Both the position numbers and the translations under genes were made by a program. From the NCBI GenBank assembly GCA_947451235.1, contig CANFZA010000007.1, positions 1-52,315 on the forward strand: 52,315 nucleotides of DNA, written 5' to 3'. The DNA comes from Methylophilaceae bacterium. Its GTDB lineage: Bacteria > Pseudomonadota > Gammaproteobacteria > Burkholderiales > Methylophilaceae. Below the pieces are notes generated by a model. The model was given only the letters and a program-made list of their open reading frames with translations. It was not told the origin of the DNA and did no database searches. Of the stretch, positions 1-52,315 are shown piece by piece; position 1 is the first letter of the stretch, and every line of letters begins with the position of its first letter.

Positions 1-224
1 AATAGGGCCACAGAGACGAGCGTATTAAGTTACGGTGAAACGCGGTAACCTCCATTCGCAGCAAGACCAAATAGGCTGGCATTTTAACTTCGGTTAATAA
101 GGCGTGGTTCGCGCTGCCAGCGGGTAGGTTGCTTGAGCGCATGAGTAATCATGCGCCTAGATGAATGACTGTCAGCCTTAGCAATAAGGCCTACAGAACC
201 CGGCTTATCGGCCAGCTTCACTTT
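1..224 (+). ncRNA. rnpB: RNase P RNA (class A), 3' portion, 5' end outside window
   Basis: This is the catalytic RNA of RNase P, which trims 5' leaders from pre-tRNAs. Bacterial class A landmarks are visible in order: the ACGGTGAAACGCGGTAACC region at 32-50, the GCAAGACCAAATAGG segment at 60-74, CGGGTAGGTTGCTTGAGCGC at 120-139, CCTAGATGAATGACTGTC near 156-173, and the 3' CAGAACCCGGCTTATCGGCC block at 194-213. The E. coli RNA is about 377 nt, so roughly 150 nt at the 5' end lie to the left of the window. The 3' end near 224 is estimated by alignment from memory and is good to a few bases. It precedes mraZ on the same strand. Confidence 0.95.
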
Positions 225-531
225 CACTCTTTGGCGTGTGAATAATGCGGTTTACCGCATATATTCCACGGACAAGCCAAATGCTGGCTCAGCTGGTATA
301 TTTTTGCATTTAATCTCACTCATATTCCTTGCAAGTAATGGGATGATTTCGTCTAATTTTCACTAAATATCGCCCCGTCTCAACTCTGTAATTTAAATTC
401 AATTGCTTTCATCACTATTCTAATAATCTACATTCACATAATTTCGTATGTGCTTCATTTATATAGACTTTATTTTTATGCACAAAATACGCTAAGTCAT
501 TGAGATATATAGAGAAATTAGCAAAAATAGC
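225..531. other. Non-coding spacer between rnpB and the mraZ promoter
   Basis: I see no convincing ORF here. A short hairpin (ATGCGGT / ACCGCAT, loop TT) lies at 245-260, and a weaker AGCCA/TGGCT stem at 275-289 is followed by a short T-rich stretch near 298-305. These may process or terminate the RNase P transcript, but neither has a clean U-tract. From 350 on the sequence is simply AT-rich. Confidence 0.5.
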
Positions 532-560
532 TTGCATTGGGCTTTTATTTTATTTATAGT
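532..560 (+). promoter_or_regulatory. Predicted sigma70 promoter of the dcw operon
   Basis: A TTGCAT -35 element (532-537), an exact 17-bp spacer and a TATAGT -10 element (555-560) make a good consensus promoter. The expected start site is about 566-568, immediately before the MraZ boxes. This matches the E. coli Pmra arrangement, where the repressor repeats lie between the -10 element and the gene. The function is inferred from the match and position. Confidence 0.7.
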
Positions 561-568
561 ACATCTTA

Positions 569-598
569 GTGGGGGAAAGTGGGTTTTTGTGGAGTTTT
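569..598 (+). promoter_or_regulatory. MraZ operator: three 10-bp GTGGG-type direct repeats
   Basis: Three consecutive 10-bp units begin GTGGG, GTGGG and GTGGA (569-578, 579-588, 589-598), each followed by five variable bases. MraZ family proteins bind TGGGN direct repeats with a 10-bp period. The array sits just downstream of the predicted -10 element and about 95 bp before mraZ, so autorepression of the whole cluster is expected. The third unit is degenerate (GTGGA). Confidence 0.8.
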
Positions 599-693
599 AT
601 GCATGAGTATCAGCTTTACTTATCGCTAAAATTATTTCAATGAAATTATTTTGGTTTTAAAGTTTATTTAGGGCAAGGGAAAATAACGGCAAT

Positions 694-1140
694 ATGTTTC
701 GCGGTGCAACCTCATTAAGTTTAGACGCTAAAAGCAGACTGGCTGTGCCGACCAAGCACAGGGAATCTCTGCAGCTTGAGTGCGCCGGTAACTTGGTGTT
801 GACTGCGCATCCGCATCGTTGTTTATTGTTATACCCACAACCTGCTTGGGAACCGATTCAAGCCAAGATGATGGCGTTATCTTCGTTTGATAAGCAATCT
901 AGCGCTTTGCAGCGTTTGTTGGTGGGTTTTGCTGAAGACGTCACGATGGATAGTGCTGGTCGTATGTTGGTTTCGCCAGTGTTGCGTGAATTTGCCGGGC
1001 TAGATAAAGAAGTGATGTTGGTCGGTCAAGGTAGTCATTTTGAATTGTGGAATATGGACGCTTGGCGTTCGCAATTGGCGGAAGCGATGCAGGATGGCAA
1101 CTTCGCCATGCCAACAGAATTAGAGGGCTTTTCGCTGTGA
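694..1140 (+). CDS. mraZ: Transcriptional regulator MraZ
   Basis: DNA-binding repressor of the division and cell wall cluster, with the AbrB/SpoVT-like double-barrel fold duplicated in one chain. The 148-aa product is normal length and opens with the characteristic MFRGATSLSLDAKSRLAVP. A second copy of the fold begins around residues 75-90 (FAEDVTMDSAGRMLVSPVLR). Both halves carry the D-x-K/A-G-R loop that contacts the repeats. It is the first gene of the operon, and its stop codon overlaps the GTG start of rsmH. Its own binding repeats lie at 569-598, which supports autoregulation. The start is the first Met of the conserved motif, about 95 nt downstream of the boxes. Confidence 0.95.
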   Translation: MFRGATSLSLDAKSRLAVPTKHRESLQLECAGNLVLTAHPHRCLLLYPQPAWEPIQAKMMALSSFDKQSSALQRLLVGFAEDVTMDSAGRMLVSPVLREFAGLDKEVMLVGQGSHFELWNMDAWRSQLAEAMQDGNFAMPTELEGFSL

Positions 1141-2246
1141 TTAAGGGCGTGAAAAGCGCGCCCACCAAAGCATCATTGTCTGCAAAAAAAGCATCTCCAA
1201 AATCAGCGTCTTCAAACGATGCACTAATGTTAGAAAAGCAAACGCCAGAAGTGTCAGAATTAATCTCAAATTCAAATCAAAATCTAGTAAGCGATTCTTC
1301 CTCAGAATCGTCTTCTACAAATTCGCACGTCACAGTTTTGCTAGATGAAGCTGTGCAAGCCTTGGCTATTAAGCCAGAGGGCATTTATGTCGATGGCACT
1401 TTCGGCCGCGGCGGACATTCCAAAAAAATCTTAGAACAATTAGGCGCTAATGGCCGCTTAATCGCGTTTGATCGTGATTTAAGTGCCATTGAATCTAGCA
1501 AAGCTATTGCAGACCCTAGATTTGTAATGGTGCATAGTCATTTTGCCGGCATGAAGGCTGAGTTGGCGGATATGGGTATTACCAAGGTGGACGGTATTTT
1601 GTTGGATTTGGGTATTTCATCACCGCAAATTGACGAGGCTAGCCGTGGTTTTAGTTTTAGGTACGATGCGCCGCTGGATATGCGCATGGATCAAAGTAGT
1701 GGAAAAACAGCGGCAGAGTTTCTTGCCAATACAACAGAGCAGGCTTTAGCGGAGGTTATAAAAAATTATGGTGAAGAACGGTTTGCTAAGCAGATTGCAA
1801 GGGCGATTATTACGGAGCGCAATGACGGGCGCGCCATCACCACTACAGGGCAACTTACCAAGGTCGTGGCAGGGGCAGTCACGCGGTTTGAGCCCGGCCA
1901 GAATCCCGCAACGCGCACATTTCAAGCTTTACGGATTCACGTCAATCAGGAGCTTGAGGAGCTTGCGCTAACCATGCCGCAGTGTTTGGCTTTGTTGGCG
2001 CCACAAGGTCGCTTAGCGGTGATTAGTTTTCATTCGCTAGAAGACCGTATTGTGAAGCAATTTGTGCGCGATCAAGCCAATCGAGATGACTTGCCATCAA
2101 ATTTCCCGGTACGTGCTTCAGAATTGCCGCAACCAAAATTGCAAGGTATAGGTAAAACAATCAAGCCTAGCGCTAAAGAAGTGAAGCGTAATCCGCGTTC
2201 ACGTAGCGCGGTATTGCGCGTGGCAGAGAGAACTAACGTCGCATGA
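1137..2246 (+). CDS. rsmH: 16S rRNA (cytosine-1402-N4)-methyltransferase RsmH with N-terminal extension
   Basis: SAM-dependent methyltransferase that modifies C1402 of 16S rRNA at the ribosomal P site. The GTG at 1137 overlaps the mraZ stop (GTGA) and has AGAGGG nine bases upstream. It gives 369 aa. Conserved homology begins only around residue 62 (SHVTVLLDEAV). The SAM-binding DGTFGRGGHS is at about 84-93, followed by the LDLGISSPQ and GFSFR motifs typical of RsmH. The first ~60 residues are low-complexity, rich in Ser, Lys and Ala, and absent from most homologues (about 310 aa). An internal ATG at 1227 is possible but has no visible ribosome site and would still leave a 30-residue extension. 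It ends in an ATGA overlap with ftsL. Confidence 0.93.
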   Translation: MIKGVKSAPTKASLSAKKASPKSASSNDALMLEKQTPEVSELISNSNQNLVSDSSSESSSTNSHVTVLLDEAVQALAIKPEGIYVDGTFGRGGHSKKILEQLGANGRLIAFDRDLSAIESSKAIADPRFVMVHSHFAGMKAELADMGITKVDGILLDLGISSPQIDEASRGFSFRYDAPLDMRMDQSSGKTAAEFLANTTEQALAEVIKNYGEERFAKQIARAIITERNDGRAITTTGQLTKVVAGAVTRFEPGQNPATRTFQALRIHVNQELEELALTMPQCLALLAPQGRLAVISFHSLEDRIVKQFVRDQANRDDLPSNFPVRASELPQPKLQGIGKTIKPSAKEVKRNPRSRSAVLRVAERTNVA

Positions 2247-2578
2247 CACGGTTAAATCTCATTTTGTTTTTTGCGTTGATTTTCTCAGCTTTAGGCTTGG
2301 TGAACTCGCAGCATAAAGCGCGTAACCTCTATATTGAGCTTGAGCAGAGTAGCCAAGCCGCAAAACAATATGACCAAGAATATGGCCAGTTGCAACTGGA
2401 GCAAAGCACTTGGGCAATGCATTCTCGCGTAGAGGCTATTGCCACCCAGCAATTGCAGATGCAAGTGCCTGACGCTAAGCGCGTGCAACTTGTCACTATG
2501 GGCGAGCTTGCACCAAAAGCTTCTGCCCCTATGAATTTCGAGGTGCCACCACAAGCGCAACCTGGAGTTTCTCCATAA
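2243..2578 (+). CDS. ftsL: Cell division protein FtsL
   Basis: Small bitopic membrane protein that joins FtsB and FtsQ in the divisome and activates FtsWI. The 111-aa product has one N-terminal membrane helix (about residues 4-20, LNLILFFALIFSALGLV). A periplasmic segment rich in Gln, Glu and Leu follows (25-75) and is expected to form the coiled coil. Identification rests on this architecture and the invariant rsmH-ftsL-ftsI position, since FtsL sequences diverge quickly. The start overlaps the rsmH stop (ATGA) and the stop overlaps the ftsI start (TAATG), indicating translational coupling. Confidence 0.92.
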   Translation: MTRLNLILFFALIFSALGLVNSQHKARNLYIELEQSSQAAKQYDQEYGQLQLEQSTWAMHSRVEAIATQQLQMQVPDAKRVQLVTMGELAPKASAPMNFEVPPQAQPGVSP

Positions 2579-4323
2579 TGGCGATGCATACAGCACCAGT
2601 GGTTGTGAAATTGCCGGCATGGCGTCGGCGCTTGCTGTTGGGGGCGGTGCTGATTGGCTTTGCTGCTTTGCTTGGCCGCGGCGTGTATTTGCAAAATTTT
2701 CATAAAAAATTCTTACAAGAGCAAGGTGATGCGCGTTATAGCCGCACGTTGGTGTTATCTGCTCACCGCGGAAAAATTACCGATAGGTATGGCGAGTTGT
2801 TAGCGATTAGTTCGCCGGTTGAATCTGTATGGGCGAGCCCGCCAGATGTTGAAATTAACGAGTCCCAAACAAAGCAAATTGCAGATATTTTGCAAATTAA
2901 ACCTGAAGTTGTCACTAAAAAACTAGTGAATAGTGAGCGTGGTTTTGTTTACTTAAAACGCAGAATTTCACCTGAGCTTGCTGCGCAAGTCATGAAAGTA
3001 GGCGTGCCAGGCGTTTATTTGCAGCGTGAATATAAACGCTACTATCCAGCTGGCGATGTGACCGCGCACTTGGTAGGCTTTACTGGTTTAGACGACAAAG
3101 GCCAAGAAGGTTTTGAGTTGGCAATGAATAGCGCGCTTTCTGGCAAAGAAGGCAGTCGCCGCGTGATTAAAGATAGGTCTGGCCATATTATCGAAGACTT
3201 GCAAGCGGTAAAAGTGCCACAAGATGGCCATGATGTGGTGCTGTCTATCGATCGCAGAATTCAGTATTTGGCTTACCGTGAGTTAGCTAAAGCGGTTGAG
3301 CTACACAAAGCGCTAGCCGGTGCAGCTATCGTGTTGGATGCTAAAACGGGTGAAGTTTTGGCCATGGTCAACGTGCCAACTTACAACCCTAATAATCCGA
3401 TTAATATTAAGGGTAAAACACGCAATCGGGCGATTATTGATATGTTTGAACCAGGTTCTACCATGAAGCCAGTGACTGTGGCTGCTGGTTTAGAGTCTGG
3501 TCAATATCAGCCTGATACTAAAATTCAAACATCCCCGGGTACTTTGAAGATAGGACCGGCGACCATTCATGATTCTCACGCACATGGCATTTTGACGGTA
3601 GCTGAAGTGATTCAAAAATCATCAAATGTAGGCGCTTCAAAAATTGCGTTATCTTTAGATAAAAAATATATGTGGGATACCTTTAATTTATTAGGTTTTG
3701 GTTCTAAAACACATATTGGCTTTCCGGGCGAAGCGGCTGGGCAAGTGCGTAATTACAAAACATGGCGCCCTATTGAGCAGGCTACCATGTCGTTTGGTAA
3801 TGGGATTAGCGTAACTTTATTGCAGTTAGCTAAGGCTTACACGGTATTTGCCAACGATGGCGAATTGAAGCCGGTTTCATTGCTAAAGTTGCAAGATGCG
3901 CCAGTAGGCACGCAGGTATTTAGTGCCAAAACTGCGAATGAAATGAAAGACATGCTGGAAATGGTTGTGTTACCTGGCGGCACCGCTTTAAAGGCGCAAA
4001 TTTTGGGTTATCGCGTGGCTGGTAAAACCGGTACTACCCATAAGTTAGGAGCACATGGCTACGAAAAAGATAAATATGTAGGTTCATTTGTTGGCATGGC
4101 GCCGGCTTCAAACCCGCGCCTGATTATGGCTATTATGATAGATGAACCCAATACTGCAAATGACCAGTATTACGGTGGTGTGGTCGCGGCGCCAGTATTT
4201 AGTGCAGTGATGGCTGATGCGCTACGTATGTTAGCGATACCGCAAGATTCACCGAATAATAATATTGTGATTCCTACCGATGAGCTACCGGACAGTGTTG
4301 ATGATGTGAAGGAAACGATATGA
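2578..4323 (+). CDS. ftsI: Peptidoglycan D,D-transpeptidase FtsI (PBP3)
   Basis: Septal transpeptidase that crosslinks peptidoglycan in the periplasm as partner of FtsW. The 581 aa is usual for PBP3. A single membrane anchor lies at about 17-37, followed by the non-catalytic pedestal domain (about 60-210, with the HRGKITDRYGELLA motif). The penicillin-binding domain shows all three active-site motifs: S294-T-M-K297, S348-S-N350 and K483-T-G485. It is coupled to ftsL by a one-base overlap and to murE by ATGA. No unusual features. Confidence 0.97.
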   Translation: MAMHTAPVVVKLPAWRRRLLLGAVLIGFAALLGRGVYLQNFHKKFLQEQGDARYSRTLVLSAHRGKITDRYGELLAISSPVESVWASPPDVEINESQTKQIADILQIKPEVVTKKLVNSERGFVYLKRRISPELAAQVMKVGVPGVYLQREYKRYYPAGDVTAHLVGFTGLDDKGQEGFELAMNSALSGKEGSRRVIKDRSGHIIEDLQAVKVPQDGHDVVLSIDRRIQYLAYRELAKAVELHKALAGAAIVLDAKTGEVLAMVNVPTYNPNNPINIKGKTRNRAIIDMFEPGSTMKPVTVAAGLESGQYQPDTKIQTSPGTLKIGPATIHDSHAHGILTVAEVIQKSSNVGASKIALSLDKKYMWDTFNLLGFGSKTHIGFPGEAAGQVRNYKTWRPIEQATMSFGNGISVTLLQLAKAYTVFANDGELKPVSLLKLQDAPVGTQVFSAKTANEMKDMLEMVVLPGGTALKAQILGYRVAGKTGTTHKLGAHGYEKDKYVGSFVGMAPASNPRLIMAIMIDEPNTANDQYYGGVVAAPVFSAVMADALRMLAIPQDSPNNNIVIPTDELPDSVDDVKETI

Positions 4324-5822
4324 CCTTACCATCAAACTTAGCAACAAGCGTATTCACTATATTTAATCAGCAATTCAGTTCAATTACTGCTGATAGCCGC
4401 CAGGTACGGAAAGGTTCTTTATTCCTAGCCTACCCAGGCGCAGTGAGTGACGGACGTAATTATATTGCTCAAGCGATTGCGCGAGGCGCTACTGCGGTTG
4501 TTTGGGAGCAAGCCGGATTCACTTGGCCGTCAGATTGGTCAGTGACTAATTTAGCCGTGACTAATTTGAAGCAACAAGTAGGTGAAATTGCAGCTAAATA
4601 TTATCAGCATCCATCACAAAAATTAACCATGATAGGTGTGACTGGCACTAACGGTAAAACTTCTGTGAGCCAATGGCTTGCACAATGTTTGACTAAGTTA
4701 GGGCAAAAAGCTGCGGTATTAGGCACTATCGGCAATGGTTTTGTTGATACGGAAACTAACGTATTAGCCGAAGCCAGTAACACCACGCCAGATGCGATAT
4801 TGCTGCAAAGCATGTTAGCTGACTTTGTGAGTCGGCAAGCGAAAGCCGTGGTGATGGAAGTTTCGTCGCATGGGTTAGATCAAGGTCGCGTGAATGGCGT
4901 GGCATTTGATGTTGCAGTGCTCACTAATTTGACGCGTGATCATTTGGATTATCACGTAACTATGGAAGCTTATGCTGCGGCTAAGCAAAAGTTATTTGAG
5001 CTAGATAGTTTGAAAGTTTTAGTTCTGAATGCGGATGATGCTTTTGGGCAAGCGCTAGAAAAATCGCTTAGTACACAAGATAAGTTGGTGCTCACTTACG
5101 GTTTAGAGCATGGCAAAGTGCGCGGTAGCCAGTTAAAGCTAAATGATGCAGGTTTGAGTATGCAAGTGACAACGCCAGCAGGCGATGCACTATTAACTGC
5201 ACCTGTGCTTGGTCGATTTAATGCTTATAACCTGTTAGCGGTATTGGCAACTTTACTCGCGTTAGAGGTTTCTTTAAATGACGCAATTGCGGCAATTAGC
5301 CAAATTAAGCCAGTCGCTGGTCGCATGCAGCAATTCGGTGGCGCTAATTTGCCTTTAGTGGTGGTGGATTACGCACACACGCCAGATGCCTTAGAAAAAG
5401 TATTAAGCACTTTGCGTGAGCAATTGCAGGCTGGTGCGAAATTAATCTGCGTGTTTGGTTGCGGTGGTGATCGTGATGCTGGCAAGCGGCCGTTGATGGG
5501 GGCAATTGCAGGTAAATTCGCCGATAGCGTGATTGTGACTTCAGATAATCCTCGCAGTGAAGACGCGAGCGCTATTATTCAAGAGGTTATTGGCGATAAC
5601 GCTAAGGCTTATTTGATTGAGACTGATCGTGCCAGCGCCATTAAACTGGCGATTCAATCAGCCAATAAGGGCGATATTGTGCTGGTGGCTGGGAAAGGTC
5701 ATGAAAATTATCAGGAAATTGCCGGCGTTAAAACGCCGTTTGATGATGCGTTAATTGCTCAGGAAGTACTGAAGAATATTCAGACCCAATCGGCAATGTC
5801 TGGTGCTGAGGTATCTTCATGA
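4320..5822 (+). CDS. murE: UDP-MurNAc-L-Ala-D-Glu:meso-diaminopimelate ligase MurE
   Basis: Cytosolic Mur ligase that adds meso-diaminopimelate to the UDP-MurNAc dipeptide with ATP. The ATP-binding motif GVTGTNGKT is at 106-114. The DNPR motif at 409-412 is the signature of enzymes selecting meso-DAP rather than lysine, so the peptidoglycan is DAP-type. The 500-aa length is normal and the three Mur ligase domains are complete. The start overlaps the ftsI stop (ATGA), and the same overlap is repeated with murF. Confidence 0.97.
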   Translation: MTLPSNLATSVFTIFNQQFSSITADSRQVRKGSLFLAYPGAVSDGRNYIAQAIARGATAVVWEQAGFTWPSDWSVTNLAVTNLKQQVGEIAAKYYQHPSQKLTMIGVTGTNGKTSVSQWLAQCLTKLGQKAAVLGTIGNGFVDTETNVLAEASNTTPDAILLQSMLADFVSRQAKAVVMEVSSHGLDQGRVNGVAFDVAVLTNLTRDHLDYHVTMEAYAAAKQKLFELDSLKVLVLNADDAFGQALEKSLSTQDKLVLTYGLEHGKVRGSQLKLNDAGLSMQVTTPAGDALLTAPVLGRFNAYNLLAVLATLLALEVSLNDAIAAISQIKPVAGRMQQFGGANLPLVVVDYAHTPDALEKVLSTLREQLQAGAKLICVFGCGGDRDAGKRPLMGAIAGKFADSVIVTSDNPRSEDASAIIQEVIGDNAKAYLIETDRASAIKLAIQSANKGDIVLVAGKGHENYQEIAGVKTPFDDALIAQEVLKNIQTQSAMSGAEVSS

Positions 5823-7210
5823 TGCTACTTTCAGAAGCCGCAAGCGCAATGCAAGCCACGTTAACTGGGCAAGATGCTACCTTTAGTAGCGTAGGCACCG
5901 ATAGCCGCAATATTACAAAAGGCATGTTATTTGTAGCGCTAAAAGGCGACAACTTTGACGGCCATGATTATGCTGAGTTGGCTATTGCACAAGGCGCGGC
6001 TGCTGTGTTGGTTTCTGATGCAGCCTTAAATGTTGCGCCAGCATTGTTAGTTAACGACACTTGCTTAGCCTTAGGACAGCTTGCCGCGTATTGGCGTCAA
6101 AAGTTCGCTATTCCTGTTGCTGCAATTACCGGCAGTAACGGTAAAACTACAGTCAAAGAAATGCTCGCTTCAATATTAAGAAGCGCTTGTCATGAAACTG
6201 ATGAAGTTTTAGCAACGGTAGGAAACTTAAACAACCACATTGGCTTGCCGCTGACTTTGCTTAAATTGAATCCGCAGCATCGTTATGCCGTGGTTGAAAT
6301 GGGCATGAATCATACCGGTGAAATCAGCTATTTATCAAACATCGGCAAGCCAACCGTAGCTGTGATTAATAATGCCGGCAGTGCACATATTGGTGAATTG
6401 GGTTCTTTTGAAGCGATTGCAAAAGCCAAAGGCGAAATCTTAGAAGGCTTAACAGCTGATGGTATTGCCGTGATTAATGCGGATGATATTTATGCGCCGC
6501 TATGGACTGCGTTGGCAACACCTCACCAAGTAATGACTTTTGGTTTGGAGCATAAAGCCGATGTGACCGCGACTTACCAATTACTAGCCAGCGCCAGCGA
6601 CATTGAAATTAGTACACCACAAGGTGTAGTTAAGGTGATGTTGCCGGCACCAGGAAAACACAATGTGTTGAATGCTTTAGCCGCCACTACAGCTGCGATG
6701 GCGATGGGCGTACCGTTAAATATTATTAAAGTCGGTTTGGAAAATTATGCGGGCGTAAAAGGTCGTTTGCAGCCATTGGCTGGATTAAATGGCGCATTGG
6801 TGATTGATGATACTTACAACGCGAACCCAATGTCGATGAAAGTGGCTATTGATGTGTTGATGGCAAAATCTGGTGAAAAGTTATTAGTACTGGGTGATAT
6901 GGGCGAGCTGGGCGATGACGCGGAAAATTTACATGCAGAGATTGGTTTGTATGCCAAAACGGCTGGCGTAGATGCGCTATTCACTTTAGGTAATTTAAGC
7001 CAAGCCATGAGCAAGGCTTTTGGCGCGGATGCAAAGCACTATGAAACACCAGCAGCCTTAGCCGCAGACCTCATTACAAAGATGAAGCCAAATGTGAGTG
7101 TGCTGGTAAAAGGCTCGCGCTTTATGGCGATGGAACGCGTTGTTAATGCGATTATTGTAGAAATTAAAATAGCTAAAAATAGCGATCAAAAAAATAGAGA
7201 GGCACACTAA
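5819..7210 (+). CDS. murF: UDP-MurNAc-tripeptide:D-Ala-D-Ala ligase MurF
   Basis: Adds the D-Ala-D-Ala dipeptide to complete the UDP-MurNAc pentapeptide in the cytosol. The ATP site GSNGKTT is at 105-111, and the central domain has the VVEMGMNHTGEI motif typical of MurF. The substrate comes from DdlB, encoded downstream in the same operon. The product is 463 aa. A second in-frame ATG follows directly at 5822; the first is chosen because it forms the ATGA overlap with murE. mraY begins on the base after the stop codon. Confidence 0.97.
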   Translation: MMLLSEAASAMQATLTGQDATFSSVGTDSRNITKGMLFVALKGDNFDGHDYAELAIAQGAAAVLVSDAALNVAPALLVNDTCLALGQLAAYWRQKFAIPVAAITGSNGKTTVKEMLASILRSACHETDEVLATVGNLNNHIGLPLTLLKLNPQHRYAVVEMGMNHTGEISYLSNIGKPTVAVINNAGSAHIGELGSFEAIAKAKGEILEGLTADGIAVINADDIYAPLWTALATPHQVMTFGLEHKADVTATYQLLASASDIEISTPQGVVKVMLPAPGKHNVLNALAATTAAMAMGVPLNIIKVGLENYAGVKGRLQPLAGLNGALVIDDTYNANPMSMKVAIDVLMAKSGEKLLVLGDMGELGDDAENLHAEIGLYAKTAGVDALFTLGNLSQAMSKAFGADAKHYETPAALAADLITKMKPNVSVLVKGSRFMAMERVVNAIIVEIKIAKNSDQKNREAH

Positions 7211-8314
7211 ATGTTATTAACATTAGCGCAATGGTTAGCACATGATATTCGTGGATTTCATGTATTTAACTACATTACTTTACGCGCCGTGTTAGCCACA
7301 CTAACGGCATTAGCGATTTCATTTATTGCGGGCCCAAGCATGATACGCAAACTGACTGAATATAAAGTCGGCCAAGCGGTACGTGATGATGGGCCACAAA
7401 CGCATCTTATTAAAACCGGTACGCCAACGATGGGCGGTGCGCTTATTTTGATCGCCATTGCGATCTCAACTTTGCTATGGGCTGATTTAAGTAACCGCTT
7501 TGTATGGGTAGTATTAGCAACAACCTTAGGTTTCGGTGCGGTTGGCTGGGTGGATGATTATCGCAAAGTGGTGCATAAAAATCCAAAAGGCTTATCTGCG
7601 AAAGCCAAGTTTTTCTGGCAAAGTTTAATCGGCATTGCTGTTGCCATTTTCCTATTCAAAACGCATACCAGCCCAGTTGAAACCACTTTAATCGTGCCAT
7701 TTTTCAAACATTTAGTGCTGCCATTAAGCGCTGTTGGATTCATGTTGTTGACGTATTTAGTCGTGGTAGGTAGTAGCAATGCTGTGAACCTAACCGATGG
7801 CCTAGATGGTTTAGCTATTTTGCCAACGGTAATGGTGGCGGGTGCTTTAGGCATATTTGCTTACGTGGCTGGGCACTTGTATTTCTCTCGCTATTTAGGC
7901 GTGCCTTATGTGGCAGGCGCTGGCGAGTTAATGGTATTTTGCGCGGCAATGGCCGGTGCCGGTTTGGGCTTTTTATGGTTTAACGCTTACCCAGCAGAAG
8001 TGTTTATGGGTGATGTTGGCGCTTTAGCTTTGGGCGCTGCGTTGGGTATTGTGGCAGTGATTGTGCGTCAAGAAATTATCTTATTCATTATGGGCGGCGT
8101 ATTTGTGGTTGAGACTTTCTCGGTCGCCATGCAAGTCACATATTTTAAATATACCAAACGAAAAACTGGGGTAGGTAAGCGCATATTTTTAATGGCGCCG
8201 CTACACCATCATTACGAAGAAAAAGGCTGGAAAGAAACGCAAGTGGTAGTGCGTTTTTGGATTATCAGCATGATGTTGGTGTTGATTGGTTTAGCAAGTT
8301 TGAAATTAAGATAA
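7211..8314 (+). CDS. mraY: Phospho-MurNAc-pentapeptide transferase MraY
   Basis: Integral membrane enzyme that transfers phospho-MurNAc-pentapeptide to undecaprenyl phosphate, giving lipid I. The 367 aa contain about ten hydrophobic helices. Family motifs are present: the catalytic Asp pair D115-D116 in VDDYRK, the [10 protein letters not shown] loop, and the HHHYEEKGW motif near the C-terminus. The start lies directly against the murF stop. The 3' end, including the stop codon, is part of a 17-bp tandem duplication (8296-8329). Confidence 0.97.
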
Positions 8315-8329
8315 GTTTGAAATTAAGAT
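8296..8329 (+). repeat. 17-bp perfect tandem duplication over the mraY stop codon
   Basis: The unit AAGTTTGAAATTAAGAT occurs twice in immediate succession (8296-8312 and 8313-8329). The first copy encodes the last MraY residues and includes the first base of the TAA stop (8312-8314). The second copy makes up most of the 24-bp mraY-murD spacer, one of the few non-overlapping junctions in this operon. A third, degraded partial unit (AAATTTAAAAT) continues into the murD start. Confidence 0.9.
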
Positions 8330-8338
8330 AAATTTAAA

Positions 8339-9712
8339 ATGAAAATCGCGTTAAAAGACAAAAAAGTATTAGTGCTAGGCCTCGGTGAAACCGGGGTCTC
8401 AACCTTGCGTTGGTTACACACGCAAGGCGCACGCTTGTCTGTGGCCGACACACGCGCAACACCGCCTGGCATAGAGGTACTTAAAGCAGAGTTGCCAGAA
8501 GTAAAGATTTACACCGGAGCCTTTACTGCGGACATATTTATGGATGCCGACTTAATCGTGGCTAGCCCAGGCGTGCCATTAAGTACACCAGAAATTCAAG
8601 CAGCTATTAACCGCGGCATAAGTGTAGTTGGTGATGTAGAGTTGTTCGCGCAATATCGTCCAGCTAGCGCCAAAGTGATAGCGATTACTGGCGCTAACGG
8701 TAAAACCACCGTCACAACGTTAGTCGGCGAAATGTGCAAAGCGGCAGGCTTAAAAACCATCGTTGCCGGCAATATTGGTTTGGCAGTGTTAGATACTTTA
8801 AGTATGGAAACGCCTGATGTTTACGTGTTGGAATTGTCTAGCTTCCAACTAGAAACCACCAGTACACTGCAGATAGATGCCGCAACCATGTTAAATCTTT
8901 CTGAAGATCACATGGATAGATATAACAGCTTTCAAGATTACGCCATTGCCAAAGCGCGTATTTTTTACAATGCAAAGTTGCAAGTGCTTAACCGTGATGA
9001 TGCTTGGAGCATGATGATGGCACGGCCAAAATTGGCGCAAGTGACTTTTGGTTTGTCTGATGTTGGTGAAGAGAACGCTTACGGTCTTCAGCAAGTCGAT
9101 GGCGAAACGTGGTTATGCGATGGTCAGAAAGAACTGATTAATATCTCAGATCTGAAAATTGTTGGTCTGCATAATGCCGCAAACGCACTCGCAGCCGTGG
9201 CGCTGTGTCGCGCAATTGGTGTGGATTACGCGCCGATTATTCAAACACTTTATAACTTTAAAGGTTTGCCGCATCGTGTGGAATGGGTCGCTAATATTAA
9301 TGAGGTTGATTATTACGATGACTCAAAAGGCACCAATGTAGGCGCAACCTGTGCGGCTATTGCTGGTTTATACAAAGATGGTTTCCCGCAAAAAGTGGTG
9401 TTGATTGCAGGTGGCGAAGGTAAAGGTCAGGATTTTTCTCCATTAGCTGAAGCTATTAAAGAAAATACTCGTGCAGTTGTATTAATTGGCCGTGATGCAC
9501 CTTTAATTGAAGCGGCTTTGCTAAGTACTAACGTGCCTATATATCAGGCGTTAGATTTGCCAGAAGCCGTGAATATTGCTAAAAAATTAGCGCAAGCTGG
9601 CGATGCAGTGTTGCTTTCACCGGCCTGTGCCAGTTTTGATATGTTTAATAATTATGTACATCGTGCAGAAGTGTTCGTTAGCGCCGTGGCTCGCTTGCAG
9701 GAGGCCGCATGA
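8339..9712 (+). CDS. murD: UDP-MurNAc-L-alanine:D-glutamate ligase MurD
   Basis: Cytosolic Mur ligase that adds D-glutamate to UDP-MurNAc-L-Ala. The 457-aa protein has the N-terminal UDP-binding Rossmann motif ([12 protein letters not shown], about 10-21), the ATP site ITGANGKTT and the Mur central-domain motif LELSSFQLE. No Shine-Dalgarno sequence is visible before the ATG, because the spacer is the AT-rich 17-bp duplication; initiation may depend on transcript context or on ribosomes terminating at mraY. It ends in an ATGA overlap with ftsW. Confidence 0.97.
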
Positions 9713-10872
9713 TTACTAAAATGCTAAACCGCGATAGCATCAACTCGCCAACCTACGACCAAAGTTTGTTGTGGACGATATTATGCTTATTGGGCATAGG
9801 GCTAGTCATGGTCTATTCAGCTTCAATAGCCATTGCCGAAGCGGATAAAGGCGTGGGCCATAACAGCAGTTATTACTTAGTGCATCAAGCCATATTTATG
9901 GTGGTGGCGCTGGTTGCCTCATTTGTTGCGTTTAACGTGCCGATTGCCACATGGCAAAAAATGGCGCCCTTTTTGTTTCTGGTGGGATTAACTTTACTGG
10001 TATTGGTGCTAATTCCGGGTATAGGCCTTAAGGCTGGCGGTAGCCGTCGCTGGTTAAGATTATTTATCATTAACCCACAGCCTTCTGAATTTATGAAGTT
10101 ATTTGCTGCCATGTATGTGGCAGATTACACAGTGCGTAAAGCCGCTGTGATGGATAGCTTTAGAAAAGGCTTTTTACCCATGTTAGTGGTCATGCTGATG
10201 GTGGGTGGCTTGTTATTGCGCGAGCCAGATTTTGGTGCTTTTGCGGTGATCGCAGCCATTTCTATCTCTATTTTATGGCTAGGCGGTATTAACGGACGTA
10301 TTTTTGCCGGCTTACTGGTATTGCTAGTGGTTGGGTTTGTGTTCCTGATTTGGAGCTCACCTTATCGACTAGAACGCGTGATTGGATTTATGGATCCATG
10401 GGCTGATCCATACGGAAAGGGCTACCAACTTTCACATGCGCTTATTGCTTTTGGTCGCGGTGAATGGTTTGGCGTGGGTTTAGGCGCTAGTGTAGAAAAA
10501 TTACTATATTTACCAGAAGCGCACACTGATTTTTTATTAGCAGTAATCGCTGAAGAATTAGGATTTGTTGGCGTGCTAGCGGTAGTTGGCTTATTCGCGT
10601 GGATTGTGATTCGCTCATTCAGCATTGCCAAAGAAGCCATTGCTAATGAACGTTATTTTGCAGCTTTGCTTTCACAAGGCTTAGGCGTTTGGATGGGCGT
10701 ACAAGGCATTATTAATATGGGTGTAAACATGGGCCTGCTACCAACCAAAGGCCTGACTTTGCCTTTATTGTCATTTGGTGGCAGTGGCATTTTAGCTAAT
10801 TGTATTGCGATGGCTATTGTGCTCAGAATCGATTTTGAAAATCGACGTTTGCAAAAAGGTTTGCCATCATGA
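9709..10872 (+). CDS. ftsW: Peptidoglycan glycosyltransferase FtsW
   Basis: SEDS-family membrane glycosyltransferase that polymerises lipid II at the septum with FtsI. The 387 aa have about ten membrane helices. SEDS features include the GGSRRWL segment, the [25 protein letters not shown] stretch before the large periplasmic loop, and the C-terminal [17 protein letters not shown] motif. Four-base overlaps couple it to murD upstream and murG downstream. Confidence 0.96.
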
Positions 10873-11933
10873 GTAAAACTTTAATGGTAATGGCTGGCGG
10901 TACAGGCGGACATGTTTATCCAGCAATGGCAGTGGCTGATTATCTCAAAGCAGAAGGCTGGAATATTGTTTGGCTATGCACAGAAGGTGGCATGGAAAAT
11001 CGCTTAATTGCCAATAAAGGTTACGAGAAAGCCATGATTACTATGCGTGGTGTGCGTGGCAAAGGTGTATTGGGCTGGTTATTGCTACCAGTTAAATTAA
11101 GCATTGCGCTGACGCAATCTTACAAAGCAATTGCTAAACATCAACCAAATTTAGTGTTGGGTATGGGTGGTTTTGCCGCGTTCCCAGGGGGATTAATGGC
11201 TAGTTTGTTACGCAAACCTTTGGTAATTCATGAGCAAAACTCAGTCGCCGGTTTAACGAATAAAACCTTAGCGCACTTTGCCACAAAAGTATTGGCTGCT
11301 TTTCCTGCGGCATTTGGCACTAAGGCCACTTTGGTGGGTAATCCTGTGCGCGACGATATCACACAAATATCTACACCAGAAACTAGATTAGCTACACGCA
11401 CTGGCCCGTTAAGATTACTAGTCGTCGGCGGTAGTTTAGGGGCGCAAGCCTTGAACGAAGTATTACCAAAAGCTTTAGCTGAAATGGCTACCGAAAATCG
11501 CCCGCAAGTGGTGCATCAAGCGGGCGAAAAGCATATTGCTAAATTGCAAGCCGCTTATCAGGCAAACCATGTTGAGGCGGATGCAAAAGCATTTATTAAT
11601 GATATGGCGGCCATGTATCGCTGGGCTGATATTGTGATTTGTCGTGCCGGTGCGCTCACCGTGGCAGAAGTTTCAGCCGCTGGTGTTGCCAGTGTATTAG
11701 TGCCTTTCCCCTACGCGGTAGACGATCATCAAACCACAAACGCGCATTATTTATCAGAAGCTGGTGCGGCGATATTGATGCCACAAGGTGAATTTACCGT
11801 AGCAAAAGTGGTGGCGTTATTACAAGGTTTAAGCCGCGAACAATGCTTAAGCATGGCCAATAAAGCGCGCACATTAGGCAAACCGCAAGCCACTGCCGAT
11901 GTTGCGAATATCTGTAAGGAGTTAGCCGCATGA
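10869..11933 (+). CDS. murG: UDP-GlcNAc:lipid I N-acetylglucosaminyltransferase MurG
   Basis: Peripheral inner-membrane GT-B transferase that converts lipid I to lipid II. The 354-aa product has the N-terminal glycine-rich [10 protein letters not shown] loop (about 10-19), the [12 protein letters not shown] motif, the second glycine-rich loop [12 protein letters not shown] and the donor-site motif [21 protein letters not shown] split over the C-domain. The ATGA overlap with ftsW supports this start. The stop overlaps murC in the same way. Confidence 0.97.
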
Positions 11934-13369
11934 AACATAAAGTAAAAAATATACATTTTATCGGCATCGGCGGTTCCGGCATGAGCGGCATTGCTGAGGT
12001 GCTCATTAACTTAGATTTCACCGTTAGCGGTTCTGATTTAGCCGTGAATGCAACCACTCAGCGCTTAATTGATTTTGGCGCAACGGTTTACCAAGGCCAT
12101 GCGGCAGAAAACTTGGGCAATGCTGATGTGGTGGTGGTTTCAAGCGCGGTTAATGAAGAAAACCCAGAAGTGAAAGCTGCTAGAGCGAAAAAGATTCCTG
12201 TTGTGCCACGTGCCTTAATGTTGGCCGAATTAATGCGTTTCAGGCAAGGTATTGCTGTAGCCGGCACCCACGGCAAAACAACTACAACTAGCTTAATCGC
12301 CAGTATTTTGGCCGAAGCCGGCATGGATCCAACCTTTGTGATTGGCGGCAAGTTAGAAGCGGCTAATGCCAACGCCAAATTAGGTACGGGTGAATATATT
12401 GTGGCTGAGGCAGATGAATCTGATGCTTCATTCCTACATTTAACGCCGGTGATGGCAGTGGTCACTAATATTGACCAAGATCACATGGATACTTATGAGC
12501 ATAGCTTTGACAAACTTAAAAGCGCGTTCGTAGAATTTTTACAGCAATTGCCGTTTTGGGGCATGGCGGTGGTGTGTTTAGACGATGCCAATATTCGTGA
12601 AATTCTACCGCGCGTAACTAAGCCAGTCATGACTTATGGCTTTAGTGAAGAGGCTAAAGTTAGGGCGATTAACGTACGCGCTGACGACGGTAAAATGCAT
12701 TTTACTGTTCAGATAATCAATGGTGTTAAACATGAATTTGATGTCACGTTAAATCTGCCAGGTAATCATTATGTGTTGAATGCACTAGCCGCAATAGCCA
12801 TTGCCAGCGAGCTTAATGTGCCAGATGCAGCAATTATAAAAGCCTTGAAAGAATTCAAAGGTGTAGGTCGCCGTTTTGAGCGTTATGGTGAAATTGAGGC
12901 CAGAGCTATTAATGGTAACGAGGCTGGTACCTTTACCTTGATTGATGATTACGGTCATCACCCGGTTGAAATGCAAGCGGTAATTGCTGCAGCACGTGCG
13001 GCATTCCCTAATCGTCGCTTGGTGATGGCGTTTCAGCCACACCGTTACACCCGCACGCGTGATTGTTTTGAAGATTTTGTGCGTGTGTTATCCAGCGCCG
13101 ATGCTGTGTTGCTCACGGAAGTTTATTCAGCTGGCGAAGCGCCAATTATTGCGGCAGATACGCGTTCTCTCATTCGTTCGATTCGCGTGGCTGGTAAGGT
13201 TGAACCATTATTTGTAGAAAATACTGATGTGATGCCTGAAGCCATTATGAATATGGCGCGTGCCAATGATGTGGTCATTGTGATGGGCGCGGGCTCTATT
13301 GGCCACGTAGCAGAAAAAACAAAAGTACTTGCTAAACAATCTTCAATAAATGTTGAGTCGCAAAAGTAA
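11930..13369 (+). CDS. murC: UDP-N-acetylmuramate:L-alanine ligase MurC
   Basis: First Mur ligase, adding L-alanine to UDP-MurNAc in the cytosol. The N-terminal UDP-binding motif [17 protein letters not shown] (about 9-25), the ATP site AGTHGKTTT and the C-terminal FQPHRYTRT motif are all typical of MurC. The 479 aa falls in the normal range. It overlaps murG by four bases and murB by one base (TAATG). No irregularities. Confidence 0.97.
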
Positions 13370-14265
13370 TGAATAAAGTAATACATCCGTTCGCAGGCAA
13401 ATTGCTCCTAAACGAGCCACTAGCACGCTATACCAGTTGGCGTGTGGGTGGCGCGGCAGATCAGCTTTATATTCCTGCCGGTTTGGATGATTTAAGACTA
13501 TTTTTACAAAGTTTAGATGTAGCGCAGCCTATTTATTTTCTTGGCTTAGGTTCTAATTTATTAATCCGCGATGGTGGTGTTCGCGGCACCGTGGTATTGA
13601 TGCATAACGTATTAAACGAGCTGAAAATGGATTGTGATTTAGTCTACGTGGAAGCCGGCGTAACCTGCGGAAAATTGGCGAAATTTACCGCCAAAGAGGC
13701 TAAGCAAGGCGGCGAATTCTTTGCCGGCATTCCTGGCACATTAGGTGGTGCGCTTGCCATGAACGCAGGTTGTTACGGTGCAGAAACGTGGAATGTGGTG
13801 CGCCGCGTAACGACGATTAATCGGCGCGGCGAGTTGCATACACGCGATGCTTCTGAGTTTATTGCTAGCTATCGCCATGTGGATATGCCGGTGGCGGATG
13901 AATGGTTTGTTGGTGCTTGGTTAGCTTTAAAAGCAGGCGATGCGCATGAGTCGGCACAAAAGATTAAAGATTTGTTGGCGCAGCGTTTAGCTTCTCAGCC
14001 ACTTAATTTACCTAGCGCGGGATCTACCTTTAGAAACCCACCCGGTGATTATGCGGCAAGATTGCTTGAAGCTAGCGGCTTAAAAGGCTACATCATTGGT
14101 GGTGCACAAGTGTCTGAAAAGCATGCCAACTTCATTGTGAATGTAGGTGGAGCAAATGCCTTAGACATTGAATTGTTGATTAAACACATGCGCGAAACCG
14201 TGTTGAATCAACACGGTGTTGCCTTACAGCAAGAAGTAAAAGTAATCGGGGAATATGAGCTGTGA
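13369..14265 (+). CDS. murB: UDP-N-acetylenolpyruvoylglucosamine reductase MurB
   Basis: FAD-dependent, NADPH-using reductase that makes UDP-MurNAc. The 298-aa product is a short type (E. coli MurB is longer). Typical motifs are [14 protein letters not shown], the FAD-binding [34 protein letters not shown], and [11 protein letters not shown], which contains the catalytic serine. It is coupled to murC by a one-base overlap and to ddlB by TGATG. Confidence 0.96.
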
Positions 14266-15224
14266 TGAGTCTTGATGAAACAACGGTTAAGAATATTGAT
14301 ATGAATAAAAAATTCGGAAAAGTTGCTGTATTGCTTGGTGGAAAATCAGGCGAGCGTGAAGTGTCGCTTAAAAGTGGCGCTGCGGTGTTGGCTGCCTTGC
14401 AAGCGCAAGGCATTGATGCCCACGGTTTTGACCCACGTGACAAACCGCTACATGATTTAGAAAGCTTTGACCGTGTATTCATTAACTTACACGGTCGATT
14501 TGGCGAAGATGGTTGCATACAAGGCGCACTTGAAATGCTGCATATTCCATACACCGGCAGTGGTGTGATGGCCTCTGCTATTGGCATGGATAAATGGCGT
14601 ACAAAATTATTATGGCGTGCAACCAATGTCGTTACGCCAGATTTTGAATTGGTTGCCGCCAATAGTGACTTTGCAGCCATTGAAGCAAAATTAGGCTTAC
14701 CTTTATTTGTAAAACCTGCCAATGAAGGCTCAAGTATAGGCATTAGCAAAGTCAAACAATCTGGCGGATTAGAAGCCGCTTACAAGATAGCCGCCGAAGC
14801 TGATCCCTTAGTAATTGCAGAAAAGTTTGTAGATGGCGGCGAATATACCGTAGGCATTATTGGTGATGGCCAAGGTGATTTTATGGCCTTACCCATTATC
14901 CGTATTGTGCCAAAAAATGAGTTTTATGACTTTGAAGCGAAATATTTACGCAATGATACTGAGTACTTATGCCCATGCGGTTTAAGTGCAGAAAAAGAAG
15001 CACAGATTCAGCAAGAAGCGTTGTTAGCATTTAGGGCTATTGGCTGCAGAGGTTGGGGACGCGTGGACTTTTTGATGGATAGCGCAGGTCATCATTACTT
15101 TTTAGAAATTAATACTAGCCCAGGTATGACGGATCATAGCTTGGTGCCTATGGCAGCCAAAGCGGCAGGTATCAGTTTTGAAGCGTTAGTTTTACGAATT
15201 TTGGAGCTAGCTGATGTGGGATAA
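14265..15224 (+). CDS. ddlB: D-alanine:D-alanine ligase DdlB
   Basis: ATP-grasp ligase that makes the D-Ala-D-Ala dipeptide used by MurF. Motifs include [16 protein letters not shown], the [12 protein letters not shown] loop, [30 protein letters not shown] and the metal site [12 protein letters not shown]. Three in-frame starts are possible: GTG 14262, ATG 14265 and ATG 14301. The ATG at 14265 forms a TGATG overlap with the murB stop and has GGGGA at 14248-14252, giving 319 aa. The 14301 start would remove an unconserved 12-residue leader and cannot be excluded. Confidence 0.95.
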
Positions 15225-16077
15225 ACCTACATTACTTAATTGGATCGCCAACCTCTTGTTTGCCTTGAGTGTGGTGGTGATGTTATATGCGGCTTTATAT
15301 GCCGTGGTGCATCTGCCGATATTCCCTTTGCGCGAAGTGAAGGTGGATGGCCAGTTGAGTCATGTGAGCCGCGAACAGATTAAGTTGATTGTAGATAAAC
15401 ACCTTAAAGGTAATTTTTTCACGCTAGATTTAATTAAAGCACGCGATGCTTTCGAAAAATTACCTTGGGCGCGCAAAGTGAGCCTACGTCGCCGCTGGCC
15501 AGATAGATTAGAAGTAATGATAGAAGAGCATCAAGAGTTGGCAAGGTGGGGCAGTATTGCTTTGGTCGATACGCATGGCGAATTGTTCCATGCGGCGTCA
15601 GGCAGTGATTTGCCTGTGTTTTATGGCCCAGGCGATGGTGTTATTGAAATTGCCTCGCAATACGGAGAGTTTAATAAAACTTTAAAACGGGCTAATTTAG
15701 AAATTGCTAACTTAACACTTACGCCAAGACGTGCATGGCAAGTGACCACAAGAAATGGCATGGTCATTGAGTTAGGCCGCGTGGAAATGCAGGCAAGATT
15801 AGATAAATTTGCAAGTGTATATAGCACGACGATAGCAGGGTTGAACAAGAAAATTGCTTATGCAGATTTACGCTATCCAAACGGATTTGCAGTACGTAGA
15901 CCTGTAGAGGCGAATAAGAAAAGTGATGTTGAACCTAAAAATACAACGACTAGTAATGTGAAAGCCAGCGATGCCAAACCTAGCGTAATTAAACCTAGTG
16001 TAGCTAAACCTAGCGAAATTAAACCTAGTGCAGTTAAACCTAGCGCCATTAAAAAAACAGACATAAACCGTGCGTAA
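15214..16077 (+). CDS. ftsQ: Cell division protein FtsQ with a repetitive C-terminal tail
   Basis: Bitopic divisome protein that binds FtsL-FtsB and FtsK in the periplasm. The 287 aa contain an N-terminal membrane helix (about 9-30), the POTRA domain ([20 protein letters not shown] onward, about 36-105) and the FtsQ/DivIB beta domain, which normally ends near the motif [10 protein letters not shown] (about 218-227). About 60 further residues follow. They end in tandem KPS-type pentapeptides (about 250-279) and are predicted to be disordered, cationic and periplasmic. The start overlaps the ddlB stop by 11 bp. ftsA follows after 19 bp. Confidence 0.93.
15961..16050 (+). repeat. 15-bp in-frame tandem repeats in ftsQ (KPSxx units)
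   Basis: Five consecutive 15-bp units of the form AAACCTAGYGNNRYT-like sequence occupy 15976-15990, 15991-16005, 16006-16020, 16021-16035 and 16036-16050. A degenerate sixth unit precedes them (15961-15975). Each keeps the reading frame and encodes K-P-S plus two variable residues. Units alternate AGC and AGT at the serine codon, suggesting duplication of a 30-bp pair. Confidence 0.9.
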
Positions 16078-16096
16078 AACACGGAGGGAGTAAGAG

Positions 16097-17335
16097 ATGA
16101 GTAGAGTAAAAGAAGATAAGAACTTAATCGTAGGCCTAGATATCGGCACCTCAAAAATTGTGGCTATCGTTGCCGAACTGCAGCCAGAAGGCACGGTAAA
16201 AGTGATTGGGCTTGGTCAGCATATTTCACGCGGATTAAAAAAAGGCGTAGTGGTTAATATTGAATCAACCATGCAATCTATACAGCGTGCGCTGGAAGAA
16301 GCTGAGTTGATGGCAGATTGCAAAATTAACAATGTCTTTACTGGCATTGCTGGTAGCCATATTAAGAGTTTGAACTCGCATGGCATGGTTAAGATTAAAG
16401 ATGCTGAAGTGTCACAAATGGATGTAGACCGCGTGATAGAAACAGCACGTGCGATTGCCTTGCCAGCGGATCAGCAAATTTTGCATATCCTGACGCAAGA
16501 ATTTATTATCGACGGCCAAGAAGATGTACGCGAACCTTTAGGCATGAGCGGCATGAAGCTTGAGGTGAAAGTGCATATTGTGACCGGCGCCGTAGCTGCA
16601 GCACAAAATATTGTGAAATGCATCAAGCGTTGCGGTATCGAAGTCAGTGATTTAATTCTTCAACCTTTGGCCTCTAGCCTTGCAGTGCTAACTGAAGACG
16701 AAAAAGAGTTAGGCGTTTGTTTGGTTGATATCGGTGGCGGAACCACAGATATCGCAGTGTTTAAACAAGGCGCGATTCGCCATACGGCCGTAGTGCCTAT
16801 TGCTGGTGATCAAATGACTAATGATGTAGCCGTGGCTTTCCGTACGCCTACGCAATCTGCAGAAGATATCAAAATTAAACATGGTTGTGCATTACGCCAA
16901 TTAGCCGACCCGCGTGAAGTTGTAGAAGTGCCGGGCGTTGATGGCCGTGAGCCACGTCAGCTTTCAGTACAAACATTAGCTGAGGTATTAGAGCCACGCG
17001 TAGTTGAATTATACGAAATGGTTTTAAATGAATTACGCCGTAGCGGTATGGAAGACATGATCGCTTCTGGCATCGTGATTACGGGCGGTTCAGCGATGAT
17101 GCGCGGCATGGTGGAGTTAGGCGAAGAGATATTCCACATGCCAGTGCGTATGGGTTTGCCTCGTTACGTTGGTGGTTTATCAGAAGTTGTCAGCAATCCA
17201 CGCTATGCCACAGGCGTAGGCTTGGTGTTAATGGGCAAGAATCAGTTAGAAAGACATTTGATCGGGCAGATGGAAGTGAATTCATTTGCACGCTTGCTGG
17301 AAAAAATGAAAAGTTGGTTTCAAGGTAATTTTTAA
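16097..17335 (+). CDS. ftsA: Cell division protein FtsA
   Basis: Actin-fold ATPase that ties FtsZ to the inner membrane. The 412-aa product has the first phosphate motif (NLIVGLDIGTSKIVAIV, about 9-25), the SHS2 1C domain (about 85-165), the second phosphate motif VDIGGGTTDIAVF and the adenosine motif IVITGGSAMMRG. An amphipathic C-terminal helix (ARLLEKMKSWFQGNF) ends the protein and should insert into the membrane. The ATG has a strong GGAGGG ribosome site with an 8-bp spacer. Confidence 0.97.
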   Translation: MSRVKEDKNLIVGLDIGTSKIVAIVAELQPEGTVKVIGLGQHISRGLKKGVVVNIESTMQSIQRALEEAELMADCKINNVFTGIAGSHIKSLNSHGMVKIKDAEVSQMDVDRVIETARAIALPADQQILHILTQEFIIDGQEDVREPLGMSGMKLEVKVHIVTGAVAAAQNIVKCIKRCGIEVSDLILQPLASSLAVLTEDEKELGVCLVDIGGGTTDIAVFKQGAIRHTAVVPIAGDQMTNDVAVAFRTPTQSAEDIKIKHGCALRQLADPREVVEVPGVDGREPRQLSVQTLAEVLEPRVVELYEMVLNELRRSGMEDMIASGIVITGGSAMMRGMVELGEEIFHMPVRMGLPRYVGGLSEVVSNPRYATGVGLVLMGKNQLERHLIGQMEVNSFARLLEKMKSWFQGNF

Positions 17336-17352
17336 AAAAAGTTTTTTTAAAA
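17330..17352. repeat. A/T-only perfect palindrome at the ftsA stop codon
   Basis: Eleven-base arms TTTTAAAAAAA (17330-17340) and TTTTTTTAAAA (17342-17352) flank a single G. The ftsA stop codon (17333-17335) is inside the left arm. The structure lies in the 104-bp ftsA-ftsZ spacer. It might weakly attenuate read-through, act as an UP-like or curved element for a local ftsZ promoter, or be neutral; a pure A-T stem this tight is thermodynamically poor. Confidence 0.6.
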
Positions 17353-17439
17353 GAATCTTGGTAGAAGTTAAGTGTAAGGCAGAGGTAGTAAGCAGTTCAG
17401 GCAGAAGTAAATTAGCAAATTAAAAAGAGGAGACACAAA

Positions 17440-18618
17440 ATGTTTGAAATTATGGAAAAAAGTTCTCAAGAAGCCGTCATTAAAGTCATTGGCGTTGGTG
17501 GTTGTGGTGGTAATGCCGTGGCGCACATGATAGAAAAAAATGTAGGCGGCGTTGAGTTTATTTGCGCGAATACTGATATGCAAGCTTTGAAAAAAAGTCA
17601 GGCTAAAACAGTATTGCAAATTGGTGAGGCTATGACTAGAGGTTTAGGCGCAGGCGCTAGACCGGAAGTAGGCCGCGAAGCTGCACTGGAAGACCGCGAT
17701 GCGATTGCTGAGCTAATTGAAGGCGCTGATATGTTGTTCATCACTGCTGGTATGGGTGGTGGTACAGGTACAGGCGCAGCACCAGTGATTGCACAAATTG
17801 CAAAAGAAATGGGAATTTTAACGGTTGCCGTGGTGACTAAACCTTTCTCATTTGAAGGTAAGCGTACTAAAGTTGCATCAGATGGCCTTGAAGAGTTATC
17901 TAAATATGTAGATTCACTTATCGTCATTCCTAACGAAAAGTTAATGGAAGTTTTAGGCGAAGACGTACCATTTTTAGAGGCATTCAGAGCGGCTAACGAT
18001 GTATTGCACAATGCGGTTTCAGGCATTGCCGAAATCATCAATTGCGCGGGTACTGTAAACGTCGACTTTGCCGATGTACGCACAGTAATGAGCGAAATGG
18101 GCATGGCGATGATGGGTTCAGCACTTGCAACAGGTCCTGATCGCGCACGTATCGCTGCAGAGCAAGCCGTAGCAAGCCCATTGCTAGAAGATGTCAACCT
18201 AGCAAATGCACGTGGCGTTTTAGTTAATATTACGACTTCTAGCTCTTTCAAAATGAAAGAATACTATGACGTGATGAATACGATTAAAGCTTTCACCGCA
18301 GATGATGCAACCGTGATTGTTGGTAACGTGTTCGACGAATCTATGGGTGATGGTTTACGTGTCACAATGGTTGCGACTGGTTTAACTGGCGCACAACGCC
18401 GTCAACAAAAACCTGAGCTACGTGTGATGCCGCAAGAAGTATTGCGTACTGGAACCAATAATCAGCCTGTTTATATGGGTAGCAGCAGTAATATGATGGA
18501 TGACGAAGGCCCTGCAGTATTTAATTCAAATAGCCGCCGTGCACAAGTAGATGCGATGAAAGTTGCTGGTGTTGATGAGTATGATATTCCTGCATTTTTA
18601 CGTAAACAAGCGGATTAA
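17440..18618 (+). CDS. ftsZ: Cell division GTPase FtsZ
   Basis: Tubulin homologue that polymerises into the Z-ring. The 392-aa product has the N-terminal VIGVGGCGGNAV motif, the tubulin signature GGGTGTGAAP (about 107-116), the T7 synergy region around NVDFADV, and a spacer linker from about 320. It ends with the conserved C-terminal peptide DEYDIPAFLRKQAD, which binds FtsA and, in enterobacteria, SlmA; slmA is encoded at 26869-27432. The start has a strong AGAGGAG ribosome site. The 104-bp leader suggests a separate promoter or processing site. Confidence 0.98.
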   Translation: MFEIMEKSSQEAVIKVIGVGGCGGNAVAHMIEKNVGGVEFICANTDMQALKKSQAKTVLQIGEAMTRGLGAGARPEVGREAALEDRDAIAELIEGADMLFITAGMGGGTGTGAAPVIAQIAKEMGILTVAVVTKPFSFEGKRTKVASDGLEELSKYVDSLIVIPNEKLMEVLGEDVPFLEAFRAANDVLHNAVSGIAEIINCAGTVNVDFADVRTVMSEMGMAMMGSALATGPDRARIAAEQAVASPLLEDVNLANARGVLVNITTSSSFKMKEYYDVMNTIKAFTADDATVIVGNVFDESMGDGLRVTMVATGLTGAQRRQQKPELRVMPQEVLRTGTNNQPVYMGSSSNMMDDEGPAVFNSNSRRAQVDAMKVAGVDEYDIPAFLRKQAD

Positions 18619-18669
18619 TCAGCTAGTTTATGGCATAAAGCTGGTTTACAGATTCACTGACTTGTAGCG

Positions 18670-18699
18670 TTACTTGCATTAAGTGAAATATGTTATTAT
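18670..18699 (+). promoter_or_regulatory. Candidate lpxC promoter
   Basis: TTACTT (18670-18675), an 18-bp spacer and TATTAT (18694-18699) lie in the 168-bp ftsZ-lpxC spacer about 88 bp before lpxC. The match is reasonable for sigma70 but the sequence is AT-rich, so chance matches are likely. Confidence 0.35.
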
Positions 18700-18786
18700 T
18701 TACTTGAATAATAAGGTAAATAAGCCGGATAAGTGTCAGTAAAAAAGCTGATTATCAGGTTTTAATTAAGGGATTTAGAACGATTG

Positions 18787-19716
18787 ATGTTAAAGCAGCG
18801 TACATTAAAAAAAGCGATTAGCGCCACTGGCGTTGGTTTGCACAACGGCGAAAAGGTTACTCTTACCCTGCGCCCTGCTGCACCCGACACCGGTATTGTT
18901 TTCAAACGGGTTGATCTGCCTCAGCCCAATGAAATCTTAGCCACACCTAGCGCAGTGCATGACACAAGAATGTGTTCTGCCTTGGAAGCTAATGGTGCGC
19001 GTGTTGCTACTGTTGAACACATCATGTCTGCGCTTGCAGGCTTAGGTGTAGACAATGTTTATATTGATGTAAACGCTGCAGAAATTCCAATTATGGACGG
19101 TAGTTCTGGTCCCTTTGTATTTCTATTGCAAGAAGCCGGCATAGTTGAACAAGCCGCGCCTAAGAAGTTTATACGCGTTAAAAAAACGGTGGAAGTGATT
19201 GAAGGCGATAAGTGGGTACGTTTTGAACCGTATCACGGCTTTAAAATTGACTTCACCATTCACTTTAATCACCCCGTATTTGAGCATTCTGGAAGCAATG
19301 TAAAAATTGATTTTGCAGATGATTCTTATATAAAAGAAATCAGCCGTGCCCGTACTTTTGGATTTATGCACGAGGTTGAGTATTTAAGGTCTAATGGATT
19401 AGCCCGTGGCGGAAGCCTAGATAACGCAATTGTTTTAGATGAATATCGTGTGCTTAATACCGATGGTTTACGATATGAAGATGAATTTGTAAAACACAAA
19501 GTATTGGACGCGATTGGCGATTTGTATATGTTAGGCCATCCGATTTTAGGTGCGTTTTATGCCTATAAATCTGGCCACTCGCTGAATAACCAATTGTTGC
19601 GCGCTTTGCTGCAAGATGAAAGCGCTTGGGAATATGCTACTTTTGAACAAAAAGAAGATGCACCTAAAGCATTTTTATCGCAATCATCGCAACTAATCGC
19701 CAAACCAATTTTCTAA
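18787..19716 (+). CDS. lpxC: UDP-3-O-acyl-N-acetylglucosamine deacetylase LpxC
   Basis: Zinc-dependent deacetylase that commits to lipid A synthesis, so the cell has LPS or LOS. The 309-aa product begins [19 protein letters not shown], as in other LpxC proteins. Zinc ligands are in the [15 protein letters not shown] segment and the later [12 protein letters not shown] motif, and the catalytic region includes MDGSSGPFV. The ATG at 18787 is chosen over the in-frame TTG at 18784. The ftsZ-lpxC order is typical of beta- and gammaproteobacteria. Confidence 0.97.
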
Positions 19717-19856
19717 GTTTTATAGGCATTAAATGCTTAATCATAAGGCTAAGTTAGTATTTTCTAGAATGCATGATTTAACCAAATAACTTAAAACCTA
19801 ATGATTTAAATTAAAAGTCTTAACCCAAAGTTGTAATCCACTCGAAAGGGCGTGCC

Positions 19857-21830
19857 GTGTTAATTATTCGCCTACTATTAGTATTTCTTACTATTGCCGC
19901 TTCTACTCAGGCCTATGCAATGTCTGATGAGGCATTGTTTCAGCATGCACGTGAATCCTATACCGCTAAAAACGTCATCGCTTTAAGCAATGATGTCAGC
20001 CAGCTTAAAACCCAACAATACATTTTGTCACCTTATGCTGATTACTGGCTGATGCTACTTAATTTAGAGCAGGCGCGTGATGAAGAAGTGCAGAATTTTT
20101 TAGCACAATACGCCGATTTACCTTTTGCCGACCGTGTGCGTGGGGAATGGTTGAAAAAGCTAGCCAAACAACAAAACTGGGATGCCTTTTACGACGAATC
20201 GGCTAATTTTCAGCGCGATGATCTGGTCGTGCAATGTTACGCCTTAAGCGGTCATGCCCAATTGGGCGACATTGATGTCAGTAGCCAAACAAAAAGCCTA
20301 TGGTTAACAACTACCGATTTGCCTAGCAACTGTAATCAATTATTTGATCTGATGCAGAAAAAAGGTGCCCTAACGATAGATGATATTTGGGCTAGATTTA
20401 GATTGGCATTGCAAGAAGGCAAAGTCAATATTGCTAAAAGTATTGCGCCACGTCTACCAGCAATCGATGCTGACAACATTAAGTTGCTTGATCGCATAAC
20501 AGCGACACCGCAACTCATGCTCGATAAAAAAATCATCTCATTTAAAACAAGATTAGGCATAGAGTTTAATCTCTATGCGCTAGACCGCCTTGCGCGCACT
20601 AAATTAGACGCATCAATTAGCAGTTGTCAAAATATTCAAGAAGCGCTTGAGCCAGATAACCGTGCCTTTGCTTGGGGTAGAATTGCCTATCACGCAGCGC
20701 GTGCGCATGATGCTAAAGCCCTTGAATATTATGCTTTGGCTAAAAATACCACTTTAGACAAAGAACAATTAGCTTGGAAAGTTAGAGCAGCATTGCGCGT
20801 TAAAAACTGGCCTGAGGTGTTAACTGCCATTGCTGCAATGCCGGCAAAACAAGCTGAAGAAGGCGCTTGGCGATATTGGAAGGCGCGTGCCTTAAAAGAA
20901 TCTGCGCTACCAGGCAATGGCAATCAGGCTGAGGCTAATGCCATTTTCAGTAAGCTTTCAACCGAGCGCCATTACTATGGTTGGTTGGCTGCCGACGAGT
21001 TAGAAAGCATGATGGGCAGCCCCGACGAACATTATAGTGTTAGCGACAATGAAGTTACCGCGATTGCTAGCCTGCCAGCCATTAAGCGAGCGGTTGAATT
21101 ACAGCGTTTAGATTTACGCTGGGAAGCTAAGGCAGAATGGGCATGGGCAACGCATAATTTTAATGACAAGCAATTACTTGCCGCCGCTGAATATGCCATG
21201 CGACAAAAATGGTATGACATTGCGATTACTACCGCAGATAATACCAAGCAACTACATGATTTTAGTTTGCGTTATCCTACCCCTTATCGCGATTTAATGC
21301 GTAGCTCAGCTAATAATGAAAATGTTGATGAAGCTTGGATGTACGGCTTAACGCGCCAAGAAAGCCGTTTTATGCACTATGCAAAATCAGGCGTAGGTGC
21401 CTCAGGCCTTATGCAAATTATGCCGGCAACCGCTAAGTGGGTGGCAAAACGTATGGGCATGACGAGTTACAGTAACGACAATATTCATGAACTCAGCACC
21501 AATATTGATATAGGCGCACACTACATGCGTTACACCTTGGATTTAATGGGCGGTCAGGCGGTAATGGCGACGGCAGCTTATAATGCCGGGCCTAGCAGAG
21601 CTAAACGCTGGATGGCGACTGAGCCACTAGAAGCGGCTATTTATATTGAAACAATTCCGTTTAGCGAAACCAGAAATTATGTGCAAAAAGTAATGGCGAA
21701 TGCCAGCTTTTATGCGCCACGTTTAGGTACAAAAATACTATCATTGAAATCACGTTTAGGAATAATTCCAGGGTCAGGGAAGCCTGAAATATTAGTCGTA
21801 GACAGTGAGCAATTACCAACACGCGATTAG
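19857..21830 (+). CDS. slt: Periplasmic soluble lytic murein transglycosylase (Slt family)
   Basis: Cleaves glycan strands of peptidoglycan with formation of 1,6-anhydroMurNAc. It starts with GTG (19857) and has AAGGG six bases upstream. A signal peptide with cleavage after AYA (about residue 21) exports it. A long alpha-helical superhelix (about 25-480) precedes the C-terminal SLT domain, where E502 in RQES is the catalytic acid, followed by GLMQIMPATA and AAYNAGPSRAKRW. The 657 aa matches Slt70. It is followed by the SDR and cca genes, an arrangement common in betaproteobacteria. Confidence 0.93.
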   Translation: MLIIRLLLVFLTIAASTQAYAMSDEALFQHARESYTAKNVIALSNDVSQLKTQQYILSPYADYWLMLLNLEQARDEEVQNFLAQYADLPFADRVRGEWLKKLAKQQNWDAFYDESANFQRDDLVVQCYALSGHAQLGDIDVSSQTKSLWLTTTDLPSNCNQLFDLMQKKGALTIDDIWARFRLALQEGKVNIAKSIAPRLPAIDADNIKLLDRITATPQLMLDKKIISFKTRLGIEFNLYALDRLARTKLDASISSCQNIQEALEPDNRAFAWGRIAYHAARAHDAKALEYYALAKNTTLDKEQLAWKVRAALRVKNWPEVLTAIAAMPAKQAEEGAWRYWKARALKESALPGNGNQAEANAIFSKLSTERHYYGWLAADELESMMGSPDEHYSVSDNEVTAIASLPAIKRAVELQRLDLRWEAKAEWAWATHNFNDKQLLAAAEYAMRQKWYDIAITTADNTKQLHDFSLRYPTPYRDLMRSSANNENVDEAWMYGLTRQESRFMHYAKSGVGASGLMQIMPATAKWVAKRMGMTSYSNDNIHELSTNIDIGAHYMRYTLDLMGGQAVMATAAYNAGPSRAKRWMATEPLEAAIYIETIPFSETRNYVQKVMANASFYAPRLGTKILSLKSRLGIIPGSGKPEILVVDSEQLPTRD

Positions 21831-21909
21831 TAAAAGTTTAACTGAGTAGTAAAAAGTTAAACCCAAGTAGTTAAAGATAAAACAAGCTAAAGAAAAGATA
21901 AGGTTCAAC

Positions 21910-22857
21910 ATGAAATTAAAAGAAATATACGTATTAGGTGGCTCAGGCTTTGTTGGTAGCGCAATTGTGGCTAAGTTGGATGCTGCCGGGTATTCGGTAA
22001 AAGTACTCACGCGCCGTCGTGATGCCGCAAAACACCTTTTCTTATTGCCTAATGTGCAAGTAGTGGAATGTAACGTATTAGATTACCAAGACTTGAACGC
22101 TACGCTTAGAGGCGCAGATGCTGTGATTAATTTGATTGGCATTTTGCATCAAAGTCGTCGGCTTAGTTTTAATGCTGTTCATCATCAACTCCCTGCGCAA
22201 TTGGCCAAAATTTGTGCGGATTTAGGCATTAAACGCCTGCTACACATGAGCAGTTTAAAAGCCGATAAGAATGCCCCTAGCCAATATTTGCAATCTAAAG
22301 GCTTAGGCGAGGAAGCTTTATTGACGTTGAAAGATAAGCTCAATATCACCATTTTTAAACCTTCTATTATTTTTGGTCGCGGTGACGCTTTTATAAACTT
22401 ATTTGCTTCACTCATTAAGCTTTTGCCTGCCGTCATGTTGGCCAAACATAAGGCAAAATTTCAGCCAATTTGGGTAGAAGATGTAGCTGCATGTTTCGTC
22501 AATAGCTTAGAAAATACCGAAACTTACGGTCAAACCTATGAGCTTGCCGGACCAAAAGTTTACACGTTCCGCGAGTTAGTCCAAATCGTGATGAACACGC
22601 TCAACATTCAGCGTCCGATTATTGGTTTGTGCGACAGACTTTCTTACGCGCAGGCCTTCATGATGGAACTGTTGCCAATTAAATTAATGTCACGCGACAA
22701 TGTTAAATCGATGGAAGTAGATAGCGTAAGCGAGACGTCTTTCCCAGCCATTTTCAGTGTGGCACCTACGGCTTTGGAAGCAGTGATTCCTGAATATTTA
22801 GTCGATGAAACACCTCGCGGTGCTTATGATAAATTTCGTCAACATGCAGCAAGATAG
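21910..22857 (+). CDS. NAD(P)-binding epimerase-like SDR, complex I NDUFA9 subunit family
   Basis: Atypical extended short-chain dehydrogenase of 315 aa. The dinucleotide motif GGSGFVGSAIVAKL is at about 10-23. The NLIGIL and MSSLKAD motifs follow, but the canonical YxxxK active site is reduced to QYLQSKGLGEE, with Tyr and Lys still four residues apart. Bacterial homologues are annotated as NDUFA9-like or NAD-dependent epimerase; the substrate is unknown. It lies between slt and cca, 38 bp before cca, so the two are probably co-transcribed. Confidence 0.8.
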   Translation: MKLKEIYVLGGSGFVGSAIVAKLDAAGYSVKVLTRRRDAAKHLFLLPNVQVVECNVLDYQDLNATLRGADAVINLIGILHQSRRLSFNAVHHQLPAQLAKICADLGIKRLLHMSSLKADKNAPSQYLQSKGLGEEALLTLKDKLNITIFKPSIIFGRGDAFINLFASLIKLLPAVMLAKHKAKFQPIWVEDVAACFVNSLENTETYGQTYELAGPKVYTFRELVQIVMNTLNIQRPIIGLCDRLSYAQAFMMELLPIKLMSRDNVKSMEVDSVSETSFPAIFSVAPTALEAVIPEYLVDETPRGAYDKFRQHAAR

Positions 22858-22895
22858 CTCTTTCTACAATCAATCATTATATAAGCCATAAATTC

Positions 22896-24116
22896 ATGCA
22901 AACTTATGTAGTGGGCGGCGCAGTGCGTGATGAATTACTCGGCTTTGCGGTAAAAGATAAAGATTTTGTCGTGGTCGGCAGTACGCCAGAAGCTATGCTT
23001 AAAGCTGGTTTTAAACCGGTAGGCAAAGATTTCCCAGTATTTTTACACCCAAAAACGCATGATGAATATGCGCTGGCGCGAACAGAACGTAAAACGGCAA
23101 AAGGTTATAAAGGTTTTGTCGTACATGCTTCACCAGAAGTTACACTGGAAGAAGATTTAGCCCGCCGAGATTTAACCATTAACGCGATTGCCAAAGCTGA
23201 CGATGGGCATTTAATTGATCCGTTTAATGGCTTAGGCGATATTCAAGCCAAAATGCTGCGCCACGTGAGCGAGGCATTTGCCGAAGACCCGGTGCGAATT
23301 TTACGTGCCGCACGCTTTGCCGCACGCTTTACCGAATTTAATGTAGCGCCAGAAACTATGTCACTAATGCGCCAAATGGTAGCAGCCGGCGAAGTGGATG
23401 CGCTAGTTTCTGAACGTGTTTGGCAAGAGCTGGCAAAAGGCTTAATGGAAGAAAAGCCTAGTCGCATGTTTACAGTGTTACGTGAATGCGGTGCCTTACA
23501 AAAAATATTGCCAGAACTTAATCGACTGTGGGGCGTACCGCAACCCGCGCAACATCACCCAGAAGTAGACGCAGGCGTGCATGTGATGTTAGTGATTGAT
23601 TACGCGGCCAGACTACAATTTTCGCTCCCCATACGCTTTGCTGCCTTGATGCACGATTTAGGCAAAGGCACCACGCCGGCAAATGTTTTACCCAAACATA
23701 TTGGCCATGAAGAACGTAGTTTTAATTTAGTCCGTGAAGTTTGTAAGCGCATCAAAGTGCCTAACGACTGCAAAGAGTTGGCACAAATTGTGGCTAAATT
23801 TCATGGCAAACTTCATCAATCGCTACAAATGAAACCCAGCACCTTGCTCAGTTTTTTAATCGAGTTAGATGCCATCAGGCAACCCGCAAGATTTAAAGAT
23901 TTTCTCAAAGCCTGCGAGGCAGATTCTCGTGGAAGAACTGGCTTAGAGCATTGCGCAACACCAGCTGCTGAATTGATGTCTAAAGTATTGCAGGCCGCTT
24001 CAAGTATTGATGCCGGTGCCGTGGCTAAAGCGTTTTCTGAGCCAGAGAAAATTAAAGCAGCTGTTTTTGAAGCTAGATTAGAAGCAGTTAAGCGCTTATT
24101 TCAAACACAAAAATAA
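22896..24116 (+). CDS. cca: Multifunctional CCA-adding tRNA nucleotidyltransferase
   Basis: Adds or repairs the 3' CCA end of tRNAs. The 406-aa product starts directly with MQTYVVGGAVRDELLG, the class II nucleotidyltransferase fold, followed by the catalytic DKD of KDKDFVVVG and the RRDLTINAIA motif. The C-terminal HD domain is intact (ALMHDLGKGTTP, about 252-263), so phosphohydrolase activity as in the E. coli enzyme is expected. The start has no clear ribosome site. Confidence 0.95.
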   Translation: MQTYVVGGAVRDELLGFAVKDKDFVVVGSTPEAMLKAGFKPVGKDFPVFLHPKTHDEYALARTERKTAKGYKGFVVHASPEVTLEEDLARRDLTINAIAKADDGHLIDPFNGLGDIQAKMLRHVSEAFAEDPVRILRAARFAARFTEFNVAPETMSLMRQMVAAGEVDALVSERVWQELAKGLMEEKPSRMFTVLRECGALQKILPELNRLWGVPQPAQHHPEVDAGVHVMLVIDYAARLQFSLPIRFAALMHDLGKGTTPANVLPKHIGHEERSFNLVREVCKRIKVPNDCKELAQIVAKFHGKLHQSLQMKPSTLLSFLIELDAIRQPARFKDFLKACEADSRGRTGLEHCATPAAELMSKVLQAASSIDAGAVAKAFSEPEKIKAAVFEARLEAVKRLFQTQK

Positions 24117-24170
24117 TGGCTGCTAGCGAATGCCAGTATCGCCCACGCACTTTGATGCGATAATAATTCC

Positions 24171-26408
24171 ATGATTCCTACCAATAACCAAATCTCCTCT
24201 TTACCTACTTCTAGTGAGAACGAAGTCAGCTCTTGGATAGTATCTTCAGCGCAGCGTTTTTCGCCTACTGAAATCGAGTTAATTCGTAATGCTTGCGACT
24301 TAGCTAGCCCGCTCTATGCTGGGCATGCCGAACTGACAGGCGCGCCATTGTTGCAGCATGCGCTTGGCGCGGCAACGATCTTAATCGACATGAATATGGA
24401 TGCAGATACCATACTTGCGACTATATTACATGCGGTGCCTGAGCATTTGGAAGACTGGCAGACAATTTTGGAAACGCATTTCGGCGCCAATGTTGTCGGT
24501 TTAGTTGATGGTATTTCCCGCATGGAACAAATTCAGGAATTCAGCGAGACTAAAGGCCTGCACGACACGAATCGTAAAAATGGCGACCATGCACAGCAGA
24601 TAGAAAGCCTGCGAAAAATGCTATTAGCGATGGTGGAAGATATTCGCGTCGTTTTGATTAAGCTAGCCGAGCGCACGCAAACCTTGCGTCGATTGTCTGG
24701 TGCTAGCGCTAGCCAACAACAAAGAATTGCACAGGAAAGCTTAGGGATTTTTGCGCCGTTGGCTAATCGCCTAGGTGTGTGGCAGATTAAATGGGAGTTG
24801 GAAGATCTCTCCCTACGGTATTTAGAGCCTAAGCTCTACAAAGATGTCGCTAAAATGTTGGACGAGCGCCGCGTTGACCGTGAGCAATACATTGTTGATG
24901 TTGTGAGCCAATTAAAAGTTGAGCTGAGTCAGGCTGGCATTAAGGGCGATGTGACTGGTCGGCCTAAGCATATTTATAGCATCATCAAGAAGATGAAAAG
25001 CAAGCATCTGGATTTCAATGAACTTTATGATGTGCGTGCGGTGCGAATTTTGGTAGATGATGTCAAAGATTGTTATGCGGCACTCGGTCTAATCCATAAT
25101 CTATGGCAGCCTATTCCCGGTGAATTTGATGATTATATTGCACGCCCCAAAAGCAATAATTATCGTTCGCTACATACCGCCGTTAGTGGGCCGAATGGTT
25201 TGGCCGTAGAGGTGCAGATTCGTACTTTAGAAATGCACCAGTATTCTGAATTGGGTGTTGCGGCGCACTGGCGCTACAAAGAAGGCGGTAAATCAGACGC
25301 TAAATTTGATGAGAAAATTGCTTGGTTACGGCAGATTCTGGCATGGAAAGATGAAGTGGCCGACAGCGGCGACTTGCTAGAGCAATTCAAAAGCGAACTG
25401 TTTCAAGATAAAGTTTACGTGCTGACGCCGCAAGGCAAAGTCATCGACTTGCCTAAGGGCGCTACGCCAATAGATTTCGCTTACAGTTTGCATACCGATT
25501 TAGGGCATCGTACACGCGGCGCCAAGGTCAATGGCAGTATTGTGTCGCTGAATACCAAGTTGCAAAATGGCGAGCGTGTGGAGATTCTGACTTCAAAAAC
25601 TGGTTCGCCTAGCCGCGATTGGCTAAGTGCCACGCTTGGTTTTCTGCAAACTCCTAGTGCACGCGCCAAAGTTAGGCATTGGTTCAAATACCAGCATTTC
25701 GAAGAAAACGTTGCGCAGGGCAGGGCGAAGCTAGACCGCGAATTGCATAGGGCTGGTGTCGGTGCTATCAATCAAGAAAAAATCGCACATAAATTGCAAT
25801 TTCAAAAGCTAGAAGATTTTCTAGCAGCGATTGGCCGTGGCGATGTGAGCGAGTATCAAATCGCACTCGCTATTCAAGAAAGTGAAGCGCCAAAACCTAA
25901 GGCCGAGCTCAAACTAAGCACGGCTAAACGCAATAGCGCACAACAATCTCAAGCTGCTGGCGTTGTTGAAGGGGTTGTGATTGAAGGCATCGGTAATTTG
26001 CAAACTAGCACTGCTAAATGCTGTAAGCCTATGCCGTCAGATGAAATTGTTGGCTATCTGACGCGCGACCACGGCGTGACTATTCACCGCAAAGCGTGTA
26101 GCTTCATTGTGCGCTTGCCAGAGATTCGGCGCGACAGAGTACTTACTGCGCAATGGGGTAAGCAGCTTAATGTAAATACGGACGTTGATATTGAAGTGGA
26201 GGCTCACGACCGCCAAGGTTTGTTACGTGATATTAGTGATTTATTCGTCAGGGAAAAGGTCAATGCCACCAAAGCTAATACCCTGAGCAGGAATAATCTG
26301 GCGTTAATGCAGTTTTCAATCGAGATTTTAGACTTGGAGCAACTCAACCGGCTACTAGCGTTGATTCAGCAGGTGCCGGACGTTATTGCTGCGAGACGGA
26401 GAATTTAG
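24171..26408 (+). CDS. relA: (p)ppGpp synthetase RelA
   Basis: Ribosome-associated GTP/GDP pyrophosphokinase of the stringent response. The 745 aa contain, in order, an inactive HD-type hydrolase domain (about 50-200, where HAVPEH replaces the HDxxED motif), the synthetase domain with the RelA-type acidic EFDD motif in GEFDDYIARPKSNNYRS, a TGS domain (about 405-465), a CC/zinc-finger region around KCCKPMP and a C-terminal ACT domain (about 665-745). The dead hydrolase site and EFDD motif distinguish it from SpoT, which would need to be elsewhere. It is convergent with the DUF2788 gene across a shared hairpin. Confidence 0.94.
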   Translation: MIPTNNQISSLPTSSENEVSSWIVSSAQRFSPTEIELIRNACDLASPLYAGHAELTGAPLLQHALGAATILIDMNMDADTILATILHAVPEHLEDWQTILETHFGANVVGLVDGISRMEQIQEFSETKGLHDTNRKNGDHAQQIESLRKMLLAMVEDIRVVLIKLAERTQTLRRLSGASASQQQRIAQESLGIFAPLANRLGVWQIKWELEDLSLRYLEPKLYKDVAKMLDERRVDREQYIVDVVSQLKVELSQAGIKGDVTGRPKHIYSIIKKMKSKHLDFNELYDVRAVRILVDDVKDCYAALGLIHNLWQPIPGEFDDYIARPKSNNYRSLHTAVSGPNGLAVEVQIRTLEMHQYSELGVAAHWRYKEGGKSDAKFDEKIAWLRQILAWKDEVADSGDLLEQFKSELFQDKVYVLTPQGKVIDLPKGATPIDFAYSLHTDLGHRTRGAKVNGSIVSLNTKLQNGERVEILTSKTGSPSRDWLSATLGFLQTPSARAKVRHWFKYQHFEENVAQGRAKLDRELHRAGVGAINQEKIAHKLQFQKLEDFLAAIGRGDVSEYQIALAIQESEAPKPKAELKLSTAKRNSAQQSQAAGVVEGVVIEGIGNLQTSTAKCCKPMPSDEIVGYLTRDHGVTIHRKACSFIVRLPEIRRDRVLTAQWGKQLNVNTDVDIEVEAHDRQGLLRDISDLFVREKVNATKANTLSRNNLALMQFSIEILDLEQLNRLLALIQQVPDVIAARRRI

Positions 26409-26415
26409 TGATTGA

Positions 26416-26452
26416 TATTTAAAGCTAGGTATTAGATACCCAGCTTTAAATA
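26416..26452. terminator. Hairpin between convergent relA and DUF2788 genes, likely bidirectional terminator
   Basis: A 16-bp stem with a single A-C mismatch (26417-26432 with 26436-26451) and a 3-nt loop follows the relA stop. Its right arm contains the stop codon of the leftward DUF2788 gene. T-rich sequence follows on the + strand (AAGTTTTAATTT). The position between two converging genes supports termination in both directions, though the U-tracts are imperfect. Confidence 0.6.
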
Positions 26453-26667
26453 CCAAGTTTTAATTTAATAATGTATTTAGCGGCATAACCTACCATGCCA
26501 AAAGTAAGGCCTAGAAATAAAGCAAAAGTGCCAAACTTTCCAGCCTTAGATTCCCAAGCCAAATGGCCTACAATAAATACCATCAACAGCATCAAACCAC
26601 CCACGCCGAAAGTCATGCCAAATTCAGTAATCTGCGCTTCTGTAAAACCAAAAATTGTCCCTTGCAA
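26446..26667 (-). CDS. Small membrane protein, DUF2788 family
   Basis: A 73-aa protein with two predicted membrane helices (about 16-36 and 46-66) separated by a short basic loop (WESKAGKFGTF). It resembles the DUF2788 family of uncharacterised proteobacterial inner-membrane proteins, recognised from the E-F-G near the N-terminus and the KAGKFGT loop. The start is TTG at 26667 with GGAGA six bases upstream; no ATG is available nearby. Its 3' end is built into the relA terminator hairpin. Function unknown. Confidence 0.75.
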   Translation of the reverse strand: MQGTIFGFTEAQITEFGMTFGVGGLMLLMVFIVGHLAWESKAGKFGTFALFLGLTFGMVGYAAKYIIKLKLGI

Positions 26668-26752
26668 AATATTTCTCCAGTGTAATTTTCCAGTACTATT
26701 TGATCGTTCTCATCTAAGTTCTAACCAGTCCTGTAAATAATGACGAGGAATA

Positions 26753-26822
26753 GGTTTGTTGTAGGAGCGGTCTGTGACCGCGAAGCGAGGGTTCGCGGTC
26801 ACAGACCGCTCCTACAAAAACC
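26753..26822. repeat. REP-like inverted repeat (26-bp perfect arms)
   Basis: Two perfect 26-base arms (26759-26784 and 26792-26817) flank a 7-base loop GCGAGGG; with one bulged base the stem extends by five more pairs. The arms begin TTGTAGGAGCGG and contain GTGACCGCGAA, closely like the GTAGGAGCGG...CCGCGA REP/BIME elements known in Pseudomonas and Xanthomonas. It is GC-rich in an AT-rich spacer between the DUF2788 gene and slmA and has no ORF. I see no second copy in the window. Confidence 0.85.
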
Positions 26823-26868
26823 GATACGTGACTGATATTATTGATAGGCGGGCTATAAATCCCAATAC

Positions 26869-27432
26869 TTAAATATTAATAAGTGCGGTCATCTGCTGTT
26901 GGACAAACTCGGTTGGTTTTCGTTTAAAACTACTTTTTGCAAATTGATGCCAACGACCGAGCACGTAGCACACCATTAAATTAGCTTGCGCTTCGGCATC
27001 GCTTTTGTTGCCTGTTTGCGTTTCTGCAATGCGTAGACTTTGCTTAAGCGTCACTTCAATGCGGTCATATAATTGATTGATGCGTAGTTGTAGTTTTTCA
27101 TCTTCATTGACCAAAGCGTCGCCTATTAATACACGCGTCATGCCAGGATTTTTTTCGGCAAACACTAATAACATGGTGATAATGCGTTGCACTTGTCTTA
27201 AACCTTCGGTTTCTTCTGTACTTATTTTATTGATTAAGCCAAAGATGGTTTCTTCAATAAATACAATCAAGCCTTCAAACATTTGCGCTTTACTGGCAAA
27301 GTGGCGATACAACGCAGCTTCGCTCACGTCTAATTTAGCCGCTAGTGAAGCTGTGGTGATTTTTTCACGTTTAGGCGCTTCTAGCATTTTTGCCAGTGTT
27401 TCTAAAATTTGTTGTTTGCGTTCGCCTGCCAT
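26869..27432 (-). CDS. slmA: Nucleoid occlusion factor SlmA (TetR family)
   Basis: TetR-fold DNA-binding protein that blocks Z-ring assembly over the chromosome by binding specific sites and FtsZ. The 187-aa product has the HTH at about 25-52 (ITTASLAAKLDVSEAALYRHF), nearly identical to E. coli SlmA, then the family-specific NPGMTRVLIGDALVNEDEKL and INQLYDRIEVTLKQ helices. AAGGAAA precedes the ATG. It is the last gene of a leftward argB-nucleotidase-slmA group, conserved in betaproteobacteria. A generic TetR regulator is the alternative but fits less well. Confidence 0.85.
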   Translation of the reverse strand: MAGERKQQILETLAKMLEAPKREKITTASLAAKLDVSEAALYRHFASKAQMFEGLIVFIEETIFGLINKISTEETEGLRQVQRIITMLLVFAEKNPGMTRVLIGDALVNEDEKLQLRINQLYDRIEVTLKQSLRIAETQTGNKSDAEAQANLMVCYVLGRWHQFAKSSFKRKPTEFVQQQMTALINI

Positions 27433-27474
27433 TGTTATTTTCCTTACAAATGATTGTCTACTTATTATTTTTGA

Positions 27475-28143
27475 TTATAGCTTAAGGTGAGTAAGTGCTA
27501 ACACATCGCTTAAACGATAATCCACAAAATTGGGTTTTTGTAGCTGTTTTGTAATCCAAATAGTTTTCATGCCCAAACGTTTTGCTGTCATTAATGCGGG
27601 CAGGTTATCTTCCAGCATTACACAATGACACGCTTTTGTTTTGATAGTTTTGAGTAGCATTTGAAAGCCTCGCACTGAAGGCTTGGCATGAAACTTGGTA
27701 GATTCCACGCTAAATACTAATTCAAAACAATCGGCGATACCCATAATTTCTAGCACACGTAAGGCATAGCTACGCGGTGCGTTAGTGAATACCAACTTAC
27801 GCCCTGAAAGGCTTTTTAGCATGTGTCTAAGTTGTTTAACTTGAATCACCATTTCTGGTAAATTCATTAGGCGATGTGTTTCCAGCAAAAAATGATAAGG
27901 GTCAGTGCCGTGATGGCGCATTAAGCCTTTAAGCGTTGCGCCATAAATGCGCCAATAATGTTGGCGCATTTTATAGGCGGCAGGCTCGTCCAAATCTAAC
28001 GTATCCATGATGTATTGCGTCATGGCACGATTCATCACCGGAAAAATATGTGCAGAGGCATTGTGCAAGGTATCGTCTAAATCAAAGATCCAGACTTTAG
28101 TCTTGTTGTTCAAACTTAAATTCAAATTCAAACTTACGCTCAA
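27475..28143 (-). CDS. HAD-superfamily pyrimidine 5'-nucleotidase-like hydrolase
   Basis: Haloacid dehalogenase-fold phosphatase of 222 aa, related to the yeast Sdt1/Phm8 type pyrimidine 5'-nucleotidases. Motif I is WIFDLDDTLHNAS (about 18-30), motif II is FTNAPR, the conserved Lys lies in KFHAKPS and motif III is MLEDNLPAL. Translation probably begins at a TTG one base after the argB stop, with AAGG nine bases upstream. The first 13 residues (SLNLNLSLN-like) come from a small repeat with further in-frame TTG codons at positions 5, 7 and 11, so the exact start is uncertain. Physiological substrate unknown. Confidence 0.75.
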   Translation of the reverse strand: MSVSLNLNLSLNNKTKVWIFDLDDTLHNASAHIFPVMNRAMTQYIMDTLDLDEPAAYKMRQHYWRIYGATLKGLMRHHGTDPYHFLLETHRLMNLPEMVIQVKQLRHMLKSLSGRKLVFTNAPRSYALRVLEIMGIADCFELVFSVESTKFHAKPSVRGFQMLLKTIKTKACHCVMLEDNLPALMTAKRLGMKTIWITKQLQKPNFVDYRLSDVLALTHLKL

Positions 28144-28144
28144 A

Positions 28145-29073
<929 letters not shown>

Positions 29074-29109
29074 TGAATCTTACTTTCCGTAATTGTAACT
29101 AAAAATAGC

Positions 29110-30729
29110 TTACAGCGTTTTGCTAAAAACCTTAGATTTACGCTGGAAGTTATAAAGTTTTTGCTTTTCCATAGGCAAGCTTTCAACCGGTTGTTCTTTG
29201 AACCCACGCTCTAGAAACCAATGTTCGGTACGTGTGGTTAGGCAAAATAAACTTTTAAAGCCCAAGTTTTTGGCCTCAGCCGCGCAATAGTAAAACAATC
29301 TATCGCCACGACCGCCGCCTCTGTAAGCTGGATCAATCGCCAAACAAGCAAATTCAGCGGTGCGTTCTGCCACAAAAGGGTAAAGCGCAGCACAACCAAT
29401 TATGCGATTGCCGTGTTCCATTACATAAAAATGGTTGATCTCCATTTCAATATGCTCACGTCCGCGACGCACTAAAAAGCCTTCAGCTTCTAGCGGCTCA
29501 ATTAATTTTAAAATCCCGCCTACGTCTTCAATATTCGCTTGGCGCATGCTTTCTAAGCTTAACTCGGTCACCATTGTGCCTATACCATCTAGCGTAAAAA
29601 GCTCTTGAATAATGGCGCCATCTATGTGGCGGCTAATTAAATGCGTTCTTGCCACGCCGTGCTCACAGGCCCGCACTGCGGCCGGTAAATAGTAATTAAC
29701 GTCTTCAGAAATATTAATCACCTGCTCATTTTCTTGCTCACGGCTTTGAATATTTTTAAGCAGATTTTTAGCTTTTTCTGCCGTCATTTCACGCAATAAT
29801 TCACCGCGTAAATTATGCACACCTTCAGAATCCATTAAAAATATGAGCTTATCTGCATCTAAGGCAATCGCTGCGCTGACGGCTACATCTTCTAAACTTA
29901 GGTTAAATGCCTCGCCTGTAGGCGAATAACCCAGCGGAGAAAGCATGACCAATTCGCCATCATCCAACCGTTTTTGTATGCCAACTGCGTCCACTCTGCG
30001 CACTTCGCCGGTATGTTGCAAATCTACACCATCACGCACGCCCAATGGTTTTGCCGTCACAAAGTTGCCACTCGCCACACGAATGTCCGCGCCCTGCATC
30101 GGCGAGTTGACCAAGCCCATAGAAAGCAGTGCTTCGATTTCTACCCGAATCGCGCCATTGGCTTCTTTTACCGCCTCCATCGCGGCATCGTCAGTCACCC
30201 GCAAACCATTCACAAACTTAGGTGAAAGTTTATCGCGACGTAAGCGCTTTTCAATTTGTGGACGCGCACCGTGCACTAACACCAGCCGTACTTCAAGGCT
30301 GGCAAGCAAGTTTAAATCGTGCGACAAAGCCACAAATTGTTTTTGATCGACCACTTCGCCACCAAAAGCAATCACAAAAGTGCGACCACCAAAGGCATGA
30401 ATATAAGGCGTGGCAGAGCGAAACCATTGCACGAAATCTTTGGGGTTAGGTTTGTTAGCAGCAGTCGCTGGCGGCAAGCTAGCCAAATAAGGCTGACGAT
30501 TTTCTTGTGCCGTTAAGTTGTCTAAAGGCGCATCGCTTTGCGTGTAAAGATAGGCTGGCGTGCAAGTTAAGGCCTCGGCTATTTTGCGTAACATGGCCTC
30601 AGAGGCGCCTAACTCGCCACGCTCTATGCGCGATAAATTACCCGCATCTGCGCCAATAACGCTAGCAAGACTTTGCAGTGTAAGGTGTAGTGATTTCCGC
30701 CTTTTGCGAATTGAAGCACCGAGGGACAT
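29110..30729 (-). CDS. argA: N-acetylglutamate synthase ArgA fused to an N-terminal XRE-type HTH domain
   Basis: Makes N-acetylglutamate from acetyl-CoA and glutamate, the first arginine step. Residues from about 98 to the end align with E. coli ArgA: FVQWFRSATPYIHAFGG, then the amino acid kinase-like domain (about 110-370; VHGARPQIE, LRVTDD, SGNFVTAKPLGVRDGVD) and the GNAT acetyltransferase domain (about 395-539; FACLAIDPAYRGGGRGDRL, ending YNFQRKSKVF). Residues 5-63 are a Cro/C1-type helix-turn-helix with recognition segment DAGNLSRIERGEL. A 35-residue linker joins them. No Met occurs between codon 46 and about 198, so a separate ArgA start is unlikely. ATG 30729 is chosen over TTG 30744 (544 aa); no strong ribosome site is seen. 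Normal ArgA is about 440 aa. Confidence 0.9.
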   Translation of the reverse strand: MSLGASIRKRRKSLHLTLQSLASVIGADAGNLSRIERGELGASEAMLRKIAEALTCTPAYLYTQSDAPLDNLTAQENRQPYLASLPPATAANKPNPKDFVQWFRSATPYIHAFGGRTFVIAFGGEVVDQKQFVALSHDLNLLASLEVRLVLVHGARPQIEKRLRRDKLSPKFVNGLRVTDDAAMEAVKEANGAIRVEIEALLSMGLVNSPMQGADIRVASGNFVTAKPLGVRDGVDLQHTGEVRRVDAVGIQKRLDDGELVMLSPLGYSPTGEAFNLSLEDVAVSAAIALDADKLIFLMDSEGVHNLRGELLREMTAEKAKNLLKNIQSREQENEQVINISEDVNYYLPAAVRACEHGVARTHLISRHIDGAIIQELFTLDGIGTMVTELSLESMRQANIEDVGGILKLIEPLEAEGFLVRRGREHIEMEINHFYVMEHGNRIIGCAALYPFVAERTAEFACLAIDPAYRGGGRGDRLFYYCAAEAKNLGFKSLFCLTTRTEHWFLERGFKEQPVESLPMEKQKLYNFQRKSKVFSKTL

Positions 30730-30763
30730 TAGTAAGCCAGTCAATTAAAATGTATTTATTACA

Positions 30764-30794
30764 TAATATTAATATTAAATTGTACTTAATGCAA
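30764..30794 (-). promoter_or_regulatory. Candidate argA promoter with overlapping palindromic operator
   Basis: On the minus strand TTGCAT (30794-30789), a 17-bp spacer and TAATAT (30771-30766) form a plausible sigma70 promoter. The perfect 14-bp palindrome TAATATTAATATTA (30764-30777) covers the -10 element. It ends 35 bp before the argA ATG. An operator here would suit autorepression by the HTH domain of the argA product, but AT-rich sequence makes chance palindromes common. Confidence 0.45.
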
Positions 30795-30841
30795 ATTTAG
30801 TGTAATTATTTTAGGCTCGTTCAAGCGGTTGCCTCACCAAG

Positions 30842-31576
30842 CTAGAAATCACCCCACAAAGTTTGCATGGCTGAAATCGTGGTTAACGCGGCGGTTTCTG
30901 TCCGTAAAATGCGTGGCCCTAATACTATTGATTGAAACCCGTGGCTAGTGGCCAAGTCAATTTCAAATTGTGCTAAACCGCCTTCTGCGCCTATTAGTAA
31001 TTGTGTTTCACCGCTAGGTTTGGCTAATTCTGCTAGACGCATCGCCCCAATAGGATTAAGCAGCAATCTTGTGGCAATGCCTTGTGGGTTAGCGCCCAAC
31101 CATTGTTGTAAGTTCATAGGCGCAGTGACTTGTGGCACCACAGCGCGACCAGATTGCTCGCAGGCAGAAGCTGCAATATTTTGCCAATGCTCGGTACGCT
31201 TTTCTGCACGCTCTGCTGAAAGTTTGACCACGCTGCGCTGGCTAGAAATCGGCTGTATTTTTGTAACGCCAAGTTCTACCGCTTTTTGAATGGTGAAATC
31301 CATGCGGTCACCGCTGGAAATCGCTTGTAGCAAAGTGATGCTTAGTGGCGATTCATTCGCCACTGGATTAGCTGCAGTAATGATGGCAAAAACGCTATTT
31401 TTGTTAATCGCAGTCAATGCGCAGTCATAGTCAAAACCATCACCGTTAAAAACCACTGCGCTATCGCCAACATTTAAACGTAGGGCGCGTGTTGCATGTG
31501 CTGCAGCGCTTTCTGAAAGTTGAATCGTTACACCTAAAGCCAAGGGATTGTTTGTGTAAAAGCGCAGATTTGCCAT
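30842..31576 (-). CDS. rsmE: 16S rRNA (uracil-1498-N3)-methyltransferase RsmE
   Basis: SPOUT-class methyltransferase that modifies U1498 in the small subunit decoding region. The 244-aa product has an N-terminal PUA-like domain (about 1-72) and the C-terminal knotted domain with GDRMDFTIQKAVELGVTKI, LLIGAEGGL and LGPRILRTETAAL, the family's SAM-binding signature. It lies upstream of argA on the same strand with a 112-bp gap. The ATG has no obvious ribosome site. Confidence 0.95.
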   Translation of the reverse strand: MANLRFYTNNPLALGVTIQLSESAAAHATRALRLNVGDSAVVFNGDGFDYDCALTAINKNSVFAIITAANPVANESPLSITLLQAISSGDRMDFTIQKAVELGVTKIQPISSQRSVVKLSAERAEKRTEHWQNIAASACEQSGRAVVPQVTAPMNLQQWLGANPQGIATRLLLNPIGAMRLAELAKPSGETQLLIGAEGGLAQFEIDLATSHGFQSIVLGPRILRTETAALTTISAMQTLWGDF

Positions 31577-31636
31577 GAATTTAATGTCTCGAAATGATAG
31601 AGGAAAGTGAAAACAAAGGTGATAATATAAACGTTA

Positions 31637-31668
31637 ATATGACAATGGTGAGAGTACTATTGTCATGT
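31637..31668. promoter_or_regulatory. Inverted repeat in the divergent rsmE / thioredoxin-like spacer
   Basis: ATGACAAT (31639-31646) and ATTGTCAT (31659-31666) are perfect 8-bp arms, extendable inward by two pairs (one wobble) with an 8-nt loop. The repeat sits in the 179-bp region between two divergent genes, about 60 bp from the rsmE start and 90 bp from the thioredoxin-like start. It is a candidate operator. No U-tract follows, so a terminator is unlikely. Confidence 0.45.
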
Positions 31669-31755
31669 GGCAGTAATATAAAAATACCTTATCAATAAGT
31701 AATATTAAAAATAAATAAGGCAATTAATAAGTATAACGAAATTTAGGAGATATCA

Positions 31756-32322
31756 ATGGCTAGCTTAAATCCCCCAGTATGTAATTTTGGTCAACGCGCA
31801 GCTGATTTTGATTTACTTGGCGTTGATGGTAAGCGTTATTCTTTAGCCAATTGTGCGGGAAAAAATGGATTATTGGTGATGTTTATTTGCAATCATTGCC
31901 CTTACGTAAAAGCCATTAAAACGCGCTTGGTGGCGGACTGCCTTGAGTTGGCGCAATATGGGATTAACACGATTGCGATTCAAAGTAACGACACTGAAAA
32001 CTACCCTGATGATTCTTATCAGCGCATGGTGGAAGAGGCGAAATTGTATAACTTTCCTTTTCCTTACGTATTGGACGATACGCAGGATGTTGCAAAAGCT
32101 TATGGCGCGGTTTGCACGCCGGATTTTTTTGGCTTTAACGCCAATTTAGAATTGCAATATCGTGGTCGCTTTGATGCGGCAGGTCGAGGCGAGCCGCCGG
32201 TTGGCAATCAGCGCGATTTATTTAATGCTATGAAGCTTATTGCGGAAACTCAGCAAGGCCCTAAAGAGCAAATTGCCAGCATAGGCTGTAGCATTAAATG
32301 GTTTGCGCAAGAATCCATTTAG
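31756..32322 (+). CDS. Thioredoxin-like/peroxiredoxin-fold protein with CNHC motif
   Basis: A 188-aa protein with the AhpC/TSA-redoxin fold. The N-terminus PPVCNFGQRAADFDLLGVDG resembles peroxiredoxin-like TlpA/ResA relatives. The active-site-like motif C45-N-H-C48-P-Y lies after the first strand, followed by SNDTENYPDDS and the cis-Pro region GAVCTPDFFGF, which has a further Cys. It has no signal peptide, so it is cytosolic. A good AGGAG site precedes the ATG. Homologues are annotated only as thioredoxin family; the partner and substrate are unknown. Confidence 0.82.
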   Translation: MASLNPPVCNFGQRAADFDLLGVDGKRYSLANCAGKNGLLVMFICNHCPYVKAIKTRLVADCLELAQYGINTIAIQSNDTENYPDDSYQRMVEEAKLYNFPFPYVLDDTQDVAKAYGAVCTPDFFGFNANLELQYRGRFDAAGRGEPPVGNQRDLFNAMKLIAETQQGPKEQIASIGCSIKWFAQESI

Positions 32323-32343
32323 GTCTTTATTTAGAAATTTAAA

Positions 32344-33462
32344 ATGACGCAAACAAAAATGACACCAACCAAAACAACACAAGCTAAAAAATTAAACTGG
32401 GGAATTTTAGGCGCGGCAAGAGTAAATGAGCGCCTGCTACCAGCTATTATAGAAGCACAAAACTCACAGTTGGTAGCCATAGCTAGCCGCCGTGCAGGTG
32501 CTGCAAAAGCCACTTTAGATAAATATGCGCCATGCCACGGTAATGTTAATTGTTACGACGATTTAGAATCGCTGATTAACGATGAAAATGTGCACGCTGT
32601 GTATTGTCCAATGGCAAATAATGAACATGTGGAATGGGCGCTAAAAGCCATTAATGCCGGCAAGCATGTATTGATTGAAAAGCCGATGGCGCTAACCGTT
32701 GCAGATATTGAAGCCATAGAGCAAGCCGCCCTTAAAAATAACGTTAAAGTGATGGAGGGTTTTATGTACCGCTTTCATCCGCAACACGCGCGGGTAAAGG
32801 AGTTAGTGGAATCTGGCTTAATCGGCGATGTGTTATCGGTACGTGCCAGTTACTCATTTTTAATGAAGCCAAATCGTATGTACCGCATTGCCGGCAGTGT
32901 AGAAAATGGCGGCGGCGCGATGTGGGATATTGGCCCTTATGCGATACATACATTGCGTTGGGCGATGGGTCTAAATAATGTGGGCTTGAAAAATTTGGAC
33001 TTGGGTAATGCCGCGCAAAATGGCAAGCCAATCGAGCCGAAATCAGTCACCGTACACGCCAAATTTAACGAAGCTGGGGCAGATATAGTTACCAGCGGCA
33101 TATTAGACTTTGGCAACGACAGCGAAGGCCGCGCCCGATTTGGCCATTTTGACGTCAGCTTTGAACGCTCACGAAAATCAGAATACGAAATCATCGGCAC
33201 CAAAGGCTGGCTAAAATGCCACGCCGCTTGGGTATTTCAAAACGATGTGCCGGTGATTAGTTGGGCGCTGGAAGATGGAAAATACGCCGAAGAACGCTTT
33301 GCACACAGCAATCACTTTAATTTAGAAATTGAACATTTTAGTGATTGTGTGTTGAATGACAAAGCGCCGATGTTGGATTTAGCCGATGCGAAAAATAATT
33401 GCAAGGCGATTGAAGCTGTTTTGAAGTCTGCGGCAATAGGTGGCTTGGTTGTGTGCAAATAA
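32344..33462 (+). CDS. Gfo/Idh/MocA family NAD(P)-dependent oxidoreductase
   Basis: Two-domain sugar-type dehydrogenase of 372 aa. The N-terminal Rossmann motif is degenerate but recognisable (NWGILGAARVNERLLPAI, about 18-35). The family motif IEKPM has its conserved Lys at 113, and the C-terminal substrate domain begins near 145 with GFMYRFHPQH. The GAMWDIGPYAIHTLRWA motif carries the catalytic D and H of the family. The substrate cannot be assigned. It starts 21 bp after the thioredoxin-like gene and probably shares its transcript. The first 15 residues (T/K/Q-rich) are unconserved and an internal ATG at codon 6 is possible. Confidence 0.88.
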   Translation: MTQTKMTPTKTTQAKKLNWGILGAARVNERLLPAIIEAQNSQLVAIASRRAGAAKATLDKYAPCHGNVNCYDDLESLINDENVHAVYCPMANNEHVEWALKAINAGKHVLIEKPMALTVADIEAIEQAALKNNVKVMEGFMYRFHPQHARVKELVESGLIGDVLSVRASYSFLMKPNRMYRIAGSVENGGGAMWDIGPYAIHTLRWAMGLNNVGLKNLDLGNAAQNGKPIEPKSVTVHAKFNEAGADIVTSGILDFGNDSEGRARFGHFDVSFERSRKSEYEIIGTKGWLKCHAAWVFQNDVPVISWALEDGKYAEERFAHSNHFNLEIEHFSDCVLNDKAPMLDLADAKNNCKAIEAVLKSAAIGGLVVCK

Positions 33463-33530
33463 ACCCATTTTGCACACCGATAAATCACGCCAATATTTCA
33501 ACAGCAATGCAACATCAATATAAACATCAG

Positions 33531-34451
33531 TTATTTTTCAGTACGCACTCGAATAAAGCTGGCAAATTTCGGCTTGCCTAGCTTGGTTTTATCTAAATAA
33601 CTGTAAGTGACAACGCTGCCAATTTTGGGTGGATTAGCCCGTTCTGCATCGGTAAAGCCAGTGCCTAATTTAAAGCGGATGCCATCTGCGGTAAGCACTT
33701 CTAAGGCGCCGAGTTTGCCGGTATTTTTGCCACGCCCAGCAGTGTAAGCGACTACCGTTGCTTCGGCATCGTAGCGCAGTTTTAATTTAACTAGGACATC
33801 GCTACGGCCTGTGACATAAGTTGCATCGGCTTTGTGTAGCATCAATCCCTCGCCGCCAAGCGCGACTATTTGTTTGAGTTTTGCGTTGAGCGCTGCTTCG
33901 TCATTCACCTTAAACTGTGTCACGGCTTTTAAATGTGGAATATTGGCCAGTTTAACTATTTCTGTAATGCGCTTTGCGCGTGCTTGAAAAGTGCCGCTGG
34001 CTTCGGGTAATTCGTACACTAAATACGAAATGCCGCGCCATTCCTCGTCTACTGGCAGGTCTTTTCGAACTGCGCCAGAAAGTGCTTCAAACTTGCCGCG
34101 TGCTAACCATAATTCACCATCCAGTGGCATTTTGGGTAAGCCTTTAATAAACCAAGCTGGCGCATTGATTACATTTCCAGCGCGACTGTGAAACGCTTTG
34201 CCATCCCAAACTGCACGTACGCCATCAAATTTTTCGCTAACTAAAAACTGTGTTACATCGGTGCCAGGTTGGTAGATTTTAGCTAATAATACTTCAGAAG
34301 ATTTTAATAGGCTGGTGCTTTGCTGTGTGCTATTAACTTGATTTGCATTTTGTTCTGTATGTTCTTGCGTTGCAACGCTTTGGGTTGAGAATAACGCCGA
34401 AAAAAGTGTGCTGGCGATGGCGATTGAAAGTAGGCTTTTAGATGGGTTCAT
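33531..34451 (-). CDS. ligE: Exported ATP-dependent DNA ligase (LigE type)
   Basis: Minimal ATP-dependent DNA ligase with a signal peptide (about 1-27, cleavage after SVA), predicting a periplasmic location. The nucleotidyltransferase domain has motif I K74-F-D-G (adenylated Lys), motif III LDGELW (about 111-116), motif IV GGEGLMLHK and motif V VKLKLR. An OB-fold follows (about 225-306, ending near KFASFIRV). The 306-aa length fits the Lig E group of Haemophilus and Neisseria, enzymes that seal nicked DNA and have been linked to extracellular DNA or biofilm. It is a single gene, convergent with the oxidoreductase. Confidence 0.88.
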   Translation of the reverse strand: MNPSKSLLSIAIASTLFSALFSTQSVATQEHTEQNANQVNSTQQSTSLLKSSEVLLAKIYQPGTDVTQFLVSEKFDGVRAVWDGKAFHSRAGNVINAPAWFIKGLPKMPLDGELWLARGKFEALSGAVRKDLPVDEEWRGISYLVYELPEASGTFQARAKRITEIVKLANIPHLKAVTQFKVNDEAALNAKLKQIVALGGEGLMLHKADATYVTGRSDVLVKLKLRYDAEATVVAYTAGRGKNTGKLGALEVLTADGIRFKLGTGFTDAERANPPKIGSVVTYSYLDKTKLGKPKFASFIRVRTEK

Positions 34452-34794
34452 AGGTTTAGTGTAAGTGTTGAGTAAGTCTTAAATGTGATTGTTATGCCTG
34501 TTTTAGAGGTTAAACAGCAACAAATGATTGAATTTATACCTAGCAAAACTAAAGGGCTTTTGATCGAAGTGTAGTCTCGCAAAAAGTAAGTGATATGTTT
34601 GAGGGCTTAAGCTTGACTAATCTACGCTATGCACTTAGCCCTTGCCGAAAAAGGCTATCTAAGCAATAATTTAACCTTTGCTGAAAATCGGTTCAAAAAT
34701 CGACTTTTTAGAGGAATTTAATCAAATCGCGATACGATTTAGTGCATTACATAAAATCGTTAAAGAATTTAAGTTAATTATTAGGGAGAAATCA
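34452..34794. other. Divergent ligE / tkt spacer with repeated AAATCG words
   Basis: No convincing gene. The left part holds the ligE upstream region. A GGGCT / AGCCC inverted pair lies at 34603-34607 and 34637-34641. From 34685 to 34759 the word AAATCG occurs four times and CGATTT once (see the repeat entry). A frame open into tkt from 34678 adds 39 residues that have no homology and lack a ribosome site, so it is treated as leader. Confidence 0.5.
34685..34759 (+). repeat. AAATCG cluster in the tkt leader
   Basis: AAATCG occurs at 34685-34690, 34697-34702, 34724-34729 and 34754-34759, and its complement CGATTT at 34735-34740. The third and the inverted copy form a 6-bp-arm palindrome with loop CGATA. 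Five copies of a 6-mer in 75 bp just upstream of tkt suggest a regulator binding region, but the sequence is AT-rich. Confidence 0.4.
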
Positions 34795-36810
34795 ATGGCA
34801 ACACGTAAAGATCTAGCTAATGCTATCCGTGCTTTATCAATGGATGCGGTACAAAAAGCTAACTCTGGTCACCCAGGTGCGCCTATGGGCATGGCAGAAA
34901 TCGCTGAAGAGCTTTGGAATAACCATTTAAGCCATAATCCAAAAAACCCTGAGTGGGCCAATCGTGATCGCTTTGTGCTTTCTAATGGTCACGGTTCTAT
35001 GTTGATCTATTCATTGCTACACCTTACAGGTTATGCATTGCCTATGGATGAATTAAAAACATTCCGTCAATTACATTCAAAATGTGCTGGTCACCCAGAA
35101 TATGGCTACGCGCCAGGCGTTGAAACAACGACAGGTCCACTAGGCCAAGGTATTGCTAACGGTGTTGGTTTTGCGATGGCTGAAAAGTTGCTTGCTGATC
35201 AATTCAACAAGTCAGGTCATTTCGAAGGTTACAATCAACCACTAGATTTGAATATTGTAGATCACCATACTTATGTGTTCTTAGGTGATGGCTGCATGAT
35301 GGAAGGCGTTTCTCACGAAGCTTGTGCGCTGGCTGGTACTTGGGGCTTGGGCAAATTAACAGCATTCTGGGATGACAACGGTATTTCTATCGATGGTCAC
35401 ATTGAAGGCTGGTACACAGACGATACTGCTAAACGTTTTGAATCATACGGCTGGCACGTTCAGTCAGTAGACGGTCATGATGTTGCTGCTATCGGTGCTG
35501 CAATTGCTGCTGCTAAATTAGTCACAGACAAACCATCATTGATCTGCTGTAAAACAGTCATCGGTATGGGTTCACCAAACAAATCTGGTTCACATGATTG
35601 CCACGGTTCTGCATTAGGTTTAGAAGAAGTTGCCGCTACTCGCGCTAACATCGGCTGGCCGCATGAGCCATTTGTTATTCCTGCAGATGTTTATGCTGGT
35701 TGGGATGCAACGGCTAAAGGCGCAGCTGCTGAAGCGGCTTGGGATGCTAAATTTGCAGCTTATGCAGCAGCTTTCCCGGTTGAAGCGGCAGAATTCAAAC
35801 GTCGTACATCAGGTGAATTGCCAGCTAACTGGAAAGAAGCTACTGATGCAATCATCGCGGCAACTAACGAAAAAGCTGAAACAGTTGCAACACGTAAAGC
35901 GTCACAAAATATTATTGGTGCATTAGCACCATTATTGCCTGAGTTCTTAGGTGGTTCTGCTGACTTAACGGGTTCTAACTTAACTTCATGTGGTAGCTTT
36001 GTGCATGTTGATGCTAAAAAACCAGGCAACTACATTTCATACGGTGTTCGTGAATTCGGTATGTTCGCAATTATGAATGGTATGGCATTGCACGGTGGTT
36101 TAGTACCATTCGGCGGCACATTCCACATGTTCTCTGACTATGCAAAAAGCGCATTGCGTATGGCTGCATTGATGAAACAACGCACTATTGCGGTGTTAAC
36201 ACATGACTCTATCGGTCAAGGTGAAGATGGTCCTACGCATCAACCAATCGAAAATACTTCTGGTTTACGTTTGATTCCAAATATGGACGTATGGCGTCCA
36301 GGTAACTCAACTGAAACTGCGGTAGCTTGGGTATCAGCAGTAGAGCGTAAAAATGGTCCGTCTAGCTTGGTGTTAAGCCGTCAAAACGTGCCTGGTATGA
36401 AACACGACGCAGCTCAGTTTGATTTAATGCGTAAAGGTGGTTATGTATTATCAGATGTTGCAGGTAAAGCGGACGCTATTATTATTGCCAACGGTTCAGA
36501 ACTTGAATTAGCGGTTAAAGCAGCAGCGGAATTGAATGCAGCGGGTACTAAAGTACGCGTAGTTTCAATGCCATCAACTAACGTATTTGATCGTCAAGAT
36601 AAAGCTTACAAAGACAGCGTATTAACTCCAGGCGTAGTGCGCGTAGCTGTTGAAGCTGGTGTTACTGACTTCTGGCGCAAATATGTAGGCTTAGAAGGCG
36701 GCGTTGTTGGTATCGATACATTCGGTGAATCTGCACCAGGTAATGTGTTGTTGAAACACTTCGGCTTTACAGTTGAAAATGTAGTGGCTACGGTGAAATC
36801 AGTCCTTTAA
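34795..36810 (+). CDS. tkt: Transketolase
   Basis: Thiamine diphosphate enzyme moving two-carbon units in the pentose phosphate and ribulose monophosphate cycles. The ATG at 34795 has AGGGAGA five bases upstream and gives 671 aa starting [19 protein letters not shown]. The PP domain has [11 protein letters not shown], the GHGSMLIY motif and the ThDP motif [12 protein letters not shown]; the Pyr domain has SADLTGSN and the GPTHQPIE motif. If the organism is a methylotroph as inferred, this gene also serves formaldehyde assimilation. A strong terminator follows. Confidence 0.97.
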
Positions 36811-36848
36811 TTTAAGGTGCTGCCGTTCGACTAGTTGTTTAGTTTAAT

Positions 36849-36881
36849 AAGGCACCTCCTTGTGAGGTGCCTTAGTTTTTT
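36849..36881 (+). terminator. Rho-independent terminator after tkt
   Basis: Perfect 10-bp stem AAGGCACCTC / GAGGTGCCTT (36849-36858 and 36864-36873) with a 5-nt loop, followed by a T-run at 36876-36881. It lies 38 bp after the tkt stop, so gap is expected to have its own promoter. The rest of the tkt-gap spacer (36885-37030) is AT-rich and contains degenerate TTTAAATTT-like words. Confidence 0.88.
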
Positions 36882-37039
36882 AAGCGAGTTGATTTAGATT
36901 CACAGCTTTAAATTTACGGCTTTATATTTAAAGCGGTAAATTCAAAGATTTATATTCAAAGCTTCAAATTTAACAAGTTTAGATTTAATGCTTTTTGATT
37001 AAATAAGTTCGAACCAAATTTAAAAATTTAGGAATTATC

Positions 37040-38062
37040 ATGGCAATTCGAGTAGCAATTAATGGTTATGGTCGCATTGGACGCATGGTTTTGCGTGCAT
37101 TATATGAATCAGGTCGCAAAGATATTGAAATCATTGCCATCAATAGTGCCGACGGTGATGCAGAAAGCAATGCACATTTAACCCGTTACGATAGTGCGCA
37201 TGGTAAGTTCCCGTTTGAAGTCGGCGTTGATGGCGATGATATGATTATTCAAAGTCATAAAATCAAAACCTTTGCTACGCGTAATCCTGCAGAATTACCT
37301 TGGCGTGATTTAGCCATTGATATTGTGTTTGAATGTACCGGTGCATTTAATAGTAAAGCTAAAGCGCAAGTGCATATTGATGCAGGCGCTAAAAAAGTAT
37401 TGTTATCAGCCCCTGGCGATAAAGATATTGATGCTACCGTGGTTTACGGTGTGAACCATCAGGTGATTAAAGCCAGTCACACGGTTATTTCAAATGCGTC
37501 ATGCACTACCAATGGCCTTGCACCAATGATACAACCATTGCACGAACAAATCGGTGTGGTGAATGGCTTGATGAATACCATCCATTCATATACAAACGAC
37601 CAAGTGCTGACCGACTCACACCATTCAGATATGCGTCGTGCGCGCTCTGCAACGACTTCAATGATCCCAACTAAAACAGGCGCTGCTGCTGCTGTTGGTT
37701 TGGTGTTGCCTGATCTAAATGGCAAGTTAGATGGCTTTGCTATTCGCGTACCAACCATCAATGTTTCTTTGGTTGATTTGACCTTTACGGCAGCACGCCC
37801 AACTACGAAAGAAGAAATTAACAAGATCATGCACGAGGCCGCCAACGCTGGCCCACTAAAAGGCATTTTGTCATACAACGAAGCGCCATTAGTTTCAGTA
37901 GACTATAACCACACGCCGTTCTCATCTAACTTTGATGCTACGCTAACTAAAGTGACCAAAGATGGCTTACTCGTTAAAGTGTGCGCTTGGTACGATAACG
38001 AGTGGGGCTTTAGCTGCCGTATGCTAGATAACGCTGTTGCGATGATGACAGCAAAAGACTAA
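37040..38062 (+). CDS. gap: Glyceraldehyde-3-phosphate dehydrogenase, type I
   Basis: Converts glyceraldehyde 3-phosphate to 1,3-bisphosphoglycerate. The 340-aa product has the NAD-binding [15 protein letters not shown] (about 7-21), the active-site motif SNASCTTN with C155, and the C-terminal [12 protein letters not shown]. Asp or Asn after the GxGxxG strand ([10 protein letters not shown]) suits NAD use but cofactor choice is not certain. AGGAAT precedes the ATG. It is followed by a small unknown gene and pgk. Confidence 0.96.
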
Positions 38063-38132
38063 AGATAGAATTAGAGCTAGTTGCAGTTATATAACTAGCT
38101 GTAGCAATAGTTGTTGAAATGGGACTTGATGG

Positions 38133-38369
38133 ATGATTACGCTTAAAGATATCAGTAGCAATCGTAGAATTGGTTCAATCAGCTACGCTCAGCTACAGTT
38201 TTTAGATGATGAAGTAGCTAAAGAGCATAGAAATGACCAGGATTATCGGGTCAGTCGAGAAACTTTAAATATCCTTAAAGAGCGAGGCGCAGATGCTTCT
38301 TTAACGACAATCATAGAAAAAGCCATGGGCGATCAAGAATTGATCGAGTTCTATTGGATTAAGTCTTAA
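38133..38369 (+). CDS. Hypothetical protein of 78 aa between gap and pgk
   Basis: I do not recognise the family. The protein is acidic to neutral and probably all-helical after an N-terminal strand-like segment. It has no membrane helix, signal peptide or cysteine. The ATG has GGGA eight bases upstream, and it lies 70 bp after gap and 42 bp before pgk in the same direction. Codon use resembles its neighbours, and the frame is clean. These facts favour a real co-transcribed gene; conservation would decide. Confidence 0.65.
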   Translation: MITLKDISSNRRIGSISYAQLQFLDDEVAKEHRNDQDYRVSRETLNILKERGADASLTTIIEKAMGDQELIEFYWIKS

Positions 38370-38411
38370 CAGCAAATAAGTAGGCAATATCTTCAAAGGA
38401 AGGCGTAAGTG

Positions 38412-39593
38412 ATGAACGTAATTAAAATGACCGATTTAGATTTGAGCGGCAAGCGCGTACTGATTCGTGCCGATCTTAATGTGCCTTTCGCGGATGGTAA
38501 AGTCACTTCAGATGCGCGAATTACCGCATCTATGGCCACTATTGAATTTGCTTTAAAAGCAGGTGCCAGCGTCATGGTTACCTCGCATTTGGGTCGTCCT
38601 GAAGAAGGCGTGTTTTCTGAAGAAAATTCACTGCAACCTGTTGTCGATGTTATTTCGGCAAAGCTTAACATCACTGTTCGCCTCATTAAAGATTGGGTTG
38701 ATGGTGGTTTTGAAGTGGCTGCTGGCGAACTTGTGGTGCTAGAAAACTGTCGATTCAACAAAGGCGAGAAAAAGAACAGCGATGAATTGTCACAAAAATA
38801 TGCCAAGCTATGCGATATATTTGTAATGGACGCGTTTGGTACAGCGCACCGCGCTGAAGCTTCAACACATGGTGTGGCTAAATTTGCGCCAGTAGCGGCA
38901 GCGGGTATTTTGCTAGTCAATGAATTAGAAGCTTTAACTAAGGCCTTGCTAAGTCCGGCGCGCCCAATGGTGGCGATTGTAGGCGGTAGCAAAGTTTCTA
39001 CCAAACTGACGGTGCTAGAAAGCTTGTCAGATAAAGTCGACCAAATGGTAGTGGGTGGCGGTATTGCCAACACCTTTTTAAAAGCCGCTGGTTTTGAGGT
39101 AGGTAAATCACTTTGTGAAGATGATTTAGTGCCAGTAGCACGCACCTTAATGGACAAAATGACCCAAAGAGGCGCAGCGGTGCCAATTGCAGTGGATGTT
39201 GTTTGCGCTAAAAAGTTTGATGTCAATGAAGTTGCCGTTAAGAAAGACGTGGCTTCCGTGGCTGCTGACGATATGATTTTTGATATTGGCGCGAAATCTG
39301 CTAATGAAATAGCAGAGATCATTAAAAATGCAGGTACTGTGGTTTGGAATGGTCCAGTCGGCGTTTTTGAGTTTGACCAGTTTGGTGAAGGCACAAAAAC
39401 CATTGCCCATGCAATTGCAAATACAAAAGCGTTTACCTTAGCTGGTGGTGGTGACACGATTGCAGCCATTCAAAAATATGGTATTGAAGACAAAATTGAT
39501 TATATTTCAACCGCAGGTGGTGCATTTTTAGAGTTTCTAGAAGGTAAAAAGCTGCCAGCAGTGGAAATGCTAGAATTGCGCGCAAAGGGTTAA
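38412..39593 (+). CDS. pgk: Phosphoglycerate kinase
   Basis: Transfers phosphate from 1,3-bisphosphoglycerate to ADP. The 393-aa product has the signature [13 protein letters not shown] (about 14-26), the SHLGRP motif, the [11 protein letters not shown] motif, the hinge [11 protein letters not shown] and the nucleotide-binding [10 protein letters not shown]-like segment [10 protein letters not shown]. The ATG at 38412 is preferred over the in-frame GTG at 38409, with AAGGAAGG eight bases upstream. A strong terminator follows. Confidence 0.97.
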
Positions 39594-39614
39594 TAGCCAA
39601 CACTTTGTGTGTTT

Positions 39615-39643
39615 AAAAAATGGGGCTTATAGCCCCATTTTTT
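39615..39643 (+). terminator. Rho-independent terminator after pgk
   Basis: A 13-bp perfect stem (39615-39627 with 39631-39643) with core TGGGGCT / AGCCCCA and a 3-nt loop; the stem's own A and T runs provide the U-tract. It separates pgk from pyk. Confidence 0.88.
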
Positions 39644-39655
39644 ATTCCCGCGAAA

Positions 39656-39735
39656 CCAGTATTGAAAAGTAGCAGTATTGAAAAGTACCAGTATTGCAAA
39701 GTACCAGTATTGCAAAGTACCAGTGTTGCAAAGTA
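39656..39735 (+). repeat. Five tandem 16-bp repeats in the pgk-pyk spacer
   Basis: Units CCAGTATTGAAAAGTA, a GCAGT variant, CCAGTATTGCAAAGTA twice and a CCAGTGTTG variant lie head to tail (39656-39671, 39672-39687, 39688-39703, 39704-39719, 39720-39735). Two units are identical, and each junction makes GTACC. The sixth position is degraded. It lies 94 bp before the pyk start, with no reading frame through it. Confidence 0.92.
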
Positions 39736-39753
39736 AAAGTACGGCAATAAAAA

Positions 39754-39775
39754 TACTTATATAAAAATATAAGTA
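39754..39775. promoter_or_regulatory. 9-bp inverted repeat in the pyk leader
   Basis: TACTTATAT (39754-39762) and ATATAAGTA (39767-39775) are perfect arms around four A bases, about 54 bp upstream of pyk. This could be a dimer operator or part of a promoter; the sequence is almost pure A-T, so the evidence is only the symmetry and position. Confidence 0.4.
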
Positions 39776-39828
39776 AAAATAGATTAGTAAAAAATACGAC
39801 AGAAAATGACAGTAAAAAAGGATTTAAA

Positions 39829-41265
39829 TTGACCTTACGTAAAACAAAAATCGTTGCAACACTAGGCCCTTCCTCAAATAGTGAGGAGATGCTAGCACGC
39901 ATGATTATGGCTGGCGTGAACGTGGTGCGTTTGAATTTTTCACATGGTAGCGCTGAAGATCATATTAATCGCGCAGAAATTGTTCGTGCTATTGCCGCTA
40001 AATTAAATCGGCCGATTGGCGTGTTATGCGATTTGCAAGGCCCCAAAATTCGTATTGGTCGATTTGAACTTGGAAAAATCACGCTGAAAATGGGTGATTT
40101 ATTTATTCTAGATGCCGATTGTGAATTAGGTAATCAAGATCACGTGGGTTTAGATTACAAAACGCTGCCTCAAGAGGTAAAAGAAGGCGTTGTGTTGTTG
40201 CTAGACGACGGCCGCATCACCATGCTAGTCGATAGAGTGAAAGGCAATAAGATTCACTGCGTAGTCTTAAACGGCGGCGTACTGAGCAATAATAAAGGCA
40301 TTAATCGCCAAGGCGGCGGCTTATCTGCCGAGGCGCTAACGAAAAAAGACCGTGAAGATATTCTGACTGCAGTTAAGTTGGAAGCTGACTATATTGCGAT
40401 TTCTTTCCCAAAATCAGCGGCTGATGTTGAGCTTGCCCGCACTTTAGTTAAAAAAGCTGGCGGTACAGCTAGTATTATTGCAAAAATTGAACGTGCAGAG
40501 GCCATTGAAAATTTAGAGGCGATTATTGAAGCCTCAGACGCCATTATGGTGGCGCGTGGTGATTTAGGTGTAGAAGTCGGCGATGCCGCTGTGCCAGGTT
40601 TACAAAAACGCATGATACGCATGGCACGCACACAAAATAAATTAGTGATTACTGCCACGCAAATGATGGAGTCCATGATCAGTTGCCCAATCCCAACGCG
40701 TGCGGAAGTGTCTGACGTGGCTAATGCCGTGTTGGATGGCACCGATGCGGTGATGTTATCAGCAGAAACTGCGGCTGGGCAATATCCGTTAGAAACTGTG
40801 CAAGCCGTGCATAGGGTAGTGATGGAAGCTGAAAAAGAATATCTGAGCCAATATCATGCGCAAAAGTTGGATCAGGTGTTTGTTAAAACCGATGAAACCA
40901 TTGCTGCTGCGGCAATTTACACCGCTAAACATTTTAAAGTGAAAGCGATAGCTGCGCTGACGCAATCGGGCAATGCCGCACAATGGTTGTCGCGTGCAGA
41001 CGCTGAAGTGCCGATTTATGCGCTATCGCCAGATAAATATGCGCGCAGAAAACTGACTTTGCATCGTGGCGTTTACCCTTATCCGATTAGCCAAGATAAC
41101 AAAAACAAAGACGAAGTGTTACAGGAAATGGAGCAAGTGTTGCTTCAGCAAAGAGTGGTTAATACCGGCGATTTGGTCTTGCTTACATTTGGTGAGCCAA
41201 TTGGTAGCCCAGGCGGCACAAATACACTTAAAATCGTTAAAATTGGTCCAATCAAGCAGGGCTAG
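39829..41265 (+). CDS. pyk: Pyruvate kinase (TTG start)
   Basis: Makes pyruvate and ATP from phosphoenolpyruvate. The 478-aa product shows RKTKIVATLGPSS at the N-terminus, NFSHGSAEDH, the CDLQGPKIRIG motif, the signature IIAKIERAEAIENLEAI with the catalytic Lys, MVARGDLGVE and TATQMMESMI. Translation must start at TTG 39829 (AAGGA six to seven bases upstream), because no ATG is in frame between the conserved start and the leader. A tiny ORF of eight codons (39806-39832) ends on a TGA overlapping this TTG. It has its own leader after the pgk terminator. Confidence 0.95.
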   Translation: MTLRKTKIVATLGPSSNSEEMLARMIMAGVNVVRLNFSHGSAEDHINRAEIVRAIAAKLNRPIGVLCDLQGPKIRIGRFELGKITLKMGDLFILDADCELGNQDHVGLDYKTLPQEVKEGVVLLLDDGRITMLVDRVKGNKIHCVVLNGGVLSNNKGINRQGGGLSAEALTKKDREDILTAVKLEADYIAISFPKSAADVELARTLVKKAGGTASIIAKIERAEAIENLEAIIEASDAIMVARGDLGVEVGDAAVPGLQKRMIRMARTQNKLVITATQMMESMISCPIPTRAEVSDVANAVLDGTDAVMLSAETAAGQYPLETVQAVHRVVMEAEKEYLSQYHAQKLDQVFVKTDETIAAAAIYTAKHFKVKAIAALTQSGNAAQWLSRADAEVPIYALSPDKYARRKLTLHRGVYPYPISQDNKNKDEVLQEMEQVLLQQRVVNTGDLVLLTFGEPIGSPGGTNTLKIVKIGPIKQG

Positions 41266-41284
41266 ATTAGAGCATAGCTCATTT

Positions 41285-41326
41285 AAAGGGCTGTTTAAAA
41301 AATGGCTAATTTTTAAACAGCCCTTT
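41285..41326 (+). terminator. Rho-independent terminator after pyk
   Basis: A 17-bp perfect inverted repeat (41285-41301 and 41310-41326) with core GGGCTGTTT / AAACAGCCC and an 8-nt loop. It lies 19 bp after the pyk stop and 48 bp before purC. The U-tract comes mainly from the stem, so efficiency is uncertain. Confidence 0.75.
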
Positions 41327-41374
41327 ATAATGAAGGACTTGAATTTTAGCCTACTCACTCTTAAGTAAATTTCC

Positions 41375-42310
41375 ATGACCACACCTTTAAGCACCTCCTC
41401 AAATACGCCTCTATTAGAAACCAGCATACAAAGTTTAAAGCGTATACATCAAGGTAAAGTACGCGATATTTACGATATTGATGCTGATACAATGTTGTTG
41501 GTAAGTACAGATAGACTGTCAGCGTTTGATGTAATTTTACCTACCGGCATTGCCAATAAAGGCGCCATGCTGACACAAATGGCTAATTTTTGGTTTGAAA
41601 AACTTAAAGATGTAGTGCCTAACCATTTGACTGGCATAGACCCGAATAGCGTAGTGACAGACCCTGCAGAGCAAGCACAATTAGGCCTAGGTAATTTAAG
41701 TCGCGCAGTTGTGGTTAAGAAACTTAAAGCCTTGCCAATTGAAGCCATTGTGCGTGGTTATTTAGTCGGCAGTGGTTGGAAGGAATATAAGGCCAAAGGT
41801 ACCGTGTGCGGTATTGAATTGCCAGCAGGTCTGCAAGAGGCATCAAAGCTACCTACGCCTATTTTTACGCCATCAAGCAAAGCTGCAGTGGGTGAGCATG
41901 ACGAAAATATCAGCTTGCAACAATGTGCAGATTTAATCGGCAGTGAGATGGCCGAACAAGTAGCTGCCGTTGCCATTGCCCTATACAAGCAAGCCGCTGA
42001 ATATGCTATTACACGCGGCATTATTATTGCAGATACTAAATTTGAATTCGGCCTAGATGCCAATGGCGTGTTACATGTGATGGATGAAGTGCTAACGCCT
42101 GATTCATCACGTTTTTGGCCTGCTGACAGTTATGCGGTTGGTAGTAATCCACCAAGTTACGATAAGCAATTTGTGCGTGACTGGCTAGAAACCGCAGGTT
42201 GGAATAAAACAGCACCAGCACCGGCTTTGCCAGCAGATGTTGCACAAAAAACCAGCGAAAAATATATGGAAGCATTTGAACGCCTAACGGGCCATCCGCT
42301 TGCGGGATAA
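41375..42310 (+). CDS. purC: Phosphoribosylaminoimidazole-succinocarboxamide synthase PurC
   Basis: SAICAR synthetase of purine synthesis. The 311-aa form is longer than E. coli PurC (237 aa) and resembles the larger type common in betaproteobacteria and yeast. Motifs are [13 protein letters not shown] (about 24-36), [29 protein letters not shown], the IADTKFEFG motif and the SRFWP segment. The ATG is at 41375. It follows the pyk terminator and precedes DUF1232; in many betaproteobacteria fba sits between pyk and purC, but not here. Confidence 0.96.
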
Positions 42311-42350
42311 GACGCGGCTTAATTTTTGTCTAAGTTTTTTTGATTAGAGT

Positions 42351-42650
42351 TTGACTATTAAACGTCTGATAGAAAAATTAAAGTCTTTCACCAAACACCT
42401 CAAGCAAGAATTTGAGGTTTATAGACTAGTGCTTAAACACCCAAAAACGCCATGGCTAGCCAAAGTTTTTTTAGGCTTGGCCATCGGGTACCTCCTATTG
42501 CCTTTTGATTTGATCCCAGACTTTATCCCGGTACTAGGCCAACTTGACGACGTAGTCATCATTCCAATTTTAGTCTATATCGCTTTATTATTTATCCCAA
42601 AAGACGTCATACAAAGTTGTCGAGAACAAATGCGAGCAAACTTGCTATAA
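42351..42650 (+). CDS. DUF1232 (YkvA) family small membrane protein
   Basis: A 99-aa protein of the DUF1232 family. The family motif is LPFDLIPDFIPVLGQLDDVVII (about 51-72, given here in two halves: LPFDLIPDFIPVLG and QLDDVVII), with a hydrophobic helix at about 38-55 and another at about 68-85. The only plausible start is TTG at 42351, with AGAG just before it. Its role is unknown; YkvA-like proteins are widespread. It lies 46 bp before ppa and 40 bp after purC. Confidence 0.85.
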   Translation: MTIKRLIEKLKSFTKHLKQEFEVYRLVLKHPKTPWLAKVFLGLAIGYLLLPFDLIPDFIPVLGQLDDVVIIPILVYIALLFIPKDVIQSCREQMRANLL

Positions 42651-42695
42651 TCGTGGCTCAAAATTAACCAGATTTTTATTATTTAGGAACTAGTA

Positions 42696-43244
42696 ATGTC
42701 ATTAAACCAAGTGCCAACCGGTAAAGATGTGCCAAATGACTTTAACGTCATCATTGAAATCCCAATGCAAGGTGATCCTGTTAAGTATGAAGTAGACAAA
42801 GAAAGCGGTGCTATTTTTGTGGATCGCTTTATGGGTACAGCCATGCAATACCCAACTAATTACGGTTATGTACCGCACACGTTGGCCGATGATGGCGACC
42901 CAGTTGATGTACTTGTAATGACACCAGTACCATTAATTCCAGGTGTAGTGGTGCGTTGCCGCCCGCTAGGCGTGTTGATGATGGAAGACGAAGCCGGTAT
43001 GGACGCTAAAGTACTTGCTGTGCCAGTAGAGAAAGTCTGCGGTTTATATGGCCACTTAAAATCACACACCGACGTTTCAGAATGGCGCCTAAATATGATT
43101 GCCCACTTCTTTGAGCATTACAAAGATTTGGACAAGGGTAAATGGGTGAAAATCAATGGTTGGGGTGACATTGAGCAAGCCAAAAAAGAAATTCTTGAAG
43201 GCGTAGAAAACTACAATAATGAGAAAGTTAAACCAGCTTTCTAA
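42696..43244 (+). CDS. ppa: Inorganic pyrophosphatase (family I)
   Basis: Cytosolic hydrolase of pyrophosphate, pulling biosynthetic reactions forward. The 182-aa product has the catalytic segment [15 protein letters not shown], the NYGYVPHT motif and the metal signature [10 protein letters not shown] (about 65-74). AGGAACTAGTA precedes the ATG. A strong terminator follows. The genome segment also encodes a membrane-bound pyrophosphatase (hppA). Confidence 0.97.
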
Positions 43245-43283
43245 AATAGTTACTTAAGGCAATTTGGCATTAAATTTTTTTAT

Positions 43284-43311
43284 AAAAAGGCAGCTCAGGC
43301 TGCCTTTTTTT
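43284..43311 (+). terminator. Rho-independent terminator after ppa
   Basis: Stem AAGGCAGC / GCTGCCTT (43287-43294 and 43299-43306), 4-nt loop, followed by a run of T. It lies 40 bp after the ppa stop; the following gene is on the other strand. Confidence 0.9.
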
Positions 43312-43377
43312 GTTTTGAGTCTGTAAATAATTCTGTGTAAATTGACTTACTAATGGTTTATAGCAGTTATTGCCAAA

Positions 43378-43605
43378 CTATTTCTTTGGCTCAGCTTTAA
43401 TCTTAGCCATTTTCTCACGCCATTCGTTGAGTTGCTCTTCCTCAAGCTCTAACTGGAGTGCTAAAGCGTCATCTCGGCTCAACTTATCTTTGTCCAAACG
43501 TTTTGGTAGCTTTCCGCTCATCCTTGAGAGTAGACGCTCAGCTTCCTCTGCATTTAATAATTTTGCTTTTTCTTGAAACTCTTCGCTTGCTGTTTTATTT
43601 GACAT
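43378..43605 (-). CDS. Hypothetical small charged helical protein (75 aa)
   Basis: I do not recognise the family. The product is rich in Glu and Lys (for example QLELEEEQLNEWREKMAKI) and looks like one or two amphipathic helices, probably a coiled coil. It has no membrane segment or Cys. It lies alone between the ppa terminator and a 394-bp spacer. The ATG is weakly supported by ribosome-site context. The clean charged periodicity argues for a real gene. Confidence 0.6.
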   Translation of the reverse strand: MSNKTASEEFQEKAKLLNAEEAERLLSRMSGKLPKRLDKDKLSRDDALALQLELEEEQLNEWREKMAKIKAEPKK

Positions 43606-43999
43606 GGAATGGCTACTCAGCTTTGTGTTGAAAATATTTACATCTTCATATTAAGGGGTGGATTGTGAAGCGTGTGTGAATTTTTTGTGACAGCGGACTG
43701 ATTCGATGCAGTGCAAAAGCCACCTAACAGAGTGTCTGGTTGGTAGCCAGTTTGTAAGTAGTACATAACTTTTTTAACTCCCGCTAACTGTCAATAACAG
43801 CAGAAAAAAAAGGGTGCTTATGAGGCACCCTTAAAAAGGAGATTTAACATTCAAGCTTTGAAGTTATGACGAATATACAAGTTTAATGTGTCATTAATAA
43901 GTCATCTAATGGAAATGGCACTATTTGAAAGCAAGTTTATTGTGATGTTTATTAACGACAAACATACTTTAAGTTAGCTTAAAGCAAATGCGATGTAGA
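43606..43999. other. Spacer upstream of the small charged protein, downstream of the CHAD gene
   Basis: No gene seen. It contains the leftward terminator at 43802-43832 and presumably the promoter of the small gene near 43620-43700. Nothing else is recognisable. Confidence 0.5.
43802..43832 (-). terminator. Rho-independent terminator for the leftward CHAD gene
   Basis: Stem AAGGGTGC / GCACCCTT (43810-43817 and 43825-43832) with a 7-nt loop; the A-run at 43804-43811 reads as a U-tract on the minus strand. It is 168 bp after the CHAD stop codon, ending leftward transcription. Confidence 0.8.
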
Positions 44000-45067
44000 T
44001 CAATCCCATCGTGGTTTCAACTGTTCAAAACGTTTCCAGTTTCGTTTTAGGTTTTGTAGTTGAAGTTTGGTGTTGTAAGCATTCCAATTTGCAAGAATAT
44101 CCAATGATTGCATCAGCGCTGGTTTAGCTTGTTTGCCTATGAGTTTTTGAGCGATATTCTCGGATATGCAAATATCATTGAGAGCGCCTAGCGTGTCCGA
44201 TAGTTTAGTCAGAGCGGGCAAGAAGTTTCGCAATTTACCTTTCGGGTATAGGTGCGAAAAAAATTCTATTGCATATCGCAATTTTTTGGCAGCGATACGC
44301 GTAGCATGTCGCTGCTTTTGCGGCACTTGCATCAGAAATTTCCCTTGCTTTTTAAGCTGCTTATGCCGTTTAGATAGCATAGGGCTGGCAATCTCCAGCA
44401 CTTTATATTCAACACTATTGTTCTTGCGCCAACGTTCGTTTTCAAGCCAATCGCCTACGCTTAGTAGCATGTGCTGATAACGCTGTGAGCGGATAGCTTT
44501 GCGAACTTTATTTTTAGCCTTCCTCCCAGCATTATGCACCTTTTCGTTTAGCTGAATCAGGCTGGGCTGGTCGGGGTATAGTTGTAAAATCGATGGAAGC
44601 GTATGCTTTGCAAATACATCTAAATCACGGGCTTGGCCTAGCACCTTAGTAATCCAACGCAGATCCTTAATGATATGAGTGCAACTGTGCTGGTTGATAA
44701 TACTACCAAAAATATTGAGCGAAGATCGAAGGCGACGCAGTGCGATGCGCATCTGGTGTACACCTTCTTCATCAACACCGTATAGAACTGTATCCTGGTT
44801 GCCCTGAAGTTGAGAGAAGCACTCCCAAGCTATCTTTTTTAGTGCTAAGTGAGCGCTCATAGTCCGTACTAATTGCGGTGGATTCGCACGGACGATAGCC
44901 GGTAATCTTGGGCGATAATAATCGTAGCCTCGCTGCGATTTGCTCTTATGCTCAAGGTTCAGCGGAATGCTTTGGTTCAGGTGAAGTGCAAAGGCAAAAA
45001 GGCGTCCAGCACTACCTTTTTTAAGTTCCAATTCGATTTCGCTGATTAGCTCAAATTTTTCATTCAC
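44000..45067 (-). CDS. CHAD domain protein, CYTH domain mostly lost
   Basis: The CHAD helical domain (about 75-345) carries the conserved VHQMRIALRRLRSSL and later HATRIAAKKLRYAIEF histidine-arginine helices, thought to bind polyphosphate or acidic polymers. The first 50 residues (LISEIELELKKGSAGRLF, then LEHKSKSQRGY) match the C-terminal end of the CYTH triphosphatase domain found in CYTH-CHAD proteins such as YgiF. The start is GTG 45067. The catalytic CYTH tunnel residues (EXEXK and most strands) are missing. The 355 aa compares with about 430-500 aa for full CYTH-CHAD proteins. Whether it is expressed is uncertain. Confidence 0.8.
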   Translation of the reverse strand: MNEKFELISEIELELKKGSAGRLFAFALHLNQSIPLNLEHKSKSQRGYDYYRPRLPAIVRANPPQLVRTMSAHLALKKIAWECFSQLQGNQDTVLYGVDEEGVHQMRIALRRLRSSLNIFGSIINQHSCTHIIKDLRWITKVLGQARDLDVFAKHTLPSILQLYPDQPSLIQLNEKVHNAGRKAKNKVRKAIRSQRYQHMLLSVGDWLENERWRKNNSVEYKVLEIASPMLSKRHKQLKKQGKFLMQVPQKQRHATRIAAKKLRYAIEFFSHLYPKGKLRNFLPALTKLSDTLGALNDICISENIAQKLIGKQAKPALMQSLDILANWNAYNTKLQLQNLKRNWKRFEQLKPRWD

Positions 45068-45118
45068 TATCAGTTCGCCTATTGCAGCATAATTCTGATG
45101 ACTTGCCCCTCTACTAAA
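45068..45118 (-). pseudogene. CYTH remnant in frame with the CHAD gene
   Basis: Reading upstream of the GTG in the same frame, 17 codons remain open before a TGA (45119-45121). They translate to ...QNYAAIGELI, followed by VNEKFELISEIELEL. This resembles the CYTH segment (V-x-L-D-x-G-E-I, then ISEIELEL). Upstream of the stop no frame shows further CYTH homology, so the 5' part appears deleted. The reading is short and the call is tentative. Confidence 0.4.
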
Positions 45119-45204
45119 TCAGACCTAGCTCAATATTTAATATCCAGTCATTGTATGAAGGATAAGTATGCACCTATTAAGCCAAGTTTATTGTAAATAG
45201 GCGC

Positions 45205-45894
45205 CTACGCAACAACCCCAAATAAACTACCAACGCCAGCGGTAGCAGCCATTGCTAATGCTCCCCAAAAGGCAACACGCGTCATTCCAAGTAATATTTT
45301 TGCACCACCTACTTTAGCGGCAATAGCGCCTAAGCCGGCTAAAAATAATAATGACATTACCGCTACATAAGGCACTGTTAGTGTAGTTGGCGCAAGTAAA
45401 ACTACCAGTAATGGTAAGGCCGCACCAATGGCAAAAGTTGCTGCAGAGGCTAGTGCGGCTTGAATTGGCCGCGCATTGAGCGTTTCGGTAATGCCGAGTT
45501 CGTCGCGTGCATGGGCTGAAAGTGCATCATGTGCGGTGAACTGTACCGCAACTTGCCGGGCTAATTCTGGCGTTAGGCCGCGTTCGATGTATATATTGGT
45601 CAGCTCTAAAAGCTCGTGATCTTGATCAGTTTCAAGCTCTATGCGCTCGCGGGCTAAATCAGCATTTTCGGTATCGGATTGCGAGCTGACTGAAACATAT
45701 TCACCTGCGGCCATTGCCATAGTGCCTGAAACTAAACCTGCTACACCAGTTAATAATATAGTGTTATGCGCCGCGTGCGCAGTTGCAATGCCGATAATCA
45801 AACTTGCCGTTGAAACAAGGCCATCATTAGCCCCTAACACTGCCGCACGTAGCCAACCAATATGATGTGAGCGATGGAATTCAGAGTGTTTCAA
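45205..45894 (-). CDS. VIT family (VIT1/CCC1-like) membrane transporter
   Basis: Putative iron or manganese transporter of 229 aa with about five membrane helices: two N-terminal (IGWLRAAVLGANDGLVSTASLIIG, then ILLTGVAGLVSGTMAMAAGEYVS, each written here in part) and three at the C-terminus. The cytosolic Glu-rich loop (about 85-125, ERIELETDQDHELLEL) fits the metal-binding region of VIT proteins. The ion is not determined. It runs leftward, 137 bp from the CHAD gene. Confidence 0.88.
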   Translation of the reverse strand: MKHSEFHRSHHIGWLRAAVLGANDGLVSTASLIIGIATAHAAHNTILLTGVAGLVSGTMAMAAGEYVSVSSQSDTENADLARERIELETDQDHELLELTNIYIERGLTPELARQVAVQFTAHDALSAHARDELGITETLNARPIQAALASAATFAIGAALPLLVVLLAPTTLTVPYVAVMSLLFLAGLGAIAAKVGGAKILLGMTRVAFWGALAMAATAGVGSLFGVVA

Positions 45895-45943
45895 GATGAT
45901 TTTTCCTAGTAAGTAATTCAGTAGGTAAATGGGAGGCGTATTT

Positions 45944-45969
45944 AAAAAGGCGACCTAAGTCGCCTTTTT
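45944..45969 (-). terminator. Rho-independent terminator for hppA
   Basis: Perfect 11-bp stem AAAAAGGCGAC / GTCGCCTTTTT (45944-45954 and 45959-45969) with a 4-nt loop. It follows the hppA stop on the minus strand, whose U-tract comes from the A-run at 45944-45948. Confidence 0.88.
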
Positions 45970-45986
45970 AATCACAAAGCCACATA

Positions 45987-48020
45987 TTACATGTGAAGTA
46001 AGGGCACGATTAATAAAGCAACGATGTTAATAATTTTAATCAAGGGATTAACCGCCGGACCCGCTGTATCTTTGTAAGGGTCGCCTACGGTATCGCCAGT
46101 GACGGCGGCTTTATGTGCGTCTGAACCTTTACCGCCGTGGTTGCCATCTTCAATATATTTTTTGGCATTATCCCAAGCGCCGCCGCCGGTACACATAGAA
46201 ATCGCTACGAATAAGCCCGTTACAATAGTGCCCATCAACATACCGCCCAAAGCCACAGGGCCAAGAATTAAGCCTACTGCAACCGGCACCACCACAGGTA
46301 AAAGTGACGGTATCATCATTTCTTTAATCGCCGCAGTGGTGAGCATATCAACCGCTTTTCCGTATTCTGGCTTAGCAGTTCCTTCCATAATGCCTTTGAT
46401 TTCACGGAACTGCCTGCGCACCTCTTCAACCACTGCGCCGGCTGCTCTGCCTACCGCTTCCATGGCCATGGCAGCAAACAAGAATGGAATTAAGCCGCCG
46501 ATAAACAGGCCGATAATCACCATAGGGTCGCTTAAATCAAATTTAGCTACTATGCCCGCACCTTCAAGTTTATGTGTGTAATCGGCAAACAATACTAAGG
46601 CCGCCAAACCGGCAGAACCAATGGCGTAGCCTTTAGTAACTGCTTTGGTCGTATTGCCAACCGCATCTAGTGGATCAGTTACATCGCGTATTTCTTTGGG
46701 TAAGCCAGCCATTTCGGCAATGCCACCGGCGTTATCGGTAATTGGGCCGTAAGCATCTAGTGCAACAACAATGCCAGCCATGCTCAACATTGAGGTTGCG
46801 GCAATCGCTACGCCATATAAACCCCCTAAATGATGTGATACATAAATGGCCAAACAGACTGAAAGCACAGGCCAAGCCGTTGATTTCATTGAGATGCCAA
46901 TACCAGCAATAATGTTGGTCGCATGGCCAGTAGTTGAGGCTTGTGCAATGTGTTTTACCGGCGCGTAATCTGTCCCTGTGTAATATTCAGTAATCCACAC
47001 CAAGGCTGCAGTAAGCACTAAACCAACCGCACATGCACCAAATAGTTGATTCGCTGACACACTAAGTTCGCCAGCCATTAATCCATCTGGAAACATTTTT
47101 GTGGTGACAAAATAAAAGGCTATTAGCGATAAGCTTCCTGCAACGGCTAGGCCTTTATACAAAGCTGGCATTACGTTTTTCATGCCGGGTGAGGCTTTTA
47201 CAAAGAAGCAGCCGACAATAGAAGCAACGATGGAAACCGCAGCCAGCATTAGTGGATATAAAATACCGTTAGCACCAGCGTTAGTCAGTAATAAGCTACC
47301 TAGCACCATAGTCGCAATTAATGTGACCGCATAAGTTTCAAACAAGTCAGCCGCCATGCCTGCGCAGTCGCCCACGTTATCACCTACATTATCAGCAATT
47401 ACGGCTGGATTCCGTGGATCATCTTCAGGAATGCCTGCTTCAACTTTACCGACTAAATCCGCACCTACATCGGCACCTTTAGTGAAAATACCACCGCCTA
47501 ATCGTGCGAAAATTGAGATGAGGGAGGAGCCGAAGGCTAAGCCAATGAGTGGGTTGAGGTCGGTTGCGTTTTCGCCACCTAAAAACCAGTAAAAACCCGC
47601 TACGCCTAGTAAACCTAAGCCCACCACTAACATGCCGGTAATTGCGCCCCCTTTAAATGCCACATCTAAGGCTGGGGCAATACCACCAGTCGCGGCCTGA
47701 GCAGTGCGCACATTAGCTTTTACTGAAACATTCATGCCAATAAAACCGCAGGCGCCAGACAATACTGCACCAACGACAAAACCAAGCGCGGTTTTTGAGC
47801 CTAAAAATATTCCGATTAAAACAGCGAGAATTACACCAACAATGGTGATGGCTTTATATTGTCGGGCTAAATAAGCAGCTGCCCCTTGTTGAATGGCGCT
47901 GGCAATTTCTTGCATGCGTTCGTTACCGGTGGGCAGGCTGGTAATCCATCTACTCATTATTACGCCATATAACACCGCTAAAATAGCGGCTCCGATGACA
48001 ATTATTATTGCAACTGACAT
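45987..48020 (-). CDS. hppA: Membrane-bound proton-pumping pyrophosphatase, K+-independent type
   Basis: Couples pyrophosphate hydrolysis to ion pumping across the inner membrane. The 677 aa contain about 15-16 membrane helices. The catalytic loop shows [21 protein letters not shown] and [20 protein letters not shown]-type motifs, and the C-terminal loop KKYIEDG...[14 protein letters not shown]. In [10 protein letters not shown] the Lys at 459 replaces the Ala of K+-dependent enzymes, marking the K+-independent class, normally H+ pumps. A good AGGGAGAA precedes the ATG. With cytosolic Ppa, the cell has two pyrophosphate sinks. Confidence 0.96.
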
Positions 48021-48400
48021 GACTTCTCCCTATCTAAATTTTTATAAAGCACGCGCTGCTTAATAAGCTACAGGCGCGAACTCAACATTGAAATACAACG
48101 TTAAAATAAAACTAGCGTGAATTGAAACCAAGAACAAATACAAAATCTTAACAAGCAGTGAAAATATTCAACACTATTGATATAAAGCTAAATCCCCTAA
48201 ATTTTTGTAATGAGCGAGTGCCCGCTTTGCTACTAAAATAATTACCAAATTGCATTAAACAATGTAACTAATTTGTAACAACGGTTTCATTATTGCACTA
48301 TTAAGCAAGGCTAACAACTGTTTATACAGTATCATTTTAGGCACAAACTATCTTGAATGTTAGGTGGTTGAAAACCTAAGGTTAATTTGGAGTGAATGCC
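48021..48400. other. 380-bp spacer between hppA and dciA
   Basis: No gene seen. It should hold the hppA promoter. An ACTGT-N4-ACAGT palindrome near 48320-48335 resembles a LexA-like half-site pair, but the spacing is wrong for the CTGT-N8-ACAG box. A short TTAGGT / ACCTAA pair lies near 48360-48380, just after the dciA stop. Confidence 0.5.
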
Positions 48401-48817
48401 TTAGTCAGCTTTGCTGGCTAACCTAGCTAATGCCTCGCCTAGCGGAGTGCCGGTTAGTTTTTCAGCGAGTATTTTTAAGTCTGAACCAGCCTGTAAACTG
48501 AGTTTTTTAATGACTTTTGGCTTGGCTATCGGGGTAGATTTTACTTGCACTTTCACCCGAATTGAAGTAACTTCACACTCTTGCTTTTCTAGCTGAATCA
48601 ACAAGCTAGGGATGAAAAGCTTAATTTTTGCGGCAACTGCATTGCTATGCGCAAGTATAGTGAATTGCTGGTTTTTAATCGCGGTTGCATGGCTAAATTG
48701 AGCCAAGTTTTCAGGGGCAATCTTCTCCCAAATATTTTGTGCAACTTGGGCTTCTTTGGTATGTGCATTTAGCGCAACAAGCTCAGGTTGTTTCAGTAAA
48801 GAATTAAACTGGAGCAT
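48401..48817 (-). CDS. DciA family (DUF721) protein
   Basis: Small basic protein of 138 aa with the DUF721 domain (about 10-95). DciA proteins load the replicative helicase in bacteria lacking DnaC. Recognition is based on the N-terminal LLKQPELVALNAHTKEAQVAQ-like helix pair (written in part), the FSHATAIKNQQFTILAHSNA strands and the standard location next to the M23 peptidase and secA. It is divergent from the M23 gene with only 42 bp between starts. A member of the DUF721 family without DciA function cannot be excluded. Confidence 0.75.
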   Translation of the reverse strand: MLQFNSLLKQPELVALNAHTKEAQVAQNIWEKIAPENLAQFSHATAIKNQQFTILAHSNAVAAKIKLFIPSLLIQLEKQECEVTSIRVKVQVKSTPIAKPKVIKKLSLQAGSDLKILAEKLTGTPLGEALARLASKAD

Positions 48818-48859
48818 GGCTACTAGCGTAGTGAATAACTAGTGGTTGATAGGAATGCT

Positions 48860-49777
48860 ATGAATATCATATTTGTCTCAAATAGTATGGCGAAAGCAAA
48901 AACATTATCGATGCTGCAGGTGGGCATAATAGCGCTTGCGCTGATACTTTTGCCAACTTTTATTACGATAATGCTGATTGTGCCACAGGAATCTGCCTTG
49001 CAAAAGGGCGTGAAATCTTTGATTCCTCCGCAACTGAAGTTTTCATTTAATAATCAGCAAAAACATTTAGATGTTTATGCTTTGCAATTGGGTGAAATGC
49101 AGGCGCGTATTATGCGTTTAGATGCGCAGAGTGAACGCTTATCTAAGCTTGCTGGTGAAAAACCACCAGCGCATGTTGACGCTGCAAATCTGAAAAAAAA
49201 TGCATCGCGGGATAAATCTCTGCGAGATGGCCAGGGTGGACCTTTGGTTCGTAGCTCACCGCTATCTGAGACGGATCTACAGCAATATATAGCAGAATTA
49301 ACGGCTAAGATTGAAGCTGATACTGACCGTTTTAGTAGTCTTGAAGCTAAATTGTTACAACAAAGTGTGTTGAAAGATACATTGCCCAATAGCAGTCCAG
49401 TAAGTGTCGCTTTTAACTCGTCTAGCTATGGCTGGCGAATAGACCCATTTAACGGAGAAAAAGCCTTTCACGAAGGCTTGGATTTCCCTGCAGCTATTGG
49501 TGCCAGAATTAATGCTGCCGCTGGCGGCATCGTGTCGTTTGCTGGGCAAACGCCTGATTATGGTAAACTGGTTAAAATTGATCACGGTTCTGGGCTAGAA
49601 ACACGCTACGCACACAGCTCTAAAATTTTAGTAAAAGTGGGTGATCGGGTAGAAAAAGGTCAAGAAATTGCAGAAATAGGCAATTCTGGTCGCTCTACAG
49701 GGCCGCATTTGCATTACGAAATTCGTTTGAACGGTAATGCCTTAGATCCAAGGCAATACCTTAAAGCCAGTATATAG
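48860..49777 (+). CDS. M23 family metallopeptidase (LytM domain)
   Basis: Periplasmic or membrane-anchored endopeptidase acting on peptidoglycan, or an amidase activator. The start at ATG 48860 gives MNIIFVSNSMAKAKTL, as in related betaproteobacterial proteins; GTG 48842 is less likely. AGGAA lies four bases upstream. A membrane helix is at about 20-40. A coiled-coil region (about 60-170) precedes the LytM domain (about 180-300), with the zinc motifs HEGLDFP and HLHYE. The 305 aa is complete. secA follows after 196 bp. Confidence 0.92.
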   Translation: MNIIFVSNSMAKAKTLSMLQVGIIALALILLPTFITIMLIVPQESALQKGVKSLIPPQLKFSFNNQQKHLDVYALQLGEMQARIMRLDAQSERLSKLAGEKPPAHVDAANLKKNASRDKSLRDGQGGPLVRSSPLSETDLQQYIAELTAKIEADTDRFSSLEAKLLQQSVLKDTLPNSSPVSVAFNSSSYGWRIDPFNGEKAFHEGLDFPAAIGARINAAAGGIVSFAGQTPDYGKLVKIDHGSGLETRYAHSSKILVKVGDRVEKGQEIAEIGNSGRSTGPHLHYEIRLNGNALDPRQYLKASI

Positions 49778-49973
49778 TTTCCAGTTATTTCATGGCATTA
49801 AAGCAGTTGAATTTTATAAAATACGCACCATATAGCATCCTAACATTGTAATATTTACGACCTATAATTAAACGAAGCTACATTAAGTCATCATCCAATA
49901 ATAACCATAATTAACAATCACCTTCACCTAACTCCAAAGCCTTTTATCCTTTAAGCGGAAAGTCACTCACCTC

Positions 49974-52315
49974 ATGATATCCACGTTGTTCAAAAAACTA
50001 TTCGGTAGCCGTAACGATAGGCTTGTTAAGCAGTATGCACAGAAAGCACAAGAGATTAATGCGCTAGAACCGTCAATGCAGGCTTTGTCTGATGAGGCGC
50101 TTCAAGCTAAAACGGTTGAGTTTAAACAACGTTATGCCAATGGCGAGACTTTAGATCAACTATTACCAGAAGCATTTGCTGTAGTGCGCGAAGGTGGTAA
50201 ACGCGCTTTGGGTATGCGCCATTTTGACGTGCAAATGATAGGCGGCATGGTACTTAACGCAGGAAAAATTGGTGAAATGCGTACTGGCGAAGGTAAAACG
50301 CTAGTTGCCACTTTACCAGTTTACCTAAATGCACTGACAGGTAAGGGCGTTCATGTGGTAACCGTGAATGATTACCTAGCTAAACGCGATGCTGAATGGA
50401 TGGGCAAGTTATACAACTTTTTAGGCTTGAGCATCGGTATTAACTTATCGCAAATGCCAACCGATGTGAAGCGTCAGGCCTACGCGGCTGATATTACTTA
50501 CGGTACCAACAACGAATACGGTTTTGATTATTTACGTGACAACATGGTACATAGCCGTGAAGAGCGTGTGCAGCGTGGCTTAAGCTACGCACTGATCGAT
50601 GAAGTCGATTCAATCTTGATTGATGAAGCCCGTACGCCGCTGATTATTTCTGGCCAAGCAGACGACAGCATTGCGCTATATAACCAAATTAACGCGGTTG
50701 CGGCAAAATTAGTCGCACAAACTGAAGAAGAAGGCGCTGGCGATTTTTGGGTGGATGAAAAAGCACAAAATGTTGTGATGTCTGAGCAAGGCCACGAACA
50801 TGCTGAAGATTTATTGACTGAATCTGGTTTGTTACCAGTGGGTTCAAGCCTCTATGAAGCGGCTAATATTACCTTGGTGCATCATTTATACGCTTCATTA
50901 AGAGCGCGTAATTTGTACCACAGAGATCAGCATTATGTGGTGCGTGATGGCGAAGTGACCATTGTCGATGAAATCAATGGTCGTATGATGCCTGGTCGTC
51001 GTTGGTCAGACGGTTTACATCAAGCGGTTGAAGCCAAAGAAGGCGTCGAGATTCAAAAAGAAAACCAAACTTTAGCTTCAATTACTTTCCAAAATTACTT
51101 CCGTATGTATGCCAAATTGTCTGGCATGACAGGTACGGCGGATACTGAAGCTTATGAATTTAATCAGATTTATAACCTAGAAACTGTCGTTATTCCTACG
51201 CATAGGCCGATGTTGCGTAAAGATAATATGGATAAAGTGTATCGTACCGCGCAAGAAAAATACGCAGCGGTTATTTTGGATATTAAAGATTGTCAAAGTC
51301 GTGGTCAGCCAGTATTGGTGGGTACAACGTCCATTGAAAACTCAGAGCTGATTTCTAAGTTGTTGAATGCAGAGAAATTAGAGCATCAAGTATTAAACGC
51401 AAAGCAACATGAGCGTGAAGCGCACATTATTGCGCAGGCTGGCCGTCCTGGCGTGATTACCATTGCGACGAATATGGCAGGTCGCGGTACGGATATTGTA
51501 TTAGGCGGCAACCCTGAGTCAGATATTGAAGCAGTTAAAGAAGATGCAAGCCTAAGTGATGCTGATAAAGAAGCGCGCATTGTTGCCATTAAGGCTGATT
51601 GGAAACTGCGCCACGATGCAGTGTTAGCTGCAGGTGGTTTGCATATTGCTGGTACTGAGCGCCATGAATCGCGTCGTGTAGATAATCAGTTGCGCGGTCG
51701 TTCTGGTCGTCAAGGTGATGCTGGTTCTAGCCGTTTTTACCTTTCTTTAGAAGATCAATTACTGCGTATTTTTGCGTCTGATCGCGTTTCTGCGATTATG
51801 GAAAAACTCAATATGCCAGATGGTGAGGCGATTGAGCATCCGTGGGTAACCCGTGCGATTGAAAACGCACAACGTAAAGTTGAAGGCCGTAACTTTGATA
51901 TTCGTAAACAATTGCTTGAATATGATGATGTGGCCAACGATCAACGTAAAGTCATCTACGAGCAGCGTAACGAGTTATTAGAAGCCGCTGATATCGGCGA
52001 TACGATTCGTGCCATGCGTGAAGACGTGTTGATCAGCATGATTGCAACGCATATTCCACCGAATAGCGTTGAAGAATTATGGGATGTGCCTAGTTTAGAA
52101 AGAGAACTTAAATTCGAAGCTGGTTTGGAAATTCCACTACAAAAAATGTTGGAAGATAATCCTGATTTGCATGAAGAAACCTTGCGTGATCGTATTCTTG
52201 CTGCGGCAGAAAGCACTTATATTGCTAAAGAAGAGCAGGCTAGCCCAGATATTATGCGCCAGTTTGAACGCTCAGTCATGTTGCAAAGTTTGGATAATCA
52301 TTGGCGCGAGCATCT
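49974..52315 (+). CDS. secA: Preprotein translocase subunit SecA, 3' end outside window
   Basis: ATPase motor that drives proteins through SecYEG. About 780 codons are present of the usual ~900, and no frameshift was found. The N-terminus [16 protein letters not shown] is typical. Walker [11 protein letters not shown] has K108, as in E. coli. Walker B includes [12 protein letters not shown], and the second nucleotide domain has [13 protein letters not shown] and [16 protein letters not shown]. The ATG at 49974 has no clear ribosome site. The 196-bp leader has no SecM-like ORF that I can recognise. Confidence 0.97.

Follow-up and report, generated by a model that had tools for sequence, protein, structure and literature searches.

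An N-acetylglutamate synthase fused to a Cro/C1-type DNA-binding domain is a family trait of Methylophilaceae and a probable repressor of its own gene

In Methylophilaceae, a family that uses methanol, N-acetylglutamate synthase (ArgA), which catalyses the first step towards arginine, carries a Cro/C1-type helix-turn-helix (HTH) domain ahead of the enzyme, and this HTH-ArgA fusion is a real trait of the family. The protein is probably both an enzyme and the repressor of its own gene, with arginine as co-repressor being the least certain part of the proposal. Autoregulation is strongly supported by comparison, since the fusion and a double site at the argA promoter are found family-wide, 24 HTH-less relatives gave no signal for such a site and no strong second copy was detected in the genome scan. 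The gene lies in the window, a stretch of 52,315 nucleotides from a Methylophilaceae bacterium (contig CANFZA010000007.1), with the following features:

28145-29029, minus strand: argB, N-acetylglutamate kinase, 80 bp downstream of argA
29110-30729, minus strand, stop codon included: HTH-ArgA fusion gene, 539 aa, ATG start common to relatives
29194-29469, minus strand: GNAT acetyltransferase domain, span of two Pfam matches, Acetyltransf_1 and Acetyltransf_7
29632-30381, minus strand: AAK domain, Pfam AA_kinase match
30439-30537, minus strand: variable linker, about residues 65-97, from alignment and pN/pS
30547-30711, minus strand: Cro/C1 (XRE) helix-turn-helix, residues 7-61 of 539, HTH_3 match
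30746-30797, minus strand: double-operator module, profile R1, 28.7 bits, E 3.5e-6 in its genome
30750-30764, no strand assigned: candidate operator 2, ATGTAATAAATACAT on the minus strand, 15-bp palindrome with its centre 30 bp from operator 1
30764-30777, no strand assigned: AT-only perfect palindrome TAATATTAATATTA, between the two candidate operators
30780-30794, no strand assigned: candidate operator 1, TTGCATTAAGTACAA on the minus strand, 15-bp palindrome, from family comparison
30842-31576, minus strand: rsmE, 16S rRNA methyltransferase, upstream of argA on the same strand

A sequence-only reading of this DNA had described HTH and ArgA as one continuous frame. This was confirmed: a single frame is open over 29110-30744 of the minus strand and spans HTH_3, then AA_kinase and GNAT (open reading frame and Pfam). 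HTH_3 scored 34.5 bits in the whole protein and 38.8 bits with the N-terminus, against a cut-off of 23, which places the domain among the Cro/C1 (XRE) type. By analogy, we take DAGNLSRIERG to be its recognition segment. The ArgA part scores as an intact enzyme, with 685 bits for the NCBIfam amino-acid N-acetyltransferase NF003641 (cut-off 344) and 575 bits for TIGR01890 (cut-off 203), which together with the AAK and GNAT domains assigns it to the classical ArgA equivalog. A start at TTG 30744 was discarded in favor of the ATG at 30729-30727 that is common to relatives. The sequence-only reading had also noted a gap without ATG between codon 46 and about codon 198; the gap exists but ends earlier, as no Met follows Met46 until residue 184. 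TTG and GTG codons are present between these two residues, and a separate internal non-ATG start of ArgA appears unlikely. Among 15 close relatives, pN/pS was 0.22 for the HTH, 0.62 for the linker, 0.09 for the AAK and 0.13 for the GNAT domain, values of which only the rank order counts with pS near saturation at about 0.73. In the family alignment the linker differs in length and sequence, and HTH residues R11, L32, S33 and E36 are the same in all 108 N-termini.

An ArgA match was found in 118 of 120 family genomes and in all 24 genera. From the 118 matching genomes 114 argA loci were drawn (leaving out G064, G092, G118 and G119), and the HTH-ArgA order, which the sequence-only reading had proposed to look for in related genomes, was seen in every one of them, in 108 by Pfam HTH_3 and in six by eye. 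The six had been set aside from the 108-protein count for a start that was not found (L013, L029, L118, L139), the lack of an ATG start (L079) or a frameshift (L138); their HTH was visible by eye. All 108 remaining N-termini matched both HTH_3 and HTH_31 at E 0.01, a count by E-value and not by individual scores against the cut-off. The protein set comprised 111 sequences, one of them an outgroup (L145). Relatives belonged mostly to Methylotenera, Methylophilus, Methylobacillus, Methylovorus, Novimethylophilus, Candidatus Methylopumilus and other Methylophilaceae (best 80 of 109), and the fusion is kept in near-complete genomes of 1.2-1.4 Mb too (g13, g15).

Outside the family, the matches that were listed began only beyond the HTH. 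Searching the order, 195 of 200 genomes matched, six of them in-family, and the non-family matches listed began at residues 49-104, mostly beyond 85; L145, the one beginning at residue 49, had no HTH in its N-terminus. Searching the phylum at E 1e-40, 118 of 398 genomes matched, two of them in-family, and the non-family matches listed began at least at residue 53. Inspection covered the matches listed in both searches; a rare fusion may exist among weaker or unlisted ones or in the 280 phylum genomes below E 1e-40. A similar fusion in another family (f31) was considered and dropped: four genomes of one genus with long frames, two matching from residue 53-54, had no HTH by eye. A metagenome-assembled genome labelled Sulfuritalea (L167) contains an HTH-ArgA that is 84% identical; it is probably a mislabelled or mixed Methylophilaceae bin.

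The idea that an HTH gene and argA were wrongly joined by annotation or assembly has a negligible probability. Two family records do show a broken or gapped frame, L138 with a frameshift and L118 with a run of N, and in both the HTH is readable in another frame. However, HTH and ArgA share one frame in 112 of 114 family loci, and matches to proteins of cultured strains, among them Methylotenera mobilis 13 and Methylophilus methylotrophus, set in at residues 4 and 8. As far as sequence allows, these observations refute an artefact.

Both candidate operators lie in the 112-bp intergenic region between rsmE and argA. The upstream regions of family argA genes contain two palindromes of the form TTGYR-N5-YRCAA. 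With spacings of 24-35 bp, the pair score reached a mean of 16.90 of 20 in 108 family regions of 110 bp each, as compared to 14.18 in dinucleotide shuffles (standard deviation of 20 shuffle means 0.09); this score was devised after the promoters had been read. The 24 HTH-less relatives from the order scored 13.79, like their own shuffles, in regions of 160 bp upstream of the match that are richer in G+C than those of the family. In 28 of the family regions the highest-scoring pair lay elsewhere than near the ATG; of the other 80, 67 had a spacing of 29-31 bp. When the second site had to lie at most 40 bp from the ATG and the spacing could range over 20-40 bp, the mean was 16.69 versus 14.13 for shuffled regions (standard deviation 0.10, maximum 14.38), and spacings of 29-31 bp occurred in 71.2 of 108 promoters (ties shared) versus 14.0 in 50 shuffled sets (standard deviation 3.0, maximum 20.7). 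Limiting the spacing to 28-32 bp at the same placement gave 30 bp in 62 promoters, 29 in 33, 31 in seven, 28 in three and 32 in three. Family promoters share ancestry, and such counts are therefore not independent. For operator 2, covariation was seen between the fourth base and the base paired with it (TA 48, CG 20, CA 15, TG 14; Fisher p 0.0009, relatedness ignored). The link between the arms was weaker in operator 1 (CA 37, CG 32, TA 21, TG 6; p 0.04), where the commonest combination, CA, is non-complementary.

Operator 1 covers the -35 position and operator 2 follows closely downstream of a TATAAT-like stretch. In operator 1, the left arm, TTGCAT, would itself sit at the position of a -35 element, and its conservation may partly be due to this role. 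A TATAAT-like hexamer (at least four of six bases) followed this arm after 14-19 bp in 105 of 108 promoters, most commonly after 17 bp (54 of 105), a count that has no shuffle control. A general promoter scan of 3.6 kb returned six sites versus 6.6 in shuffles, and the proposed argA promoter was not among them. In the streamlined genomes L134-L137 (g15), a second operator-like palindrome reaches the ATG of argA and would thus overlap the ribosome-binding region.

The sequence-only reading had put the regulatory element elsewhere, in a perfect 14-bp palindrome at 30764-30777 whose co-occurrence with the fusion in relatives it proposed to check. The palindrome is present. Its regulatory role and its co-occurrence did not hold up: when the 112-bp region was shuffled 1000 times with its dinucleotides preserved, 33 of the shuffles contained a palindrome of 14 bp or longer, and one that long was found between the sites in only 3 of 108 family spacers, the window's own counted. 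On these counts TAATATTAATATTA was ruled out as an operator, and it is probably due to chance. The spacer that it fills may hold the -10 element, TAATAT at 30771-30766 according to the 17-bp spacing. The stretch 30764-30794 suggested in that reading includes operator 1 as a whole and touches operator 2.

To judge the specificity of the double site, a profile of 53 positions (R1) built from 34 family promoters, the window's own sequence among them, was scanned against 120 whole family genomes; 34 of these had also supplied the profile, and the E-values are rough. At E 0.1, 89 of the 120 genomes matched and 31 did not. The 30 best matches (E up to 3.5e-6) were all directly upstream of argA, including the window's 30746-30797. 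The best matches elsewhere were partial (G054, E 9.1e-4; G092, 0.0015; G069, 0.0021), and among 16 weaker places one (L286) turned out to be an argA promoter. The scan of the 120 genomes thus returned no strong second double site. For argG, argC and argF, no R1 match was obtained at E 10 in 34 of 37 family loci (L290, L326 and L349 left out), while two argA controls were recovered. Scoring the upstream regions of these genes in 35 of the 37 loci (L326 and L349 left out) likewise gave none at 10 bits; three regions scored above the 95% value from shuffling their own mononucleotides, and one scored exactly that value. The gene start was set at base 1501 in this scoring, an assumption that fails for clipped loci (L289, L290, L297 and L348, for example). 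A wider regulon defined by the single palindrome TTGYAN5TRCAA was abandoned, as its 60 occurrences in the genome are non-specific. A pair of operator-like palindromes, separated by about 490 bp, recurs in the relatives L271-L278 (for instance L273:1211-1225 and 1701-1715), which look like one and the same place, judged by their sites. They score 16-17 bits each in L273-L278, less in L271 and partly less in L272. In L273 and L278 they lie inside what we take, from the protein sequences, to be a metW-like gene after a metX-like gene. The pair is probably a coding coincidence.

The form of the site and one residue of the HTH appear to change together, over few independent events. With Gly at residue 30, a site of at least 10 bits was found in 82 of 93 promoters, and with Ser in 2 of 15, as scored by a matrix derived mainly from Gly-type promoters. 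The Ser30 group consists of 11 genomes of g19 and four of g15. In the 11 g19 promoters and some of g15 the right arms are not intact, and the former retain two TTTGCA-like left arms 30-31 bp apart, as if the spacing had been kept while the right arm moved. L130 (g15) keeps the canonical site with Ser30. Two further g19 genomes, L025 and L029, have Gly30, and L025 has two canonical sites.

In 78 of 110 loci the argB gene lies behind argA in the same orientation, with a median gap of 61 bp; the other 32 are without argB in about 0.9-1.5 kb of flanking DNA, two of them without any downstream DNA. Co-transcription of argB with the HTH-ArgA gene is probable. An effect of the protein on argB, as raised by the sequence-only reading, is plausible only by this route. 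Further downstream on the same strand, 26869-28143 presumably encodes a HAD-like hydrolase and a TetR-like (SlmA-like) protein. As for the usual arginine repressor, ArgR (PF01316) was not found above cut-off in any of 120 family genomes (two weak matches below) or 150 genomes of the order (one weak match below), and the Pfam matches of the window protein include no ArgR domain, which sets it apart from ArgR proteins. ArgR loss as an event of the family was dismissed, as the 150 genomes of the order are also without ArgR above cut-off. A published account has ArgR conserved among gammaproteobacteria but missing from the other proteobacterial classes (PMC5343134). Given these 120 and 150 genomes, any control of the arginine pathway here must be other than ArgR.

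The enzyme part retains the arginine-contact residues. According to a review of N-acetylglutamate synthase (NAGS; PMC4490483), the N. gonorrhoeae enzyme contacts arginine by K201 and E270, and arginine binding displaces its N-terminal helix, tightens one of the twofold interfaces and changes the shape of the hexamer. These residues correspond to K294 and E376 of the 539-aa protein by alignment, with the chain numbering reduced by 20 (an assumed tag offset), and both are invariant in 109 aligned proteins; K294 lies inside the AAK match and E376 just C-terminal of it. The HTH is joined ahead of the region matching the mobile N-terminal helix. It is plausible that arginine gates DNA binding by HTH-ArgA.

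How could such a protein act on its promoter? The HTHs of adjacent subunits would pair, and each pair would bind one palindrome. With a centre spacing of 30 bp, nearly three helical turns, two HTH pairs of one hexamer could sit on the same face of the DNA. The bound hexamer would shut out RNA polymerase, leading to less argA, and less argB where co-transcribed. Arginine would be the co-repressor by moving the N-terminal helix that bears the HTH, the least certain step, and a single binding event would then both inhibit the enzyme and repress the gene. This complete scheme of one arginine switch, in which the inhibited AAK hexamer sets its HTH pairs 30 bp apart and clamps two operators around the argA -10, is somewhat more doubtful than probable. 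Of the arginine-responsive self-repressor proposed by the sequence-only reading, autoregulation is strongly supported by the comparison of fusion and double site, while the arginine part, with K294 and E376 invariant, remains plausible only. In general terms, we consider that the autoregulator is probably arginine-responsive.

Several other explanations share part of these data. The protein might regulate itself without arginine, either by constitutive HTH binding, with the level set by the ArgA concentration, or with acetyl-CoA, glutamate or N-acetylglutamate as signal, comparable to PutA with proline. Conserved sites and a conserved HTH carry no tie from binding to arginine, the variable length and sequence of the linker could mean loose coupling, and the signal of PutA is its substrate (PMC8249747). 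We nevertheless find this rather unlikely, since the HTH precedes the helix that moves upon arginine binding in the homologue and K294 and E376 are invariant in the 109 proteins, although the latter is expected in any feedback-inhibited ArgA. That a separate transcription factor acts on the palindromes, the fused HTH serving other DNA targets or protein contacts or being a relic, is improbable. Something besides ArgR must indeed control the pathway here, if anything does. Yet sites and fusion share their taxonomic range as far as tested, the scan turned up no other strong double site, in line with a dedicated autoregulator, the site form changes together with HTH residue 30, if in few independent events, and selection holds the HTH more tightly than the linker (pN/pS 0.22 versus 0.62).

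HTH-ArgA could also be an activator or control further genes: the comparison points to the sites and not to their sign, and single sites elsewhere are indistinguishable from background, with 60 in the genome. We regard this as very improbable. Sites that cover the -35 position and follow shortly after the -10 are usual for repressors and therefore favor repression, and the lack of a site at argC, argF and argG, by profile in 34 loci and at 10 bits in 35 upstream regions, speaks against wider control.

As a repressor of its own gene, HTH-ArgA would join known systems without being identical to any. Compared with a classical ArgA, NAGS of N. gonorrhoeae (2R8V), it shares AAK and GNAT (299 bits over residues 97-534) and the arginine-contact Lys and Glu, but has about 97 additional residues, Cro/C1 HTH and linker, before the N-terminal helix. 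The HTH alone resembles the P22 c2 repressor (1adr, E 1.3e-4) and the transcriptional regulator 9sf2 (E 6.2e-8), whereas the remainder of HTH-ArgA, unlike that of free-standing XRE repressors, is an enzyme. With ArgR it would share arginine-responsive repression of arginine synthesis; ArgR, however, governs a regulon, HTH-ArgA apparently has one target, and it is without the ArgR domain. Among enzymes that double as transcription factors, PutA binds DNA by a ribbon-helix-helix fold. According to PMC8249747, E. coli PutA, BirA and NadR are such trigger enzymes, and PutA represses its own gene at a single target region, as predicted for HTH-ArgA; the three are other enzymes of other pathways, and PutA responds to its substrate. 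HTH-ArgA shows two marks of a trigger enzyme, the fusion to a DNA-binding domain and, by comparison, a conserved site at its own promoter. It differs from the known ones as a biosynthetic enzyme with end-product inhibition, for which one ligand is proposed to serve both controls. Enzymes acting as transcription factors are thus already known. A Cro/C1-fused ArgA was not found described in our literature search, which left most subscription journals outside its scope, and its novelty is unproven. Among the kinds of NAGS that the review covers is an argH-fused one, and its text contains neither 'DNA-binding' nor 'repressor' (PMC4490483); four arginine terms looked for in a paper on Methylophilaceae transcriptomes are absent from its main text (PMC3728764).

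If the proposal is true, a biosynthetic enzyme is its own end-product sensor, at once feedback-inhibited and a single-target repressor, and does for argA, family-wide, what ArgR does elsewhere. ArgJ was found in 40 of 41 family genomes; if this ArgJ is bifunctional, the N-acetylglutamate made by ArgA may serve as a supplement. The proposed repressor would be a clear example of enzyme allostery being put to use again for gene control. With two defined sites and a fusion present throughout the family, it lends itself to a small and direct test in harmless laboratory methylotrophs.
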